In this document: piece after piece, positions 1 to 64,000 of the stretch
Layout of the letters: the number at the start of each line of letters is the position of its first letter
Position numbering within the stretch: position 1 is the first letter of the stretch
NCBI GenBank assembly: GCA_015709695.1
Contig: CP054183.1
Location: 620,001-684,000 of the forward strand
DNA: 64,000 bases
Origin: Gammaproteobacteria bacterium
GTDB taxonomy: Bacteria > Pseudomonadota > Gammaproteobacteria > Steroidobacterales > GCA-2729495
Direction: 5' to 3'
The notes under the pieces: model-generated
The model's database searches: none
Told to the model about the DNA's origin: nothing
What the model saw: the letters and a program-made list of their open reading frames with translations, nothing else
Made by a program: the position numbers and the translations under genes

Positions 1-1
1 T

Positions 2-676
2 GTATGTGGGGTGGGACTCGATGCTGCAGGTGTGACGTCCTGGAGGACTTTCGCTTCCCCGCATGCTGTCAGGCCACCTTGTTCGTGGTTCACTCCGTGC
101 AAAGCGAGTCAGGCGGAACTCCTGTTCCCATTGTTTGCAAAGCGTTGGCAGCAATCGGAGGAATGGAGAAATTGTCTGCGCTCGGCGATCTATTGGTATT
201 TACAGGCCAATACGCGCGGCGGCTCGCCGAGCATTGACGCCGCCATCATCCTGGCACAGTCTGCCTTGGAGCGATTGGCGTACCACTCTCTTGTGGTGGA
301 TCGCAAGATGATCTCCGGAAAGGGTTTTGACGACTTGCGTGCTTCCGACCGGCTGCGAATGCTCTTCTCTGTCTGCGGTATTCCGAACGAGATCACGGAT
401 GCAGCACCGGACATCCGCCAGGCGAATGGCTCCTTCAAAAAAGAGTCCAAGTGGATGGATGCGCCGCACGCCATCACCGACATCCGAAATTCTCTGGTTC
501 ATCCCGTTAGCAAGAAGGAAATGCACGATTGCTACGAGGACGCATGGAAGTTGAGCTTGTGGTACCTGGAATTGTCTGTGCTGGCCTTGTGTGGTTACGA
601 CAACACCTATACCAACCGGTTGACGGCGAGGTACGAGACTGACTCAGAGAGCGTGCCGTGGGGAAAGAAATCATGA
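2..676 (+). CDS. HEPN-type RNase-like protein, 5' end outside window
   Basis: The reading frame is open to the left edge, so the N-terminus is missing; the first in-window start would be a GTG at 11. The visible part is mostly helical. Around bases 485-502 it carries RNSLVH, which fits the R-x4-H catalytic motif of HEPN ribonucleases, a fold common in abortive-infection and toxin systems. An upstream stretch (FPLFAKRW, then a Trp/Tyr-rich helix and an AIILAQSALE helix) recalls ApeA-type and other large HEPN defence proteins; this is from memory of the family. The gene is visibly less GC-rich than most of the window. Its TGA overlaps the next ATG (ATGA), so translation is probably coupled to the nuclease gene. 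The HEPN call rests on one short motif plus context. Confidence 0.6.
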   Translation, partial: VCGVGLDAAGVTSWRTFASPHAVRPPCSWFTPCKASQAELLFPLFAKRWQQSEEWRNCLRSAIYWYLQANTRGGSPSIDAAIILAQSALERLAYHSLVVDRKMISGKGFDDLRASDRLRMLFSVCGIPNEITDAAPDIRQANGSFKKESKWMDAPHAITDIRNSLVHPVSKKEMHDCYEDAWKLSLWYLELSVLALCGYDNTYTNRLTARYETDSESVPWGKKS

Positions 677-1734
677 GCACCCAAGATGCAATGCCCGTCA
701 AGCTGATACCCGCGCCCGAAGGCTACGCCGAGTGGCTGGCCGAGCTGAAAGCCCGCATCCACACCGCTCAGCAACGCGCCGCGCTGGCGGTCAACCGTGA
801 GCTGGTGCTGCTGTACTGGCAGATTGGCCGCGACATCCTGGCACGGCAGGCCGAACAGGGTTGGGGCGCGAAAGTCATCGAGCGGCTGTCGCAGGACTTG
901 CGCTCGTCCTTCCCGGAGATGAAAGGCTTCTCCCCGCGAAACCTGAAGTACATGCGTGCTTTCGCCGAGGCATGGCCGGATCAGTCATTTGTGCAAGAGG
1001 TGCTTGCACAATTGCCGTGGTATCACCAGTTGGCGCTGCTGGACAAGCTGCCCGGCCCCCAAACCCGCAAGTGGTACGCCGCCCAGGCCATCGAGCACAA
1101 CTGGTCGCGCAATGTGCTGGTGATGCAGATTGAAGCCCGCTTGCTGGAGCGCAGCGGCAAGGCCGCCACCAATTTCGAGCTGACCCTGCCCAGGCCGCAG
1201 TCCGACCTGGCGCGCGAGTCGCTGAAGGACCCGTACCGCTTCGACTTTCTCGGCCTGACCGAACAGGCGCAGGAGCGCGCGGTGGAGGGTGCGCTGGTCA
1301 GGCACGTCACCGAATTCCTGCTGGAGCTGGGCGCCGGCTTCGCCTTCGTGGGGCGACAGGTGTTGCTGGACGTGGGCGGCGATGAATTCTTCATCGATCT
1401 GCTGTTCTATCACCTCAAGCTGCGCTGCTATGTGGTCGTCGATCTGAAGGGCGGCAAGTTCCAGCCCGAGCACCTGGGCCAACTGAGCTTCTACCTGACG
1501 GCGGTGGATGAGCAGGTCAGGCACCCGCAGGACAACCCGACCATCGGCCTGTTGTTGTGCAAGAGCAAGAACAAGGTGGTGGCCGAATACGCGCTGCGCC
1601 AGAACACGCAGCCGCTGGGCGTGGCCGAATACCAGTTGATCGAATCCCTGCCGCCGGAACTGGCGACGGATTTGCCGAGCATCGAACAGATCGAACAGGA
1701 ATTGACGGGAAATGATGCCGACCATGATCGATGA
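673..1734 (+). CDS. DUF1016/YhcG family PDDEXK nuclease
   Basis: The 353-aa product matches the YhcG (DUF1016) family in length and layout. An N-terminal helical domain (about residues 10-170, with LYWQIGRDIL and the conserved FSPRNLKYMR) is followed by a C-terminal PDDEXK-type nuclease domain (about 190-345). FIDLLFYH followed by VVDLKGG gives the Asp...Asp-x-Lys core expected of the catalytic site. ATG 673 was chosen over GTG 658 because it overlaps the upstream stop as ATGA and a purine-rich GGGGAAAG lies just before it. Family members occur in defence islands and beside restriction genes, but their exact role is not settled. Here it sits between a HEPN protein and a helicase in one tight operon. 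Confidence 0.88.
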   Translation: MSTQDAMPVKLIPAPEGYAEWLAELKARIHTAQQRAALAVNRELVLLYWQIGRDILARQAEQGWGAKVIERLSQDLRSSFPEMKGFSPRNLKYMRAFAEAWPDQSFVQEVLAQLPWYHQLALLDKLPGPQTRKWYAAQAIEHNWSRNVLVMQIEARLLERSGKAATNFELTLPRPQSDLARESLKDPYRFDFLGLTEQAQERAVEGALVRHVTEFLLELGAGFAFVGRQVLLDVGGDEFFIDLLFYHLKLRCYVVVDLKGGKFQPEHLGQLSFYLTAVDEQVRHPQDNPTIGLLLCKSKNKVVAEYALRQNTQPLGVAEYQLIESLPPELATDLPSIEQIEQELTGNDADHDR

Positions 1735-3787
1735 CGCCAGCAGGCAGCGCGCCGTTCCCTCCGTTTCCGTCACCTATGCCCGCAACGGCGCATCGACCCG
1801 GGCCAATGCGCTTGGGATGCGGCCCATGCAGGAGCGGGCCTACGAGAAGCGGGGCGAGCAATACCTGCTGATCAAGTCGCCGCCGGCATCGGGCAAGAGC
1901 CGGGCGCTGATGTTCGTGGCGCTGGACAAGCTGACGAACCAGGGCATCCGGCAGGCCATCATCGTCGTGCCGGAGAAATCCATCGGTGCCAGCTTCAACG
2001 ACGAGCCGCTGTCGCAGCATGGCTTCTGGGCCGACTGGCACGTCGAGCCGAAGTGGAACCTCTGCAACGCGCCGGGCAACGACAACGGCGGCAAGGTCAA
2101 ATCGCTGGGCGCATTCCTCGAAGGCGACGACAAGGTGCTGGTCTGCACCCACGCGACTTTCCGCTTCGCGGTCGATGCCTATGGCGTTGCGGCCTTCGAC
2201 GACCGCCTGATCGCGGTCGATGAGTTCCACCACGTATCGAGCAACCCGGACAACAGGCTCGGCCAGCACCTGGGGCAGTTCATCGCGCGGGACAGGACGC
2301 ATATCGTCGCCATGACCGGCTCCTACTTCCGCGGCGACGCCGAGGCCGTGTTGGCGCCTGCGGATGAGGCGAAGTTCGACACCGTCACCTACACCTACTA
2401 CGAACAGCTCAACGGCTACGAGTACCTCAAGCAGCTCGACATCGGCTACTTCTTCTACAGCGGCCCCTACGTCGACGACATCCTCGAGGTCCTCGACCCG
2501 GGCGAGAAGACCATCCTCCACATCCCGAACGTCAATTCGCGCGAGAGCACGAAGGACAAGATGCGCGAGGTGGAACACATCATCGAGGCGCTGGGAGAGT
2601 GGCAGGGGATCGATGCGGCCACCGGCTTTCAGCTCGTCAAGCGACCGGATGGGCGCGTGCTGCGCATCGCCGATCTGGTCGATGACGATGACTCGAAGCG
2701 GGACCGTGTGTCCGCCGCGCTCAAGGACCCGGTGCAGAAGAACAACCGCGACCATGTGGACATCATCATCGCGCTGGGCATGGCGAAGGAAGGTTTCGAC
2801 TGGATCTGGTGCGAACACGCGCTGACCGTGGGCTATCGCGCGAGCCTCACCGAGATCGTGCAGATCATCGGCCGTGCCACCCGCGATGCGCCCGGCAAGA
2901 CCCGGGCGCGGTTCACCAACCTGATCGCCGAGCCGGACGCGGCCGAGGAAGCCGTCACCGAGGCCGTCAACGATACCTTGAAGGCCATCGCGGCGAGCCT
3001 GCTGATGGAGCAGGTGCTTGCCCCGCGTTTCGAGTTCAAGCCCAAGCACCCTGACAGCGGCCCGACGCCGGGCTTCAACTATGGCGAGGCTGGCTACGAT
3101 CCGGGCCGCTGCAATGTCGGCGTCAATGAGCAGACCGGGGCGTACCAGGTCGAGATCAGAGGCATCGCCGAGCCCAGGAGCAGGGAGGCGACGCGAATCT
3201 GCCAGGAAGACCTGAACGAAGTCATCGCCGCCTTCGTGCAGGACAAGCCCAGCATCGAGCGCGGCCTGTTCGATGAGGAGCTGGTGCCCGAGGAGCTGAC
3301 GCAGGTGCGCATGGGCAAGATCATCAAGGACAAGTATCCCGAGCTCGATGCCGAAGATCAGGAGGCCGTGCGCCAGCACGCCATCGCTGCCCTGAACCTC
3401 ACGCAGCAGGCCAAGCGGCTCGTTGCCGAAGGCGAGGGCGAGGGCTCGCCCAACACCGCCCTGCTCGATGGCGTCCGCCGCTTCGCGATGGACGTGCGCG
3501 AGCTGGACATCGACCTGATCGATCGCATCAACCCCTTCGGGGCGGCCTACGCCATCCTCGCCCGGACCATGAGCGCGGACAGCCTGAAGCAGGTCGCGGC
3601 GGCCATCTCGGCCAAGCGCACGGGGCTGACGCCGGAGGAGGCGAAGGAGATGGCCGTGCGCGCTGTCCAGTTCAAGAAGGAGCGCGGCCGCATTCCGGCG
3701 CTCGATTCCCGGGATGCCTGGGAGCGACGCATGGCCGAAGGCGCGGCCGCCTTCATGCGCTTCAAGGCCGAGGGACGCTATGAGTAG
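1712..3787 (+). CDS. SF2 DEAD/DEAH-type helicase
   Basis: The 691-aa protein has the superfamily 2 motifs in order: PASGKS (motif I, Walker A, about residues 56-62), VDEFHH (motif II, about 169-173, a DEFH variant), MTGSYFRGD (motif III), and QIIGRATR (motif VI, about 384-391) after a GFDW segment typical of helicase domain 2. The C-terminal 300 residues are helical with no recognised domain. The start (ATG 1712 or 1715) lies inside the upstream nuclease gene, a 23-nt overlap, with GGGA just before it. NTP-driven nucleic-acid translocation or unwinding is the family role; the substrate is unknown. The neighbouring nucleases suggest it is the motor of a nuclease-helicase defence complex (inference). 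Confidence 0.85.
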   Translation: MMPTMIDDASRQRAVPSVSVTYARNGASTRANALGMRPMQERAYEKRGEQYLLIKSPPASGKSRALMFVALDKLTNQGIRQAIIVVPEKSIGASFNDEPLSQHGFWADWHVEPKWNLCNAPGNDNGGKVKSLGAFLEGDDKVLVCTHATFRFAVDAYGVAAFDDRLIAVDEFHHVSSNPDNRLGQHLGQFIARDRTHIVAMTGSYFRGDAEAVLAPADEAKFDTVTYTYYEQLNGYEYLKQLDIGYFFYSGPYVDDILEVLDPGEKTILHIPNVNSRESTKDKMREVEHIIEALGEWQGIDAATGFQLVKRPDGRVLRIADLVDDDDSKRDRVSAALKDPVQKNNRDHVDIIIALGMAKEGFDWIWCEHALTVGYRASLTEIVQIIGRATRDAPGKTRARFTNLIAEPDAAEEAVTEAVNDTLKAIAASLLMEQVLAPRFEFKPKHPDSGPTPGFNYGEAGYDPGRCNVGVNEQTGAYQVEIRGIAEPRSREATRICQEDLNEVIAAFVQDKPSIERGLFDEELVPEELTQVRMGKIIKDKYPELDAEDQEAVRQHAIAALNLTQQAKRLVAEGEGEGSPNTALLDGVRRFAMDVRELDIDLIDRINPFGAAYAILARTMSADSLKQVAAAISAKRTGLTPEEAKEMAVRAVQFKKERGRIPALDSRDAWERRMAEGAAAFMRFKAEGRYE

Positions 3788-4964
3788 CTCCGATCTCGAC
3801 GAACTCGCTGCGGAGCTGGCCGAGTTCGCGCCGCCTGAAAAGCAGGGCGGCCGGTCGGCCAGGGAGGAGCGCATCATCGCCGGCTTCGAGGAAATCCAGC
3901 GCTACACGGAAAAGCACGGCCACGCGCCGCAACACGGTGAAGACCGCGACATCTTCGAGCGCCTGTACGCCGTGCGGCTCGATCGTCTGCGCGCGCTCCC
4001 GGACTGCCGGGCTTTGCTCGAACCGCTGGACCATCAGGGCCTGCTTGCCGGGGCGCCTACCGTTGCCGCTTCAGCGGACGACACCATCGACGTCGATGAT
4101 CTGGCCGCCGAACTGGCAGGCGTGGTCGAGGCGGACGACATCACGGTGCTGCGCCATGTCCGCACCAGCGCCGACAAGCGCGCCGCCGAGGAGATCGCGG
4201 ATCGCAAGCCTTGCGCAGACTTCGAGGCGTTCAGGCCACTGTTCGAGCGCGTCGCGACAGAGGTCAAGACCGGTTTGCGCCAGTCACAGCCAATCGAGGC
4301 GGGACGCCGCGCGATCGAGGCCGGGGATTTTTTCGTTCTCGATGGCTTGACGCTCTACGTCGCCGAGCTCGGCGATCCGCTGAAAACCACCGCCGGGGAA
4401 GTGGATCGGCGCCTGCGCCTCATCTTCGCCAACGGCACCGAAAGCAATCTGCTGCTGCGCTCGCTCCAGCGCGCGTTCTACAACGACCCCGCCGCGCGAC
4501 GACTGGCCTCGCCCGAGAGCGGGCAGCTCTCCTTCGGCGGCGAGCTCGAGGCCGACGACATCGAAAGCGGCACGATCTACGTCCTGCGCTCCCTCTCCGA
4601 TCACCCTTACGTCGCGCAACACCGCGACATCATCCACAAGCTGGGCGTCACCGGGGGCAAGGTAGAGACGCGCATCGCCAACGCCGAGCACGAGGCCACT
4701 TACCTGCTGGCGAAGGTCGAGGTCGTTGCAACCTACAAGCTCGCGGGCATCAACCGCACCCGGATGGAGAACCTGTTCCACAGACTGTTCGCGCCCGCGC
4801 GCTTGAACATCACCATCAACGACCGATTCGGTCATCCCGTGCAGCCCGAGGAATGGTTTCTCGTGCCGCTGTTCGTGATCGACGAGGCCGTCGCGCGCAT
4901 CAAGGATGGCAGCATCACCGGCTACGTCTACGATCCGAGCGGAGCGAAGCTGGTGAAGGCATAG
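3780..4964 (+). CDS. GIY-YIG family nuclease with N-terminal helical region
   Basis: The 394-aa product is predicted from ATG 3780, which overlaps the helicase stop by 8 nt; a longer in-frame start at 3714 would run deep into the helicase gene and is less likely. Residues about 263-345 form a GIY-YIG/T5orf172-like domain: TIYVLRS (GIY strand), HKLGVTGG (YIG-like strand), the Arg in VETRIANAEH, and the metal-binding Glu in MENLFHRLFAPARL. The N-terminal 250 residues are acidic and helical with no recognised fold. The protein is probably a DNA nuclease working with the upstream helicase. It is the last gene of the four-gene operon, followed by a 159-bp gap before abiE. Confidence 0.82.
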   Translation: MSSSDLDELAAELAEFAPPEKQGGRSAREERIIAGFEEIQRYTEKHGHAPQHGEDRDIFERLYAVRLDRLRALPDCRALLEPLDHQGLLAGAPTVAASADDTIDVDDLAAELAGVVEADDITVLRHVRTSADKRAAEEIADRKPCADFEAFRPLFERVATEVKTGLRQSQPIEAGRRAIEAGDFFVLDGLTLYVAELGDPLKTTAGEVDRRLRLIFANGTESNLLLRSLQRAFYNDPAARRLASPESGQLSFGGELEADDIESGTIYVLRSLSDHPYVAQHRDIIHKLGVTGGKVETRIANAEHEATYLLAKVEVVATYKLAGINRTRMENLFHRLFAPARLNITINDRFGHPVQPEEWFLVPLFVIDEAVARIKDGSITGYVYDPSGAKLVKA

Positions 4965-5052
4965 GACAGCCCAAATGCAGGAATAGCCCTCGCATTGCCG
5001 CGTGTTGTTTTGCACTTAAAGCTGACCCCTTGTTTGGCATAGATCAGCGAAT

Positions 5053-5134
5053 CGTAGCCAAATTACGACAATTTCATCTGTATCAAATTGACTTTCATTT
5101 GAGATAGATGTATTAACCGTAGCATGACTACGAC
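5053..5134 (+). promoter_or_regulatory. abiE promoter with twin operators and leaderless start
   Basis: A near-consensus sigma-70 promoter is visible: TTGACT at 5088-5093, a 17-nt spacer, and TATTAA at 5111-5116. Transcription would start around 5122-5124, on or next to the abiEi ATG at 5124, and no Shine-Dalgarno precedes that ATG, so the mRNA is probably leaderless. Two copies of CGTAGC-N5-TACGAC, at 5053-5069 and 5118-5134, flank the promoter 65 bp apart; each contains CGTA...TACG dyad symmetry and the second covers the start codon. Known AbiEi antitoxins repress their own operon by binding two inverted repeats, which this arrangement fits. A further dyad, AGTCTG...CAGACT, lies at 5142-5158 inside the coding region. 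Confidence 0.75.
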
Positions 5135-5861
5135 TAAACAAAGTCTGCTAAACAGACTCCACACGCGGCTGGCGCCTGGCACCCCCTTGGTGTCCGAGGA
5201 TCTGGCTGCCATGGGCATATCCGCAGACTTGGCGGTTCACTACGTTCGTGCTGGCTGGCTTACGCGCCTGGCGCGCGGCGTTTTCTGCAGGCCAAACGAT
5301 CCACCCGCGCTGCACCCCAGTCTGCTGCTTCTGCAACGCAAGTTCGAAGGGCTTCACGTGGGAGGCAGGTCGGCGCTCGACTGGTACGGGCTGCGTCAAT
5401 ACGTGGCACAGCAGCCGGTACTGCAGCTCTACGGGTGGGCGGCCGGTCGTCTGCCCCCATGGTTCACGGAGAGGTTTCCCGCCGAGTATCACCGAAAGCG
5501 AATGTTCGACGAACGGCCCGAAGCGCTTCTTCATGTCGGCCCTTTCGAGCAACGCCGCGAAGCTCCGCGGGTCTCCGCGCCGGAGCGGGCACTGCTGGAA
5601 CTGCTGAGTGAGGTCGGTGTCAGGCAGACACTGCAGGAAGCCCGCGAGCTGGTAGAAAGCGCCTACTACCTGCGCGCCGATGTGCTGCGCGAACTTCTGC
5701 AGCAGTGCACCAGCATCAAGACGGTCCGGCTGTGTCTGCTGCTGGGTGGGGAGGGCTCGCTGCCTTGGATGAGCAAGCTCGATCCGGCCGCGCTTCCGAA
5801 AGGCAGCGATCGGCCGTGGGTGGCGCGATCCGCGGAAGGGTTGCTGGTGCTCAAGCCGTGA
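5124..5861 (+). CDS. abiEi: AbiEi-family antitoxin (type IV TA)
   Basis: The 245-aa protein matches the AbiEi family. It has an N-terminal winged-helix region (about residues 1-60, ending LARGVFCRP) followed by the AbiEi C-terminal domain with LHVGGRSALDWYG and SAPERALLELL. In this family the antitoxin counters the AbiEii nucleotidyltransferase and represses the operon by binding repeats in its promoter; the twin operators upstream fit that. The ATG lies 8 nt after the -10 hexamer with no ribosome-binding site, so leaderless initiation is likely. The stop overlaps the toxin start as GTGA. Confidence 0.93.
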   Translation: MTTTKQSLLNRLHTRLAPGTPLVSEDLAAMGISADLAVHYVRAGWLTRLARGVFCRPNDPPALHPSLLLLQRKFEGLHVGGRSALDWYGLRQYVAQQPVLQLYGWAAGRLPPWFTERFPAEYHRKRMFDERPEALLHVGPFEQRREAPRVSAPERALLELLSEVGVRQTLQEARELVESAYYLRADVLRELLQQCTSIKTVRLCLLLGGEGSLPWMSKLDPAALPKGSDRPWVARSAEGLLVLKP

Positions 5862-6778
5862 ATGCATTGTATCTCCAGACGGCGAGGATGATGGCGCAGG
5901 TCGCGCCGTTGGTATTCGTCGATGACACCTTCGCTCTGAAGGGCGGCACGGCCATCAACCTTTTCGTGCGTGACATGCCCCGTCTGTCTGTGGACCTCGA
6001 TCTGGTCTTTGCTGACCATTCACTGCCACGAGAGCAGGCGCTGGCTCGTATCAACGAGGCGATCCGCGAAGCCGCCGACAGACTCGTTCGGCGTGGATTT
6101 CAGGTGCACATTCCAGAAGCGCAGGCGGGCGAAACCAAGCTGCTGGTACGACGCGACCGGATCGAAGTCAAGGTGGAAGCCAACGTCGTCATGCGCGGGA
6201 CGGTGCATCCTGTGCGCAGGGTTTCCCTCGTGCATGCCGCCCGCAACCAGTTGCTCGCTGACCTGGAGCTTCCAATGGTGTCGCTGGAGGATCTGTACGG
6301 CGGCAAGCTCTGCGCCGCGCTCGATCGTCAACATCCGCGCGACCTCTTCGACGTGATGAAACTCTACGAGCACGAGGGAATCACGCCCGGCATCCGTCGC
6401 TCATTCGTCGTCTACCTGGCCTGTGGCAACAGACCCATCCATGAGTTGCTGTTTCCGCAGCTGCGCGACATCCGGCACGACTACGCACACAGCTTTCAGG
6501 GAATGACCGAGGAGTCCGTGCCACTGGATGCCTTGACCGCGACAAGGGACAAGATGATCAAGCAGATCCAGCGGGAGCTGGACGACGACGAGCGCCGGTT
6601 TCTCCTGTCACTCGTTCGCACGGAGCCCGAATGGCCGCGGCTCGGCATGGCGCACCTTGAGCATCTGCCCGGCTTGCGCTGGAAACTGCAGAACCTGCTG
6701 CAGCTGCGCAAGGCCAACGCGTCCAAGTTCGCAGAGCAGGCCGATGCTTTGATCACCGGGTTTGCGAGCGTCAGGTGA
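5858..6778 (+). CDS. abiEii: AbiEii-family nucleotidyltransferase toxin
   Basis: The 306-aa protein is an AbiEii/DUF1814 nucleotidyltransferase. The motifs are all visible: LKGGTAINLF (GGT at 29-31), SVDLDLVF (catalytic Asp pair at 46 and 48), a VKVEANVV strand, and the LYGGKLCAALDRQHPRDLFDV segment carrying the conserved Lys and Asp. In characterised systems it halts growth when the antitoxin is lost and contributes to phage abortive infection. GTG 5858 was chosen because it overlaps the antitoxin stop and gives the family-typical MNALYLQTAR start; the longer upstream frame is an overlap artefact. The last gene of the defence island. Confidence 0.94.
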   Translation: MNALYLQTARMMAQVAPLVFVDDTFALKGGTAINLFVRDMPRLSVDLDLVFADHSLPREQALARINEAIREAADRLVRRGFQVHIPEAQAGETKLLVRRDRIEVKVEANVVMRGTVHPVRRVSLVHAARNQLLADLELPMVSLEDLYGGKLCAALDRQHPRDLFDVMKLYEHEGITPGIRRSFVVYLACGNRPIHELLFPQLRDIRHDYAHSFQGMTEESVPLDALTATRDKMIKQIQRELDDDERRFLLSLVRTEPEWPRLGMAHLEHLPGLRWKLQNLLQLRKANASKFAEQADALITGFASVR

Positions 6779-7016
6779 TGATTCTGCTTTCGCGCCCACC
6801 CCCCAGGAAGCCTGCTGCATGGCCATTCGCAATGGCGGCGACGCGGCGGTTTGTGGTGCAACGCGGCCGTCCGCAGGTGAATGCAGGATCGTTCTCGAGG
6901 GCATGACCGCCGCCGCCGCGCGTTCCATGGAGAACGTCGGTAGGACGTCCGGGCAAGCGCGAAGGGCCGAGGAGCCGGTCCGGAATGCAGGCGCCGATGG
7001 CGAGGGAAGCGGACGA

Positions 7017-7391
7017 ATGGACCTGATTGGCTATGCGGGCATTGCCATTCTGGTGGTTGCCTTGGCCTACGCGTCGTCCTTCTTCAAGGGCACGAGGCTC
7101 AGGGGAATGGTCGCTGCCACGTTCTTCCTTCTCAACCTGATGGTTTTTGTCGCGGTCCTGCTGTACGCCATCATTGTCCTGCTGTGCAGAATAGGCGACA
7201 GCTGCGCCACCACCAATCTCCTGTTGGTTTACGTCACGATTGCGATTCCTGTTGGGGCAATATTGCTGACGGCAATTTTCATCAGGTACTTGCGATCGGC
7301 GACTCGCGCAAGAATGAATGCCGGGATGCTGCTGTTCAATGTGATCGCGCTGGCCACCATTTTCATCTTCAGGATTGGCACTTCGGCCTGA
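7017..7391 (+). CDS. Small polytopic membrane protein, unknown function
   Basis: The predicted 124-aa protein has four hydrophobic segments (about residues 3-20, 33-55, 65-87, 100-118), with a CRIGDSC loop between the second and third. I do not recognise the family. ATG 7017 is preceded by AGGGA at a good distance, so it is preferred over an in-frame start at 6762, which would add an Ala/Gly/Arg-rich, non-hydrophobic 85-residue leader overlapping abiEii. The 238 bp between abiEii and this start hold nothing else I can recognise. Confidence 0.55.
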   Translation: MDLIGYAGIAILVVALAYASSFFKGTRLRGMVAATFFLLNLMVFVAVLLYAIIVLLCRIGDSCATTNLLLVYVTIAIPVGAILLTAIFIRYLRSATRARMNAGMLLFNVIALATIFIFRIGTSA

Positions 7392-7479
7392 GGCCGTGAC
7401 TGGCCGAATGGCAGGGGACTGCCTTGATAGGTGCTCGACCGCTGCACCATAATCACCGGCCGCACTGTCCGGAGCACCC

Positions 7480-8355
7480 ATGGCCACCGCCCTCTACAAG
7501 CAGCCTGTCCCCGGCCTCGTGGCCTTCGGCGTCGCATTCCTGAGCCAGTGGCTCGGGCACTCCATGTGGGCGCTGTTGCGCGCCTGGTTCGCAGGCGGCC
7601 ACGAGCTGCCGTCGCTGCTCCTCGGCCTCGTCGGCGCGGTGATGATTGCCCGGAGCCTCGCGCTCGGGGAAGTCGCGGCCACCTGGATGGCCTTCCTCGG
7701 CGCCCAGTTCGTCTGGGTCGGCTGGTTCGAACTGACGTTCGAGTTCTACGCGGCGTTCTTCGCCTGGCCGCGCTACGTCGCGGCTCCCGGCCTCGAGGCG
7801 GCAGGCAGCGTTACCTTCCTGATCTCGACGCTGCCGATCTTCGCCACCGTGTTCCTCCTCTACGGTTTCTACAACCGGCAGACGAAGTGCAACCTGATCC
7901 GCTGGTTCCACCGCAACCTGCGCATGACGCCCGGCATGCCCACCTCCGGCAATGGCCGCAGCATGGGCCGCATCGTCGCGATGGAGACCCTTTTCGTGGT
8001 GTGGGCCTGCTACCTCTTCTGGCTTTACGTGTCCTTCATCGGCGCCAACCAGTCCCTGATGGTCGCCGCTTATGCCGGCTGGGCGAGCTGGTTCGGCTAC
8101 ATTTTCTGGAAGCTGCTCAGGTTTCCGAAGGTGGGCCCGGCGTTTCGCTACGGTATTCCCGTGGGTATCGTCGCCTGGGGCCTGATGGAGATGCCGTCCT
8201 ACATGGGTCTTTACGACGAGGTCTGGTTGAAGCCGGTCGAGTATCCGCTCACGACGATCGTCGTGACGGCGGTCTACGCGGCAGGCATCGTCTACATCGC
8301 GAACCCGCCGGACCGGGCGCCCCGCGACGGCTCCGCGCAGACTGCTGCTGTCTGA
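7480..8355 (+). CDS. Polytopic membrane protein, paralogue of the one at 19.5 kb
   Basis: The 291-aa protein has about eight predicted membrane segments. It is clearly related to the 312-aa protein at 19452-20390: both share GH(S/T) near the start, a TWxxF...W.GW(F/V)E(F/L)T block, NR(Q/E)TKCN followed by a Trp-Phe-x-Arg loop, and a ME/LETL(F/Y)..W segment at matching positions. The conserved KCN cysteine could be functional or bind a ligand. I do not recognise a named family. The paralogue lies directly upstream of a TonB-dependent receptor, hinting at a role in envelope transport or sensing, but nothing here fixes a function. Confidence 0.7.
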   Translation: MATALYKQPVPGLVAFGVAFLSQWLGHSMWALLRAWFAGGHELPSLLLGLVGAVMIARSLALGEVAATWMAFLGAQFVWVGWFELTFEFYAAFFAWPRYVAAPGLEAAGSVTFLISTLPIFATVFLLYGFYNRQTKCNLIRWFHRNLRMTPGMPTSGNGRSMGRIVAMETLFVVWACYLFWLYVSFIGANQSLMVAAYAGWASWFGYIFWKLLRFPKVGPAFRYGIPVGIVAWGLMEMPSYMGLYDEVWLKPVEYPLTTIVVTAVYAAGIVYIANPPDRAPRDGSAQTAAV

Positions 8356-8369
8356 TCGGACGCGTGCGC

Positions 8370-8615
8370 CTACTGCGGCGGGTCGAGGAATCGGGGCTCG
8401 ACAGTGCCCTTGAGCTTTGTCATCAGCGGCTGGCCCCGGCGGTCGAGCGCTTTGCCCATCGCCACGCGGATCCAGCCCTCGCTGACGCAGTACTCTTCCA
8501 CGTCGGTGCGCTCCTTGCCGTTGAAGCGGATGCCGACGCCGCGTGCGAGGAGATCCTCCTTGAAGTGCGGGCTGCGGGGATCCGTGCTCAGCCGGTCGGG
8601 TGGGGTGTCGGTCAT
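8370..8615 (-). CDS. DUF3297 family protein
   Basis: The 81-aa product matches the short DUF3297 family almost end to end: a TPPDRLS..PRSPHF start, the GIRFNGKER core, VEEYCVSEGW, and a KLKGTVEP ending. The family is a widespread small cytoplasmic protein of unknown function. The start giving MTDTPPDR (8615) matches usual family length; in-frame starts at 8630 and 8663 are possible because AAGGAA sits slightly too far upstream of 8615. Confidence 0.85.
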   Translation of the reverse strand: MTDTPPDRLSTDPRSPHFKEDLLARGVGIRFNGKERTDVEEYCVSEGWIRVAMGKALDRRGQPLMTKLKGTVEPRFLDPPQ

Positions 8616-8713
8616 GGGCAGTACACACATTTCCTTATGACGTGGCGGGCAGCATAGCGCCATTCGGTGCCGCAGCAGCAGAAGCTTGACTGGCCGCCCG
8701 GGCAGCGGGCGCT

Positions 8714-8818
8714 CTGGTCGCTGACCCCGTGCTTCTTGGCCACCTCCGCCACCGGCGCCTTGTCAGCCTCGCGGAGGATCTTGACCATCTGCGCCTCAGT
8801 GAACCTCGCCTTCTTCAT
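8714..8818 (-). pseudogene. IS3-family transposase OrfA N-terminal stub
   Basis: The segment encodes MKKARFTEAQMVKIL, then VAEVAKKHGVSDQ, the N-terminal helix-turn-helix of IS3-family OrfA proteins. After about 35 residues the similarity stops where family members continue with TIYAWRKRF. No OrfB and no complete IS ends are visible, so only a stub remains. It lies between the DUF3297 gene and another gene fragment. Confidence 0.8.
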
Positions 8819-8897
8819 GACTCCCTCGCAGTGCCAGGGAGCCATCTTCCCAAGAATCAAACGCTCCGAAAATCACCTAGCAGGTCAGTCAGGATTG

Positions 8898-9109
8898 CAG
8901 GCCTTCCGGTGGACCAGTGGCAGCGGCATGGTCGGCCTCGGGGACATTGCCGGCGGCATGCAGGCCTTGTTCGACGTGCTGGTGGCCAACGGCGTCGCCG
9001 CGGTGACGGGCTGGACCCTGGTGGAAGCGACGGGCGTCTCCGCCGACGGCGCGTGGGTCACCGGTTATGGAATCAATCCGATGGGGCAGACCGAGGCCTT
9101 TGTGCTCAG
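8898..9109 (+). pseudogene. HAF-repeat extracellular protein fragment
   Basis: The frame encodes QAFRWTSGSGMVGLGD, then GWTLVEATGVSADG and GQTEAFVLR. This is the C-terminal pattern of HAF-repeat proteins (repeats with His-Ala-Phe-like cores, xAFxW...GLG and GVSADG) found in secreted PEP-CTERM-type proteins. There is no plausible N-terminus; the frame upstream runs antisense through the IS3 stub. The match stops just where the inverted-repeat element at 9110 begins, suggesting decay or insertion. Confidence 0.65.
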
Positions 9110-9203
9110 GTGCCGGTGTTACGGTTTCGGTAACTCGAACACCGCTGTCTTCTTTGGTCCAGGCTGTCGGGGCTGGCGGTTATCGAAACCGTAACACCGG
9201 CAC
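9110..9203. repeat. 94-bp element with 25-bp terminal inverted repeats
   Basis: The left arm at 9110-9134 (beginning GTGCCGGTGTTACGGTTTCG) is the reverse complement of 9179-9203 with a single mismatch; the outer 20 bases are perfect. The interior is 44 bp and non-coding. Size and structure fit a MITE, a REP-like BIME or a strong hairpin. The right-arm sequence recurs at 23824-23844, so it is a dispersed repeat. Confidence 0.8.
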
Positions 9204-9225
9204 CGTTCCCGTAACACCGGCACCG
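9189..9225 (+). repeat. Two direct copies of a 17-bp core
   Basis: The sequence CCGTAACACCGGCACCG occurs at 9189-9205 and again at 9209-9225, a 20-bp period. The first copy overlaps the right arm of the inverted-repeat element. From here to the next gene at 9392 I see no further gene or strong regulatory motif. Confidence 0.75.
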
Positions 9226-9391
9226 CTCCCACGCGCGGGCTGTGTCCCTGTCGCCGGGACGTTCAACGACAGTGGCTTCGTCATGAACGGGATGGCCTGT
9301 CGCCGTCGATGAGCATGCTACGGTTGTGGGCTTGCGCAGCGGGGGCGTAGACTGTAGCGCAGCCAGATTTCAGGCATCGGGCAAGAAAAAC

Positions 9392-10174
9392 ATGAAGTAT
9401 CCTCAGCTGATTCGTGATGCATGCGCAGCCGCGACTGTCGGGTTGCTGACGAGCACGGCGTTTGCGGCGAGCTACAGCATCCAGATCGACGGCTCCGATG
9501 CCATCTGGCTCGCCGGCCGGAGCGATCTGGTGATTCCGGCTGCGGATCAGCCCTGGCCCGGTGGCCTGATCAGGCATGGTGGTCCGACCCCGGAGGAAAT
9601 CCTCGAGACGCTGCCGCCGGGGATCGGCGTCAATGCAGGCGATGTCATCCAGGCGCTCGATCCGGCGATCGGCGGCATCAGTTTCTTCAACGGCTTTGGC
9701 GGTACTCTGTTCGGACCGGGCGGCAATGCGCTTTCCGGCAGCAGCCTGACTTCCTTCGGTGGCATCAGCGCGTACCAGGGCCCGCAGGGGCCGCTGGTGG
9801 GCGTGTTCCTGAATGACGATGTGCCTGACGGTATCGCGCCGACAGGGCTTGATTTCACACCAGTCGGATTCGGCACGGATTTCCTTGCGCTGTCACCGGA
9901 CCTGGCGCAGGTCTTCTACATCGGTGATGGCAAGACTTCCGGCGGGGTCTTCCAATCCTTCACTGCACCCGCCGGGGCGACACGGTTGTTTCTCGGTATT
10001 CCCGATGGCTTCAACTTCGGCGGCCCACCGGGTGCCTATGACGACAACGATGGCTGGTACAGCGTCCGGATCGGTGTGAACGAGACGCCCGCGGTTCCGC
10101 TGCCGGGGGCCATGTGGCTGTTCGGCACCGCATTTGCGCTGTCTGTCAGCGTCGCGCGCCGCCGCGGGGCCTGA
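9392..10174 (+). CDS. PEP-CTERM sorting domain protein
   Basis: The 260-aa protein begins with a signal peptide (charged start, hydrophobic core, cleavage near AFAAS at about 25-30). It ends with a PEP-CTERM-type tail: VPLPGAMWLFG, a hydrophobic helix, then ARRRGA. This tail is the substrate signal for exosortase in Gram-negative bacteria, so an exosortase (not in this window) is implied. The middle is Gly/Pro-rich and beta-like with no named domain. ATG 9392 directly precedes the signal peptide; an in-frame start 22 codons upstream would spoil it. Confidence 0.85.
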   Translation: MKYPQLIRDACAAATVGLLTSTAFAASYSIQIDGSDAIWLAGRSDLVIPAADQPWPGGLIRHGGPTPEEILETLPPGIGVNAGDVIQALDPAIGGISFFNGFGGTLFGPGGNALSGSSLTSFGGISAYQGPQGPLVGVFLNDDVPDGIAPTGLDFTPVGFGTDFLALSPDLAQVFYIGDGKTSGGVFQSFTAPAGATRLFLGIPDGFNFGGPPGAYDDNDGWYSVRIGVNETPAVPLPGAMWLFGTAFALSVSVARRRGA

Positions 10175-10215
10175 ATCCGGGCATTCGGCGGCCCGAGCAG
10201 GTTGGGCGGAGCCAT

Positions 10216-11934
10216 ATGCGGGCTGCCGTCAAACCCGCGCTTCTCTTGATGGCGCTGTCGGCCGTGATCGCCTCGGGTTGCACCCGACGCGAGACCGTGG
10301 AGCCCGCCGACACCATCTACTTCGGCGGCAGCATCATCACTGTCGATGCAGCCAATCCTGTAGTCGAGGCCGTTGCCGTCAGGGGCGGGAGGATTGCCGC
10401 GGCCGGGTCGCTGGCTGACCTGTCGGCGCGGAACAGGGGTGCATCCACGCGCATGGTCGATCTGGCGGGCAGGACGATGCTGCCGGGCTTCATCGATCCG
10501 CACAGCCACCTGATCATGGGCCTGCTGATGGAGGACCAGGCGAACGTCACCGCGCCGCCGGTCGGCCCGGCCGGCACTGCCGGGGAGATCGTCGCCGAAC
10601 TGCGCAAGTTCGCCGCGGCCCGGGCCAGGAAGCCGGGTGATTTCATCATCGGCTACGGATATGACGACAACCTGCTGCCCGCGGATCACCCGCTGACGAG
10701 GCTCGATCTGGATCCGGCGTTCCCGGACAACCCGGTCGTGGTCATTCACGTCTCCGCCCACGGTGCCGTGCTGAACTCGGCGGCACTGAAGCGGTTCAAC
10801 ATCACTGCCGCGACCCGGACGCCGCCCGGTGGCGTCATCGCGCGCCTGCCCGGCAGCCAGGAGCCGAGCGGCCTGCTGATGGAAACCGCCTGGCTGTCGC
10901 TGCATGAGCAACTGCCGGCGCTGTCCCGCGACCAGGAGCAGGCGGCGATCGGGTTCGCCCAGGGTCTCTACGCGGCCGCCGGCGTGACCACCGCCCAGGA
11001 CGGTGCGACGATGGAGGCGCAGGTGGAGACCCTCCAGCGCGCCGCCGATCGTGGTGACCTGTACATCGATGTCGTCTCCTATCCATTCATCGCCGACCTG
11101 GACAGGATCCTGGCCAGGCATCCGGCCCCGACATTCGGCAAGTACAACCATCACCTGAAGCTGGGTGGCTGCAAGATCCTCACGGACGGGTCGCCCCAGG
11201 GCCGGACTGCCTTCTTCACCACTCCCTACCTGACCGGCGGCCCGGGCGGTGAGCAGGACTGGAGGGGCGAGCCGACCTTCCCGCAGGACATCCTCGACGG
11301 CATGTTCAGGCAGTGCTACGGGCACGGCCTGCAGGCCATCGTCCATGCCAATGGCGACGCGGCCATCGACATGGCGCTGGCTGCGCACGAAGCGGCGATC
11401 GAGGCCGACCCGGGCAGGGACCGGCGCACGGTCGTCATCCACTCGCAGTTCGTGCGCAGGGACCAGCTGCAGAAATACGCCGACCTGAAGCTGATCCCGT
11501 CCTTCTATACCGAGCACACCTTCTTCTTCGGCGAAGCGCATGTGAAGAACCGCGGCCCTGAACAGGCCTCGTTCATCAGCCCGATGAAGACGGCGATCGC
11601 CATGGGCCTGAAGCCGACCAACCACACCGACTTCAGCGTGGTGCCGATCGACCAGATGATGGTGCTGTGGTCAGCCGTGAACCGGACCATGCGCAGCGGC
11701 CAGGTGCTCGGGCCGGACGAGCGTGTCAGCCCGATGGAAGCGATCAGGGCCATCACCATCAACGCTGCGTACCAGTATTTCGAGGAGGGCAGCAAGGGTT
11801 CGATCCACCCGGGCAAGCTCGCCGACCTGGTGATCCTCGACAGGAATCCGCTGACCGTCCCCGTTGACGACATCAGGCATATCAGGGTCGTGGAGACGAT
11901 CAAGGAAGGCAGGACCATCTACCCGAGGCCGTGA
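10216..11934 (+). CDS. Amidohydrolase-3 (YtcJ-like) lipoprotein
   Basis: The 572-aa protein starts with a lipoprotein signal (LLLMALSAVIASGC, Cys near residue 21), placing it in the cell envelope. The rest matches the amidohydrolase 3/YtcJ family: an IYFGGSIITVD beta-domain start, GFIDPHSHL (the metal-binding HxH), a long TIM-barrel, HANGDAAIDMAL and HTDFSV metal-ligand regions, and a DLVILDRNPLTV C-terminal strand typical of the composite beta domain. Family members hydrolyse amide or related bonds; the substrate cannot be told from sequence. ATG 10216 was chosen because it starts the signal peptide. Confidence 0.87.
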   Translation: MRAAVKPALLLMALSAVIASGCTRRETVEPADTIYFGGSIITVDAANPVVEAVAVRGGRIAAAGSLADLSARNRGASTRMVDLAGRTMLPGFIDPHSHLIMGLLMEDQANVTAPPVGPAGTAGEIVAELRKFAAARARKPGDFIIGYGYDDNLLPADHPLTRLDLDPAFPDNPVVVIHVSAHGAVLNSAALKRFNITAATRTPPGGVIARLPGSQEPSGLLMETAWLSLHEQLPALSRDQEQAAIGFAQGLYAAAGVTTAQDGATMEAQVETLQRAADRGDLYIDVVSYPFIADLDRILARHPAPTFGKYNHHLKLGGCKILTDGSPQGRTAFFTTPYLTGGPGGEQDWRGEPTFPQDILDGMFRQCYGHGLQAIVHANGDAAIDMALAAHEAAIEADPGRDRRTVVIHSQFVRRDQLQKYADLKLIPSFYTEHTFFFGEAHVKNRGPEQASFISPMKTAIAMGLKPTNHTDFSVVPIDQMMVLWSAVNRTMRSGQVLGPDERVSPMEAIRAITINAAYQYFEEGSKGSIHPGKLADLVILDRNPLTVPVDDIRHIRVVETIKEGRTIYPRP

Positions 11935-12021
11935 TGCGGCCGCCATCGTACACTGTGGGCAACCGCCCTGGCCGACGTGACCGGGCGTCGCCCGGACGGC
12001 GGGCAACCGAGGTGAGAAGCG

Positions 12022-13314
12022 ATGGAACTGTCCCTGCTGATGGCGCTGATCCTGCTCAACGGGTTCTTCGCCCTGTCAGAAATCGCGCTGGTGACCGCGC
12101 GCAGGGCACGCCTGCGCCCGCAGGCCGAGGCCGGCGACAGGCGCGCCGCCCGCGCGCTCAGGCTCGGCGAGCAGCCGACGCGCTTCCTGTCCACGATCCA
12201 GATCGGCATCACCTCCATCGGCGTGCTGAACGGCATCATCGGCGAGGCGCGATTCGCCGGGCCGCTGGCGGAGTGGCTGCAACGGCTCGGCATGCCGGTG
12301 GAGGCGAGCCATCCTGGTGCCACCGCTCTCGTCGTCGTGGCCATCACCTACGTGACGATCGTGCTCGGCGAACTCGTGCCCAAACGTCTCGGCCAGATCA
12401 ATCCGGAGCGGCTCGCCCGCGCGGTCGCCTTGCCGATGGACCTGCTCGCGCGTCTGGCGCGGCCGTTCGTGTTGCTGCTCTCCGCCTCCACCGAGTTCGT
12501 GCTGCGCCTGCTGGGTTCCCGGGCGACGAGGGCCGAGGCGGTGACGGAGGAGGAGATTCATGCCCTGATCGAGGAGGGCTCGCGGTCGGGCCTGATCGCC
12601 GCGCAGGAGCGCACGATGCTGCGCAATGTTTTCCGGCTGGAGGACAGGCCGGTCACGACCTTGATGACACCACGCTCCGACATCGTGCATCTCGATATCG
12701 ACTCACCGGCGGCACACAACCTCGCCACCATTCGCGAGTCCGTGCACTCGCGCTTCCTGGTGGGCCGTGACGGCTTCAGCGAGATCATTGGCATCGTCAC
12801 CGCAAAACAGCTCCTCGCCCAGGCGATCCGCGGCGAGCCGCTCGATCTCACCGCAAACCTGGACCCCGTGGTGTACGTACCAGATTCGATCTCCGGCATG
12901 GAACTGCTGGATACCTTCCGCAGCACGCGCGCGCAGCTGGTGGTGGTCATCGACGAGTATGGGCATGTGCGCGGCATCGCCACGCTGCAGGATCTGCTCG
13001 AGGCCATCGCCGGGGAGTTCGACGGCGGAGACGCAGACTCGCGCGCGTTCCGCCGTGCAGACGGCTCCTGGCTCCTCGATGGCACGCTGCCGGTGCAGGA
13101 TGTGCTCGACCATCTCGGTATCCGCATTCCGCCCAGGGACCATGCGGGCAGCTACGAAACGCTGAGCGGACTCGTCATGTACCACCTGGACCGGATGCCG
13201 AAGACCGGTGACCGCATCCAGTGGGCTGGCTGGACTCTGGAAATCGTGGACATGGACGGCCGGCGTCTCGACAAGGTGCTGGCGACCCGGGAGATGCAGG
13301 AAGGCGGTGGCTGA
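12022..13314 (+). CDS. CNNM/CorC-type hemolysin-family membrane protein
   Basis: The 430-aa product has the UPF0053/HlyC-CorC layout: an N-terminal CNNM transmembrane domain (about residues 1-190, beginning LLMALILLNGFFALSEIAL), two CBS domains (about 205-330, including TPRSDIVHLDID and VVVIDEYGHVRGI), and a C-terminal CorC_HlyC transporter-associated domain (about 345-425). Relatives take part in Mg2+/Co2+ handling and membrane stress; despite the name, haemolysis is not the likely role. It precedes a stand-alone CBS protein by about 150 bp, a possible functional link. Confidence 0.9.
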   Translation: MELSLLMALILLNGFFALSEIALVTARRARLRPQAEAGDRRAARALRLGEQPTRFLSTIQIGITSIGVLNGIIGEARFAGPLAEWLQRLGMPVEASHPGATALVVVAITYVTIVLGELVPKRLGQINPERLARAVALPMDLLARLARPFVLLLSASTEFVLRLLGSRATRAEAVTEEEIHALIEEGSRSGLIAAQERTMLRNVFRLEDRPVTTLMTPRSDIVHLDIDSPAAHNLATIRESVHSRFLVGRDGFSEIIGIVTAKQLLAQAIRGEPLDLTANLDPVVYVPDSISGMELLDTFRSTRAQLVVVIDEYGHVRGIATLQDLLEAIAGEFDGGDADSRAFRRADGSWLLDGTLPVQDVLDHLGIRIPPRDHAGSYETLSGLVMYHLDRMPKTGDRIQWAGWTLEIVDMDGRRLDKVLATREMQEGGG

Positions 13315-13420
13315 GGCAGCCCAGGCCTGATCCCGCTCCTGTCAGAGTGGCCAGTCAACCGCTTGTGGCCTTGTCCATGTCGTGCGGGCAGCCGATAATC
13401 GCTGCTCACTAGAGCTGGAC

Positions 13421-13440
13421 GTCTGCCGCTTCCGGCAGAC
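13421..13440 (+). promoter_or_regulatory. Perfect 8-bp hairpin upstream of the CBS gene
   Basis: GTCTGCCG and CGGCAGAC are perfect reverse complements around a CTTC loop, ending 22 nt before the CBS-protein ATG. No T-run follows, so it is more likely a 5'-leader structure than a terminator. Confidence 0.5.
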
Positions 13441-13462
13441 AGAAGACTGGAGAAACGGCTTC

Positions 13463-13867
13463 ATGAAATGGGATCCACCTGTAGAAGAATTCACCACGCC
13501 CAACCCGCTGACGGCGACGGAAGACATGTCCATTGACAGTCTCCGGGAGCTGATGGAGCAAGGCGGTGTACGACACCTGCCGATCCTGCGCGCAGGCAAA
13601 GTGGTGGGGCTGGTGAGCGACCGCGATGTGCGCGTTGCACAGGGGCTCAGTGACGAACACAAGTTCCAGGTCTGCGCTGCGGACATCATGGCCACCGACC
13701 CGGTGGCGGTGCTGGCGACGACGCCGCTCGACAAGGTGGCCTACACGATGTCGGATCGCAAGATCGGCAGCGTGATCGTCAACGAGGCCAGCGGTGAGTT
13801 CCTCGGTATCTTCACCGTGACCGATGCGCTGAATGCGCTGATCGAGATCAGCCGCGCCCGACGCTGA
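13463..13867 (+). CDS. Stand-alone CBS-pair protein
   Basis: The 134-aa protein consists almost wholly of two CBS motifs: MEQGGVRHLPILRAGKVVGL followed by SDRDV, and DRKIGSVIV followed by GEFLGIFTVTDAL. CBS pairs bind adenosyl ligands and act as energy or redox sensors. No catalytic domain is attached, so it likely regulates a partner. ATG 13463 follows a GGAGAA ribosome-binding site; the longer in-frame start at 13382 would cover the hairpin. Confidence 0.88.
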   Translation: MKWDPPVEEFTTPNPLTATEDMSIDSLRELMEQGGVRHLPILRAGKVVGLVSDRDVRVAQGLSDEHKFQVCAADIMATDPVAVLATTPLDKVAYTMSDRKIGSVIVNEASGEFLGIFTVTDALNALIEISRARR

Positions 13868-13888
13868 GAGGCTCGTGCCGGCGGGGGG

Positions 13889-14335
13889 TCAGTGCACCGG
13901 GACGGTGCCCGGCGCCCCCTTGTCCTTCAGGAAGAACACCAGGAACCGGGCCGGGCTGGTGTTGCTGGCGTTGCGCGAAACCGTGTGCACGTCATCGGGT
14001 GATTCGTAAAACGTTCCACCCGGCCCGAGCGTCGTTTCCTTTCCGCCTTCCACCTGCATCACGACGGAGCCTTCCAGCACATACACGAACGTGTGCGCGT
14101 TGTGCCGGTGGCTGCCCGATGAGGCGCCCGGCGCGTATTCGACCGTGAGCATCTCGACTTCCTTGCCGGGGAAGTCCGCCAGCTCCTTCACTATGAGCGG
14201 GATGACAGTCGCATCGGCTGCCGCCTTCTGCGTGGCCGCTGCCTGCGCTGCTGGCGGGTTTGCCGACATGGCCGGGGCTGCGAGGGCGGCGCTCAGGACA
14301 AGCAGGAGCGGACAGGCGATGTAGGCTGTCTTCAT
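13889..14335 (-). CDS. Secreted cupin-domain protein
   Basis: The 148-aa protein has a signal peptide (about residues 1-24, ending APAMSA) and a single cupin barrel. The metal-binding motif is visible as GSHRHNAHTFVYVLEG (two His, then a third His; EG closes motif 1), and FYESPDDVHTVSRNAS gives the second motif with its His. Small periplasmic cupins of this kind are often of unassigned function. A GGAGG lies just upstream of ATG 14335. It follows the UbiD-like gene on the same strand after a 127-bp gap and could share its transcript. Confidence 0.85.
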   Translation of the reverse strand: MKTAYIACPLLLVLSAALAAPAMSANPPAAQAAATQKAAADATVIPLIVKELADFPGKEVEMLTVEYAPGASSGSHRHNAHTFVYVLEGSVVMQVEGGKETTLGPGGTFYESPDDVHTVSRNASNTSPARFLVFFLKDKGAPGTVPVH

Positions 14336-14462
14336 GATGTCGGTACCTCCCGGAAAAGCGCATCGCGGCAAGCAACAGAGCAGCAACGCATGCCAAGCAT
14401 GCAGCAGGATACGACGGCCGGCTGGGCGCACGGTTGGGGTGTCAAACCCGGACGCTCGCCGA

Positions 14463-16142
14463 TCAGTCGCCCGGCAAGGGATAGCAGCTGCCCTGTTTCC
14501 AGCCAGCCAGGTAGCGCTCCCACTGTGCATCCACCGCGGGAATCGCCGCCGGCGCCAACTTCGTCAACAGGTCGCGGTTCCGTTCCTGGTAGATTTTCGG
14601 ACCGCCTTCTTCGGGCCACTGCCGCGTGGCATCGATGATGATCTTGCTGGTTCGACCGGATCTGACTGCGCTCGGGTCGAGCGGTATACCCGGCATGTCA
14701 TCGAGGATCTCGGCAGCGGGGAAGGGCTGCCAGCGCGAGCCGACGGTGTGCATCACCTCGCCGAGATTCGTGCCGTCGACGTCCTCGTCCACGATGACAA
14801 TGATCTTGGCGGAAATGCTGGTCTGGGCGAGTCGCCTGCCAACCTCCAGCGCCTGGCCGCGCCTCTTCTTGTCGATGGTGACGATGATCCACCCGGTGGC
14901 TCCACCCACGGAATCCAGCGCAAGCACGTCGGGAAAGGCCTTTCGTAGCCGGTATAGCGCCAGCGCGTCCATCGGCACCCGGCAGAACCCGGGCGTCACG
15001 CCAGTGAACTGGTTGAGGATCCACGGATCCCTGCGATGCGTGACACAGGTGACCCTCATCCAGAAATTCTCTTCCTTCCTGCGGCCGAGGTAGCCGAACA
15101 TCTCGCCGAAAGGGCCTTCGGGCAGCATCGGCTCCTGCAGCGGCACCTCGCCCTCGATCACCATCTCGGCATGGGCAGGGACCATGTGATCATTGGTTTC
15201 GGAACGCACCACCTCGACCGCCCTGCCGCGCAGACCTCCGGTGATGGCCAGCTCATCGTCCCGCATGCCCTTGGTCAGTGCGGACCCGCTCACCACCCAC
15301 ATGATCGGATCCTGCCCCAGCACGATGGAGACCTTCGCCAGCTTTTCCCCGCGTTCGCGCTCGGCCATGAACATCTTCCAGGCCCGCTGGCCGGGCTCCG
15401 GATTGACGCCGATCAGCCGTGGTCCGCGCAGCTGGCAACGGTAGGTGCCGAAGTTCATGCCGAGCTCGGGATCCGAGGTGAACACCGAGCCTGTCGTGAT
15501 GTAACGGCCGCCATCGCCCGGGTTGGACTGGATGAAGGCGAACTGCGTCAGGTCAATCCCGTCACCGCGCAGGATCACCTCCTTGACGGGCGCCCTGCCT
15601 GCATCCACCGCCACCGGCGCGATCTGCGGCATCTTGCCACCGTTGCGCTCGAGGATGCCGAGGAAATGTTCTACCGCGGCCCGGTACCCATACCGGTCGG
15701 TTGCCTTGCCGGGTTCCACGCCGAGGAGCAGCGACTCCGTCTTCCAGTGCCCCTGGTGGTTGAAGAGCAGCGGGCCCTTGACCCAACGGCCGTCGATCCT
15801 GACTTCGTCCGCGAGCACCGCCGGCGCGCCGAACCAGCCGAACCTGTCCACAAGCCGGTAGGCGAGGGCGGTGACCTCATAGGCGTCCTGATCCAGGCGC
15901 CCGACGCGCATGAGCAGGCCGTGATCGTCCAATGCGGCGATCCAGTCCCGGAAGCTGTCATACGGGAAGGATGTTCCGGAGCCCGTCCGCATGCCGTCTT
16001 TTCGCGTTGCAGTCATGGGGGCGTCCTTCGCGGTCTCCGCAGCCAGCACAGGGAGGCCGGCTGCGGAGGCTGCCAGGCCGGCTGCCGACGACAGGAGCGT
16101 GCGTCGGTCGAGCTGGGGCGAAGCGTCATCCGGAACAGTCAT
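14463..16142 (-). CDS. UbiD-family decarboxylase with Tat-like leader
   Basis: The 559-aa protein matches the UbiD family of prenylated-FMN (de)carboxylases: FNHQGHWKTESLLLG, GDGIDLTQFAF, the IEGEVPLQEP...PEGPFGEMFGY region holding the conserved Glu residues, and ISAKIIVIVDEDVD near the C-terminus. Unusually, it starts with a twin-arginine-type leader: LDRRTLLSS, a small-residue hydrophobic stretch, and AA at about 34-35. Characterised UbiD enzymes are cytoplasmic, so export would be notable. GGGAGG precedes the ATG. It lies 15 bp after the TonB-dependent receptor gene, so the two probably form an operon that imports and decarboxylates or carboxylates an aromatic or unsaturated acid (inference). 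Confidence 0.88.
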   Translation of the reverse strand: MTVPDDASPQLDRRTLLSSAAGLAASAAGLPVLAAETAKDAPMTATRKDGMRTGSGTSFPYDSFRDWIAALDDHGLLMRVGRLDQDAYEVTALAYRLVDRFGWFGAPAVLADEVRIDGRWVKGPLLFNHQGHWKTESLLLGVEPGKATDRYGYRAAVEHFLGILERNGGKMPQIAPVAVDAGRAPVKEVILRGDGIDLTQFAFIQSNPGDGGRYITTGSVFTSDPELGMNFGTYRCQLRGPRLIGVNPEPGQRAWKMFMAERERGEKLAKVSIVLGQDPIMWVVSGSALTKGMRDDELAITGGLRGRAVEVVRSETNDHMVPAHAEMVIEGEVPLQEPMLPEGPFGEMFGYLGRRKEENFWMRVTCVTHRRDPWILNQFTGVTPGFCRVPMDALALYRLRKAFPDVLALDSVGGATGWIIVTIDKKRRGQALEVGRRLAQTSISAKIIVIVDEDVDGTNLGEVMHTVGSRWQPFPAAEILDDMPGIPLDPSAVRSGRTSKIIIDATRQWPEEGGPKIYQERNRDLLTKLAPAAIPAVDAQWERYLAGWKQGSCYPLPGD

Positions 16143-16157
16143 TGGCGCCTCCCGGTG

Positions 16158-18911
16158 TCAGCGCACCGCATTGCCGAAACGCACCCGAGCAGTGAGGCCC
16201 CAGGTCCGCAGATTGGGCAGGTTGATCGTCTCGCGCAGTGGCGGGAAGTCGCCGAGCGAGCTGGTCGGCGGGTTGTTGTGCGAATAGATGTCCTGGGTGT
16301 TGCTGCGGAAAATGTCACGGTATGCGCCGATCGGCTTGCTGAAGCCGAAGAGGTTGTCGACGAAGGCCTCGACGGTGTACCGGCCGGATTCCAGGCCGAG
16401 ACGCAGGTTGACGAAGGTGGAGGGCGGTATCCAGTTCTGGTTGTCACTGCCCGTGTACCACCTGTCCCGCCAGCTCACGTCCGTACGGCCATATACGTCC
16501 CAGTCATCGACCAGCTGATGGCGGTACTGCAGTGTGGCGTTTGCCGTCCACGGCGAAACCCGCAGCTGATCCTGGCCGGAGATGTCACCGGATGCGGCTG
16601 CGCAGGCGTTGACCTTGGGGGCTCGTTCATTGACGGGCGCAATGGGCAGGGCGTAGATCGCTTCCGGCGAACAGCTCGGATCCGTGGTGTAGAAGCTGGG
16701 AAAGAACTGGTAGGAGGCCTGTTTCGCGCTGTCCCAGGTGGAGTCGGTATAGGAGACGCCGAGGCTCGCGCTCCACTCCTCGCTGATCAGCAGGTCGGCC
16801 TGCAGTTCCCAGCCCCACACGGTGGCATCACCGGTGTTGCGCATCAGCGTGATGGTCTCCGCCGTGCCCTTGAGGACGCCATCCGTCGGGTCCACATATT
16901 CCGTCAGCACCTGTGGAAGGACGATGTCCGTCCAGTCGATGCGGTAGACCGAGAGATCGATGCCCAGGCGGCGGTCGGCCGTGCGCCCCTTGATGCCCGC
17001 CTCGACTGTCCAGTTCTTTTCCGGATCGTAGGGCTCGACGACGGGTATGGCGGGTCCGCTGACTTGCGTGACGGGATCGATGAACTTCGGCTTCTCGCCA
17101 GCGAAGCCTCCGCTCTTGCTGGCATTGGCCAGTGAGGTGTAGACCAGCCAGCCGCTGTCCGTCTTGTAGTCCAGTGTCAGGCGTCCGCTGATCCAATCCC
17201 AGTTGTCCTGGGATTTCAGGTGAGCTTCGCTGCGCCGCGGGTATATCCCCTGATGCTGATACTGCAGCTCCGGAACGATCCACTGCCGGTATTCCTTCGA
17301 CTCCCACGTGTAGCGCAGCTCGCCCCGCAACGTCCAGCGTTCAAGGAAATCCAGTTCCGCAGAGGTGAAGGTGGCCCAGGAGCGTGTCTGCGTGATGGAC
17401 TCGATCTGGTTGTTGTTGTAGCCCGGATCGGTGATGAACAGGCCGTTGCCAAACGGTGCCAGGTACCGGCCGGGTCCCATTGGCTGGCAGGGACAGAAGG
17501 CGCCGGAGCCGATGCCGTAGTTGGGATCCAGCGGATCGGAGATGGTCGGCGGCCGGAGGTCGTCCGGAAGGGGACTGGTGAGGAAGGCCTGGAAACCCAG
17601 GTCCTCGAAGCGCACGTTGTAGTAGTAAGCGCCAGCGGACCAGCGAAATGACCTGTCGCGTGGGCTGGAAAAGCGCAGCTCCTGGCTGAATTCCCGGTCC
17701 TCGGTACCGGGTTCGCGGTTGATGATGCCGCTGTAAAACCGCTTGAGTGGCGTGGGTGTATTGTTGTTGTTGCAGCTGGGCGACTGCCAGACCCCGATGC
17801 AGTAGACCAGTGGGGTATTGTTGCCGAGGCGGCCGAAGTCGACGATGGCATCCCATTTGGTGTCGACGTAGCCGGTCAGCGCACTGACCGTGCCCGCGGA
17901 CACAGTCCAGTCCACGTTCAGGCTGCTGCGGAAAACTTCGCGGTTCTCGCCTCCCGAACCCAGGGCCATCGGCAGGTCATTGCCCGACCAGACCATGGGG
18001 ATCTCCCCGCAATAGTTGCTCATGATCGGGCTGTTGTACGGCACTCCGGCCGCGTTGCGGAGCTTCGGGTTGTGGATGGATGCATCCTCGCAGTTCGACT
18101 GTATCGCGGCGGCCGCAACCTGCGAGATGTCGTCGTTGGAGTAATAGACTTTGGCCAGGACGTCGAGCGTGTCGACGGGGGTCCACAGCAGACTGCCCTG
18201 CACCGAGCGATAGGTCTGCCCACCGACGTCCTGGTCATACAGCGTATCGTCGTAGGAGCCATCCCAGCCGTCGTAGCTGAGGCCAATGCGGCCCTTGAGC
18301 GTGCCGGCGATGATCGGTCCGCTGACCGAGCCGCTTGCCGCGAACTTGCCGCGATTGCCCGCGGTCAGTGCGCTGTTGGCCTCGAAGCTGTCGCTTGGAC
18401 GCTTGGTGATGAAGTTGATCGCCCCGCTGAAGGAGTTGCGGCCATAGAGCGCGCTCTGCGGACCCTTGACGACCTCGATGCGCTCGATGTCGAGCTGGCT
18501 GAAGTTCAGGCCTTCGCGTGCCGAGACGTAGATGCCGTCGACAAAGATGGCGGCATTGGTTTCCCGAGCCTTGATCTCGGTGGGTGCAACACCGCGGATG
18601 ATCGGGGTAGCCAGGTATCCGGCGGCTGCATAGAACTGCAGGCCGGGTGTCATGTTGGCGATATCGGTGAGGTCGTTGAGGCCGGCCGACTCGATCGATT
18701 GCTCGCTGAACGCGGTGATTGCCAGCGGCACATCCGCCAGCCGTTCGTCGATCTTGCGGGCCGTGACGACTATCTCGTCGATTCCGGTGCCCGGGCTCGC
18801 GGCGGAAACCTGCAACGGCAGCTGCAGAGCGACTACCGCGCAGGCAATGCGCCGGGCGACACCGCGGCAGGCGTGCGGGCGCCGATACCCCTTCGTTCTC
18901 CGGACAACCAT
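16158..18911 (-). CDS. TonB-dependent receptor (paralogue A)
   Basis: The 917-aa outer-membrane protein has a signal peptide, a TonB-box-like EIVVTARK, a plug domain (ITAFSEQSIESAGLNDLTDI, ATPIIRGV, FVDGIYVS, IERIEVVKGPQSALYGRN) and a long beta-barrel ending in the aromatic/basic terminus RVRFGNAVR. It shares the plug signature GLNFSQLDIERIEV and much of the barrel with the receptor at 20.5 kb. The DUF-free, siderophore-poor context and adjacent UbiD gene argue for uptake of an organic acid or aromatic/terpenoid substrate rather than iron (inference). ATG 18911 follows a GGGGGGA and starts the signal peptide; a longer frame to 19061 is less likely. Confidence 0.93.
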   Translation of the reverse strand: MVVRRTKGYRRPHACRGVARRIACAVVALQLPLQVSAASPGTGIDEIVVTARKIDERLADVPLAITAFSEQSIESAGLNDLTDIANMTPGLQFYAAAGYLATPIIRGVAPTEIKARETNAAIFVDGIYVSAREGLNFSQLDIERIEVVKGPQSALYGRNSFSGAINFITKRPSDSFEANSALTAGNRGKFAASGSVSGPIIAGTLKGRIGLSYDGWDGSYDDTLYDQDVGGQTYRSVQGSLLWTPVDTLDVLAKVYYSNDDISQVAAAAIQSNCEDASIHNPKLRNAAGVPYNSPIMSNYCGEIPMVWSGNDLPMALGSGGENREVFRSSLNVDWTVSAGTVSALTGYVDTKWDAIVDFGRLGNNTPLVYCIGVWQSPSCNNNNTPTPLKRFYSGIINREPGTEDREFSQELRFSSPRDRSFRWSAGAYYYNVRFEDLGFQAFLTSPLPDDLRPPTISDPLDPNYGIGSGAFCPCQPMGPGRYLAPFGNGLFITDPGYNNNQIESITQTRSWATFTSAELDFLERWTLRGELRYTWESKEYRQWIVPELQYQHQGIYPRRSEAHLKSQDNWDWISGRLTLDYKTDSGWLVYTSLANASKSGGFAGEKPKFIDPVTQVSGPAIPVVEPYDPEKNWTVEAGIKGRTADRRLGIDLSVYRIDWTDIVLPQVLTEYVDPTDGVLKGTAETITLMRNTGDATVWGWELQADLLISEEWSASLGVSYTDSTWDSAKQASYQFFPSFYTTDPSCSPEAIYALPIAPVNERAPKVNACAAASGDISGQDQLRVSPWTANATLQYRHQLVDDWDVYGRTDVSWRDRWYTGSDNQNWIPPSTFVNLRLGLESGRYTVEAFVDNLFGFSKPIGAYRDIFRSNTQDIYSHNNPPTSSLGDFPPLRETINLPNLRTWGLTARVRFGNAVR

Positions 18912-19222
18912 GATGCGAGTCCCCCCAATGCGTATTGCGGTGAGTCCCCGGCGGGCGGCAATCTGGTGTTCTGGTGCAGAGTAAAGGTTAGTTGTAGCAG
19001 GACGTCCCGGCGGTTCGACCGCGGGAACAATCTCCCGGCAACGATCCCGGGAGTCAAGCAAGGCTCCGGGCTGCGGTCGTGGTTGTTCATCTGGTGGTCG
19101 CGCACGACAGACAGGCTGGTCTGGCGGATCGCGCCTGCCCTAATGTCGGATCGATCCCGGCGGAGGTTGCAGGGCCGGGGCAGCTTGCCTGCGTGCCGGT
19201 GGCGGTCACCAGGAGAAGGTCC
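18912..19222. promoter_or_regulatory. Divergent intergenic region between receptor A and the 4-OT gene
   Basis: About 311 bp separate the two divergent operons, so both promoters should lie here, but I cannot pick convincing -35/-10 pairs. A perfect 7-bp dyad (CTCCCGG at 19032-19038, CCGGGAG at 19047-19053) sits mid-region and could be a regulator site. The start of the 4-OT gene is preceded by AGGAGAAGG. No gene is evident within the interval. Confidence 0.4.
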
Positions 19223-19426
19223 GTGCCGTACGTCAACATCAAGATCACCGACGAGGGCGCTACCGCCGAGCAGAAGGCCCGGCTGATCGCGGGTGTCACC
19301 GCCCTGCTGGCCGAGGTGCTCGGGAAGAATCCGGCGACGACCATGGTGGTGATCGACGAGGTGCCCACTGACAACTGGGGACTCGGTGGCGAGCCGGTGA
19401 CGTCGCGCCGAAGACGCGGCTTGTAA
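19223..19426 (+). CDS. 4-oxalocrotonate tautomerase family protein
   Basis: The 67-aa product is a typical small 4-OT-like enzyme: a GTG start followed at once by PYVNIKITDEG, leaving Pro-1 as catalytic base after Met removal, then EQKARLIAGVT and an NPATTMVVIDEV strand. A strong AGGAGAAGG precedes the GTG. The family isomerises oxo-acids in aromatic meta-cleavage pathways, though relatives have other activities. It heads a + strand cluster (4-OT, membrane protein, TonB receptor) divergent from receptor A and UbiD, which supports an aromatic or polyunsaturated acid pathway (inference). Confidence 0.88.
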   Translation: MPYVNIKITDEGATAEQKARLIAGVTALLAEVLGKNPATTMVVIDEVPTDNWGLGGEPVTSRRRRGL

Positions 19427-19451
19427 TCGGTCCACGAACCCGGACAGCGAC

Positions 19452-20390
19452 ATGTCCACCACGGCGCCCACGGACTCCCAAGGCACCTTCAGGCGGTTGT
19501 TCTACCGCCCGCCATTCGTCGGCATGCTGGCCTTCTTCGTGGTGTTCATCATGCAGGGCCTCGGCCATACGCAGATGGTCCTGATGGAGAAGGTGTTCCA
19601 CGCCGGGGTCTACACCTCGGCATTCATCCTCGGCCTCATCGGCGCCGCCTGCCTGTGGATCGCCATGCGCAGCGAGAGTGAAGTGACCGCGACCTGGCTG
19701 GGTTTTTTCGCGGGCACCTGCCTGTGGACCGGCTGGGTGGAGTTCACCTACGTCTGGTCCGCAAAGGTGCTGCTGAACGTGCCCGACCTCATGGACAAGT
19801 ACAGCCCCGGGGAGATCGCCACCAAGGGCGAGTACCTGGTCATGATGTCATCGGCCGGCGTGCTGCTGGCGACGCTGATGCCGCTGCTGATGAACCGCGA
19901 GACCAAGTGCAACATGTTCCAGTGGTTCCAGCGCCGCCTCGGCCTGCGCACCGGCAGGCCCAGCCACGGCTACGAGCGCAACTTCGGCTACATCACCGCG
20001 CTCGAGACGCTCTACATCCTCTGGTTCCTCTACCTCGTGCTGCTCTTCATCTACGACGACAACATCCTCGGCGATCGTCATCCGGTGACCTACGGCATCT
20101 TCTTCGCCGGAGGCGTGTGGTCGCTGTACCTGCTGAACCGCCTGCGTCAGATGTGGAAGGTGACGACCGCCATCCGCTACGCGATCCCGACGGCGCTCAT
20201 CGCCTACAGCACCTACGAAATCGCCGGCCGCTGGCACCTGTACACGGACATCTGGGTGGAGCCGGGCAGGTACTGGCTGGAGCTGAGCCTGTTCCTCGGT
20301 GCCATGGTCGTCGGCGCCGCGGTGGCGGTGCTCACTCCGGCTCATCACAAGGCGAAGCTCGACAGACAGGGCCAGCTGAAGCGGGGGTGA
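19452..20390 (+). CDS. Polytopic membrane protein, paralogue of the one at 7.5 kb
   Basis: The 312-aa protein has about eight hydrophobic segments. It shares a GH near the start, TWLGFFAG..LWTGWVEFTY, NRETKCN followed by an aromatic/Arg loop, and an ALETLYILWF segment with its paralogue at 7480-8355. It has a Lys/Gln/Arg-rich cytoplasmic tail. No named family recognised. It sits 25 bp after the tautomerase gene and 70 bp before a TonB-dependent receptor, so co-transcription is likely; a role in inner-membrane transport of the receptor's cargo is a reasonable but unproven guess. Confidence 0.72.
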   Translation: MSTTAPTDSQGTFRRLFYRPPFVGMLAFFVVFIMQGLGHTQMVLMEKVFHAGVYTSAFILGLIGAACLWIAMRSESEVTATWLGFFAGTCLWTGWVEFTYVWSAKVLLNVPDLMDKYSPGEIATKGEYLVMMSSAGVLLATLMPLLMNRETKCNMFQWFQRRLGLRTGRPSHGYERNFGYITALETLYILWFLYLVLLFIYDDNILGDRHPVTYGIFFAGGVWSLYLLNRLRQMWKVTTAIRYAIPTALIAYSTYEIAGRWHLYTDIWVEPGRYWLELSLFLGAMVVGAAVAVLTPAHHKAKLDRQGQLKRG

Positions 20391-20460
20391 AGGCCAGAGG
20401 CGCGGCCCTGTACGGAGGGCCGGTCGGAGGTGGCCGCGATACTTCCGGGAGGGGGGACAC

Positions 20461-23403
20461 ATGGGAATGGACTGGAATTGCGCCCGGACGGTCCTGTTGG
20501 GGCTGGCAGCAGCAGTCGCCTGCCAGGCTGCGCGCGCACAGGCCATCGAGGAAATCGTCGTCACCGCGCGGCGCCAGGGTGAAGAGAAGCTCATGGAGAC
20601 GCCGCTGGCGATCACCGCCTTCGACGCCAATGCCATCGAGTCCAGGGGTATCAGCAACCTCCAGGACGTGGCCAATCTGACCCCGGGCCTCTCTTTCTTC
20701 AATCCGCTCGGTGAGGTGCTGCCAACCCCGGTGATCCGCGGCGTGGTGCCCCAGGACATCTTCGGGGAGAACGCGGCGGCGGTGTTCATCGACGGCGTCT
20801 ACGTGTCAGGACGCGAGGGGCTGAATTTCAGCCAGCTTGATATCGAGCGCATCGAGGTCCTGAAGGGCCCGCAGAGTTCCGCCTACGGGCGCAATGCCTT
20901 CAGTGGCGCGATCAACTATGTCACCAAGGTACCCAGCGACGTGTTCGAGGCGAAGGTCGAGGGCGAGGTCGGCAACCGGGGCAAGCAGAAGATCATGGGA
21001 CAGGTCAGTGGCCCGATCTGGGGCGAGACGCTGACCGGTCGGGTATCGCTCCTCTACGACGACTGGGACGGCTCCTACGACAACACCGCCTCGTGGCGCG
21101 ATATCGGCGGCTACCGCTACCGCAGCTACCAGGGAAAGCTGCGCTGGCGGCCGGCGGACAGCCTCGATGTCAACTGGGCCATCTATCATTCGAATGACGA
21201 GATCGATGACTTCGCGGTGGCGAGCCTGCTCGCCAACTGCGAGCCCAAGGTGCTGCAGACCGTCGACAACGTGGCCGCCAGCTCCCAGCCACGACTGCAG
21301 AACTGGTGCGGCCGGCTGCCGAAGCTGGAGGAGCTGCCCGATGCCCTGGATCCGGCCACCTTCGACGACACGCGGTATCCCGGCCCGCTGCCGCTGGCCG
21401 GGTCGATCCGCCGCGACGCGCTCCCGCACATTGCCGAGACCTTCGGTCAGAAACGCGACGTGACCCGGAGCAACCTCAATATCAGCTGGGAGGCCGGCTA
21501 CGGCACCCTCAGCTCGCTGACGGGGTATTCCTACCTGAGGGAAATGGAGGATCAGGATTTCAACCACAGCACGGGCTACGGCACGCCGCTGGTGGTTTGC
21601 CCGTCCACTTCGAATCTCGACCCGCCGGCCTGCGACGTGACCCAGCCGTGGCGCCGCATTCCGATCGGGGTCGAGGACTACGAGGCGGGGCCCCGGGTGG
21701 AGGAGTGGAGCCAGGAGTTGCGCTTCACCAGCCCGCGCGACCAGCGCCTGCGCTGGCAGGCCGGCGGGTACTTCTACCATTCGGTGACCGAGGACCACAA
21801 GCAGGGTCTGCTGCAGAATCACACCGCGGATCCGCTGCCCGACTGGTTCGACATCAGCCCCACGGGCGGTACCGCGATCGGCCCTGTGGCGCTGCCAACC
21901 AATCTGGCGATCGGCAGCTACATCTTCGGCGGCAGCTTCTATCCGTTTGGCGGCATGGATCCGCTCGAGCGTTTCAACACCAAGGAGCAGCAGAAGTCCT
22001 GGTCGCTCTTCGGCAGCCTCGATTACGACATCACCGATCAGCTCAAGGGGCGCATCGAGCTGCGCCACACGGTGGAACACCGCTGGGCGGACGGCTACAA
22101 CTATACCCCCTGCCTGTCGCCGACCCCGGGCAGCGCCTATCCGGCATCGACCGACCTGCCTGTCGCCGACTGCGGCAATGCCTACTACGACCTGCGCGTC
22201 CTCGACCCCGTCGGCTATGACAGCTGGGTCAAGGATGCGGAGTACTGCAGTCCGTCGGGCGCTCCCAGGCCCGCGGACTGCAATGGCGACTACCGGCTCA
22301 CCCACGTTGCGGGAGTCGAAGGGGGCAGTGCCCGCTTCGACAACACCACCGGGCGTATCGGCCTCGACTACAAGCTCGATAGCGGCTGGATGGTCTATGG
22401 CTCCATCGCCTACGCCGAGAAGCCGGGCGGCATCCGCATCCTGCCCTCGATGGAGGTGATCGACCCCACGGGTGGCGTCAAGCTGAGCACGGTGGTGAAC
22501 CGCTTCGATCCCGAGAAGATGACCGCCTACGAGTTCGGCGTGAAGGGCTACACACCCGACCGGCGCATCCGCTTCGACCTGGCGATGTTCTTCAACGACT
22601 GGCGGGACGTGGTGCTGCGCCAGCTGACCGAGGTCGATCCGGTCACGGGTCTGCAGTTCCGCCAGCCGCAGGGACTGAACGTCAACTCGGGCGATGCCCA
22701 CGTATTCGGCTGGGAGCTGACTACCGATGTCGGCCTGACCGAGAACCTGAGCGGGCGGCTGACCGTCGGCTACACCGATTCGAAGATGGTCAGCGGCAAG
22801 CTCGACAGTTTTTCGCTGTTCCCCAGCTTCTACACCACCGACCCGAATTGCGCCCCGGCACAGATCCAGACCATTCCCGACCCGACTCCGGGGCCACCGC
22901 CGAACACCAACGAGGCCCAGGCGGCGGTGGCCAGCCATTGCCAGTCACTCTCGGGCGACATCTCGGGCAAGACCCAGATGCGCCAGCCCCCATGGACAGC
23001 CAGCCTGTCGCTCGACTACAGACGCCAGCTGTTCGGGGATTGGGACCTCGTCTCGAGCCTCTCGGGCAATTTCATCGACAGGATATACCTCGGCAATGAC
23101 AACCAGGGCTGGGCACCGTCTCGGACCGTGGCCAACTTCAGCATCGGCATGACCTCGCCGCGCTATACGGTGCAGCTGTGGGTGCGCAACCTGTTCGACG
23201 ACGACAAGCCGCTGTCGGCTTTCCGTGACATCCTCTGGACCAACGATTCGGACATCCATGCGAGCGTGCCGACGGGAACCGGCAGCATCCGCAACATCTC
23301 GACCTTCGACGACTTCCCGCCGTTGCGCATGAGCGTCAACTATCCCAGCCTGCGCACCTGGGGATTGACGGCACGCATGCGCTTCGGTGGCAGCCAGAAA
23401 TAG
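20461..23403 (+). CDS. TonB-dependent receptor (paralogue B)
   Basis: The 980-aa outer-membrane receptor starts with a signal peptide ending near ARAQA, then EEIVVTARRQ, a plug domain (ITAFDANAIESRG, TPVIRGVVPQD, FIDGVYVSGREG, IERIEVLKGPQSS), and a beta-barrel ending RMRFGGSQK. Plug and barrel resemble the divergent receptor at 16-19 kb, including GLNFSQLDIERIEV and paired Cys-containing loops (SFYTTDP.C). Such receptors import substrates through the outer membrane using TonB energy. An NTF2-like pseudogene and a G10 tract follow it. Confidence 0.93.
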   Translation: MGMDWNCARTVLLGLAAAVACQAARAQAIEEIVVTARRQGEEKLMETPLAITAFDANAIESRGISNLQDVANLTPGLSFFNPLGEVLPTPVIRGVVPQDIFGENAAAVFIDGVYVSGREGLNFSQLDIERIEVLKGPQSSAYGRNAFSGAINYVTKVPSDVFEAKVEGEVGNRGKQKIMGQVSGPIWGETLTGRVSLLYDDWDGSYDNTASWRDIGGYRYRSYQGKLRWRPADSLDVNWAIYHSNDEIDDFAVASLLANCEPKVLQTVDNVAASSQPRLQNWCGRLPKLEELPDALDPATFDDTRYPGPLPLAGSIRRDALPHIAETFGQKRDVTRSNLNISWEAGYGTLSSLTGYSYLREMEDQDFNHSTGYGTPLVVCPSTSNLDPPACDVTQPWRRIPIGVEDYEAGPRVEEWSQELRFTSPRDQRLRWQAGGYFYHSVTEDHKQGLLQNHTADPLPDWFDISPTGGTAIGPVALPTNLAIGSYIFGGSFYPFGGMDPLERFNTKEQQKSWSLFGSLDYDITDQLKGRIELRHTVEHRWADGYNYTPCLSPTPGSAYPASTDLPVADCGNAYYDLRVLDPVGYDSWVKDAEYCSPSGAPRPADCNGDYRLTHVAGVEGGSARFDNTTGRIGLDYKLDSGWMVYGSIAYAEKPGGIRILPSMEVIDPTGGVKLSTVVNRFDPEKMTAYEFGVKGYTPDRRIRFDLAMFFNDWRDVVLRQLTEVDPVTGLQFRQPQGLNVNSGDAHVFGWELTTDVGLTENLSGRLTVGYTDSKMVSGKLDSFSLFPSFYTTDPNCAPAQIQTIPDPTPGPPPNTNEAQAAVASHCQSLSGDISGKTQMRQPPWTASLSLDYRRQLFGDWDLVSSLSGNFIDRIYLGNDNQGWAPSRTVANFSIGMTSPRYTVQLWVRNLFDDDKPLSAFRDILWTNDSDIHASVPTGTGSIRNISTFDDFPPLRMSVNYPSLRTWGLTARMRFGGSQK

Positions 23404-23510
23404 GCAGTGAATTGCGTTTCCTGGAGGATCTCGCCGGGGGGGGGGCACGATCAGCGCGGAGATCCGCATCGTGTCCATCACCCCGTCAAGGATGATGACG
23501 CAACCACCGG
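23404..23510. other. Short spacer with a ten-G homopolymer
   Basis: Downstream of the receptor stop the spacer contains an uninterrupted G10 run at 23436-23445 just before degraded NTF2-like coding sequence. No other feature is evident. Such a tract is prone to slippage and to sequencing error. Confidence 0.6.
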
Positions 23511-23724
23511 GCCATCGAGCAGGGCGACATCGCCACTGTCCGCGCCATCTACGCGCCGGACGCGGTGATCTGGCACATCACCGACGGGTTCGACAGCACG
23601 CCGGTGGAATCTCGACATCCGTCTGCGGCTGACTGCCTGCATCGCCTGTCGGGTGGCAAACGGTCGCATCACTCGTCTGGACGAGCACTTAGACAGCGCT
23701 GCGGCGGCGCCCTGGCGCACGTGA
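23511..23724 (+). pseudogene. SnoaL/NTF2-like protein fragment, frameshifted
   Basis: One frame reads AIEQGDIATVRAIYAPDAVI followed by WHITDG, the N-terminal half of a SnoaL-like (NTF2 superfamily) protein. The C-terminal part RVANGRITRLDEHLDSAAAA appears from 23650 in a different frame and ends at a TGA at 23722-23724. The middle is too short, so an internal deletion plus frameshift has broken the gene. Relatives often sit with aromatic or steroid catabolic genes, which fits the neighbourhood. Confidence 0.8.
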
Positions 23725-23823
23725 CCGGACCCGGAGGCTGGCCGCAAGGCAGGTTGCGGGTGTGTTCCCGGTACTTCGGGGTCGCTCTTGTCGGACAACG
23801 GACCGGCACGCCGATCGAGTTCC

Positions 23824-23844
23824 GAAACCGTAACACCGGCACCT
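23824..23844 (+). repeat. Third copy of the dispersed CCGTAACACCGGCAC repeat
   Basis: The 21 bases here are identical to 9184-9204 in the 94-bp inverted-repeat element 14.6 kb away. No inverted partner is visible nearby. As at 9 kb, it lies next to a decayed gene. Bases 23725-23823 hold nothing else I recognise. Confidence 0.75.
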
Positions 23845-23854
23845 GTTCTGGCGG

Positions 23855-24889
23855 CTAGGCCAGCACGGCCTCGACGACGCTCACCGGCGACGCCGTCGGC
23901 ACGACCCGGGTGAGGCGCAGCCCGGCCTGGGCCAGCAGGCGGGCGTACTCGGCTTGCGTGCGTTCCTGGCCGCCGGACAACACCATCATGGCGATGTCCT
24001 GCATCTTGCCCTGATGGGGTTCGTCGCCGGGCGGAATCACCGTTTCGATGATCAGCAGGTGGCTGTCGGGCTTCATGGCCTTGCGGCAGTGCCCGAGGAT
24101 CGTCAGGCAGCGGTCCTCGGACCAGTCGTGGATGATGTGCGACAGCAGGTAGGCATCGGCGCCAGCGGGCACGCTATCGAAGAAGCTGCCCGACTCGATC
24201 GTCACGCGCTGCTCGACCCCGCGCTCCCTGAGCAGCCGGGGCGCATCGCGGACCACCTGCGGCATGTCGAACAGCACGCCACGCGGTTTCGGGTGACGGG
24301 CGAGGATGGCGGAGATCAGATTGCCGGTGGCGCCGCCGACATCCATGATGGTCCCGAAGCGTGAGAAGTCGTAGGCCGCCGCCACCGCGGCGGGTTCGGC
24401 GCCGTGGACGCCGACCATCGTCTCGCTGAACCGGGACACCCGCTCGGGGTCCTGGGCGAGGTAATCGAAGAACGGCACGCCGAATGCAGTGTCGAAGCCG
24501 GTTTCGCCGGTCTGCACGGTGTGCAGCAGCTGCTCCGTCGCGGTGATGAACCAGGGGCTGGCCACGGTCAGCACGGTGGAGTAGGCCGCGCCAGGTGCAT
24601 CCCTGCGCAGCGCGGCGCCCAGGGGAGTCAGGGCAAACCGCTGGGCCTCGTCCTCGGTGAAGAGGCCCAGACTCGCCATGGTCCGCAGCAGACGATAGAG
24701 GAACGCAGGCTGCGTGCCGGTCAGGCGCGCCAGCCCGGCCGCATCCATCGGCCCCGCGGAAAGATGGTCCGCCAGCCCGAGCCGGGCCGCGGCGTAGAGC
24801 ATCCGCGGCGGCCAGCAGGTCGTGGCCATGCGGATCAGCTGGGCGTGCGGCGGCAGCGGGGCCTGTGTCTTCTGCTTTTCGATGCTCAT
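23855..24889 (-). CDS. SAM-dependent methyltransferase (ASMT/O-methyltransferase-like)
   Basis: The 344-aa protein has the two-part layout of plant-type/bacterial O-methyltransferases: an N-terminal winged-helix dimerisation region (about residues 20-100, LYRLLRTMASLGLF) and a Rossmann methyltransferase domain with the SAM-binding MDVGGATGNL (about 175-185), VLFDMPQVV, and DAYLLSHIIHDWSED. This group methylates hydroxyls on secondary metabolites, quinones or aromatics; the substrate is unclear. A 4-residue-longer start at 24901 exists, but 24889 (MSIEK) has GGAG at better spacing. Confidence 0.87.
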   Translation of the reverse strand: MSIEKQKTQAPLPPHAQLIRMATTCWPPRMLYAAARLGLADHLSAGPMDAAGLARLTGTQPAFLYRLLRTMASLGLFTEDEAQRFALTPLGAALRRDAPGAAYSTVLTVASPWFITATEQLLHTVQTGETGFDTAFGVPFFDYLAQDPERVSRFSETMVGVHGAEPAAVAAAYDFSRFGTIMDVGGATGNLISAILARHPKPRGVLFDMPQVVRDAPRLLRERGVEQRVTIESGSFFDSVPAGADAYLLSHIIHDWSEDRCLTILGHCRKAMKPDSHLLIIETVIPPGDEPHQGKMQDIAMMVLSGGQERTQAEYARLLAQAGLRLTRVVPTASPVSVVEAVLA

Positions 24890-24988
24890 GTCCTGCTCCA
24901 TGGTGCCTGGAATGGCGGAGTGGCCCGGGATGATACCGCTCCCGGCTGGCCCCGCAATTTGGTGGTTCGGTTCGCGCCGGGCACCCGG

Positions 24989-25351
24989 TCAGGCGCCGGC
25001 AGTGGAGACTGTGCCGCGGAACATGAAATACACGGCGCCGAGCAGGCAGAGGCCCGCCCACAGGTAGTCGAGCCTGGGTGGCTCCTTCATGTAGAAAACC
25101 GCGAACGGCACGAAGACCGACAGCGTGATGACTTCCTGGAGGATCTTCAGCTGCCCCAGGGACAGGACACCGTAGCCAATGCGGTTGGCCGGTACCTGCA
25201 GCATGTATTCGAAGAACGCGATTCCCCAGCTCACGAGTGCTGCCACCACCCACGGCCGGCTGCCGAGTTCCCTGAGGTGGGCATACCAGGCAAACGTCAT
25301 GAACACGTTGCTCAGCGTCAGGAGTCCGGCGGTCAGTGCAATCTCGCGCAT
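24989..25351 (-). CDS. DMT-like DUF486 membrane protein
   Basis: The 120-aa protein has four predicted membrane helices and matches DUF486, a short, single-domain relative of drug/metabolite transporters (FMTFAWYAHL, WGIAFFEYMLQVPANRIGY, QLKILQEVITL, YLWAGLCLLGAVYF). The function of the family is not established. AGGGTGAG lies upstream of the ATG. It is divergent from the gene at 25619. Confidence 0.88.
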   Translation of the reverse strand: MREIALTAGLLTLSNVFMTFAWYAHLRELGSRPWVVAALVSWGIAFFEYMLQVPANRIGYGVLSLGQLKILQEVITLSVFVPFAVFYMKEPPRLDYLWAGLCLLGAVYFMFRGTVSTAGA

Positions 25352-25421
25352 GGATGCTCACCCTGAAAGGACGGCCTTCCGCGTCCAGGCACCCAATCTA
25401 TTACAAAGGCGGACATTTTTC

Positions 25422-25550
25422 CCCGGTGGCTCACCTCCTGAACCACCGGGCTGCTATAGTCACTCCTGCATCAAGACGGAGCTGACGCTCCACCAACCTG
25501 CCCCCGGGCAAGGTGGTGTCTCCCGCAGGGAGGATGTGGCCAGTCCTGGC
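25422..25550 (+). promoter_or_regulatory. Structured leader with serial hairpins
   Basis: Upstream of the gene at 25619 several perfect stems lie in series: CCCGGTGG/CCACCGGG (25422-25429, 25443-25450); CCACC/GGTGG (25490-25494, 25512-25516) enclosing TGCC/GGCA; CTCCC-GCA-GGGAG (25520-25532); and GCCAG-TC-CTGGC (25539-25550). A possible -10, TATAGT, is at 25455-25460, which would place the last three stems in a 5' leader of about 150 nt. I do not recognise a known riboswitch class. Confidence 0.45.
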
Positions 25551-25618
25551 AACCAACCGGGAAACCACTCGAGTCGGCCCCTGGTGCGTGTCATCAACAA
25601 CGCATTGGAGGGTTCATC

Positions 25619-26626
25619 ATGTCTGCACAGGTAATCGAGCTGCCGGTCAGGCAGCGGGGCGGCGCGCCGGAGTTGAGGCCCGTGATCCGCGGCCTCATCG
25701 ACAGGATGGCGAGCGAGCTTGGCCAGTACCCCGGCTACGAGGCGCTGCCCGGCGGGCTGGCTTTCGACAACCGGGTGGGGCGCACCACCGTGGGCTTTCG
25801 CGAGGTGGAGCCGGCCACCATCGATGGCAGGAAGCTCTGCGAGCTGGCCGAGGTGCGCACCGAGCTGCAGGAGGATTTCCAGGAATTCAGCGGACCGATC
25901 CTCGCCCACTTCAACAGCATGGCGAGCCTGGGTGCGGTGCTGCGCGAGCCCGACACCGGGCGGGTGGTGGTGTACACCCGCTGCCCGATCTACGTGGGCG
26001 ATGACGACGTGCTCGGCCACTACGGGCTCCTGCTGCATGCCGCGGCCATGGCGCACGACGACCAGGTCATCGCCGGAGTCTGCGCCGGCACCGGGCGCGA
26101 AGTACCTGAGCACCTGATCCGGCCCATCCGCGGCGCGGGGGTGCCCGCACCCTGGGGCCTGGAGGACTTCGCGGCATGGGCAGCCCGCCTGCACCAGCTG
26201 CGCCTGCCCGCGACCGCCTCGGCAGAATCGCTGATGGCCTCGCTGCCCTGGCCGGCGGACTCGGGTTTCCCGGCTTGCGGGGAGCGCAGTGGCATCCTGC
26301 TGCTGCTCGACACCCGCATCCCGCACCCCGTGCTGGGCAGCGGCCTGCATTGCCGGCTGGAGCTACCGGTGGCAGTGGAGGAGGCCGCAGGCGTGGAGCT
26401 GGTCAACCGGCTCAACCTGATCGAGAGGCGCTCGCTCGCCGCCGGACCCGGCTTCGGCGCCTGGTGTCCCGTGCCGGGTGCGCCGCGCCTGGCCTGGGTG
26501 AGCTTCCTTCCGGACATGCCGAAGCCGCCGGGACTGCTCGACACGCTGGTGGCCGGCATGCTGCTGCGGGCGCAGAGGGTGGGCTGGATGATCAGGGGAG
26601 GCGAGCGATGGCCACAGTGCACTTGA
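25619..26626 (+). CDS. Unknown 335-aa protein
   Basis: I do not recognise this family. It has no signal peptide or membrane segment. The first half contains a hydrophobic/acidic alpha-beta pattern (VGRTTVGFREVEP, VYTRCPIYVGDDD); the second half ends PKPPGLLDTLVAGMLLRAQRVG. A GGAGGG directly precedes the ATG. It stands between the structured leader and the PASTA-esterase gene, with no clear operon partner, so context gives little. Confidence 0.65.
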   Translation: MSAQVIELPVRQRGGAPELRPVIRGLIDRMASELGQYPGYEALPGGLAFDNRVGRTTVGFREVEPATIDGRKLCELAEVRTELQEDFQEFSGPILAHFNSMASLGAVLREPDTGRVVVYTRCPIYVGDDDVLGHYGLLLHAAAMAHDDQVIAGVCAGTGREVPEHLIRPIRGAGVPAPWGLEDFAAWAARLHQLRLPATASAESLMASLPWPADSGFPACGERSGILLLLDTRIPHPVLGSGLHCRLELPVAVEEAAGVELVNRLNLIERRSLAAGPGFGAWCPVPGAPRLAWVSFLPDMPKPPGLLDTLVAGMLLRAQRVGWMIRGGERWPQCT

Positions 26627-26710
26627 TGCCTTTCCGCCTGCGCCGAATCGCGCCTAGAATCGGCCCAGGCCCAGGCACAACAACAAATCCGGGCCGGAGG
26701 TGGGAAGCCC

Positions 26711-28984
26711 ATGATGACCGCCCGCGCATCAACCGTGGCTGGCATTGGCCTGGCCGTTGGCCTGGCCACGCTCCTGGCCGGATGGCCCCTGGCCGCTGCC
26801 GCCGGCGAGTATGGCCTGGAGCTGGTGCGGATCTCCGCCGGCAGCGCCAACGGCACGGTCGCCGCCGCGTCGCTGGAGGGCACCGAGTTCATCTACGACG
26901 ATGTGGCCGGCACGGTCAGCCAGATCTCGCCATCGACGACCGCAGTGTTCAGGCTCGGTCCGGTCACCCATCTGTACTCGCACCAGTTCAGTGGCGCGGT
27001 CTTCGACGTTGCGGGCAGCGCGATAACGGCTGCGTCCTACGCCTGCCTCGAAGGCGGCTTCGGCGCAGTCGTCGGTGCCAGCCTGTGCGGCAATTTCACT
27101 TTCGGTGCCGACTACAGCAACGACTCGACGCTGAACTACGGCAGCATCCCCGGCACGCGCAGCGTTGGCGGGGATGACGTCGCCCTCGGTCCGCAGCAGC
27201 AGCTCGGGGATTACGCCGCCGCCGTGGCGCTCTTCGATGGCACGAGCCTCGTGCTGGAATCACCCGCGTGGTCCACCCATCCCGGTGGCGCCGGCCTTCA
27301 GCTCGAGTTCCGGGTCTCGGCGATCACGCTGCGCGTCGCGGCGCCGGAGATCCGCGGTCTGGACGAACCGGCGGCGGGCGCAGCGATCGTCGGCGCAGGG
27401 CTGACGGTCGGTACCGTCACCCGGGCCAATCACCCGAGCGTGCCCGCGGGAGCGGTGGTCAGCCAGAATCCCTCGGCTTGCGACGCCTGCGTGCCGGCCG
27501 GGAGCGCGGTCCATTTCGTGATCTCGCTGGGACCGGTTACCGGTGCCGCGGTGCCCGACCTGCTCGACAGGCTCGATCGCGACCTGGCGGCGCTCGACAT
27601 GCACCGCTGGCTGGCGCGGCTGCTGCGCGATGACCTGCGCCGGGTCCGGCAGGCGGTCCAGCGTCATCGCAACGTTCCGGCACTGGTCCAGCTGCGCTGG
27701 TTTGCCTGGAAGGTCGCGTGGCTGTCGGGCCGGATGGTTCCCGCCGGCGATGCCACGCGCCTGGTGGCGCAGGCGGAGGAGATCACCAGCCGGTTGCGCA
27801 AGGGACTCTCCGGCCCGCCACGCTCCGGCATGCGTGAAATCCTCTCGCAGGGTGTCAGGCGCAGCTACCACATCGACATTCCGGACGACTACTCGGTGAC
27901 GGGCGAGCCGAGACCGGTGCTGTTCATGTTCCATGGCACCGGCGGCAGCCACCTGAACTTCATGCCGGGCGGGATCTATACGGCCGATGGTGCCGACCTG
28001 CGGCGGAAGGTCGGCAATGACGCCATCATGGTGATCCCCGATGCACTGCCGGGCGAGGACGGCGTCAACCAGTGGAATTTCGGCTACGACTTCGCCTTCT
28101 TCCAGGATCTGATGAAGCAGCTGCAACACGAGCTCGTGTTCGACAGCCGGCGGATCTTCGCCACCGGGCACAGTTCCGGCGCCGGTTTCGTCCATGAACT
28201 GGGCTGCCGGCATGGCGACATGCTGCGCGGCATCGCTCCGGCTTCCGGCGCCCTGGTGTCGACGTCCTGCACCGGGTCCATCGCCGTCATGCAGATCCAG
28301 AGCCGCAACGATACAGTGGTCTTTCCCGATATCGTCAAGGCGACGCACGACTTCTGGGTGTTGTACAACGGCTTCGACCTCGACACATCCAGGCCCGGCA
28401 CGACGAACCCCTGCATCGATTACTCGGACGGATCCTCCCCCTATCCGGTGCAATGGTGTTTCACCGACGACACCGGCCACGGCGGGCACCAGTGGTGGAG
28501 CAAGGCGGATGCGATCTGGGATTTTCTCGCCACGCTGCCGATCGCCGGGCCGACGACGGACCATCCGCCCGGTGGCGGCAATGACCGCGCTCACGGGGCT
28601 GCGGACACCACGCTGACCTTCACGGTGGCATACCCTGGAACCATCGGCCCGGTGTGGCGGCTTGCCGCCGTGCTCTATCCGGCCGGCACGCAGCCGCCGG
28701 TGTTCACCAGCCCGATGTGGTTCCTGAACATCGACATCGATCCCGGCGCCGCCACGCCGGGAACGCAGCAGACCTACACCGTGCCGGTCAGGGTCTTCGA
28801 GCCGTCCGCGGCGACGCCGCTGCCGGGGACCTATGCCGTGTCCATCGCCGCCTATGTCACCGGCGGTGGTTTCCCGACACCGGTGGCAGGGATCGACCAC
28901 ATGGCTTTCCGCGATGCCCGGATTGTCGATCAGGCGACACCGGTCGTCGTCGACGGCGTCTTCGATCTGAAGCCGGTGCCATGA
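26711..28984 (+). CDS. Secreted PASTA-containing esterase with extra domains
   Basis: The 757-aa protein has, in order, a signal peptide (to about residue 33), a beta-rich Gly/Ser region (about 35-205), one PASTA-like domain (about 215-278, GAGLTVGTVTR...VPAGAVVSQNPSAC...SAVHFVISLGP), a helical linker (about 285-360), and an alpha/beta-hydrolase of the PHB-depolymerase/feruloyl-esterase type (about 375-620). In the latter, FMFHGTGGS is the oxyanion-hole region, GHSSGAG carries the nucleophile Ser, and GHGGHQWW supplies a likely catalytic His. A final beta domain follows. PASTA in a Gram-negative secreted esterase is unusual. The substrate is unknown; a polyester or cell-wall ester is possible. 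Confidence 0.8.
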   Translation: MMTARASTVAGIGLAVGLATLLAGWPLAAAAGEYGLELVRISAGSANGTVAAASLEGTEFIYDDVAGTVSQISPSTTAVFRLGPVTHLYSHQFSGAVFDVAGSAITAASYACLEGGFGAVVGASLCGNFTFGADYSNDSTLNYGSIPGTRSVGGDDVALGPQQQLGDYAAAVALFDGTSLVLESPAWSTHPGGAGLQLEFRVSAITLRVAAPEIRGLDEPAAGAAIVGAGLTVGTVTRANHPSVPAGAVVSQNPSACDACVPAGSAVHFVISLGPVTGAAVPDLLDRLDRDLAALDMHRWLARLLRDDLRRVRQAVQRHRNVPALVQLRWFAWKVAWLSGRMVPAGDATRLVAQAEEITSRLRKGLSGPPRSGMREILSQGVRRSYHIDIPDDYSVTGEPRPVLFMFHGTGGSHLNFMPGGIYTADGADLRRKVGNDAIMVIPDALPGEDGVNQWNFGYDFAFFQDLMKQLQHELVFDSRRIFATGHSSGAGFVHELGCRHGDMLRGIAPASGALVSTSCTGSIAVMQIQSRNDTVVFPDIVKATHDFWVLYNGFDLDTSRPGTTNPCIDYSDGSSPYPVQWCFTDDTGHGGHQWWSKADAIWDFLATLPIAGPTTDHPPGGGNDRAHGAADTTLTFTVAYPGTIGPVWRLAAVLYPAGTQPPVFTSPMWFLNIDIDPGAATPGTQQTYTVPVRVFEPSAATPLPGTYAVSIAAYVTGGGFPTPVAGIDHMAFRDARIVDQATPVVVDGVFDLKPVP

Positions 28985-28994
28985 GCTGAGCCAG

Positions 28995-29765
28995 GTGAAC
29001 GGCTGCGGCCAGACTGGCGAGGCACCACGCGCGGCAGGGACGCCTGCCGGCCATGGTCTGGCCAGGCCGGGCCTGGCTGCGCTGGCGGTGGCCATGCTGG
29101 CACTGGCCGGCTGCCCCGGCCTGCAGCAGGCGCCTTCGCTGCCGGGCGCGGTGCCGCCTGGCGCCGGGACCACCCCAGCTGCGACGGGCGTCATCCGCTA
29201 TGCGTTGTCCGGCCACGAGTCCCTCCTGGTGGTGCTCGCCTATCGTGCGGGTCCGCTCGCTGCGCTTGGCCATGACCACCTGATTGCCACCCGGGCGCTC
29301 ACCGGGTTCATCGATGTCGCCGAACCCCTGATCGCGAGCGCCATCGAGCTGCATCTGCCGGTCGCCGAATTCACGGTCGATGACCCGGAGCTTCGTGCCA
29401 GCCACGGGCACGGGCTTGCGACCGTGCCGCCCGATGCCGCACGCAAGGGAACGCGGGACAACATGCTGGGCCCGGATGTGCTGGATGCCGCGCGGTTCCC
29501 GGAGATCGTGGTGCGCTCCGTCTCGCTCCACGGCGGACCGCAGGACTTCACCGCCGGTCTCGACCTGCAGGTGCGCGGCGTGCACCACAGGATCGAGGTA
29601 CCCGTTCAGGTCACCGGGCCGGCCGCCGGCCAACTGCAGGTCAGGGCACGCTTCCCGCTGTCCCAGGTGGCGATCGGGCTCGTGCCATTCAGTGTCATGA
29701 TGGGGGCGCTCCAGGTTGGCGACCAGCTGGCCATCGAGGCTGACCTGGTGGCACGGCGCAAGTGA
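28995..29765 (+). CDS. YceI-family lipoprotein
   Basis: The 256-aa product has a lipobox (AVAMLALAGC, Cys near residue 41) and then the YceI-like lipocalin fold: LGHDHLIATRALTGFIDV, KGTRDNMLGPDVLDAARFPEIVV, and a C-terminal FPLSQVAIGLVPFSV strand. YceI proteins bind isoprenoid-like lipids in the periplasm. The start is uncertain: GTG 28995 is the first candidate but gives a long, polar pre-signal segment, and no strong ribosome-binding site is present. It directly follows the esterase gene and may be co-transcribed. Confidence 0.8.
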   Translation: MNGCGQTGEAPRAAGTPAGHGLARPGLAALAVAMLALAGCPGLQQAPSLPGAVPPGAGTTPAATGVIRYALSGHESLLVVLAYRAGPLAALGHDHLIATRALTGFIDVAEPLIASAIELHLPVAEFTVDDPELRASHGHGLATVPPDAARKGTRDNMLGPDVLDAARFPEIVVRSVSLHGGPQDFTAGLDLQVRGVHHRIEVPVQVTGPAAGQLQVRARFPLSQVAIGLVPFSVMMGALQVGDQLAIEADLVARRK

Positions 29766-29824
29766 GCCAGCCCCGCCCTTGCAGCCGACCTGATACCGGA
29801 GAACCACGGGAGAGGAGTCAGGCC

Positions 29825-30283
29825 TTGGAGAAATCCTTCATCACCGACGATCTCAGGAAGCGTGTCGGCACCGAACTCGGTCGCGCCGAGTACGAGGTCG
29901 AGAAGGGCAGGATCCGCAGCCTTGCCGACGCCACGCTCGACGACAATCCCCTGTACCAGGACGGTGAGGTGGCGCGCGGCAGCCGCTACGGCGGCATGAT
30001 CGCGCCGCCCGCCATCGTCTGGCCGATCATTCCGCCACAGATGGACTGGTACGTCACGCAATACGATTTCCCGCTGAAGCGCCTGCTGAATGCCGGCTTC
30101 GAGCAGGAACTCTTCGAACCGGTCCGGCCCGGGGATCGCCTGACCGGAGTCGTGACGCTGGCGGAGCTGGAGGAGAAGGAAGGCCGGATCGGCCACATGG
30201 TGTTCTTCCATTTCGACGTGGTGTGGACCAACCAGCGCGACCAGAAGGTCATGAGCCTGCGCCAGAGTTTCATCAAGTACTGA
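29825..30283 (+). CDS. MaoC-type FAS1-like dehydratase subunit (non-catalytic half)
   Basis: The 152-aa protein matches the FAS1-like/MaoC N-terminal hot-dog domain: LADATLDDNPLYQD, GGMIAPPAIVWP and a LEEKEGRIGHMVFF strand. It lacks the Asp...His hydratase pair seen in its neighbour, so it is likely the supporting partner of a heteromeric hydratase. TTG 29825 is the chosen start because GGAGAGGAG lies about 8 nt upstream and it gives the family N-terminus. With the next gene it resembles the ChsH1/ChsH2-type pairs that hydrate enoyl-CoAs in steroid side-chain breakdown (inference). Confidence 0.82.
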   Translation: MEKSFITDDLRKRVGTELGRAEYEVEKGRIRSLADATLDDNPLYQDGEVARGSRYGGMIAPPAIVWPIIPPQMDWYVTQYDFPLKRLLNAGFEQELFEPVRPGDRLTGVVTLAELEEKEGRIGHMVFFHFDVVWTNQRDQKVMSLRQSFIKY

Positions 30284-30299
30284 TCACGGAGGCCGACTC

Positions 30300-30770
30300 A
30301 TGGACGCGCAACGCTACTACGAGGATGTCGAGGTCGGGCAGCCGCTCGTCGAGCGCGTGGTGACCCCGACCAGGCGCCTGGCCGTGCAGTTCGCCGGTGC
30401 CTCGGGCGACTTCTACGAGATCCACTACGACAAGGATTTCGCCATCCAGGCCGGATTCCCGGATGTCATCGTGCACGGTGCGCAGAAGGCCGCCTTCATC
30501 ACGCAGATGCTGACCAGCTGGATGGGGCTCGACGGTGTGCTGAAGAAGGTCCGCTGCAGCTTCCGCGGCGTCGACTTCTTCGGTGTCGCGCTGACCTGCA
30601 ATGGCAAGGTGACCGCAAAGCACATCGAGGGCAACCAGCACTGTGTGACCTGCGAGGTCTGGATGGACAACGCCAAGGGCGTGCGAACCACCCTCGGCGG
30701 AGGCGTCGTGGTGCTGCCATCCCGGGCCGGGGTGCGGGTGAACCAGCCGCAACGGGCGGGAGAACGCTGA
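30300..30770 (+). CDS. MaoC-type enoyl-CoA hydratase subunit (catalytic half)
   Basis: The 156-aa hot-dog protein carries the hydratase-2 motif ASGDFYEIHYD, with the catalytic Asp and His in the expected D-x4-H spacing, and a PDVIVHGAQKAAF helix. It lies 16 bp after its non-catalytic partner and overlaps the next SDR start (TGATG). Together the two probably form a (R)-specific enoyl-CoA hydratase acting on a bulky acyl-CoA. Confidence 0.87.
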   Translation: MDAQRYYEDVEVGQPLVERVVTPTRRLAVQFAGASGDFYEIHYDKDFAIQAGFPDVIVHGAQKAAFITQMLTSWMGLDGVLKKVRCSFRGVDFFGVALTCNGKVTAKHIEGNQHCVTCEVWMDNAKGVRTTLGGGVVVLPSRAGVRVNQPQRAGER

Positions 30771-31561
30771 TGAGCGCGCAGGGCAGGCTTCAGGGCAAGG
30801 TCGCCGTGGTCACCGGATCCGGGCAGGGCATCGGCGCGGCGATCGCGCGGCTCTTTGCCAGGGAGGGGGCCGCCGTGGTGGTCAACTCGCTGCACGAAGC
30901 CTCATCGCAGGCGACGGTCCGGGCCATCACCGATGCGGGTGGCCGGGCTGTCGCATGTGTCGGTGATGTGCGCAGCAGCGATGATGCGCGGCGGATCATG
31001 GACACCGCGGTGCAGGCCTTCGGCGGCCTGGATATCCTGGTGAACAACGCCGGCTTCCCGCTGGACGAGATGATCCACCGCATGAGCGACGAGCAGTGGG
31101 ACGACTGCGTCGATGTCACGCTGAAGGGCACCTTCAACTGCATTCGCGCAGCGGCTCCGCACATGAGGAAGGAAGGGCACAACGGGCGCGTCATCAACGT
31201 CTCGGCGATGGCGGGCCTGATGGGCGGCATGGGCATGGCCAACTACTGTGCGGCCAAGCACGGCGTGCATGGCCTGACGCGGACGGTGGCACTGGAGTGG
31301 GCGCGTTACGGCGTGACCTGCAATGCCATCGCCTACGGCTGGGTGCACACGCGCCTGACCGGGGAGCGCGAGGCGGGCGCGGAAGTGCTGGGGCATGCCG
31401 TCGGCATTCCCAGGCGCGTCAGGGACCGGATCATCGAGCAGCACCGGGCCAACCAGCAGACACCGGAGCAGGCGGCCAATGCGGCGCTGCTGCTGGCGTT
31501 GCCGGAGGCGCAGTACATCACGGCCACCATCCTCAATGCCTCGATGGGCCAGATGAGCTGA
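30770..31561 (+). CDS. SDR-family oxidoreductase (FabG-like)
   Basis: The 263-aa classical short-chain dehydrogenase has TGSGQGIG (Rossmann cofactor motif), NNAG, INVSAMAG, and the catalytic YCAAK (Tyr-x3-Lys). Overlap of its ATG with the upstream TGA shows it is the third gene of the hydratase operon. A hydratase followed by an SDR suggests successive hydration and oxidation of a 3-hydroxyacyl-CoA in a beta-oxidation-like route; the actual acyl chain is unknown. Confidence 0.9.
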   Translation: MSAQGRLQGKVAVVTGSGQGIGAAIARLFAREGAAVVVNSLHEASSQATVRAITDAGGRAVACVGDVRSSDDARRIMDTAVQAFGGLDILVNNAGFPLDEMIHRMSDEQWDDCVDVTLKGTFNCIRAAAPHMRKEGHNGRVINVSAMAGLMGGMGMANYCAAKHGVHGLTRTVALEWARYGVTCNAIAYGWVHTRLTGEREAGAEVLGHAVGIPRRVRDRIIEQHRANQQTPEQAANAALLLALPEAQYITATILNASMGQMS

Positions 31562-31600
31562 GCGCGCTGCAGCGGGCGGTCGCGCACGGGTTTTGTCCGC

Positions 31601-32326
31601 TCAGTGGGACTGTCCGGACATGGTCCCGCTGCGGCCCCGTCGCGAGATGCCCTTGCAGGCGTTGGCTTCCGTCTGCAGCCAGTCCATGGCCTGCATGAGG
31701 TTGAGATGGATGTCCCGGTAGCCGGCATCGTCAGGCGGCGGCTCGCTGCCAGGCATGGGCCGCGTGTGCACGCGGGTGTTGTCGGTCGTGAGTTCCGTAC
31801 GGGTTTCGATGTTGCCGGCGCGGGTGACGGCGGCGACAGTACCGAGCCCGCCGAGCTCGTGGTGTTTCCAGAAGGTCGCCGGAATCCTCGCCAGCGGTTC
31901 ATCCGGTTTCCGCAGGGCAGGGGCCGTCCGGCATCGCCGGCCCCAGATCTCGATGGTTCCGTCGAGCCCCGCCTGGCGCAGGCCGATGACGAGGTCGCGC
32001 AGGAGCTGGCCATCGGCGGCGAAATCCCAGCCCTGCTGGCGCGCGGCGTCGCAGAACGCAGTCACCGGGATGCGGTTGGGCGGATCCTCGGGAGGCCCGA
32101 TCACGACCTGCCAGCCGGGCTTCCAGGCCATCCATGCGGCCGAGGCCAGCAACAAGGCCAGCAGCACACCGAGGATGCTCACCGCTGCGGACCCGTGTTC
32201 ATGGCCGGTACTCCAGGGCTGCCCCCCGCCATCATGCGCGCCTGCCTTCCCTTCGGCAGCCGCCGAGGTCATCATCGCGGCTGATTCCGCTGTCTGGAAG
32301 GTGGGGGCGCCCGGTGGAACCGGCAT
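31601..32326 (-). CDS. Single-pass membrane protein, unknown function
   Basis: The 241-aa protein has one membrane segment (about residues 48-66, AAVSILGVLLALLLASAAWM) after a polar Ala/Gly-rich N-terminus, with the rest predicted periplasmic. I do not recognise the domain. A start 17 codons later is possible. It is divergent from the cardiolipin synthase gene. Confidence 0.6.
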   Translation of the reverse strand: MPVPPGAPTFQTAESAAMMTSAAAEGKAGAHDGGGQPWSTGHEHGSAAVSILGVLLALLLASAAWMAWKPGWQVVIGPPEDPPNRIPVTAFCDAARQQGWDFAADGQLLRDLVIGLRQAGLDGTIEIWGRRCRTAPALRKPDEPLARIPATFWKHHELGGLGTVAAVTRAGNIETRTELTTDNTRVHTRPMPGSEPPPDDAGYRDIHLNLMQAMDWLQTEANACKGISRRGRSGTMSGQSH

Positions 32327-32366
32327 TCAGGCGCTGGCGCAGAGGTTCCGTTGCCGGAGAGCGTGC

Positions 32367-33812
32367 GTGAGCGAGACCCTGCTGCGTGAACTGCTCGCCG
32401 GGCTCGCGCATTTCCTGCTCGCCATCGTCGCCACGGTGCATATCCTGCTTACCAAGACCGAAGTGCGGGCGGCGATCGCCTGGACGGGCCTGGTGTGGCT
32501 GGCACCGCTGTTCGGCCCGGTGTCGTACCTGTTGTTCGGCATCAACCGCATCCGGCGGTCGGTGGGGCGGATGCGGCAGGTGCGCGGGGCGCACACCGCT
32601 GAACACCAGGCCGCCACCGGTCGCCAGGCCCATGGGGGCGGCAGCGTCGCGCCGGTTCCCGACGGCTGGCGGGCGCTGGCGACGCTGACCGACAGGATCT
32701 CCGCCGAGCCGCTGGAGGGCGGGAACTGCATCGAGCCGCTGCTCGATGGCGACCAGGCCTATCCGGCCATGATCGAAGCCATCGCCGGGGCCCGGCGCAG
32801 CATCTCGCTGGCCACCTACATCTTCGATCGTGGCATCGTCGCCGATGCGTTTGCGGATGCCCTCGAGGCCGCCGTGGCCCGGGGCGTCGAGGTGCGGGTG
32901 CTCATCGATGGGCTGGGTGCGCGCTATTCCCGGCCGCCGATCCGCGGCGAGCTGCAGCGGCGCGGCATACGCGTGGCCAGTTTCCTGCCGGTGCGTTTTC
33001 CGCTGCCAAACCCGTATGCCAACCTGCGCAACCACCGCAAGATACTCGTGGTCGATGGCGGGATCGCCTTCACCGGCGGGCTCAATATCCGCGATGCCTG
33101 CCTGCTCGCACGTCCCTCCGCGTTTCCGACGCGGGACACCCACTTCCGCCTCCGTGGCCCCGTGGTGCACCATCTGCAGGATGCCTTCGTTTTCGACTGG
33201 CGTTTCGCCACCGGGGAGCGCCTGCTGGGCGAGACGTGGTTCCCGCCGGTGACGGCAGTCGGCGACATGCTGGCCCGTGGCATTGCCGACGGTCCCGACG
33301 AGACACGCGATGCGCTGCTGCTGACCCTGCTGGGTGCGCTGGCCGCGGCGCGCAGGCGGGTCCGCATCGTCACCCCGTACTTCCTGCCCGATCCGCCGCT
33401 CATCGACGCCTTGCGGGTGACTGCCTTGCGCGGTGTCGACGTCGAGATCCTGATTCCCGGACGGGGCAACCTGCGGCTGGTGCAGTGGGCGCAGATGGCG
33501 CAGCTGAAGCCGGTGCTGCGCGGTGGCTGCAGGGTACTGCTGACCCGTGCCCCGTTCGATCACTCCAAACTCATGGTGGTCGATGGCAGCTGGTCGCTGG
33601 TCGGTTCGGCAAACTGGGATCCGCGATCCCTCCGGCTCAACTTCGAATACGTGGTGGAGTGCTACTCCGCCGCGTTGGCGGCCAGCCTCGAGTCCATCAT
33701 TGCCGCGAAGCGGGACGGTGCCCACGAGTTGTCGCGTGCGGAGCTGGATGCCAGGCCGCTGTGGCGCAAGCTGCGCGATGGCATCGCCTGGCTGATGCAG
33801 CCCTATCTCTGA
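32367..33812 (+). CDS. Cardiolipin synthase-like phospholipase D enzyme
   Basis: The 481-aa protein matches bacterial cardiolipin synthases: an N-terminal PLDNF-type membrane region (about residues 5-60, LVWLAPLFGPVSYLLFGINR) and two HKD phospholipase D motifs, NHRKILVVDGGIAFTGGLN (about 215) and DHSKLMVVDGSWSLVGSAN (about 395). It joins phospholipid head groups at the inner membrane to form cardiolipin. GTG 32367 was preferred because GGAGAG precedes it and it removes a long unrelated extension in the same frame that lies antisense to the gene at 31601. Confidence 0.92.
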   Translation: MSETLLRELLAGLAHFLLAIVATVHILLTKTEVRAAIAWTGLVWLAPLFGPVSYLLFGINRIRRSVGRMRQVRGAHTAEHQAATGRQAHGGGSVAPVPDGWRALATLTDRISAEPLEGGNCIEPLLDGDQAYPAMIEAIAGARRSISLATYIFDRGIVADAFADALEAAVARGVEVRVLIDGLGARYSRPPIRGELQRRGIRVASFLPVRFPLPNPYANLRNHRKILVVDGGIAFTGGLNIRDACLLARPSAFPTRDTHFRLRGPVVHHLQDAFVFDWRFATGERLLGETWFPPVTAVGDMLARGIADGPDETRDALLLTLLGALAAARRRVRIVTPYFLPDPPLIDALRVTALRGVDVEILIPGRGNLRLVQWAQMAQLKPVLRGGCRVLLTRAPFDHSKLMVVDGSWSLVGSANWDPRSLRLNFEYVVECYSAALAASLESIIAAKRDGAHELSRAELDARPLWRKLRDGIAWLMQPYL

Positions 33813-33826
33813 GCGGGGAGCGGCAT

Positions 33827-34303
33827 TCAGCCCGGCGGTTGCCAGCCGGGATGGTCGAAGTACCGGCCGTAGTCATCGAGCGCCTGCACGGCTTGCGCTG
33901 CCCCCGCTGCCGGTGTGGCGTCCGCGCGGCCCTGCATCGCTGCGGCGCCGGCGAGCAAGTCGGCGATGATCAGGTGCAGGTTGGCATCGGCTGCGGGTTC
34001 GAGCCTGCAGCTGGCGACGATGGCGGCAACCCGGGTTTCCACCGTCGCACCCAGCGCCTGGAAGTCGGCCACCGACAGCGTGCCCTGGTGGATGGCCTCG
34101 TGCCGGGCGGCGAGGGCGGCGCGGATCGCCGCCATGCCCTCGCGCAGGGGCGCGTCGGTCGACCACTTGCGGCCGTGGTCCAGGGTGAGGTGCCCGGCCT
34201 CGCCGGCGCCGTGTTCATGGGCATCCGCCGCCGGTGCAGCGCCGCCGGCGAGAAGGAACACTGCCCAGGCACAGGCAGCCGGAATGGAATGGCGGATATT
34301 CAT
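33827..34303 (-). CDS. Periplasmic helical protein, unknown function
   Basis: The 158-aa protein has a signal peptide (cleavage near PAADA at about 28) and then an alpha-helical, His-containing body (HEHGAGEAGHLTLDHGRKW; CRLEPAADANLHLIIADLLAGA; a YFDHPGW end). The shape suggests a small four-helix periplasmic protein; metal or haem binding is possible but no canonical motif is present. It sits tail-to-tail with cardiolipin synthase and divergent from the small Cys protein preceding the nor block. Confidence 0.65.
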   Translation of the reverse strand: MNIRHSIPAACAWAVFLLAGGAAPAADAHEHGAGEAGHLTLDHGRKWSTDAPLREGMAAIRAALAARHEAIHQGTLSVADFQALGATVETRVAAIVASCRLEPAADANLHLIIADLLAGAAAMQGRADATPAAGAAQAVQALDDYGRYFDHPGWQPPG

Positions 34304-34424
34304 GCAGGCACCTCGGTCGCGGGGTTGTGGAGCCCTCACCTCGTCCTTAGGATGATAGGCACATCCCCGATTTCCGGCAAAGAGGGACGCGATCCGGTTC
34401 GCCGTCCGCGCCGGGGTGCAAGCC

Positions 34425-34715
34425 ATGACCACCTACATGAACGCCTGGCAATGCATTGGCTGCGGCAAGCTCGAAGGGCCTCGGCCCTGCATCGGCATCT
34501 GCCAGGATCGCCAGGTACAGCTCGTCTACGCTGGCGACTACGAGGCGCTGCAGGTACAGGCGCGGCGCCTTCGACAGCGTGCCGAGGCGCTGGAGGCCGT
34601 GGTACGGCAGCTGGCGGGCACGACACCGCGCCAGGGCGAGTGGGAGCGATCCTATCGTGCGCTGCAGGAGCGCGCGCGGAAGGCGCTGGCGCCGTCGCCA
34701 GACGAGCCGGGCTGA
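34425..34715 (+). CDS. Small four-Cys protein ahead of the nor genes
   Basis: The 96-aa protein starts MTTYMNAWQ and has four cysteines as CIGC, then eight residues, then CIGIC (C-x2-C-x8-C-x3-C), suggesting a zinc-ribbon or Fe-S knuckle. The rest is a charged helix, possibly a coiled coil (RRLRQRAEALEAVVRQL). I do not recognise the family. The ATG at 34425 is preferred over GTG 34416. It ends 12 bp before the NsrR-like box, so it is probably not part of the nor transcript. Confidence 0.62.
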   Translation: MTTYMNAWQCIGCGKLEGPRPCIGICQDRQVQLVYAGDYEALQVQARRLRQRAEALEAVVRQLAGTTPRQGEWERSYRALQERARKALAPSPDEPG

Positions 34716-34727
34716 GTCATCCGTTGA

Positions 34728-34750
34728 AAGGGGTATTTACAATACAGGTT
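34728..34750 (+). promoter_or_regulatory. NsrR-like operator upstream of norCB
   Basis: The 23-bp site reads AAGGGGTATTT-A-CAATACAGGTT. Against the published NsrR consensus (AAGATGTATTT-N-AAATACATCTT) it matches about 9 of 11 in the left half and 8 of 11 in the right, with a perfect GTATT...AATAC core. NsrR is an NO-sensing Fe-S repressor, so NO would derepress the downstream genes. A possible -35 TTGAAA at 34724-34729 overlaps the box. Confidence 0.7.
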
Positions 34751-34828
34751 AAATGAGCGGACAATCCTCCCTGCGTAACCTGTTCCTGGCACGGCAGGCC
34801 CGGCGGGCCTGCGAGGAGGAAGGGCGGC

Positions 34829-35098
34829 ATGACTGCAAACCGCACGATCCGTCTGGCGCTGGCGGTCCTGGCCAGCGGCGCGAGCCTGGCGCTGTCCTGG
34901 CCCTACTGGCGCGATTTCGGCTACTGGGCGGAGTCGCGCGGCATGTGGCTCGGCTATTTCATCGTCGGCTTCCTGCTCGCTGTCTACGTTTTCTGCGTTT
35001 TCTTCAGCCGGCTCGGCACGCTGTTCGAGCATGATGCGATCGCGCGCGAGCAGCGATCCGGCGCAGCGCGCGCGGAGGGCGGGGAGAAGGCGCCATGA
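34829..35098 (+). CDS. Small two-helix membrane protein upstream of norC
   Basis: The 89-aa protein has two membrane helices (about residues 8-25 and 40-62, YFIVGFLLAVYVFCVFF) and a charged tail. GAGGAGGAAGGG is a strong ribosome-binding site. Its stop overlaps the norC start (ATGA), so it is translated with norCB. No named family recognised; it may help NorCB assembly or stability, which is inference from position only. Confidence 0.75.
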   Translation: MTANRTIRLALAVLASGASLALSWPYWRDFGYWAESRGMWLGYFIVGFLLAVYVFCVFFSRLGTLFEHDAIAREQRSGAARAEGGEKAP

Positions 35099-36069
35099 GC
35101 TGCGCCCCCGGGGAACCCTGCGAGGAAGGCGGCAAGCGCCGCCGCGCACTGGCGGTACTCGGCCTGATGGGCGCCATATTCATCGCCCTGTCCCTGGCCT
35201 CGTTCCTCGGCTCGCGCGGTCAGGTGGCGCCGCTCGAGGTCAGCTATGCCGGTGCCGATGCCGTCCAGGGCAAGCGCGTGTTCCAGGCCTACAACTGCAT
35301 GGGCTGCCACACCATCGTCGGCAACGGCGCCTACTTCGCCCCTGACCTCACCAGGCTCTACGGCAAGGTCGGTCCCGCCTGGCTGGAGGCCTTCCTGCCG
35401 TCTGCCGGTGCCTGGCCGACCCGCACGGCGGTGGCGCTGCAGCTGCGCGACACGGCGACAGCCGGCGAGGCAGGTGCGGACGGGATCGACGCCTACCTGG
35501 CGAAGTATCCGGCGGCTGCCGAACGTGTGGAGCGGCGCGGCGGCCACACGACACTGATGCCCAACCTGCCGCTGTCGCGCACCGAGGTGCGCGAGCTGAT
35601 CGCCTTCCTGAAGTACACCTCGGCGATGAACACCGAGGGCTGGCCACCGAAACCGCGGGTCGATGGCCTGGCCTTCGCGCAGGCGACGCCGATGCCGGCG
35701 GCAAGGGCGGCTGCAGCCGTTGCAACTGTCGCAGCGGCCACGTCCGCGGTGCCGGAGCCGGCTTCAGCGGCCCGACGCGGCGCCGAGCTGGCCCAGGCCA
35801 CCGGCTGCATGGCCTGCCACTCGAAAGGCACGGATCGTCTGGTCGGGCCGGGCTGGGGCGGGCTCTACGATTCCGCGGTGAGCTTCGTGGACGGCAGCAG
35901 CGCCCGCGCCGACGACGCCTACCTCAGCGAATCGATCGTCGATCCCGACGCCCGCGTGGTGAAGGACTTCGTGCCGCATGTCATGCCGGCCTACGCCGGG
36001 GTGCTCGATGCCAGCCAGGTCGCGGACATCGTCGCCTACATCCGCAGCCTCCGGGGAGCGCAGCCATGA
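35095..36069 (+). CDS. norC: NorC-like nitric oxide reductase subunit fused to a second cytochrome c
   Basis: The 324-aa protein is about twice the usual NorC length of about 150. Residues 1-180 are NorC-like: one N-terminal membrane anchor (about 20-40), then haem c motif CMGCH (68-72), NGAYFAPDLTRLYG and MPNLPLSRTEVRELIAFLKY (possible axial Met). After an Ala/Pro linker a second cytochrome c domain follows with CMACH (238-242), GPGWGGLYD and MPAYAGVL. So it is predicted to be dihaem, giving NorB an extra electron entry domain. It overlaps both neighbours by 4 nt, confirming a tight operon. Confidence 0.88.
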   Translation: MSCAPGEPCEEGGKRRRALAVLGLMGAIFIALSLASFLGSRGQVAPLEVSYAGADAVQGKRVFQAYNCMGCHTIVGNGAYFAPDLTRLYGKVGPAWLEAFLPSAGAWPTRTAVALQLRDTATAGEAGADGIDAYLAKYPAAAERVERRGGHTTLMPNLPLSRTEVRELIAFLKYTSAMNTEGWPPKPRVDGLAFAQATPMPAARAAAAVATVAAATSAVPEPASAARRGAELAQATGCMACHSKGTDRLVGPGWGGLYDSAVSFVDGSSARADDAYLSESIVDPDARVVKDFVPHVMPAYAGVLDASQVADIVAYIRSLRGAQP

Positions 36070-37754
36070 TCAGGATCGAGTACCAGACCCAGCGCCTCAG
36101 CCTGCGCTTCTTCATGCTCATGCTGGTGCTGTTCTTCTTCCAGACCGGGTTCGGCCTGCTGCTCACCGCACAGCACATCGATCCGACGCTGCTCGCCGGC
36201 ACCTTCAACTTCAACGTGGCCCGCGCCGAGCACACCAACCTCGGCATCCTCTGGGTGCTTTCGGGGTTCATTGGCGCCATTCTCTTCGTCGGTCCGCTGC
36301 TGTCGAAGCGCGAGCTGGCGGCACCGGGGCTGATCCGCTTCCTGTTCTACGCCGTCGTCGCCGTGGTGCTGTGGAACGTGGCGACCCAGGTGCTGGCGGA
36401 ACAGGGCATCGCCGGCTGGTGGATGGGCCAGCCGCTGCTGCAGGAGGGCCTCGAGTACCTCGAGGCCGGGCGCATCGTCGACGTGGTGATCCTCATCGGC
36501 TTCGCCATCCTTTGCCTTGTCGTCTGGCGCAGCTTCCCGCCCGTCTCGCAGTGGAACGAGATTCACTGGGGCCTCGGCATCGGCGTGCTCGCCCTCACGC
36601 TGGTGTGGATCTTCGGCATGTTCTTCGTCGATCGCCTCGACCTGCAGGAGTACTTCCGCTGGTACGTGGTGCACTACTGGGTCGAGGGCGTGTGGGAGGT
36701 CATCCATATCTCGCTGGTGGGCTGCCTGCTGGTGCTGATGTTCAAGGCGGACGTCAAGTCGGTCGGCTTCGCGGTGTTCTGGGGCATCTCGCTGGTATGG
36801 CTGTCCGGCCTGCTCGGCAATGCCCACCACTACTTCTGGATCGGCACGCCGGAGTTCTGGCAGTTCTGGGGCTCGCTGTTCAGCGCGCTGGAACCGCTGC
36901 CGTTGATCTTCTGCTTCTGGCACCTCTACCTCGACGCCCACGAGGATGGCGAGCCGCTTGCCAACATGCCGGCCTTCGCTTTCCTGCTGGGCTCCGTGGT
37001 GCTCGAGCAGGTGGGCGCCGGCATCCTCGGCTTCACCATGACCTTCGCCCTGACCAACGTCTGGTCGCATGGCACCTGGGTGACGCTGAGCCATGCGCAT
37101 CTCGCGCTGTTCGGCACCTTCGGCATGCTGGGCATTGCCACCGCGTACTACGCGCTGCCGCTCATGCGTGGCGCCGCGGATTTCGACCAGCGCCCCGGCA
37201 GGCTGGCGTTCTGGCTGGTGTTCACCGGCATGCTGGGGCTGTGCTTCGCCTTCGCCATCGGCGGCACGGTGCAGGTGTTCGTCTATCGCACGCTTGGCCT
37301 GGACTGGTTTGGCGGTGACGTTGCGCCGGCCATGCTGTTCGCCAAGCTGATGGTGCCGGCGTTCGGCCTGGTGTTCACCATCGGCGTCTGCCTGCTGGTC
37401 TACGACCTGCTGACCCTGGGCCTGCGCAGCACGATGCCGGCTCCGGACGCCCCGACTCCCGTGCCGGCGACGGGCTGGGGCCGCCGGCTGTCGGGCTGGG
37501 AGACCGGCCTGTGGCTGCTGGCGATGTGGGTGTTCGGCGCGATCATCACGCTGGGCCTGCTGAGCTTCAACCTGCGGACCGTGCAGGAGGGCAGCATGCT
37601 GTTCCCCTACCTGATGGCGGGAATCGGCTACCCGGGCCTGCTGCTGACGACGCTGTTCTTCGTGGCCCGCTTCCTGCGCTCGCTGGCGGCCCGTGGGCAG
37701 ACCGTCGCCGCTCAGGCGGGCGGCGCGCCGGTGGCTTCCGCCGGCTTGTGGTGA
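36066..37754 (+). CDS. norB: cNOR-type nitric oxide reductase catalytic subunit
   Basis: The 562-aa, 12-helix haem-copper-family protein has the full cNOR signature: His56 (low-spin haem b ligand), VVHYWVEGVWE with FeB ligand His203 and Glu207, GNAHHYFWIG with His254/255, Glu276 in LEPLPL, and LSHAHLALFG with His343/345. Each sits four residues before the Pseudomonas aeruginosa number. It lacks the N-terminal extension of quinol-dependent qNORs, so cytochrome c (NorC) is the donor. It reduces two NO to N2O at the inner membrane. No norD or norQ follows. Its 3' end overlaps the convergent RND gene by 43 bp. Confidence 0.96.
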   Translation: MIRIEYQTQRLSLRFFMLMLVLFFFQTGFGLLLTAQHIDPTLLAGTFNFNVARAEHTNLGILWVLSGFIGAILFVGPLLSKRELAAPGLIRFLFYAVVAVVLWNVATQVLAEQGIAGWWMGQPLLQEGLEYLEAGRIVDVVILIGFAILCLVVWRSFPPVSQWNEIHWGLGIGVLALTLVWIFGMFFVDRLDLQEYFRWYVVHYWVEGVWEVIHISLVGCLLVLMFKADVKSVGFAVFWGISLVWLSGLLGNAHHYFWIGTPEFWQFWGSLFSALEPLPLIFCFWHLYLDAHEDGEPLANMPAFAFLLGSVVLEQVGAGILGFTMTFALTNVWSHGTWVTLSHAHLALFGTFGMLGIATAYYALPLMRGAADFDQRPGRLAFWLVFTGMLGLCFAFAIGGTVQVFVYRTLGLDWFGGDVAPAMLFAKLMVPAFGLVFTIGVCLLVYDLLTLGLRSTMPAPDAPTPVPATGWGRRLSGWETGLWLLAMWVFGAIITLGLLSFNLRTVQEGSMLFPYLMAGIGYPGLLLTTLFFVARFLRSLAARGQTVAAQAGGAPVASAGLW

Positions 37755-40700
37755 TCCGCGGCGAGCACGAGGTAGAAGGCGGGCACGACGAACAGCGTGA
37801 ACAGCGTGCCGATGGAGATGCCGGTGAAGATCACCAGGCCGAGGTTGAAGCGCGATGCGGCACCGGCGCCGCTGGCGAGCAGCAACGGCAGCACGCCGAG
37901 CACCATCGCCGCGGTGGTCATGAGGATGGGTCGCAGCCGGATCGCCGAGGCCAGTTCGATGGCCTCGCGCCGCGTCCGGCCTTCCTGCTGCAGCTTGTTG
38001 GCGAACTCCACGATGAGGATGCCGTGCTTGCTGATCAGGCCCATCAACGTCACCAGGCCGACCTGGGTGTAGATATTCAGGCTGACATGCCAGAAGCCCA
38101 GGCTGACGAAGATCAGCGCGCCGGCAATCGACATCGGCACCGAGATGAGGATGATCAGCGGGTCACGGAAGCTCTCGAACAGGGCGGCGAGCGCCAGGAA
38201 GATGATGACCATGGCGAAGGCGATGGTGACGAGGAAGCCGCTGGACTCCCGCACGTACTGGCGTGACTGGCCGGCATAGTCCACGGCATAGCCCTGGGGC
38301 AATACACGAGCCGCGATGCCGTTCAGGGTGTCGAGCGCATCACCGAGCGGCACTCCGGGCATCATGATGCCGCTGATGGTGGCGGAATTGAGCTGCTGGA
38401 AGCGGTTGAGCGAGCGCGGCACCACGCTGGTGTCGATGGTGGCGATCGTCGACAGCGGCACCGCCGCGCCGGCCGGTGTGCGCAGGTAGTAGTCGTCGAG
38501 CTGTTCCGCATTCAGCCGGAAGCGCTGCGCGGCCTGCGGCATCACCTTGTAGGAGCGCCCGGCCAGCGAGAAGTAGTTGACGTAGCCCCCGCCCAGCATG
38601 GCCGACAGGCTGCCGCCGATGTCGCTCATCTGCAGGCCGAGGCGTGCCGCCGCGTCACGGTCGATCTCCACCGTTGCCTGGGGCTGGTCGATACGCAGGT
38701 CGCTGTCGATGAACATGAAGGTGCCGGTCTTCACCGCTTCCGCGAGAAAGGTCTGCGCCACCTCGTTCAGTCTGGGGAACTGGTCGGTGGTGGTGAGCAC
38801 GAACTCCACGGGCAGGCCCTGGGCACCGGGAAGCGGCGGCAGCTGGAATACCGCGCCGCGCAGGCCCGCCACTTCCTCGTTGAAGGCCTTCTGCAGCACC
38901 GGCATGAGCTCGTTGGCGCTCTCGCTGCGCTCGCTCCAGGGCTTCATCACCGTCCCGGCGAAGACCGAGCCCGTGGCCTCGAACTGGAAGACATTGGTGA
39001 ACACCGGGAACTTGCGGACGATGCGGTACACATCCCGTGAGTAGGTGGTCAGCAGCTCATGGGTGGCGTTCGGCGCACTGGTGAACATCGTCAGCAGGAA
39101 GCCCTGGTCCTCCTGCGGCGCCAGCTCCTTGCGGGCATTGCCGTAGAGCAGGTAGATCGACACCAGCACGATGCCGGCGAAGGCGAGCGTCACCGCCACG
39201 GTGTCCAGGCTGGCGTGCAGCGTGCGCTCGTAGGCCTGGCGCAGCCGGCCGAAGCCGTGGTTGCTGAACTGCTCGAAGCGTGCCGTCCAGGCGGATTCCT
39301 CGGCAAGGGGTCGCAGCAACTTCGCGCACATCATCGGCGAGAGCACCAGGGCGATGATGGTCGAGACCACCACGGCGGCGACCAGCGTGAAGGCGAACTC
39401 GGTGAACAGCGCACCGGTGAGCCCGCCCTGGAAGCCGATGGGCACGTACACCGCGATCAGCACCACGCCCATGGCGATGATCGGGCCACCCAGCTCGCGC
39501 GCGGCGAGCAGCGCGGCCTGGGTCGGCCTGGTGCCCTGCTCGATGTGGCGATTGACGTTCTCGACGACGATGATCGCGTCGTCCACCACCAGGCCGATGG
39601 CCAGCACCAATGCCAGCAGCGTCAGCAGGTTGAAGGAGAAGCCTGCCGCGAGCATCAGCGTGAAGGCGCCCACCAGCGACAGCGGGATGGCCACCACCGG
39701 GATCAGCACGGAACGCGGTGAGCCGAGGAAGAGGAACACCACCAGGGTGACGATGAGCAGCGCCTCGACAATGGTGAATGCCACCTCGTTGATCGAGTCG
39801 CGGACGAACTCCGCGGAGTCGTAGATGACCTCGGCTTCGAGGCCTCCCGGCAGGCTGGCATGCAGATCCCTGAAAGCCTGCTGGACGCGTGCGGTCGTCT
39901 CGAGGAGGTTCGCGCCAGGGGCGACGTTGACACCCAGTGCCACGGCATCGCGGCCATTGAAGGCAAACCCCGACTCGTAGTCTTCCGAGCCCAGGGTGAC
40001 GTTGGCCACGTCCTGCAGGCGCACGATGGCGCCGCCCGACTGGCGCACGATCAGGTTGCGGAACTCCTCCAGGCTGTGCAGGCCGGTCGAGGCCACCAGC
40101 CCGACCTGCACCACCTCGCCCTGGGTCTTGCCGAGGCTGGAGAGGAAGTTGTTGGCGGCCAGCGCCTGGCTGACGTCGCTGGCGGTGAGCCCGTAGGCCG
40201 CGAGGCGTTGCGGGTCCAGCCAGGCACGCAGCGCGATGTTCTGCGCGCCGATGATGTCCACGCTCTGCACGCCCTGCAGGGCCTGCAGCCGCGGCTGGAC
40301 CAGGCGAGCCACGTAGTCGGTGATCTGGTTCGGCGCCAGCACCTCGGAGGCGAAGCCGATGTACATGGCAGCGAGCTGCTGGCCGAGGCTGAGCGTGATC
40401 ACCGGCAGCTGCGATTCGGGCGGCAGCTGGTTGCGGATCGAGTTCACCTTGATGCTGATCTCGTTGAGCGCCTTGTTCGGGTCCCAGTTGAGCAGCAGGT
40501 TGACGGTGACGGTACTGACGCCGGTACGGCTGGAGGAGACGATGTAGTCGATGCCGGTGGCCTGCGACACCGCATTCTCTATCGGCGCGGTGATGAAGCT
40601 GGCTACAAGATCCGGAGAGGCGCCGAAATAGGTGGTGGTCACCGTGATCACGGCGCTCTGCGTCGAGGGAAACTCCTGGATCCGCAGCAGGTCGGCCGAG

Positions 40701-40780
40701 CGCAGGCCGAGGACCAGGATCAGCACGCTCGCGACCGTGGCGAGCACCGGCCGCTGGATGAAGACATCGGTCAGTTTCAT
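37712..40780 (-). CDS. RND multidrug efflux permease (HAE1 type)
   Basis: The 1022-aa inner-membrane pump matches AcrB/MexF-like RND permeases in length and layout: an N-terminal helix (FIQRPVLATVASVLILVLG), two large periplasmic loops, and twelve transmembrane helices with VDDAIIVVENVNRH in TM4 and an FEEG-type and GLISKHGILIVEFAN segment in the second half. It expels drugs or other amphipathic compounds in exchange for protons. Its ATG overlaps the adaptor stop (ATGA). No outer-membrane channel gene is present, so it probably borrows one. Confidence 0.93.
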   Translation of the reverse strand: MKLTDVFIQRPVLATVASVLILVLGLRSADLLRIQEFPSTQSAVITVTTTYFGASPDLVASFITAPIENAVSQATGIDYIVSSSRTGVSTVTVNLLLNWDPNKALNEISIKVNSIRNQLPPESQLPVITLSLGQQLAAMYIGFASEVLAPNQITDYVARLVQPRLQALQGVQSVDIIGAQNIALRAWLDPQRLAAYGLTASDVSQALAANNFLSSLGKTQGEVVQVGLVASTGLHSLEEFRNLIVRQSGGAIVRLQDVANVTLGSEDYESGFAFNGRDAVALGVNVAPGANLLETTARVQQAFRDLHASLPGGLEAEVIYDSAEFVRDSINEVAFTIVEALLIVTLVVFLFLGSPRSVLIPVVAIPLSLVGAFTLMLAAGFSFNLLTLLALVLAIGLVVDDAIIVVENVNRHIEQGTRPTQAALLAARELGGPIIAMGVVLIAVYVPIGFQGGLTGALFTEFAFTLVAAVVVSTIIALVLSPMMCAKLLRPLAEESAWTARFEQFSNHGFGRLRQAYERTLHASLDTVAVTLAFAGIVLVSIYLLYGNARKELAPQEDQGFLLTMFTSAPNATHELLTTYSRDVYRIVRKFPVFTNVFQFEATGSVFAGTVMKPWSERSESANELMPVLQKAFNEEVAGLRGAVFQLPPLPGAQGLPVEFVLTTTDQFPRLNEVAQTFLAEAVKTGTFMFIDSDLRIDQPQATVEIDRDAAARLGLQMSDIGGSLSAMLGGGYVNYFSLAGRSYKVMPQAAQRFRLNAEQLDDYYLRTPAGAAVPLSTIATIDTSVVPRSLNRFQQLNSATISGIMMPGVPLGDALDTLNGIAARVLPQGYAVDYAGQSRQYVRESSGFLVTIAFAMVIIFLALAALFESFRDPLIILISVPMSIAGALIFVSLGFWHVSLNIYTQVGLVTLMGLISKHGILIVEFANKLQQEGRTRREAIELASAIRLRPILMTTAAMVLGVLPLLLASGAGAASRFNLGLVIFTGISIGTLFTLFVVPAFYLVLAADHHKPAEATGAPPA

Positions 40781-41907
40781 TTGCGGCGCCCGGGCTCGTC
40801 GGGCGGATCGGGCGCCGGATTGTTCGCTGGCTGTACGGTGTTGTTGATTCTGACCGGGGTGCCGTCCTGCAGCTTGATCTGTCCGGCGCTGACCACGGTT
40901 GCCCCTGCGGTGACACCCGAGAGGATGGCGACCTGGTCACCCCGGGTCGGACCGACCTGGACGAAGACCTGCTTTGCGCGCAGCTTGTCGCCGCTGCCCT
41001 CGACCAGGTACACCGTGTCGCCGAAAGAGTTGTAGACGACAGCCGTCTGCGGCAGCGTGACATGCTGCACGCTGGCGCCGGCATCGACGTTCACCGAGAC
41101 GTACATGCCGGGCAGGAGGCGGTGCGCGGGATTGTCGATGCGCGCGCGTACGGCGACATTGCGGGTCTGGGCGTCCACCCGGGAGTCGATGGCAATCACC
41201 TCGCCACGGAAGGTCTCGCCAGGCCAGGCGTCGACGGCCACGGTGACGTGCTGACGTGGCGACAACAGGCCGAGGTCGCGCTGCGGCAGGAAGAAATCCA
41301 CCAGCAGCTGGTCCAGGGCCTGCAGGGTGGCGATGCGCGCTCCAGCATTCAGGTACTGGCCGACGTCGACGACGCGCAAGCCGATGCGGCCGCCGAAGGG
41401 CGCGCGGATGGAGGTGCGGCTGACGCCTTCCTGCTGCTGCCTGAGCTGTGCCTCGGTGCTGCGCAGCTGCGTCTCGGCAGTATCGAGCGCGGCCTGGCTC
41501 ACCAGGCCCTTCGGTGCCAGCTCGCGGTTGCGCTGGTAGTCGAGCCTGGCGAGATCGACGGCGGCCTGTGCCTCGCGGAGCCGGGCGACATCGACTCCCG
41601 AGCGCAGGCTGAGCAGCACCTGCCCGGTGCGGACATCATCGCCCGATTCGAACCGGATCTCGTCGACGATGCCCGGCACCTCGGCCGAGAGGTCGGTGCC
41701 GTTCACCGCGCGCAGCGTGCCGACGGCATGCAGTGTCGGCTGCCAGTCGAGCGCCTCGGCCCTTGCCGTGGAGACCGTCTGCACCGGCGGTGGCGCCGAA
41801 GCCATGGCCTTGCGCATCATCCGGCCGACGAAGGCCTGGAAGCCCAGGACGCCGCCGAAGACGACGGCGCAGGCGATGAGCATGACTGTGAAGCGGCGCC
41901 GGATCAC
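40777..41907 (-). CDS. RND periplasmic adaptor (membrane fusion protein)
   Basis: The 376-aa adaptor has an N-terminal anchor (MLIACAVVFGGVLGFQA), a barrel-sandwich hybrid (VPGIVDEIRFESGDDVRTGQVLL), an alpha-hairpin (about residues 95-160), and SIRAPFGGRIGLRVVDVGQYL, the lipoyl-like half typical of MexE/AcrA. It bridges the permease to an outer-membrane channel. GTG 41907 is chosen since it overlaps the upstream gene's TGA as GTGA; ATG 41883 is the alternative. Confidence 0.93.
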   Translation of the reverse strand: MIRRRFTVMLIACAVVFGGVLGFQAFVGRMMRKAMASAPPPVQTVSTARAEALDWQPTLHAVGTLRAVNGTDLSAEVPGIVDEIRFESGDDVRTGQVLLSLRSGVDVARLREAQAAVDLARLDYQRNRELAPKGLVSQAALDTAETQLRSTEAQLRQQQEGVSRTSIRAPFGGRIGLRVVDVGQYLNAGARIATLQALDQLLVDFFLPQRDLGLLSPRQHVTVAVDAWPGETFRGEVIAIDSRVDAQTRNVAVRARIDNPAHRLLPGMYVSVNVDAGASVQHVTLPQTAVVYNSFGDTVYLVEGSGDKLRAKQVFVQVGPTRGDQVAILSGVTAGATVVSAGQIKLQDGTPVRINNTVQPANNPAPDPPDEPGRRK

Positions 41908-42674
41908 AAGGGGCCGCCGGCAGGGTTCCTGAGCTGCGCGAGTTCGAAGCGCGTATCGGCGGCACGGTACTCGTGGCGGACCATCGTGTGGTCCGGACCC
42001 ATGATCCACACCTCCGTGTCCTTGCCGAAATGGTAGTGATCGGTCTCGAAAGTTCCGGCAGGCACCGTGATGGTCTCGCGGCCGACGTACTCGAGCGTGA
42101 TGGGGAACTGCGCCAGCCGCGGCCCGCCGTCGACACCGCCGTAGATGAATGTCGGCAGCTTCTGCCGGCCACCCGCGGTGCTGTCATAGCGGCCGAAATG
42201 CCAGCCGTCGAGGCTTGGCGGGTGCAGCAGCACGGAATAGCCCTGCGGCAGCGGCAGGTCCTCGGCCCTGAAGCCGGCCGCGCCGCGGGTCGTCACGCGG
42301 AGGAGGGAACCATCGGCCACGTAGAAGCCCGAGCCCAGCAGCTTGCCCTTGCTGTATGCCGTGGAGAAGGCATCGAGGAAGTGGAAAGCCGCGTCGACGC
42401 GGTAAATCACGCTGATCTGCTGGGCGTCGCGGCCACCGTCGTAGAAGCTGCGCAGGGTCCGCGAGCCATCGGCCTGCACCGTGAGTGTCCAGGTTTCGCG
42501 GCCGCAGGGCTCGCCCTTGCCGAGCGTGGTGCAGTCGAGTACTCCCGAAGCGCTGCGCAGGATGGTCGCGTTGGCTGGCGGCGGCTGGCTGGTGGCATCG
42601 GGCTTCTGCGCCGGCGCGCACGCGGTCACGATGGCCAGCAGCGCCATGGCCAGGGCACTGGTTCGGTGTTTCAC
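41904..42674 (-). CDS. DUF3108-like lipoprotein
   Basis: The 256-aa protein has a lipobox (ALLAIVTAC, Cys near residue 19) and a beta-rich body with YVGRETITVPAGTFETDHYHF and TEVWIMGPDHTMVRHEY, typical of DUF3108. The family is periplasmic and of unknown function. GTG 42674 is the likely start with AAGGA upstream. Its stop overlaps the adaptor start, so it is the first gene of the efflux operon and may sense or bind the pump's cargo (inference). Confidence 0.82.
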   Translation of the reverse strand: MKHRTSALAMALLAIVTACAPAQKPDATSQPPPANATILRSASGVLDCTTLGKGEPCGRETWTLTVQADGSRTLRSFYDGGRDAQQISVIYRVDAAFHFLDAFSTAYSKGKLLGSGFYVADGSLLRVTTRGAAGFRAEDLPLPQGYSVLLHPPSLDGWHFGRYDSTAGGRQKLPTFIYGGVDGGPRLAQFPITLEYVGRETITVPAGTFETDHYHFGKDTEVWIMGPDHTMVRHEYRAADTRFELAQLRNPAGGPL

Positions 42675-42723
42675 GGGAGGTTCCTTTTCGGCGACAACCG
42701 TCGCTGCGGTCGCGGCTATTCTC

Positions 42724-45126
42724 TCATGCAATGCACACCTCGAAGTCAACACCCTCCCAGCGCGCGGCCTCCTGCCAGTAGAAGGTGAACCGGAGAATCG
42801 TGCCGCCCGGCAGGCCACTGCTTGGCAGGTCGGCGACATGTACGCCGATGCCGGTATCGCGGGTGACGGCATCATGGGTCGTGTGCCAGCCATCGCTGCT
42901 CCAGTGGATCGTGGCCCTGGCCAGGACCTCGATGCGCAGGGTCCGCCCGGCAGGGCTGGAGCGGCACTTGTGGTTGAAGCGCCAGCTGGCCTGGAGCGGC
43001 CGGGTCTGCCTTCGGGCATAGCGCTCGACCACCTGTGGCGGCGTGTCGTAAACGCGTCCCTCCTGCAGCGAGCGCAGGAGCTTGATGTGTTCAGCGTGGG
43101 CCCAGACCAGGGGCATGGCGGAACCGGCGGGATGGCCGAAGGAGAGTTCGCGCTCCGGAATGTCGCTGGTGTCCCAGACCTGCTCGGGCAGCATGCCGCC
43201 GTCGTTGGCAAAGCCGAGCATGGTCCGCGCCAGCCGGCGTGCGACTTCCGGGCGGCCCGCCGCCAGTTCGTAGTGCGCCCGCTCCCCGGTGAGCAGTGGC
43301 CAGGCGCGCCCCTGGCCGGTGCCGTCGAACGGTGAGCCGTCCGCGTGTTCGCCGTAGCCATCGTCGTTGTAGCGATGCCAGGCGGGTCCCGCGGGCGTGT
43401 CCACCTTGAGCAGCGCATCGATCACGCGGACGGTGTTGACGATGCGCGGGTCATCCGCCGCCCGCAGCCCGAAGCGCACCAGCGCCAGGGCATCCGGACT
43501 GACGATGTGGCGTGCCGGCGCGGGATCTTCGCCGGCGGGGCGGTTCTTGATCGGCACCAGGCCCTGGGTGGCCGGCGTGGCGGCGCCATCCATGGGCGGT
43601 GAAATGCGCACGTAGTGGCCGTCGACACCGGCCTGCCGCGCCAGGTCCGTGCCGGTGACGTAGGTCCAGCGCTCCACTTGCGCATTCCAGGTGTCGGCGG
43701 TCTCGCGCAGGTAGCTGGCCAGCTCTGGTTCGTCCTGCGTATCCGCGAGCCCGGCGGCGGTGAGCAACGCGGCGATTTCCGCCGCCAGCGTGAACGGCGA
43801 GTAGCCGGCGTCCTCTTCCCAGCGGTCCTGTTGCGTCACCGGCCCGTTGCGGGCGAGAAAGCCCGCAGCACGCCGTGCCATGGGCCAGAGCTGCCGGAGC
43901 CCCGCGGCATCGAGCGCGCCTTCGCGCCGCGCGAGATCGATCAGCAGGATGGGAAACGCGGTCTCGTCCATCTGGATGCCGTTCCAGTATGGCGTGCCGT
44001 CGAGCCACATGTTCTGGGGCCAGTGGCCGTCGGCTTCCTGGGTGACCTGCAGGTAACGCAGTACCCGGCGCACGTCGTCGTGGGCACCGGCGGCCAGCAG
44101 CGCGCCGGCGGCTTCGACCAGGTCCCGTGGCCAGGCCAGGTGGTAGCCGCCGGGGTCGTCGTCGCCCCTGGAGAATCCCCAGGGAAACGACAGGCTGGCG
44201 ATCAGGCCGCCCGGCAGGCGCTTCGACTCGTGCGCACGCAACACCATCAGGCTGGTGCGCCAGCCATCGTCGCCCCGATCCCGGCTGCGGGCGACCGGAC
44301 GGAAGGATGCCTGCCAGTCCTGCCAGCCGCGCACGTAGGCGTCGCGCGCGGCCTCGAAGCCATCCGCAAGACTCGCCAGTACCCGGTGGCCGGCTTCGGC
44401 TGCCGTGCTGCCAAAGCCGATGGCCAGCACGAATCGGCCCTCGCAGGCTTCGATGTCGACCTCGCCGGTGAGGGCGACATTGCCGTTCTCCGCGCGAGTG
44501 TATTGCCACTGCATCCGCCGGTGCCGCGACAGGTCCTGCCAGCCGTCGCTGATGCCCACGAAGCCTGCGGAGCGGCCGTGCCATGGTGCCGAGCAGGCGA
44601 TCGCCAGCGCGAAGCCTTCCCGCTGCGCAAACAGCATGGGCTGGCCCTTGCAGTCGCCGATCCAGGCATCGTTGCCCTGGCCGCGGTTGCCCAGGTGCGG
44701 TGCGGCCAGCACGTACAGGCGGTAGTCGGCGAGGCCGCCGGGCAGCGGCGTGAATTGCGTGTGCTGCAGCACCACGTCGCGCAGCGGGTCGGCGAGGATC
44801 TCCTTGTCGATACGGTAGCGGCCCGCCACGCAGTGGTTGCTCAGACGGTAGAGTGGTACGCCATCGACCGGATAGCTGACCTGCGAGCGGGCATGGCGCT
44901 TCTCCTCGGAGAAGAACTCGTGCCCGTCGGTCACCACCAGGCCGATGTCGCGCGTGCAGGGCAGGTCGAGGCGCGGGTAATAGACCTCGTTGAGGATGCC
45001 GTGGCTGAGCGTGAACCAGACGTGGCCGGCTCCGGACAGGGAGGTCCCGACACCGGTCTTGGCACTCGAGGTCCAGCGTGGCGGCGAGCCAGGCCAGCCG
45101 GGAGCGGTGATGCAATCCGTTGCCAT
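42724..45126 (-). CDS. GH15 glucoamylase-like glycoside hydrolase
   Basis: The 800-aa protein matches bacterial glucan 1,4-alpha-glucosidases. An N-terminal beta-sandwich (about residues 20-280, HGILNEVYYPRLD; VTDGHEFFSEEK) is followed by an (alpha/alpha)6 barrel (about 300-690) containing YHLAWPRDLVEAAGAL, MWLDGTPYWNGIQMDETAFPI and EDAGYSPF. It also has a short C-terminal beta extension. No signal peptide is visible, so it probably acts on internal alpha-glucans or trehalose-like oligomers. Glucose 1-dehydrogenase lies 32 bp upstream on the same strand, suggesting glucan to glucose to gluconate flow. Confidence 0.9.
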   Translation of the reverse strand: MATDCITAPGWPGSPPRWTSSAKTGVGTSLSGAGHVWFTLSHGILNEVYYPRLDLPCTRDIGLVVTDGHEFFSEEKRHARSQVSYPVDGVPLYRLSNHCVAGRYRIDKEILADPLRDVVLQHTQFTPLPGGLADYRLYVLAAPHLGNRGQGNDAWIGDCKGQPMLFAQREGFALAIACSAPWHGRSAGFVGISDGWQDLSRHRRMQWQYTRAENGNVALTGEVDIEACEGRFVLAIGFGSTAAEAGHRVLASLADGFEAARDAYVRGWQDWQASFRPVARSRDRGDDGWRTSLMVLRAHESKRLPGGLIASLSFPWGFSRGDDDPGGYHLAWPRDLVEAAGALLAAGAHDDVRRVLRYLQVTQEADGHWPQNMWLDGTPYWNGIQMDETAFPILLIDLARREGALDAAGLRQLWPMARRAAGFLARNGPVTQQDRWEEDAGYSPFTLAAEIAALLTAAGLADTQDEPELASYLRETADTWNAQVERWTYVTGTDLARQAGVDGHYVRISPPMDGAATPATQGLVPIKNRPAGEDPAPARHIVSPDALALVRFGLRAADDPRIVNTVRVIDALLKVDTPAGPAWHRYNDDGYGEHADGSPFDGTGQGRAWPLLTGERAHYELAAGRPEVARRLARTMLGFANDGGMLPEQVWDTSDIPERELSFGHPAGSAMPLVWAHAEHIKLLRSLQEGRVYDTPPQVVERYARRQTRPLQASWRFNHKCRSSPAGRTLRIEVLARATIHWSSDGWHTTHDAVTRDTGIGVHVADLPSSGLPGGTILRFTFYWQEAARWEGVDFEVCIA

Positions 45127-45158
45127 CGTGGCTGCAGGATACCTTGCCGTGCCGCCGG

Positions 45159-46921
<1,763 letters not shown>

Positions 46922-46957
46922 TCATGCCGCAGCCGTGCCCCGGGGACCGCACCCGTC

Positions 46958-48424
46958 TCAGGTGGCTTCGTCGCGGGACGGCTTGCTCGCGGCGGGACCG
47001 GCGTCGGCCTGGATGGGCGCGGGCGCGCGCTGCTGCATCCAGTCGGGCAGGGGCACCTCGTCGCGGGTCATGAAAGCCAGCACGTTGAAGTAGGCCTGCA
47101 CGTTGTCGACGAACCAGACCGTCTCGCCACCGCGGGCGAAACCATGGCGCGTCTGCGCGGCGAAATCCGGATCGGCGAGCTTCTTCACCGCGGGGCGCAC
47201 GTGCACCCAGAGGTTCCAGTTGCCGCCACCGTCGCGGGTCAGGCGCCGGGCATCGAGCAGATGGCCGAAGCCCATGTTGTAGGTGGCCAGCGCGAAGGCA
47301 GTGCGGTCCGGTTCGACCACGTCCTTGGGAATCCGTGACAGGATGTGCGCCAGGTAGCGCGCGCCGCCACGAATGCTCTGCGCGGCGTCGGTGCGATCCT
47401 CGATGCCGAAGCTGGCGGCGGTTTCCTCGGTGAGCATCATCAGGCCCCGCACGCCGGTGGGGGAGACGGCAGTGGGGTCCCACCTGGATTCCTGGTAGCC
47501 AATGGCGGCCAGCAGCCGCCAGTCGACACCGAACTCCATGGCGGCCGCCTTGAATTGCTGGCGGTAAGCCGACAGCTTGGAGCGCACATCGCGCAGGAAG
47601 TCCTTCGTGCCGACGTAGTTCGGCCGGGCGACGTGGCCGTAGTAGGTGTCCATGATGCGGTCCAGCTCGCCACTCGCCCGGATGCGGGCGAAGTAACGCT
47701 CGGCCGCCTGCCGCAGGCTCGCATCCGCCCGCTGCGGGAAGGCCCAGGCAACCGACTCGCCCTCGGCGAGGTTGAAGGCCACGCGGATCTCGGGGATGTA
47801 GCTGCGGTACACGGCGAAGGCGCTGGATTTCACCACCGTGTAGTCGAGAGAACCGATGGCCACGCGGTGCAGCAATTCATTCTGGTCGGCGTGCGGGTTC
47901 TCGGTCCAGACGAGATCGGGCACCCGCGCCTGGGCCCGGACCAGTGTCTTGACATAACTTGTTCCGGAAGGAACCTCGAGGCGCTTGCCGCGCAGCTGCC
48001 GCAGGTCGCGCGGCCGGCGGCGGCCGTCGCGGTACACCAGGTGCTCGGTGACCTGCTGGTAGGCCGGCCCGAAGTCCACGAGCCGCTCGCTGTCCCGGTT
48101 GACGGTCAGGCCGGCGGCAGCGAGATGACCCTGCCCGTTGACCAGGGCCGGCAGCACCTGGGCGGCGTTTTCCACCACGATCAGGCGCAGGCGGACGCCG
48201 AGCTCCTCCGCAAAGCCCTTGAGCAGCTCGTATTCAGGGCCGCTGGGGCCGTCACCGTCCACGTAGTAGGCGTTGGGCCCGTTGCGCGTGATGACCCGCA
48301 GTTCGCCCAGTTGCCGGACCTCTTCCAGCAGGGAAGGCGGGTGCGCGCAGGTGCCCAGCACCGCGGTCGCGCACAGCAGCACTCCAAGCTTCAGGCGGGC
48401 AGCCAGCAACCTTGAAACCTCCAC
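46958..48424 (-). CDS. mltF: Membrane-bound lytic murein transglycosylase F
   Basis: The 488-aa protein matches MltF: a lipoprotein-like N-terminus (LLCATAVLGTC), a periplasmic amino-acid-binding-like domain (about residues 38-265, LGELRVITRNGPNAYYV), and a C-terminal lytic transglycosylase domain (about 285-440) with GYQESRWDP (catalytic Glu), SPTGVRGLMMLT and ALATYNMGFGHLLDARRL. It cleaves peptidoglycan at the outer-membrane inner face. It converges on tadA. Confidence 0.94.
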   Translation of the reverse strand: MEVSRLLAARLKLGVLLCATAVLGTCAHPPSLLEEVRQLGELRVITRNGPNAYYVDGDGPSGPEYELLKGFAEELGVRLRLIVVENAAQVLPALVNGQGHLAAAGLTVNRDSERLVDFGPAYQQVTEHLVYRDGRRRPRDLRQLRGKRLEVPSGTSYVKTLVRAQARVPDLVWTENPHADQNELLHRVAIGSLDYTVVKSSAFAVYRSYIPEIRVAFNLAEGESVAWAFPQRADASLRQAAERYFARIRASGELDRIMDTYYGHVARPNYVGTKDFLRDVRSKLSAYRQQFKAAAMEFGVDWRLLAAIGYQESRWDPTAVSPTGVRGLMMLTEETAASFGIEDRTDAAQSIRGGARYLAHILSRIPKDVVEPDRTAFALATYNMGFGHLLDARRLTRDGGGNWNLWVHVRPAVKKLADPDFAAQTRHGFARGGETVWFVDNVQAYFNVLAFMTRDEVPLPDWMQQRAPAPIQADAGPAASKPSRDEAT

Positions 48425-48514
48425 CCGCAGGGTCGTCCCTGACGGTTTGGCCCAGACGCGGGGCAGACGTTACCATGCCCGCCGTCGGCCCGGCCATTGG
48501 AACAGGTCACCATT

Positions 48515-48600
48515 ATCCGACCGAGTATTATGTTTATATTTATATTAATCAGTAAGTTGCAATATACATATAAACCTGTTGGTTATGTGCGGTCTGATCA
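48515..48600. other. AT-rich patch with an inverted repeat
   Basis: About 85 bp are strikingly AT-rich in an otherwise GC-rich window. GTTTATAT at 48532-48539 is a perfect dyad with ATATAAAC at 48568-48575. It lies between mltF and a small divergent ORF and may carry both promoters or bind a silencer or nucleoid protein. Confidence 0.5.
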
Positions 48601-48615
48601 CCAGGGGTTCCGGTC

Positions 48616-48951
48616 GTGATCGGCGCCGGCCCTGTCGTGGCGCCGGGCTGGGATGAGTGGTGCCGTGCCCAGGGCCTCGATCCGGCCGAGGTGCGCCTCG
48701 TGCTCGGCCGCTACCGCGCCTACCGCCTCTACTATGAGAGCGGACGCCGTGGGGAGCCGCTGCCCCTGGAGAACTGGTTCACGTTCTACCGGATGGAGAC
48801 GGCCAGCGAGGTGGAGCAGAACGCGCCGACCGCCTCCGGCTGCTCGGTGGACCCCAATGCCCGCAACCGCGGCGCCATCAGCCGGCCTGCCGAATTCCTG
48901 CAGGCGCTGGTCCGGCTGGCCAGCCAGACTGCTTGCAACCGGGCGCCCTGA
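48616..48951 (+). CDS. Small protein, unknown function
   Basis: The predicted 111-aa protein starts with GTG and reads as a compact helical protein (WDEWCRAQGLDPAEVRLVLGRYRAYRL; PLENWFTFYRME). The C-terminal half is polar. No recognised domain. It is plausible but the start has no strong ribosome-binding site. Confidence 0.5.
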   Translation: MIGAGPVVAPGWDEWCRAQGLDPAEVRLVLGRYRAYRLYYESGRRGEPLPLENWFTFYRMETASEVEQNAPTASGCSVDPNARNRGAISRPAEFLQALVRLASQTACNRAP

Positions 48952-48990
48952 CCCGGGGCAGAAACGGCTGGCAGCCGGCCGCGAGCCGCC

Positions 48991-48996
48991 TATAAT
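48991..48996 (+). promoter_or_regulatory. -10 hexamer for tRNA-Ser
   Basis: A consensus TATAAT lies 19 bp upstream of the tRNA 5' end. The -35 region is less clear (CTGGCA-like). Confidence 0.6.
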
Positions 48997-49015
48997 TCCG
49001 CGGCCTGCATGCCCC

Positions 49016-49103
49016 GGAGGGATGCCGGAGCGGCTAAACGGCCCTGACTCGAAATCAGTGGGACGGAAACGTCACGGGGGTTCGAATCCCTCTCCCTCCG
49101 CCA
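49016..49103 (+). tRNA. tRNA-Ser(CGA)
   Basis: The acceptor stem GGAGGGA/TCCCTCC, long variable arm (GACG-GAAA-CGTC), T-loop TTCGAAT and encoded CCA (49101-49103) give a class II tRNA. The anticodon loop CTCGAAA holds CGA at 49050-49052. The 27-43 pair is a C-T mismatch, as read. It reads UCG codons. The lower-GC insert begins directly downstream. Confidence 0.95.
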
Positions 49104-49175
49104 GTTATTATTACCTTGTAAAACAATGACTTATAAATACAACTGAAGACGAAATATATCCAAATTTCTGGCCTT

Positions 49176-49517
49176 GTGCGCATGGGTATTTTCGTGCTCG
49201 ACCTCAAGATGTTGAACGAGTCTGATCCTCTGGGGCTCTTGTTTGGCAATCCCTTCAAATATTTCAGTCCGCAAGAAAAAGGGTGTGATCTCGTTGGCGA
49301 AGGCAATGAATGCACTAGGAAGTGCTGCGATGCCCATGATCAATGTTACGAAGCGAACCGCTGCAACATGTGGTCGTGGTTATTTACGGGAGGGATAAAT
49401 GCTGGTGTGCAGTCTCCATGCACCAGATGTAATGCCCAGGTCGTCGTTTGCTACGTCCGGAGCTACTGGCGCTGTGAACCGTCGGATCGACGATGCAGTA
49501 ACACGGACCTTCAATGA
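49176..49517 (+). CDS. Phospholipase A2-like Cys-rich protein
   Basis: The 113-aa protein has eleven cysteines and contains CCDAHDQCY, which fits the phospholipase A2 His active-site pattern (C-C-x2-H-x2-C) with the catalytic His followed by the Asp typical of the enzyme. The Ca2+-loop glycine pattern is not obvious, so catalysis is uncertain. Similar CC..HD.CY tips occur on the C-termini of bacterial Rhs-type or secreted toxins. There is no signal peptide. The start is uncertain (GTG 49176 or ATG 49182). The gene is less GC-rich than its surroundings and overlaps a membrane protein gene by 4 nt. Confidence 0.6.
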   Translation: MRMGIFVLDLKMLNESDPLGLLFGNPFKYFSPQEKGCDLVGEGNECTRKCCDAHDQCYEANRCNMWSWLFTGGINAGVQSPCTRCNAQVVVCYVRSYWRCEPSDRRCSNTDLQ

Positions 49518-49903
49518 CGCCTCAAATCAGGCCGACACCTGTCGCCGATAGGCGTCCAACCGTTATTGCTTACGCTGCGGCAATTGCCGTTGGCGCGGCC
49601 GTTTGGATTGGGATAATGCTGGCGGACGAGGTTAGATACGCCTGGAGTAGCCGCACGTATTTTGTTGTTGGCCTTCCAGCCATGATGGTAGCTGCTGGAG
49701 TCCTCGCATGGCTCATGCCGGAAAGGACTTGGAGCTGGGGATGGGCCATGGTATTTCCGCAAGCCCTGCTTGCATTTTCGATGGCAAGGAAATTCACGTT
49801 GTGGCCAATCGCACTTGCGCAATTTGCCCTTGTCGCATCGATTTGTGGGATTGCCGCACTGGCAGCCGCGAGGATATCGATTCATAAACGTCGCCGTCGG
49901 TAA
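49514..49903 (+). CDS. Four-helix membrane protein, possible immunity partner
   Basis: The 129-aa protein has about four membrane helices (residues about 18-38, 48-67, 75-95, 98-118) and a Lys/Arg-rich tail. The ATG overlaps the stop of the PLA2-like gene (ATGA), so the two are translationally coupled. Membrane-located immunity proteins often pair with lipid-attacking toxins, but here it is only inferred from the neighbour. Confidence 0.6.
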   Translation: MTPQIRPTPVADRRPTVIAYAAAIAVGAAVWIGIMLADEVRYAWSSRTYFVVGLPAMMVAAGVLAWLMPERTWSWGWAMVFPQALLAFSMARKFTLWPIALAQFALVASICGIAALAAARISIHKRRRR

Positions 49904-50050
49904 TGGCGATGTGGCCTGTTGATGGAGATTACCCGAGCTGAGGACTCGTCACCGCCCGTTGGAGACAGCGAGTCCGCGCATACGTAATGCACTCACAAGG
50001 ACGTCACGGCGTGTGTCGCTGTATGCACCGCCACGCTGTTAACCCCATAG

Positions 50051-50202
50051 AACTCCCTGATCAGGCCGGCGAAATTCCCTGTTTTGGAGTAGGCCGGAGA
50101 ATTCATCGGGGCCTCAAATCAGGCAATTTGGGCGCGTTCAGCTGCAAGCCTCGGCCGGCCGGACGCGTGCTTTCCCTGTAGTTTCCCTGTTCAACAGGGA
50201 AA
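50051..50202. repeat. Clustered TTCCCTGTT motifs and a perfect palindrome
   Basis: The motif (A/T)TTCCCTG(T/A) occurs at 50075-50083, 50171-50179 and 50182-50191, with a related CTCCCTGA at 50053-50060. The last copy pairs with AACAGGGAAA at 50193-50202 to make a 10-bp perfect dyad with one central base. The 383 bp between the membrane protein and narK hold no gene I can support; this cluster is the only clear structure. Confidence 0.65.
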
Positions 50203-50286
50203 AGGTCCGCTGAGACTGGTTCGCTAATGACTACGTCCACCGCCACCTTGAAGTGCAAGCGGTCATAGGCGCCCGATGAGCCAGCC

Positions 50287-51573
50287 ATGAGCAGCACCGA
50301 CCAGCTGCACCCGCGTGCCTACGTGGTGCTGTTCGCCAGCACGTTCGCCTTCATGGTCTGCTTTGCCGTGTGGATGATGCTGGGCGTCATCGGCATTCCG
50401 GTGCGCGAGACGCTCGGGCTCAACAATACCGAGTTCGGCCTGCTGACCTCCACGCCGGTGCTGTTCGGGGCGCTGATGCGGCTGCCTCTCGGTGCCTGGA
50501 CGGACCGCTTCGGCGGCCGCGTCGTCATGACCACGTTGCTGCTGGTGGCGGCCCTGCCGGTGTACCTGCTGAGCCATGCCACCGCATACTGGCAATTCCT
50601 CGCCATCGGCTTCCTGCTCGGAATCGTCGGCGCCTCCTTCGCCGTCGGCACGCCGTACAGCGCGCGCTTCTTTCCGCAGCACAGGCGCGGCTTCGCCATG
50701 GGCTTCTTCGGTGCCGGAACCAGCGGCGCGGCACTGAATCTCTTCGTGGCGCCGCGATTGATCGAGGCCCATGGCTGGGCGATGGTCCCCAAGGTCTATG
50801 CGGCGGTATTGCTGGCGACCGCGCTGCTGTTCTGGCTGGCGAGTGCGCCGGATCCGGGCGTGCGCGGCGGTGCGGCCGGCACACCGCTGCTGCGACAACT
50901 GGCGGTGCTGCGTGACTGGCGCGTGTGGAAGCTCTGCCAGTACTACTCGCTCACCTTCGGCGGCTTCACCGCGCTGGCACTCTGGATGCCGGACTACTAT
51001 GTGCAGGAGTACGGCCTCGGCATCAACGCCGCCGCCATGCTGGCCATGGTGTTCGCGCTGCCCGCCGGCGTGCTGCGCGCCGTCGGTGGCTGGATTGCCG
51101 ACCGGCGTGGTGCCCACGGCGTCACCTGGTGGGTGCTGTGGGTCGCGTGGATCGTGCTGTTCCTGATCTCCTACCCCGCGACCGAGTTCTCGGTGAAGAC
51201 CATCGACGGCGCGGCCCGGTTCCATCTCGCCTGGGCCGTGCAGCCGTTCACCCTGCTGCTGTTCGTCCTGGGAGTGGTGCTCGCCTTCGGCATGGCCTCG
51301 ACGTTCAAGTACATCAGCGACGAGTTCCCCGACAACCTCGGCGTCGTCAGCGGCATCGTCGGGCTGGCTGGCGGGCTCGGTGGTTTCTTTCTGCCGATCC
51401 TCTGGGGCATCGTCCTCGACATCACACGGATCCGCTCGAGCTGCTTCATGCTGCTTTACGGAATCGTGTGGGTGTCGCTGATCCTCATCTACTTCACCGA
51501 GGTCCGGCGCCTGCCGCTGGTGACCCACGAAGCGACGCGACCGGTTGACCTTGTGCAGCGCGATCCCCCGTAG
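50287..51573 (+). CDS. narK: Nitrate/nitrite transporter, MFS
   Basis: The 428-aa protein has twelve membrane helices and the NarK/NasA fold: GVIGIPVRETLGLNNTEFGLL, RLPLGAWTDRFGGR (MFS motif A with the conserved Arg), a GASFAVGTPYSARFFPQ helix and FKYISDEFPDNLGVVSGIVGLAGGLGGF near the second nitrate-signature region. It imports nitrate, or exchanges it for nitrite. It lies 62 bp upstream of narG and opens the nitrate operon. A typical FNR palindrome was not found just upstream. Confidence 0.93.
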   Translation: MSSTDQLHPRAYVVLFASTFAFMVCFAVWMMLGVIGIPVRETLGLNNTEFGLLTSTPVLFGALMRLPLGAWTDRFGGRVVMTTLLLVAALPVYLLSHATAYWQFLAIGFLLGIVGASFAVGTPYSARFFPQHRRGFAMGFFGAGTSGAALNLFVAPRLIEAHGWAMVPKVYAAVLLATALLFWLASAPDPGVRGGAAGTPLLRQLAVLRDWRVWKLCQYYSLTFGGFTALALWMPDYYVQEYGLGINAAAMLAMVFALPAGVLRAVGGWIADRRGAHGVTWWVLWVAWIVLFLISYPATEFSVKTIDGAARFHLAWAVQPFTLLLFVLGVVLAFGMASTFKYISDEFPDNLGVVSGIVGLAGGLGGFFLPILWGIVLDITRIRSSCFMLLYGIVWVSLILIYFTEVRRLPLVTHEATRPVDLVQRDPP

Positions 51574-51635
51574 CTCTTGTCGATCGTCCCGTCGCAGGTG
51601 TACGGTCGCAGCCTGACCGCGGGAACAGCAGAGCC

Positions 51636-54600
51636 ATGAGTCACTTCCTCGACCGTCTGAAGTTCTTCACCGAGCACCGCGAGCCCTTTGCAGGCGGCCA
51701 CGGCGAGACGCGCAAGGAAGACCGCAAGTGGGAGGAGGGCTACCGCCTGCGCTGGCAGCATGACCGGGTGGTGCGTTCCACCCACGGGGTGAACTGCACC
51801 GGCGGCTGCAGCTGGAAGATCTACGTCAAGGGCGGCATCGTCACCTGGGAGACGCAGCAGACCGATTACCCGCGCACCCGCCCCGGCATGCCCAACCACG
51901 AGCCGCGCGGCTGTTCGCGCGGGGCCTCGTACAGCTGGTATCTCTACAGCGCCAATCGTCTGAAGCACCCGATGGTGCGTGGCCGGCTGGTGCGGCTGTG
52001 GCGCGCGGCACGCAAGACGCTGGCACCGGTCGAGGCCTGGGCCTCGATCGTCGAGGATCCCGGCAGTGCGCGTGAGTACAAGTCCATCCGCGGCCGCGGC
52101 GGCTTCGTGCGCGTGGGCTGGGAGGAGGCCACCGAGATCGTCGCCGCGGCCAATGTCTACACCATCGGCAAGTACGGCCCGGATCGCGTGTGCGGCTTCT
52201 CGCCGATCCCGGCCATGTCGATGGTCTCGCACGCCTCCGGTGCACGCTATCTCTCGCTGATCGGTGGCAGCCTGCTGTCGTTCTACGACTGGTACTGCGA
52301 CCTCCCGCCCTCGTCGCCGCAGACCTGGGGCGAGCAGACCGACGTGCCGGAATCGGCCGACTGGTACAACTCGCAGTTCATCATCGCCTGGGGCTCGAAC
52401 GTGCCGCAGACGCGCACGCCGGATGCGCACTTCTTCGTCGAGGCGCGCTACAACGGCACCCGCATCGTCTCCATCACGCCGGACTATGCCGAGGTGGCCA
52501 AGTTCGGCGACCAGTGGCTGCATCCCAAGCAGGGCACCGATGCGGCGCTGGGCATGGCGATGGGTCACGTGATCCTCAGTGAGTTCCACGTGGCGCGCAC
52601 GGTGCCGTACTTCGACGATTACGCGCGCCGCTACACCGACCTGCCGCTGCTGGTCCGCCTGGTGAAGGACGGCGATCGCCATGTGCCCGACCGCTACCTG
52701 CGCGCCGCGGATTTCGCCGGCCAGCTTGGCCAGGTGAACAGCCCGGAGTGGAAGACCGTCGGCTTCGACGAAACCACCGGCAGCCCCGTGGCGCCGCAGG
52801 GCTCCATCGGCTATCGCTGGGGGCCGCAGGTATCGGCGGACCTTGGCAAGTGGAACCTCGAGGAGAAGGACGGCGCGAATGGCGCCGGAGTGAAGCTCGT
52901 GCTGTCGCTGCTCGGGCGCGGCGACGACGTGCTGCCGGTGGCCTTCCCTTACTTCGGTGGTCGGCCGCACGAGCACTTCCCGGCGAACGACCAGGGTGGC
53001 GACATACTGCTGCGCAAGGTGCCGGTGAAGATCCTGCGCTGTGCCGATGGCGACGTCGCGGTCGCCACCGTGTTCGACCTGTTGTGCGCCAACTACGGCG
53101 TCGACCGCGGCCTGGGCGACGGCTGCGCGAAGAGCTACGAGGACGACGTACCGTACACGCCGAAATGGCAGGAGGCGATCACCGGCGTACGCGCCGAGGA
53201 TGCCATCAGCGTGGCGCGCGAGTTCGCCAGGACCGCCGAGCTGACCCGGGGACGCTCGCTCATCATCATCGGCGCCGGCATGAACCACTGGTATCACCAG
53301 GACATGAACTATCGCGCCTGCATCAACATGGCCGTGCTCTGCGGCTGTGTCGGCGTCTCCGGCGGCGGCTGGGCGCACTACGTCGGCCAGGAGAAGCTGC
53401 GGCCACAGACCGGCTGGCAGGTGCTGGCCTTCGCCACCGACTGGGTGCGACCGCCGCGGCAGATGAACGGCACCTCGTTCTTCTACGCCCACTCCGACCA
53501 GTGGCGCTACGAGAAGATCGACGTCCGCGACCTGCTGTCGCCGCTCGCCGATCCGGCCCGCTACACCGGCTCGATGATCGACTTCAACGTGCGCGCCGAG
53601 CGCATGGGGTGGCTGCCCTCGGCACCGCAGCTCGGCGTCAATCCGCTGCGGGTCGCGGCCGAGGCGGCCAGGGCCGGCATGGAGCCTGCGGCCTACGTGG
53701 CCCGGGGGCTGCAGGACGGCAGCATCCGCATGGCCTGCGAGGACCCCGACAACCCGGTGAATTTCCCGCGCAACCTGTTCCTGTGGCGATCCAACCTGCT
53801 TGGTTCCTCGGGCAAGGGCCACGAGTACTTCCTGCGTCACTTCATGGGTGCGCAGCATGGCGTGCTCGGGCCGGACCTGGGCGAGTCCGGGGAGCCCAAG
53901 CCGGAGGAGGTGAAGTGGCACGAGCCGGCGCCGGAGGGCAAGCTCGATTTGCTGACGGTGCTCGACTTCCGCATGTCGACCACCTGCCTGTACGCCGACG
54001 TGGTGCTGCCGACCGCGACCTGGTACGAGAAGAACGATCTCAACACCACCGACATGCACCCGTTCATCCACCCGCTCTCGGCGGCGGTGGATCCGGCCTG
54101 GGAGGCGCGCAGCGACTGGGAGATCTACAAGGGCATCGCCAGGAAGTTCTCCGCGCTGGCCGCCGGCCACCTCGGCGTGGAGCAGGACGTGGTGCTGCAG
54201 CCGATCCTGCATGACACGCCGGGCGAGATCGCGCAGCCGCTGGACGTGGCCGACTGGAAGCGCGGCGAGTGTGCATTCGTGCCGGGGAAGACCGCGCCCG
54301 GCATCGTCGTGGTCGAGCGTGACTACCCGAACACCTACAAGCGCTTTACCGCCCTCGGGCCGCTGCTCAGGACGCAGGGCAACGGCGGCAAGGGCATCAA
54401 CTGGCCGATGGCCGATGTGGTCGACGGCCTGGCCGCGCTCAACAGGCCGGTGGCCGAGGAGGGTGTGACCCAGGGCTTGCCGAGGATAGAGACCGACACC
54501 GATGCCGCCGAGACCATCCTCTTCCTCGCGCCGGAGACCAACGGCGAAGTGGCCGTGCAGGCCTGGGACGCGCTGACCCGCCAGACCGGCCGGCCGCACC

Positions 54601-55382
54601 GCCACCTCGCCGAGACGCGCGAGGACGAGAAGATCCGCTACCGGGACATCCAGGCGCAGCCGCGCAAGATCATCACCTCGCCGACCTGGTCCGGCATCGA
54701 GAGTGAGCATGTCAGCTACACCTCGGGCTATACCAACGTCAACGAGCTGATCCCCTGGCGCACGCTGAGCGGGCGCCAGCAGTTCTACCTGGATCATCGC
54801 TGGATGCGGGACTTCGGCGAGGCGCTCTGCGTCTACCGGCCGCCGGTCAACACGCGCAGCGTCACGGCGCTGCGCAGCCGCAAGGCCAACGGCAACCGGG
54901 AGATCGTCCTCAACTTCATCACGCCGCACCAGAAGTGGGGAATTCATTCCACCTACACCGACAACCTGATCATGCTGACGCTGTCGCGCGGCGGGCCGAT
55001 CGTCTGGATCTCCGAAACCGATGCGCGGCAGGCGGGTATCGTCGACAACGACTGGATCGAGCTCTACAACGCCAATGGCGCCCTCACTGCACGCGCAGTG
55101 GTAAGCCAGCGGGTGCATGTCGGCATGTGCATGATGTACCACGCACAGGAGAAGATCGTGAACGTGCCCGGGTCGGAGATCACCGGGCACCGCGGCGGCA
55201 TCCACAACTCGGTGACCCGCACCGTACTCAAGCCCACGCACATGATCGGCGGTTACGTGCAGCTGGCATACGGCTTCAATTACTACGGGACCGTGGGCTC
55301 CAACCGCGACGAGTTCGTCATCCTGCGCAAGATGACCAGGGCGGACTGGCTGGACGCGCCGCTGAAGCAGACAGGAGCCTGA
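51636..55382 (+). CDS. narG: Respiratory nitrate reductase alpha subunit
   Basis: The 1248-aa protein has the expected NarG length. His50, Cys54, Cys58 (HGVNCTGGC) and Cys93 form the FS0 4Fe-4S site, and ESADWYNSQFIIAWGSN supplies the Asp ligand to the molybdenum bis-MGD centre. Downstream motifs such as EKNDLNTTDMHPF and GSNRDEFVILRKM match family members. It reduces nitrate to nitrite on the cytoplasmic face. Unlike exported relatives, no Tat leader is present. Confidence 0.97.
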   Translation: MSHFLDRLKFFTEHREPFAGGHGETRKEDRKWEEGYRLRWQHDRVVRSTHGVNCTGGCSWKIYVKGGIVTWETQQTDYPRTRPGMPNHEPRGCSRGASYSWYLYSANRLKHPMVRGRLVRLWRAARKTLAPVEAWASIVEDPGSAREYKSIRGRGGFVRVGWEEATEIVAAANVYTIGKYGPDRVCGFSPIPAMSMVSHASGARYLSLIGGSLLSFYDWYCDLPPSSPQTWGEQTDVPESADWYNSQFIIAWGSNVPQTRTPDAHFFVEARYNGTRIVSITPDYAEVAKFGDQWLHPKQGTDAALGMAMGHVILSEFHVARTVPYFDDYARRYTDLPLLVRLVKDGDRHVPDRYLRAADFAGQLGQVNSPEWKTVGFDETTGSPVAPQGSIGYRWGPQVSADLGKWNLEEKDGANGAGVKLVLSLLGRGDDVLPVAFPYFGGRPHEHFPANDQGGDILLRKVPVKILRCADGDVAVATVFDLLCANYGVDRGLGDGCAKSYEDDVPYTPKWQEAITGVRAEDAISVAREFARTAELTRGRSLIIIGAGMNHWYHQDMNYRACINMAVLCGCVGVSGGGWAHYVGQEKLRPQTGWQVLAFATDWVRPPRQMNGTSFFYAHSDQWRYEKIDVRDLLSPLADPARYTGSMIDFNVRAERMGWLPSAPQLGVNPLRVAAEAARAGMEPAAYVARGLQDGSIRMACEDPDNPVNFPRNLFLWRSNLLGSSGKGHEYFLRHFMGAQHGVLGPDLGESGEPKPEEVKWHEPAPEGKLDLLTVLDFRMSTTCLYADVVLPTATWYEKNDLNTTDMHPFIHPLSAAVDPAWEARSDWEIYKGIARKFSALAAGHLGVEQDVVLQPILHDTPGEIAQPLDVADWKRGECAFVPGKTAPGIVVVERDYPNTYKRFTALGPLLRTQGNGGKGINWPMADVVDGLAALNRPVAEEGVTQGLPRIETDTDAAETILFLAPETNGEVAVQAWDALTRQTGRPHRHLAETREDEKIRYRDIQAQPRKIITSPTWSGIESEHVSYTSGYTNVNELIPWRTLSGRQQFYLDHRWMRDFGEALCVYRPPVNTRSVTALRSRKANGNREIVLNFITPHQKWGIHSTYTDNLIMLTLSRGGPIVWISETDARQAGIVDNDWIELYNANGALTARAVVSQRVHVGMCMMYHAQEKIVNVPGSEITGHRGGIHNSVTRTVLKPTHMIGGYVQLAYGFNYYGTVGSNRDEFVILRKMTRADWLDAPLKQTGA

Positions 55383-55386
55383 TGCC

Positions 55387-56946
55387 ATGAAGATCCGCGC
55401 ACAGATCGCGATGGTGCTCAACCTCGACAAGTGCATTGGCTGCCACACTTGCTCGGTCACCTGCAAGAATGTCTGGACCTCGCGTGTCGGCATGGAGTAC
55501 GCATGGTTCAACAATGTCGAGACCAAGCCCGGGATCGGATATCCGAAGGACTGGGAGAACCAGCAGCACTGGAAAGGCGGCTGGGAGCGCAAGGCCGATG
55601 GCGGCATCCGGCTGCGCCAGGGCGGCAGGCTCGGGGTGCTGATGAAGATCTTCGCCAATCCGCACCTGCCGGAGATCGACGACTACTACGAGCCGTTCAC
55701 CTTCGACTACGAGTTCATCCAGACGGCACCGGAGATGCCCACGCCGCCGGCGGCCAGGCCGATCTCGGTGATCACCCGCAAGCGGATGGACAAGATCGAG
55801 TGGGGACCCAACTGGGAGGAGATCCTCGGCGGCGAGTTCGCCAGCCGCTCCAGGGACCAGAACTTCGCCGACATGCAGAAGGACATCTACGGCGAGTTCG
55901 AGAACACCTTCATGATGTACTTGCCGAGGTTGTGCGAGCACTGTCTCAACCCGGCCTGCGTCGCTTCCTGCCCGTCGGGTTCCATCTACAAGCGCGAGGA
56001 AGACGGCATCGTGCTGATCGACCAGGAGAAGTGCCGGGGTTGGCGCATGTGCGTCTCGGGCTGCCCCTACAAGAAGATCTACTACAACTGGAACACCGGC
56101 AAGGCGGAGAAGTGCATCTTCTGCTATCCGCGCATCGAGGCGGGCCAGCCGACCGTGTGCTCCGAGACCTGCGTCGGGCGCATCCGCTACCTCGGCGTGC
56201 TGCTCTATGACGCCGACCGCATCGAGAGCGCGGCCGCCGTGCCCGATGCGCAGGACCTCTACCAGGCGCAGCTCGACATCTTCCTCGATCCGCACGACGA
56301 GCAGGTCCAGGCGCAGGCACGGGCCGACGGTGTCCCGGAGAACTGGCTGGAGGCGGCACGCCGCTCGCCCGCCTACAAGATGGCGATCGAGTGGAAGATC
56401 GCCTTCCCGCTGCACCCGGAGTACCGCACGCTGCCGATGGTGTGGTACGTGCCGCCGCTCTCGCCCATCAGCTCGCGGGCGACCACCGGGCAGGTGGGCG
56501 AAGCCGATGGCATACCCGACGTGCGCAGCCTGCGCATCCCGGTCCGCTATCTCGCCAACCTGCTGACCGCCGGGAAGGAGGAGCCGGTCGTCCTGGCCCT
56601 GGAGCGCATGCTGGCGATGCGTGCCTTCTACCGTGGACGCCAGCTGGAGCGGCGGGACGACCTGGCACTGCTCGACCGGGTGGGCATGAGCCTCGCCGAA
56701 GTGCAGGACATGCACCGCTACCTGGCGCTGGCGGATTACGAGGACCGCTTCGTGATCCCGACCACGCATCGCGAGTACGCCGAGACGGCCTATTACCTGC
56801 GGGGCGAATGCGGCTTCAGCTTCGGCAACGGCTGCTCCAACGGCGACAGCAGCGCCAGCCTGTTCGGCGAGAAGATGGGCGGCAAGCGCATCTTCCCGCT
56901 GCGCGTGCGCGGCGAGGATGGCCACGAGAAGGTGGCCGACTACTGA
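55387..56946 (+). CDS. narH: Nitrate reductase beta subunit
   Basis: The 519-aa protein carries four Fe-S clusters in the usual NarH order: CIGCHTCSVTC (about 16-26), CEHCLNPACVASC, CRGWRMCVSGC, where Trp replaces a Cys to give the 3Fe-4S cluster, and CIFCYPRIEAGQPTVC. It passes electrons from NarI to NarG. It starts 4 bp after narG. Confidence 0.97.
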   Translation: MKIRAQIAMVLNLDKCIGCHTCSVTCKNVWTSRVGMEYAWFNNVETKPGIGYPKDWENQQHWKGGWERKADGGIRLRQGGRLGVLMKIFANPHLPEIDDYYEPFTFDYEFIQTAPEMPTPPAARPISVITRKRMDKIEWGPNWEEILGGEFASRSRDQNFADMQKDIYGEFENTFMMYLPRLCEHCLNPACVASCPSGSIYKREEDGIVLIDQEKCRGWRMCVSGCPYKKIYYNWNTGKAEKCIFCYPRIEAGQPTVCSETCVGRIRYLGVLLYDADRIESAAAVPDAQDLYQAQLDIFLDPHDEQVQAQARADGVPENWLEAARRSPAYKMAIEWKIAFPLHPEYRTLPMVWYVPPLSPISSRATTGQVGEADGIPDVRSLRIPVRYLANLLTAGKEEPVVLALERMLAMRAFYRGRQLERRDDLALLDRVGMSLAEVQDMHRYLALADYEDRFVIPTTHREYAETAYYLRGECGFSFGNGCSNGDSSASLFGEKMGGKRIFPLRVRGEDGHEKVADY

Positions 56947-56965
56947 TGGCGGCACGGACATTGCC

Positions 56966-57634
56966 ATGAAGGAAGCGAAGGCCATTCGGGCGCTGGCAGC
57001 GTTGCTCGGCTATCCGGATGCGGAGCTGGTAGCGGCCTTGCCGGAGATCGCCGGCGCGCTGGCGGCGTCGCAGGCCATGGGGCAGGAGCAGCGAGCGAGG
57101 CTGGCGTCGCTGGTCGACGCCCTGCGCGCCAGCGACGGGCTGGATCTCGAGATGCGCTATGTCGAGCTGTTCGACCGGGGACGGGCGACTTCGCTGAACC
57201 TGTTCGAGCACGTGCACGGCGAATCGCGTGATCGCGGCATGGCCATGGTGGAGCTGCGGCAGCTGTACGCCGCCGCAGGCTACGAGCTGTCGTCCGGGGA
57301 GTTGCCGGACTACCTGCCGGTGATGCTCGAGTACCTGTCCTGCCGAGACCTCGACGAGGCACGCGCCATGCTCGGCGAGTGTGCGCACATCCTGCGCAGC
57401 ATCGGCGATGCGCTGCTCAGACGTGGCAGCGAGTACGCGGCGGTGTTCGATGCGCTGCTGGCCATTGCCCGGGCACCGGGTCTCGACTGGAGCCGGGCCG
57501 GGATGCCGCCGGTACGGGAAGCGCCGCTCGACGAAGACTGGGCCGAGGTGCCGGCCTTCGCGCCGGCGGGGGAGAGGGGCGGCGCCGGTGTTCCGCTTCG
57601 CCAACCCGCGGCGCAGGGAAAAGGACGATCCTGA
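56966..57634 (+). CDS. narJ: Nitrate reductase assembly chaperone
   Basis: The 222-aa protein matches NarJ (LLGYPDAELVAALPEI; YVELFDRGRATSLNLFEHVHGESRDRGMAM; LPDYLPVMLEYLS). It holds NarGH in the cytoplasm while the molybdenum cofactor is inserted. ATG 56966, 20 bp after narH, is chosen. Its stop overlaps the narI ATG (TGATG). Confidence 0.94.
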   Translation: MKEAKAIRALAALLGYPDAELVAALPEIAGALAASQAMGQEQRARLASLVDALRASDGLDLEMRYVELFDRGRATSLNLFEHVHGESRDRGMAMVELRQLYAAAGYELSSGELPDYLPVMLEYLSCRDLDEARAMLGECAHILRSIGDALLRRGSEYAAVFDALLAIARAPGLDWSRAGMPPVREAPLDEDWAEVPAFAPAGERGGAGVPLRQPAAQGKGRS

Positions 57635-58356
57635 TGGACTACCTGCACGCCTTCCTGTTCGGCATCTATCCCTACATCGCGCTGGCGGTGTTCTTCCTCG
57701 GCAGCCTGGTGCGCTTCGACCGCGACCAGTACACCTGGAAGAGCGACTCCTCGCAGCTGCTGCGCCAGCGTGAGCTGCGCTGGGGCTCGAACCTGTTCCA
57801 CTTCGGTATTCTGGTGGTGTTCTTCGGCCACCTGTTCGGTTTCCTGATCCCGGAGCCGCTGGTCGATGCCGTCATGACGGCGCAGCAGCACGCCTTGCTG
57901 GCCATGGTGGGCGGTGGCCTCGCCGGGCTCGCGGCGCTGGCCGGCCTGACGCTGCTGATCCACCGGCGGGTGGTGGACCCGCGCATCCACGCCAATACCC
58001 GCGGCTGGGACATGGCCATCCTGGTCATCCTCTGGCTGCAGCTCGTGCTGGGCTTGTGGACGATCTACTTCTCGGCCCAGCACCTGGGCGGGGTGATGTT
58101 CCTGCAGCTGGTGCAGTATGTGCAGGGCATCGTCATCTTCCGTGCCGGCAATGCCGCGCTGCTGGCGGGGGTGCCCTGGGTCTACCAGGCGCATATCGCC
58201 CTCGGGCTGACGATCTTCCTGGTCTTTCCGTTCACGCGCCTCGCCCATATCTGGAGCGGCTTTGCCACGGTGGCCTACCTGTTCCGGCCCCCGCAGCTGG
58301 TGCGCACGCGGGGTGCCAACCCGCGGGGTGGCGTGCCGGCGGCCGGCGGCAAGTGA
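57634..58356 (+). CDS. narI: Nitrate reductase gamma subunit (cytochrome b)
   Basis: The 240-aa protein has five membrane helices and the diheme-b NarI pattern with four conserved His in FHFGILVVFFGHLFGFLIP and WVYQAHIALGLTIFLVFPFTRLAHIWSG. It oxidises quinol and passes electrons to NarH. AAGGA precedes the ATG. It overlaps the following gene by 4 nt. Confidence 0.95.
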   Translation: MDYLHAFLFGIYPYIALAVFFLGSLVRFDRDQYTWKSDSSQLLRQRELRWGSNLFHFGILVVFFGHLFGFLIPEPLVDAVMTAQQHALLAMVGGGLAGLAALAGLTLLIHRRVVDPRIHANTRGWDMAILVILWLQLVLGLWTIYFSAQHLGGVMFLQLVQYVQGIVIFRAGNAALLAGVPWVYQAHIALGLTIFLVFPFTRLAHIWSGFATVAYLFRPPQLVRTRGANPRGGVPAAGGK

Positions 58357-59093
58357 GCGGGGCACCGGCGCCGGTGGCGGACGTGTCGATCAACGGCATC
58401 GCCGTGGACGCCGCCGGGTTCCCTTCGCCGGCGGCCGCGGCCGTGCGCGAGCTGCTGCGACAGCGGGCCGTGGCCAGCGCGGACATCACCGATGGCGCGG
58501 ATGCCGGGGATGTCGATGCCGCGATCGAGCGTCTGCTCGAGCGCGAGGTGAGGACGCCAGAGCCCACCGAGGCGGAGTGCCGGCAGTACTACCAGGCAAA
58601 CCCGCAGCGCTTCCTGCGCGGCGAGCTGGTGATGGTGCGCCACATCCTGTTCCAGCTGACCCCGGGGATGGCGGTCAATACGCTGCGGGCCCGGGCCGAG
58701 CACATCCTGCGAGAGCTGCTGAAGACGCCGGAGCGCTTCGAGGCGCTGGCCCGCGAGTGCTCGAACTGCCCATCGGCCCAGCACGGCGGCAACCTCGGCC
58801 AGATGCAACGTGGCGAGGCAGTGCCGGAATTCGAGAAAGTGGTGTTCGAGGGCGCATGGACCGGTATCGCCAGGCAGCTGGTGAAGACCCGCTTCGGCTT
58901 CCACATCGTCGCCGTGGATCATCGGGTAGCCGGGCGGCCCGTGCCCTTCGAGGATGCACGCGAGGCGATCGCGGAACGGCTGCGCGACAGCGTGCAGCGG
59001 CGGGCGCTGGAGCAGTATGTACGGGTGCTGGCCGGGCGGGCCGAGGTGCGCGGCGTCGATCTCGCTGCGGCGCCGACACCGCTGGTGCAATAG
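58353..59093 (+). CDS. Parvulin-type peptidyl-prolyl isomerase of the nar operon
   Basis: The 246-aa protein has an N-terminal helical region (TPEPTEAECRQYYQANPQRF) and a parvulin domain: VMVRHILFQ, FEALARECSNCPSAQHGGNLGQM (with the family CNSC-like Cys) and VVFEGAWTGIA...VKTRFGFHIVAVDH. Such PpiC/NifM-like genes often follow narI and are thought to help nitrate-reductase folding. GTG 58353 overlaps the narI stop. Confidence 0.88.
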   Translation: MSGAPAPVADVSINGIAVDAAGFPSPAAAAVRELLRQRAVASADITDGADAGDVDAAIERLLEREVRTPEPTEAECRQYYQANPQRFLRGELVMVRHILFQLTPGMAVNTLRARAEHILRELLKTPERFEALARECSNCPSAQHGGNLGQMQRGEAVPEFEKVVFEGAWTGIARQLVKTRFGFHIVAVDHRVAGRPVPFEDAREAIAERLRDSVQRRALEQYVRVLAGRAEVRGVDLAAAPTPLVQ

Positions 59094-59098
59094 CACCC

Positions 59099-60157
59099 GT
59101 GGCAGCCGGTGTGTTGCGGGCGGCGGTGCGCGGCTTGTCGCCGGCGTACTTCGCGCTGGTCATGGCGACCGGCATCGTTTCGGTCGCGGCGCACCTCCAT
59201 GGCCTGTCGGCCCTTGCCGCGGCATTGTTCGCCTTCAACCTGGCGGCCTACGTCATGCTCTGGCTGCTCACGGCACTGCGCGCCCTGTGGTTCCCGCGCG
59301 AGCTGTGGGAGGATCTGGTGGATCACCAGCGTGGCCCGGGATTCTTCACCAGCGTGGCGGCTTCCGGCGTGCTGGGCAGCCAGTTCGTGCTGCTGTCGCA
59401 CGACTACGTGATGGCGCACGGGCTGTGGCTGGTGGCGCTGGTGCTCTGGGTGGGACTGACCTATACGGTGCTCGCGGCATTCACCGTGAAGCAGCAGAAG
59501 CCCGCGCTCGACGCCGGCATCTCCGGTGCCTGGCTGCTGGCGGTGGTCGCCACGCAATCGGTCGCGGTACTGAGTGCCAACCTCGCGGTGCACTGGGGCA
59601 ATCCCTACCGGCTGGAGCTCAACTTCCTGGCGTTGTCGATGTGGCTGTGGGGCGGGATGCTCTACACCTGGATGATCTCGCTGATCTTCTACCGCTACAC
59701 CTTCTTCCGGCTCGCACCCGGCGACCTCTCGCCGCCGTACTGGATCAACATGGGGGCCATGGCCATCTCGACGCTCGCCGGGGCGCTGCTCATCGTCAAC
59801 GCGCCGGATGCGCCCTTCCTTGCCTCGCTGGCGCCCTTCATCAAGGGCTTCACGGTGTTCTACTGGGCGACCGGCACCTGGTGGATCCCGATGCTGCTGG
59901 TGCTCGGTGTCTGGCGGCACGTGTATGCCCGCTTCCCGCTGCGCTACGACCCGCTGTACTGGGGAGCGGTGTTTCCGCTGGGGATGTACGCCGCCTGCAC
60001 CTACGAGCTGGCCCATGCGCTGGACCTGGGATTCCTGTATCCGGTCCTGCCGTACCTCGCCTACGTGGCGCTGGCGGCGTGGGCGGTCACCTTCCTCGGC
60101 CTGGCGCGGTCACTGTGGCGTGGCGTCGCGGCCGCCGTCACGGGTCCCGCAGGGTGA
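59099..60157 (+). CDS. TDT-family (TehA/SLAC1-like) anion transporter
   Basis: The 352-aa, ten-helix protein matches the tellurite-resistance/dicarboxylate transporter family: LSPAYFALVMATGIVSVAA, RGPGFFTSVAASGVLGSQF, and YWATGTWWIPMLLVLGVWRH. Relatives conduct small anions such as sulfite, nitrate or C4-acids. It follows the nar genes by a few bases, so a role in nitrite or nitrate movement is possible. The GTG start lacks a strong ribosome-binding site. Confidence 0.85.
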   Translation: MAAGVLRAAVRGLSPAYFALVMATGIVSVAAHLHGLSALAAALFAFNLAAYVMLWLLTALRALWFPRELWEDLVDHQRGPGFFTSVAASGVLGSQFVLLSHDYVMAHGLWLVALVLWVGLTYTVLAAFTVKQQKPALDAGISGAWLLAVVATQSVAVLSANLAVHWGNPYRLELNFLALSMWLWGGMLYTWMISLIFYRYTFFRLAPGDLSPPYWINMGAMAISTLAGALLIVNAPDAPFLASLAPFIKGFTVFYWATGTWWIPMLLVLGVWRHVYARFPLRYDPLYWGAVFPLGMYAACTYELAHALDLGFLYPVLPYLAYVALAAWAVTFLGLARSLWRGVAAAVTGPAG

Positions 60158-60275
60158 CCGGCGGCAGACGCTCGCCACAGGACGCCTGGCGTCGCGTGCC
60201 ACGGTGGCCGGCGGCGCGGGGAATCGCTAGCATTCCGGCTGCCGGCCCCGACGGATGCCGGAAGAGGATCCCCCC

Positions 60276-60611
60276 ATGCCTGCCGCCCGGAATGCCCTGC
60301 TTGCTGCTGCGTGCCTGCTTCCCGCCTTTGCTTCTGCCGGAGAGATCTACGGCAGGGTGACGTTCGCCGGAGCCAGTGTCGGGGAGGGCGTCGAAGTGGT
60401 CGCGGCCTGCGGCGCCAGGGCCTATCCGCCGGTGAAGACCGACAAGACCGGGGGCTACCACCTGGTCGTCGACGAGACCGGCAAGTGCCAGCTCACGATC
60501 AGCTACCAGGGCGAGACCGCCAGCATGGGCATTGCATCCTACGAAGACGCCGCGCAGGCGGATGTGGTGCTCGAGAAGAAGGACGGCAAGCTCGTCGCCC
60601 GGCGGCGCTGA
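60276..60611 (+). CDS. Small periplasmic carboxypeptidase-regulatory-like protein
   Basis: The 111-aa protein has a signal peptide (cleaved near AFASAGE) and one beta-sandwich domain of the CarboxypepD_reg kind (GEIYGRVTFAGASVGEGVEV; VKTDKTGGYHLVV). No enzyme part is attached. Two Cys (CGARA, CQL) may form a disulphide. Only 5 bp precede the next gene, so the pair is likely an operon. Confidence 0.7.
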   Translation: MPAARNALLAAACLLPAFASAGEIYGRVTFAGASVGEGVEVVAACGARAYPPVKTDKTGGYHLVVDETGKCQLTISYQGETASMGIASYEDAAQADVVLEKKDGKLVARRR

Positions 60612-60616
60612 TCGCC

Positions 60617-61522
60617 ATGGCCGAGGAACCGAAGAAGAAGGATTTCTGGGACAAGCTGGCCATCGTCCTGCACCCTACGGGCGGGCTGCTCACCGCCTTC
60701 GCGGTCGCCTTCGTCGGCATGAAGGGTTCCCAGCTGCTCGAGCGCCGCCAGGCGGTGGAGACCAATGCGCGGCTGTATTCCGAGATCATGAGCCGCCGCG
60801 AGGCTGCCGAGTCCAGCCTGCGCAAGGACATGTTCGTCTCCATCATCGGCTCCTTTCTCGGCGGCGATCACGAGGATCTCTCCGCAAGGGTGCTGAACCT
60901 CGAGCTGCTGGCCTACAACTTCCATGACTCGCTCAACCTCAAGCCGCTGTTCCTGGAGATGCAGCGGCGGCTGCGCAAGTCCGCCGACCCGGAGCGCGGC
61001 GAGTACCTGCGGCGCATCAATGCCGTGGCGCGCGAGACCACCGCCAAGCAGCTCTTCGCGCTCGAGGGCCACGGCAGGAGTTTCCGGCGCTCGGTGGATT
61101 TCGCCGAGCTGGCCGCGGCAGGACCCGCCGGCGTGGCGCTCGACCCCGAGACCATCACGCTGCGCAAGGAAGCGGCCGAGGTGGCCCTGCGGGTACTCAA
61201 GGTGGACATCGGGCAGCAGCAGCTCATCGTGCGCCTGAAGGTGGCTGCGGCGGATGGTGGCGAGGAAGTCCCCGATTCGCGGGCCAGCTTCTCTGTCGGC
61301 TTCTATGACTTCCCGGTCATCGACAACACGCGGCTGCCGGGCGGCATGCGCTGCGCGGTGACGCTGTCGAATTTCTCGCCGGAGGCGGCCGATCTCACCA
61401 CCGTGTGCTTCCCCGGCGAGTACGCCAGCCTCAAGGACCGGCCCTACTACGACGAGGTCATCCAGAAGCTGCGCGAGGCCAACGAGGGCGAGCAGGCCGA
61501 CATCGAAGCCGGCGGCATCTAG
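60617..61522 (+). CDS. Membrane-anchored protein, unknown function
   Basis: The 301-aa protein has one N-terminal membrane segment (about residues 18-36, LHPTGGLLTAFAVAFVGM), a helical, charged region (about 45-155) and a beta-like C-terminal half (SFSVGFYDFPVIDNTRLPGG). I do not recognise the family. Its stop overlaps that of the convergent metallophosphoesterase in the palindrome CTAG. Confidence 0.65.
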   Translation: MAEEPKKKDFWDKLAIVLHPTGGLLTAFAVAFVGMKGSQLLERRQAVETNARLYSEIMSRREAAESSLRKDMFVSIIGSFLGGDHEDLSARVLNLELLAYNFHDSLNLKPLFLEMQRRLRKSADPERGEYLRRINAVARETTAKQLFALEGHGRSFRRSVDFAELAAAGPAGVALDPETITLRKEAAEVALRVLKVDIGQQQLIVRLKVAAADGGEEVPDSRASFSVGFYDFPVIDNTRLPGGMRCAVTLSNFSPEAADLTTVCFPGEYASLKDRPYYDEVIQKLREANEGEQADIEAGGI

Positions 61523-62574
61523 CGGAGGCGGATGCGGCCGCCGTCGTCGGTAACCACCTCGCGCTCCGGCCAGCGCAGCGCGCCCAGCCGGGTGGCGAAG
61601 CGCGCGACCCCGGCCGCGCGCTCCTTGTAGCGCGCGCCGACACCGAAATCGACGCAATAGACATTGCGCCGCATGCCGAGCCACTGGTCGATCCCGGCAC
61701 CGTCGAAGAGATCCTGTTCGCCGCGTGTGAGGGCAGCGCGCAGTTCCGCCGTCGGCCAGTGCCAGTAATGGCCAACGATGACCGGCACCTCGTGCCGGTA
61801 GTGATCCCACCAGCGCACGCGGTCCACCATGCGCCACTTGCCCGCGGCGAAGAACGGCTTGCTGGCCAGGGTCTCCGGCCCGGAAGTCGCGATGCGCAGC
61901 GGGTTGGCCATCTGCTCGAGGGTATCGAGCCGGCCGAGGCTCTCGAGGAGCGGCGGGGCGACCTGCGGGTCCGTCAGCTGCTCGCGATATTCGCGCCATT
62001 GCGCGCCCGCCCGTTCGCCGATGCCGCTTTCCTGCACGACGGCCTGGGTGCGCTCGCTGTAGGCGTTGTAGATGGCCAGGGTCGCCGCGCGGCATTCGCG
62101 CAGCAGGGCCAGTGCCGCATCGTCCCAGGCGGCGTGTACCAGGCGCAGGTCCGCGCGCTCCAGCACCACCGGCAGGCCGGTAATGAAGCGGCGGATGGCG
62201 CTGCGGTCGGTGTCCGAGGCGCGGCTGCTGCCGGCGAACCGGCCGTGGGCCGCGTCGTGGTCGTCCGGGAAGAACCAGCCGTTGCCCTCCTTGCGGGCAT
62301 TGCGCAGCACGTTGAGCTCGTGGTTGCCGAGCAGGCACTGCGCCAGGCCGCGCTCGACGAGGCCCGCGACCCGGGCGAACACGGCGGGGCTGTCGGGTCC
62401 GCGGTCGCAGAGATCGCCGATGAAGACCAGCCGCCGGCCCCCGGGGTGGCGGCCATCGGCGTCATAGCCGAGCGCGGCGAGCAGGTTCCCCAGCGCATCC
62501 GGCTCGCCATGGATGTCGCCGACGATGTCGAGCGGGCCGTCGAACAGCGGCTGGAAGAGGTGGTCGCCCGGCAT
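61519..62574 (-). CDS. Calcineurin-like metallophosphoesterase
   Basis: The 351-aa protein carries the metal-binding motifs of the PPP-like phosphoesterases: VGDIHGEPDAL, FIGDLCDRGPDS, LLGNHELN and VGHYWHWP. Bis-(5'-nucleosyl)-tetraphosphatase-like or protein phosphatase activity is possible. Its ATG overlaps the LLM-oxidoreductase stop by one base, so the two are coupled. Confidence 0.85.
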   Translation of the reverse strand: MPGDHLFQPLFDGPLDIVGDIHGEPDALGNLLAALGYDADGRHPGGRRLVFIGDLCDRGPDSPAVFARVAGLVERGLAQCLLGNHELNVLRNARKEGNGWFFPDDHDAAHGRFAGSSRASDTDRSAIRRFITGLPVVLERADLRLVHAAWDDAALALLRECRAATLAIYNAYSERTQAVVQESGIGERAGAQWREYREQLTDPQVAPPLLESLGRLDTLEQMANPLRIATSGPETLASKPFFAAGKWRMVDRVRWWDHYRHEVPVIVGHYWHWPTAELRAALTRGEQDLFDGAGIDQWLGMRRNVYCVDFGVGARYKERAAGVARFATRLGALRWPEREVVTDDGGRIRLR

Positions 62575-63587
62575 CAGTTCCGCAACGCCGGGATGACCCG
62601 CTCGCCGATCAGCCGCAGCGCATCGGCCGGGTCGTCGTGCACGCGGATGGCGATCTCGGTGAGGCCGGCGGCGGCGAAGTCCCTGAGGGTGGCGATCGCG
62701 GCATCGATCTGCTCGAGACCGCCGGCGAAGGAAATGTTGCGGACCATCTTGTCCACGAGGCCGGCCGGCACGTTCTCGATGCGGTCGCTGCCGCGCAGGA
62801 AGGCATCGAGGAAGTCCTTCTCGTGGGCACGCATGATCCTGAGTTCATCCGGGTCGAGGAAGGGCGCGAAGTACTTGTCGCGCAGCCAGCCGCGCAGCAT
62901 CAGTTCGCGGCGTGCCTCGGCGAAGGATGCCTGCGCATCCTCCTTGATGTGCCAGGCCCAGAAATTGCTGAAGCGGAAGCCGGCCGGATCACGCCCGGCG
63001 GCACGCATTTCCGCCCTGGCATCGTCCACGAACGCCTTCATGAGCGGCACGACGAAGTCGCTGGTGATGAGGCCGTCGGCATGCTTCACCGCCATGCGCC
63101 GGCTCTGCGGGTGGTTCGAGCCGAAGTAGACGAGCGGCGGAGGATCGGTCTTCCACGCCGGCCGGTAACCCCAGACCTTGTAGACCTCGCCCTTGTAGTT
63201 CAGCGTCTTGTCGGCGGAAGCGCCCTTGAGGATCTCCAGGCATTCGCGCGCGCCACGCACCATGCGTTCGCGCTTGCCGCCGATGGCCTGCAGCACGGCG
63301 CCGCCGCCACCGACCATGATCATGGCACGGCCGCGGCTGAGCTCGTTGAGCGAGAACAGCAGGTTCGCCATCTTCAGCGGATGCAGTTCCGCCGGGCTGA
63401 TGGCCATGGGCCCCATGCGGATCGTCGTGGAGCGTTCGGCCAGCAGCGACAGGGTGAAGAAGGGGTCGCGAGACCAGGCATAGTTGGCCGACCACAGGCC
63501 ACGCACGCCGTAGCGCTCGGCCATCAACCCGAGTTCCAGCGCCGCCTGGGGCGAGGCAAATTCGTTGAGGATGATGTCGATTTCCAT
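62574..63587 (-). CDS. LLM-class flavin-dependent oxidoreductase
   Basis: The 337-aa protein matches bacterial luciferase-like monooxygenase/F420-type oxidoreductases: GVRGLWSANYAWSRDPFFTLSLLAE, IRMGPMAISPAELHPLKMANL, GRAMIMVGGGG, and PPLVYFGSNHPQSRRM. It would oxidise an unknown substrate with FMN or F420. First gene of a two-gene - strand operon. Confidence 0.88.
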   Translation of the reverse strand: MEIDIILNEFASPQAALELGLMAERYGVRGLWSANYAWSRDPFFTLSLLAERSTTIRMGPMAISPAELHPLKMANLLFSLNELSRGRAMIMVGGGGAVLQAIGGKRERMVRGARECLEILKGASADKTLNYKGEVYKVWGYRPAWKTDPPPLVYFGSNHPQSRRMAVKHADGLITSDFVVPLMKAFVDDARAEMRAAGRDPAGFRFSNFWAWHIKEDAQASFAEARRELMLRGWLRDKYFAPFLDPDELRIMRAHEKDFLDAFLRGSDRIENVPAGLVDKMVRNISFAGGLEQIDAAIATLRDFAAAGLTEIAIRVHDDPADALRLIGERVIPALRN

Positions 63588-63617
63588 GCCCGTATCTTAG
63601 CCGCTATCCTTGCCGGC

Positions 63618-64000
63618 ATGGCGATCCGGCGCGTGCTTCGCATGGGACATCCGCTGCTGCGGCAGGTGGCGCGCGAGCTGGCGCCCGCGGAGATCGGCGC
63701 TGCCGGCTTCCGCCAGCTGGTCACCGACATGGTGGACACGCTGCACGACTATGGAGGCATCGGCCTGGCCGCCCCGCAGGTGGGTGAATCCCTGCGTCTG
63801 GCACTGATCGAGATCAGGGGCGGCCCGACGCGCTACGGCGAGCTGGCGGCCCTGCCGCTGACGGTGTTCGTCAACCCGGTGATCGAGATACTCGATCCGG
63901 CCACCGCGGGCAACTGGGAGGGCTGCCTCTCGGTACCGGGGCTGCGCGGCTGGGTGGAGCGCCCGCAAGGGATCCGGGTGCGCTACACGAGCGACCAGCG
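63618..64000 (+). CDS. def: Peptide deformylase, 3' end outside window
   Basis: The frame encodes the N-terminal 127 residues of peptide deformylase: GIGLAAPQVG (motif 1) and EGCLSVPG (motif 2, with the metal-ligand Cys). Motif 3 (HExxD) lies beyond the window. It removes formyl groups from new proteins. It is divergent from the LLM gene. Confidence 0.93.
   Translation, partial: MAIRRVLRMGHPLLRQVARELAPAEIGAAGFRQLVTDMVDTLHDYGGIGLAAPQVGESLRLALIEIRGGPTRYGELAALPLTVFVNPVIEILDPATAGNWEGCLSVPGLRGWVERPQGIRVRYTSDQ

Follow-up and report, generated by a model that had tools for sequence, protein, structure and literature searches.

Four genes with HEPN, DUF1016, SF2 helicase and GIY-YIG signatures lie at the start of the 64,000-nucleotide stretch of DNA that we analysed (the window), and the question they raise is whether they form an undescribed defence system, as a preliminary description had proposed, or belong to a system that is already known. 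We find that the defence reading is supported, but that the system is only partly undescribed: its core corresponds, at the level of sequence, to the DnmA-YeeB-YeeC cluster as presented in the portion of PMC9973331 used here. The features are listed below, in window coordinates unless prefixed by G000:C1.

G000:C1:616550-619336, + strand: DnmA-like methyltransferase gene, wholly upstream of the window, with an ATGA overlap with the HEPN gene
1..676, + strand: 3' part of the HEPN gene (complete gene G000:C1:619333-620676, 447 aa), RNSLVH at residues 385-390
673..1734, + strand: DUF1016/YhcG PD-(D/E)XK nuclease-like gene (Pfam YhcG_C 4.7e-63, DUF1016_N 2.2e-45; PADLOC PDC-S02 8e-168)
1712..3787, + strand: SF2 helicase gene, YeeB-type, with SPPASGKS, VDEFHH and QIIGRATR
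3780..4964, + strand: GIY-YIG (MUG113/T5orf172) nuclease gene, YeeC-type (Pfam MUG113 3.3e-11, T5orf172 1.5e-9)
5124..5861, + strand: AbiEi antitoxin gene (Pfam AbiEi_3 3.8e-39; PADLOC AbiEi 1.1e-63)
5858..6778, + strand: AbiEii toxin gene (Pfam AbiEii 1.8e-40), its GTG at 5858 overlapping the AbiEi stop

The four genes follow one another in a single + strand operon, in the order and with the overlaps originally reported: an ATGA at 673-676, where the DUF1016 ATG at 673 lies over the HEPN stop, 23 nt at 1712-1734, and 8 nt at 3780-3787. Alternative starts exist for the DUF1016 gene (GTG at 658) and the helicase gene (ATGs at 1715 and 1724), and the GIY-YIG start was picked from its 8-nt overlap with the helicase gene. 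The HEPN gene does extend beyond the window, as had been stated, although it begins not at base 2 but at G000:C1:619333, 668 bases 5' of window base 1. The AbiE genes that were said to adjoin the operon do follow it. They are a neighbouring type IV toxin-antitoxin pair outside the restriction locus; we rejected them as a part of the system, as they form a toxin-antitoxin pair of their own and as only L037, L085 and the present locus, among those scanned, have AbiE nearby. The AbiEii reading frame is open from 5705.

The operon does not start with the HEPN gene, as had been supposed. Immediately 5' of it lies a gene which a Pfam scan identifies as an MmeI-type methyltransferase, sharing the methyltransferase, spacer, target-recognition and C-terminal domains of MmeI. 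Nothing in this protein aligned to MmeI before residue 121, and [DE]xK is absent from the N-terminal stretch that was scanned, the absence being judged at the position which we take to be that of the MmeI nuclease motif. Since the upstream neighbour of the HEPN gene thus encodes a methyltransferase of MmeI type that shows no nuclease motif, we read the core as a DnmA-YeeB-YeeC restriction-modification locus. The kinship is drawn from sequence through plasmid relatives. The plasmid relatives of the helicase include those of Niallia and lactobacilli, at 43-45%; helicase relatives are annotated as DEAD/DEAH box helicases adjoining a DNA methyltransferase and a GIY-YIG nuclease, and one of them is annotated 'component YeeB'. 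The preliminary description had allowed that upstream sequence might reveal a known restriction system, and this DnmA/MmeI-type gene is largely that outcome.

According to the part of PMC9973331 on which we draw, a methyltransferase, a helicase and a GIY-YIG protein constitute the DnmA-YeeB-YeeC cluster, known from Bacillus and Vibrio, and in its commonest arrangement the helicase comes first and the GIY-YIG gene second after the methyltransferase. The SF2 helicase gene and then the T5orf172/GIY-YIG gene are likewise found downstream of the methyltransferase here, separated from it by two genes, those for HEPN and DUF1016. We do not take immediate adjacency as defining, since other genes also occupy this slot, between methyltransferase and helicase, in 14 of 24 loci selected by their helicase. 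The locus comprises five genes, in order those for a DnmA-like methyltransferase, HEPN, DUF1016, a YeeB-like helicase and a YeeC-like GIY-YIG protein. A search of other genomes, proposed at the outset as a check, finds the genes as neighbours elsewhere, and because the same order recurs there the four-gene arrangement is more than chance.

The DUF1016 protein carries both the DUF1016_N and the YhcG_C domain. The helicase matches Pfam weakly, under the Pfam cut-offs (DEAD 2e-5, ResIII 5e-4), and the motifs SPPASGKS, VDEFHH and QIIGRATR, presumably helicase motifs I, II and VI, are intact. No model in Pfam, NCBIfam, PADLOC or PHROGs identifies the HEPN protein, so that its identity, as first proposed from RNSLVH, rests on this motif and on the predicted fold: in the structure model the N-terminal half is β-rich, and the C-terminal domain is predicted to adopt the helical fold of HEPN toxins. 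The R-N-x3-H pattern is present in 25 of 25 distinct members of the family that were compared, including YopA of phage SPβ (SPBc2), a full-length homologue at 25% identity (hhalign probability 99.95-100%). Pfam HEPN_Apea gives a weak match in one of 21 members (E 0.071) and none in the window protein, which also lacks any Pfam match to an ABC-ATPase N-terminal domain. We regard this unnamed family as probably composed of RNA-cutting toxins.

How might such a protein act within a restriction operon? We consider it rather probable that the five genes form a restriction-modification system in which restriction comes first and the HEPN ribonuclease stands behind it as a second line, which the restriction proteins would keep in check by analogy with PrrC. 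The methyltransferase would mark host DNA, and the helicase and the GIY-YIG nuclease, judging by their families, would restrict DNA that is unmarked. The HEPN gene lies after the gene for marking and before those for cutting, and the ATGA stop-start couples it to the methyltransferase gene; its product would be a ribonuclease toxin most likely kept inactive by the restriction proteins. When restriction failed or was blocked it would be released, and the infected cell would be stopped. DUF1016 may serve the locus as an additional, accessory DNase. Each of these biochemical steps is inferred; what is observed is the gene content and order, the conserved junctions, the HEPN motif, the purifying selection and the recurrence beside restriction genes, together with the fold as predicted.

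There is a broader proposal, which we hold more tentatively and on balance with some doubt: that DnmA-YeeBC systems may possess a dedicated slot in which one toxin or nuclease can replace another (YopA-type HEPN, RhuM, DUF1016, PDDEXK_4 and DUF4145-like HEPN candidates), each coupled to the operon in translation and all controlled by the same restriction core. The occupants in the 24 helicase-selected loci include RhuM, DUF1016, PDDEXK_4, DUF4145-like proteins, probable toxin-antitoxin genes, a multi-gene island and others; the present HEPN occurs in none of the 24. A script counted 16 overlaps between slot and helicase genes, one of them involving an unclassified 102-aa frame in L088. The HEPN-DUF1016-helicase order is found here and in three other loci, and three further loci with the ATGA overlap have HEPN without DUF1016.

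The principal alternative to joint action, doubtful though with a real claim, is that HEPN and DUF1016 are cargo, that is, independent defence or addiction genes which came to lie between methyltransferase and helicase and use the transcription of the operon without acting together with the restriction proteins. The variety of unrelated occupants is what cargo would lead one to expect, and so is their distribution on the helicase tree, where DUF1016 (7 rows, 6 changes), RhuM (4 rows, 4 changes), PDDEXK_4 and DUF4145-like proteins (3 rows and 3 changes each) are scattered about like shuffled labels; moreover, the slot is empty in L028, L032 and L097, close relatives of HEPN carriers. HEPN itself, in contrast, is clustered, with 3 changes against a shuffle mean of 6.8 and none of 200 shuffles as low, although its rows were picked by a HEPN search. 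DUF1016 appears to come and go more readily than HEPN. Also at odds with cargo are the methyltransferase-HEPN ATGA overlap, kept in 8 of 8 loci including our own (one of the eight has decayed, and in another the methyltransferase is split), and the recurrence of the HEPN family beside several unrelated restriction systems. Tree supports come from a quick search that left 21 of 52 inner branches open and gave long-branch warnings. The tree omits L058 and L027 (methyltransferase pieces with an annotated IS5-family transposase between them), as well as L115, identical to L114 in length and coordinates; of 27 viral helicase loci, six whose stretch contains no methyltransferase (L099, L102, L104, L106, L112, L122) were dropped before counting, as were genome matches that were fragments or weak (G168, G195, G249, G626). 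The counts enter G102 once and leave out the second E. coli plasmid match, H45.

Somewhat less probable again, and in our view unlikely, is that the HEPN protein is a phage sensor-effector of the abortive-infection kind, whose N-terminal β domain would sense a signal of infection and whose HEPN domain would cut RNA, the linkage to restriction adding a further defence and involving no mutual control. The two-domain build with its β-rich N-terminal half would suit such a role, and 10 of the 25 members have no recognised restriction genes beside them, as judged by annotation, by eye and by phmmer with a few query proteins; the neighbours of L095 were not gone through singly, and a GIY-YIG gene ~2.7 kb downstream in L052 was not scored as linkage. 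SPβ yopA is among the ten: it precedes yopB-yopC (an HTH regulator and a RES-domain protein), with a superinfection-exclusion-like gene further on, and no restriction genes are annotated within the 9.3 kb shown. The remaining 15 members, two of them found through the helicase and not through HEPN, stand in or beside restriction loci, which speaks against this reading.

It is quite improbable that the locus is a relic in which only the methyltransferase matters, the conclusion reached for the B. subtilis cluster in the portion of PMC9973331 considered here. Several related loci do contain split or decayed genes (the methyltransferase is broken into two frames, which overlap in L044, L063, L089 and L091 and lie apart in L084; L058 has decayed), and the DUF1016 motif stretch reads DLK here versus ELK in seven other distinct copies. 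Yet all five frames from methyltransferase to GIY-YIG are open, the helicase motifs are intact, and all five genes are under purifying selection, with dN/dS of 0.07-0.27 in comparisons with our own genes, except for the helicase pair with L063 (0.40). Finally, the four-gene system without methyltransferase involvement that was first proposed, although its genes overlap as one operon, is very improbable given the ATGA junction to the methyltransferase here and in seven other loci, and the many loci that have helicase and GIY-YIG with a methyltransferase and without HEPN.

Restriction-linked HEPN clades gain a family which none of the four libraries used identifies and which is tied to phage SPβ YopA, and a recurrent restriction system gains one place at which one toxin seems to be exchanged for another. 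If the core controls its occupants, it becomes possible to test, with several natural effectors in a single chassis, the long-standing idea that toxins are kept in reserve by restriction systems; if the slot is indeed dedicated, one sensing machine could be re-armed with different killers.

Among known systems, DISARM and BREX likewise combine a methyltransferase, a helicase and accessory nucleases, and the PADLOC DrmMI model matches part of our methyltransferase (1.7e-24). We rejected both, as neither DrmA, DrmB, PglZ nor BrxC is among the PADLOC matches listed for seven proteins (the best 25 of 38 for the methyltransferase and the best 25 of 31 for DUF1016); DrmA is absent from the full list for the helicase. 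A single-protein type IIG enzyme was rejected as well: unlike in MmeI-type IIL/IIG enzymes, the nuclease motif is not seen in the methyltransferase, and helicase and nuclease are separate proteins. SPβ YopA resembles our protein over its full length and in its R-N-x3-H motif, and differs in its surroundings. ApeA and other restriction-linked HEPN clades (PMC3710099), the latter compared as far as Pfam holds them, share the Rx4H motif and the embedding in restriction-modification operons. PrrC, an anticodon nuclease of the HEPN superfamily encoded with PrrI in a hsd locus of type Ic (PMC3710099, PMC3506569), is alike in that its toxin gene sits inside a restriction operon, with control by restriction proteins proposed; our protein has a β-rich N-terminal half where PrrC has an ABC-ATPase domain, and its host system is DnmA-YeeBC rather than type Ic. 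DnmA(YeeA)-YeeB-YeeC of B. subtilis, with its V. crassostreae homologues, has the same order of MmeI-type methyltransferase with no nuclease motif seen, SF2 helicase and T5orf172/GIY-YIG protein, as far as the portion of PMC9973331 used here describes it. The literature that we searched yielded no description of the HEPN family or of a HEPN/DUF1016 pair inside this cluster; the core was already known, and the present locus adds to it that family and that pair, placed between methyltransferase and helicase.

We completed the operon by reading the DNA upstream of the window in its own genome, a single contig of 3.1 Mb in which the window occupies bases 620001-684000. Directly 5' of the HEPN gene lies a methyltransferase gene, whose stop shares an ATGA overlap with the HEPN start. 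The features of this region are as follows, where L003 and L004 denote upstream DNA and G000:C1 the contig itself.

L004:1550 (ATG) to 4336 (stop), + strand: DnmA-like methyltransferase, 928 residues
G000:C1:619333 (start), + strand: HEPN protein, 447 residues
Window 673-1734, + strand: DUF1016 protein
Window 5124-6778: AbiEi/AbiEii pair directly 3' of the GIY-YIG gene; AbiE is likewise matched in the vicinity of two further DnmA-YeeBC loci (L037, L085)
L004:1380-1484, before the methyltransferase gene: short open frame whose product resembles, by eye, the N-terminus of an excisionase or HTH protein
L003:4173-7400, some 12-16 kb 5' of the window: frames resembling an IS21-type istA/istB pair, a portion of the istA frame recurring on the opposite strand

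G+C content drops to 0.56 where the methyltransferase gene ends and the HEPN gene starts, and is 0.61 over the window's first 2 kb; most of the surrounding DNA lies at 0.63-0.70. This drop fits horizontal acquisition of the locus.

The methyltransferase carries all five MmeI domains (Pfam) and aligns with the solved MmeI structure (5hr4) from residue 121 onward (E 4.7e-143). In the scanned N-terminal stretch, which is not alignable to MmeI, the motif [DE]xK is absent, while the equally unalignable stretch of seven related methyltransferases holds one or two; DnmA is described as lacking a nuclease motif in PMC9973331. The DUF1016 protein matches Pfam YhcG_C and DUF1016_N and PADLOC PDC-S02. 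Its family, annotated in PHROGs as of unknown function (phrog_22762), is a predicted PD-(D/E)XK nuclease according to PMC1189080. Where our copy reads DLK, ELK stands in each of the seven other distinct copies that cover the site (L058, L060, L061, L063, L086, L089, L114). The helicase carries three helicase motifs, and the last gene encodes a T5orf172/GIY-YIG protein (Pfam). Among the 40 matches listed, plasmid relatives of the helicase are 67-88% identical to it and mostly labelled DEAD/DEAH box helicase, the rest being 'pseudomurein-binding repeat' or hypothetical proteins. Methyltransferase, helicase and GIY-YIG genes adjoin in three annotated plasmid loci, with neither HEPN nor DUF1016; a fourth has TA genes between the core genes, and in a fifth the methyltransferase is fragmented.

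The position between methyltransferase and helicase is a slot of variable content. Searching two sets of 299 and 369 genomes with the helicase identified matches in 18 and 13 of them, respectively, our own genome being counted in both. Once fragments, weak matches and one duplicate were removed, 24 loci besides our own held both genes, and the slot was occupied in 14 of them and without a gene in 10. YopA-type HEPN genes, the family of our 447-residue protein, filled none of these 14.

Fillers of the slot in the 14 occupied helicase-selected loci
RhuM: 3 loci
DUF1016: 2 loci
PDDEXK_4: 2 loci
DUF4145-like: 2 loci, one with an island
Probable TA genes: 2 loci (weak ParE match in one, by eye in the other)
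CoiA-like protein (just below the Pfam cut-off) and AAA_15 ATPase: one locus
Multi-gene island with a DUF1016 remnant: one locus
Unclassified: one locus

On viral contigs, 21 of 27 loci had both methyltransferase and helicase, and seven were filled (L114 and L115 share coordinates). Across a set of 55 loci, seven of them chosen via HEPN, 28 slots are filled and 27 empty. An overlap of ATGA or GTGA type links the filler to the methyltransferase in 19 of the filled loci and to the helicase in 16; methyltransferase and helicase are joined in this way in 13 of the empty ones. The CoiA-like protein occurs in two related loci, at L082:6373-7056 (CoiA_N just below the cut-off) and L105:457-1290 (by eye, from likeness to L082). 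In L037, L083 and L120 the slot encodes a protein of 276-277 residues, of which a single member matches DUF4145 weakly (E 0.0013); the L037 and L083 proteins carry an RNYIHP-type motif. This is possibly a second HEPN family in the same slot.

Slot states require 25 changes on the helicase tree, compared with 25-28 (mean 27.5) under shuffled labels, 4 of 200 shuffles being as low; filled versus empty requires 16 changes (shuffle mean 18.7; 26/200 as low). DUF1016, RhuM, PDDEXK_4, DUF4145-like and TA fillers scatter about as shuffled labels do. HEPN requires 3 changes (shuffle mean 6.8; 0/200 as low), a clustering favoured by sampling, since its rows came from a HEPN search among close relatives. 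Between our locus and L086, DUF1016 is 83% identical, compared with 64% for methyltransferase, 71% for helicase and 62% for GIY-YIG; within one lineage (L086 versus L089) the values are 82% for DUF1016 and 89% for helicase. DUF1016 thus exceeds its flanks across lineages but not within one, as expected if the gene moves between slots. Because RhuM (70-73%), PDDEXK_4 (45-50%) and DUF4145-like proteins (58-79%) have no such clear excess, the tree is what suggests their exchange.

We count 25 members of the HEPN family, drawn from seven plasmid records (six retrieved), at least 14 genome loci among 84,980 species genomes (a lower bound, because only two short patterns were searched), SPβ yopA with one viral-contig relative, and two members met in helicase loci. 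Fifteen adjoin restriction genes, or 13 of 23 among HEPN-found members, two of the 15 having come via the helicase. The order methyltransferase-HEPN-DUF1016-helicase is found in our locus, L060, L061 and L063 (with the L063 methyltransferase split over two overlapping frames), GIY-YIG being seen in the first three; L057, L059 and L064 have methyltransferase-HEPN-helicase-GIY-YIG without DUF1016. L058 is a decayed copy, with a methyltransferase tail, HEPN and two DUF1016 pieces that flank transposase-like frames (by eye). The methyltransferase-HEPN ATGA overlap is present in all eight. L065 and L070 lie within type I loci that each encode HsdM and HsdR. A single small gene separates the E. coli plasmid member from a downstream hsdM. 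On two cyanobacterial plasmids the HEPN gene is flanked by an Eco57I/TaqI_C-type methyltransferase gene on one side and, on the other, by a helicase gene encoding SNF2 and PLD-like domains, one locus adding a gene annotated as a sigma factor. Two distant members on viral contigs, L113:2249-3580 and L117:2891-4246 (E 5e-14 and 4e-14), lie divergently before a DnmA-like methyltransferase, with an HTH-like frame between; the L117 member follows a frame resembling, by eye, a serine recombinase.

The ten members not beside restriction genes are L047, L048, L052, L062, L066-L069, L092 and L095. The L066 contig is only 8 kb. No methyltransferase frame accompanies HEPN in L062 (64% identical) or L047 (60%), and the bases 5' of the L062 HEPN look by eye like the methyltransferase end. 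SPβ YopA (L092, phage SPBc2) is a full-length relative that keeps R-N-x3-H, encoded upstream of yopB-yopC, an HTH gene and a RES-domain gene.

As a control, nine methyltransferase or restriction proteins from HEPN loci were compared (E <= 1e-10) with 20 segments of 20 kb each, taken at even intervals along one genome, our own. None matched, compared with 14 of 25 HEPN stretches, of which our own, L049, L050, L065 and L070 match by construction because the queries come from them. The other nine are the DnmA relatives L057, L059-L061, L063, L064, L113 and L117, plus L051; the L058 methyltransferase tail is too short to match.

Relative to our own genes, dN/dS (Nei-Gojobori) is 0.14-0.21 for methyltransferase, 0.18-0.26 for HEPN, 0.16-0.27 for DUF1016, 0.10-0.15 for helicase (0.40 with L063) and 0.07-0.12 for GIY-YIG, some synonymous distances exceeding 1, near saturation. 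All five genes are maintained as proteins, with constraint on HEPN and DUF1016 somewhat looser than on helicase and GIY-YIG.

Both the DnmA-YeeBC core and the concept of R-M loci that carry HEPN toxins are already known. As recounted in PMC9973331, deleting core genes made V. crassostreae more sensitive to some phage subclades but not to others, and made no difference in B. subtilis. A literature search, mostly of main texts outside subscription journals, found neither our HEPN family nor its YopA link nor a description of the recurrent filler slot; the HEPN survey PMC3710099 may list the family under another gene name.

According to PMC3710099 and PMC3506569, PrrC is held inactive by its own restriction complex and freed once a phage blocks restriction, and the same control is proposed for other HEPN genes inside R-M operons; the former also proposes RhuM as a toxin deployed likewise. 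By analogy, the putative HEPN RNase here would be restrained by the restriction proteins as PrrC is. The present locus agrees with the PrrC scheme in place, order and coupling.
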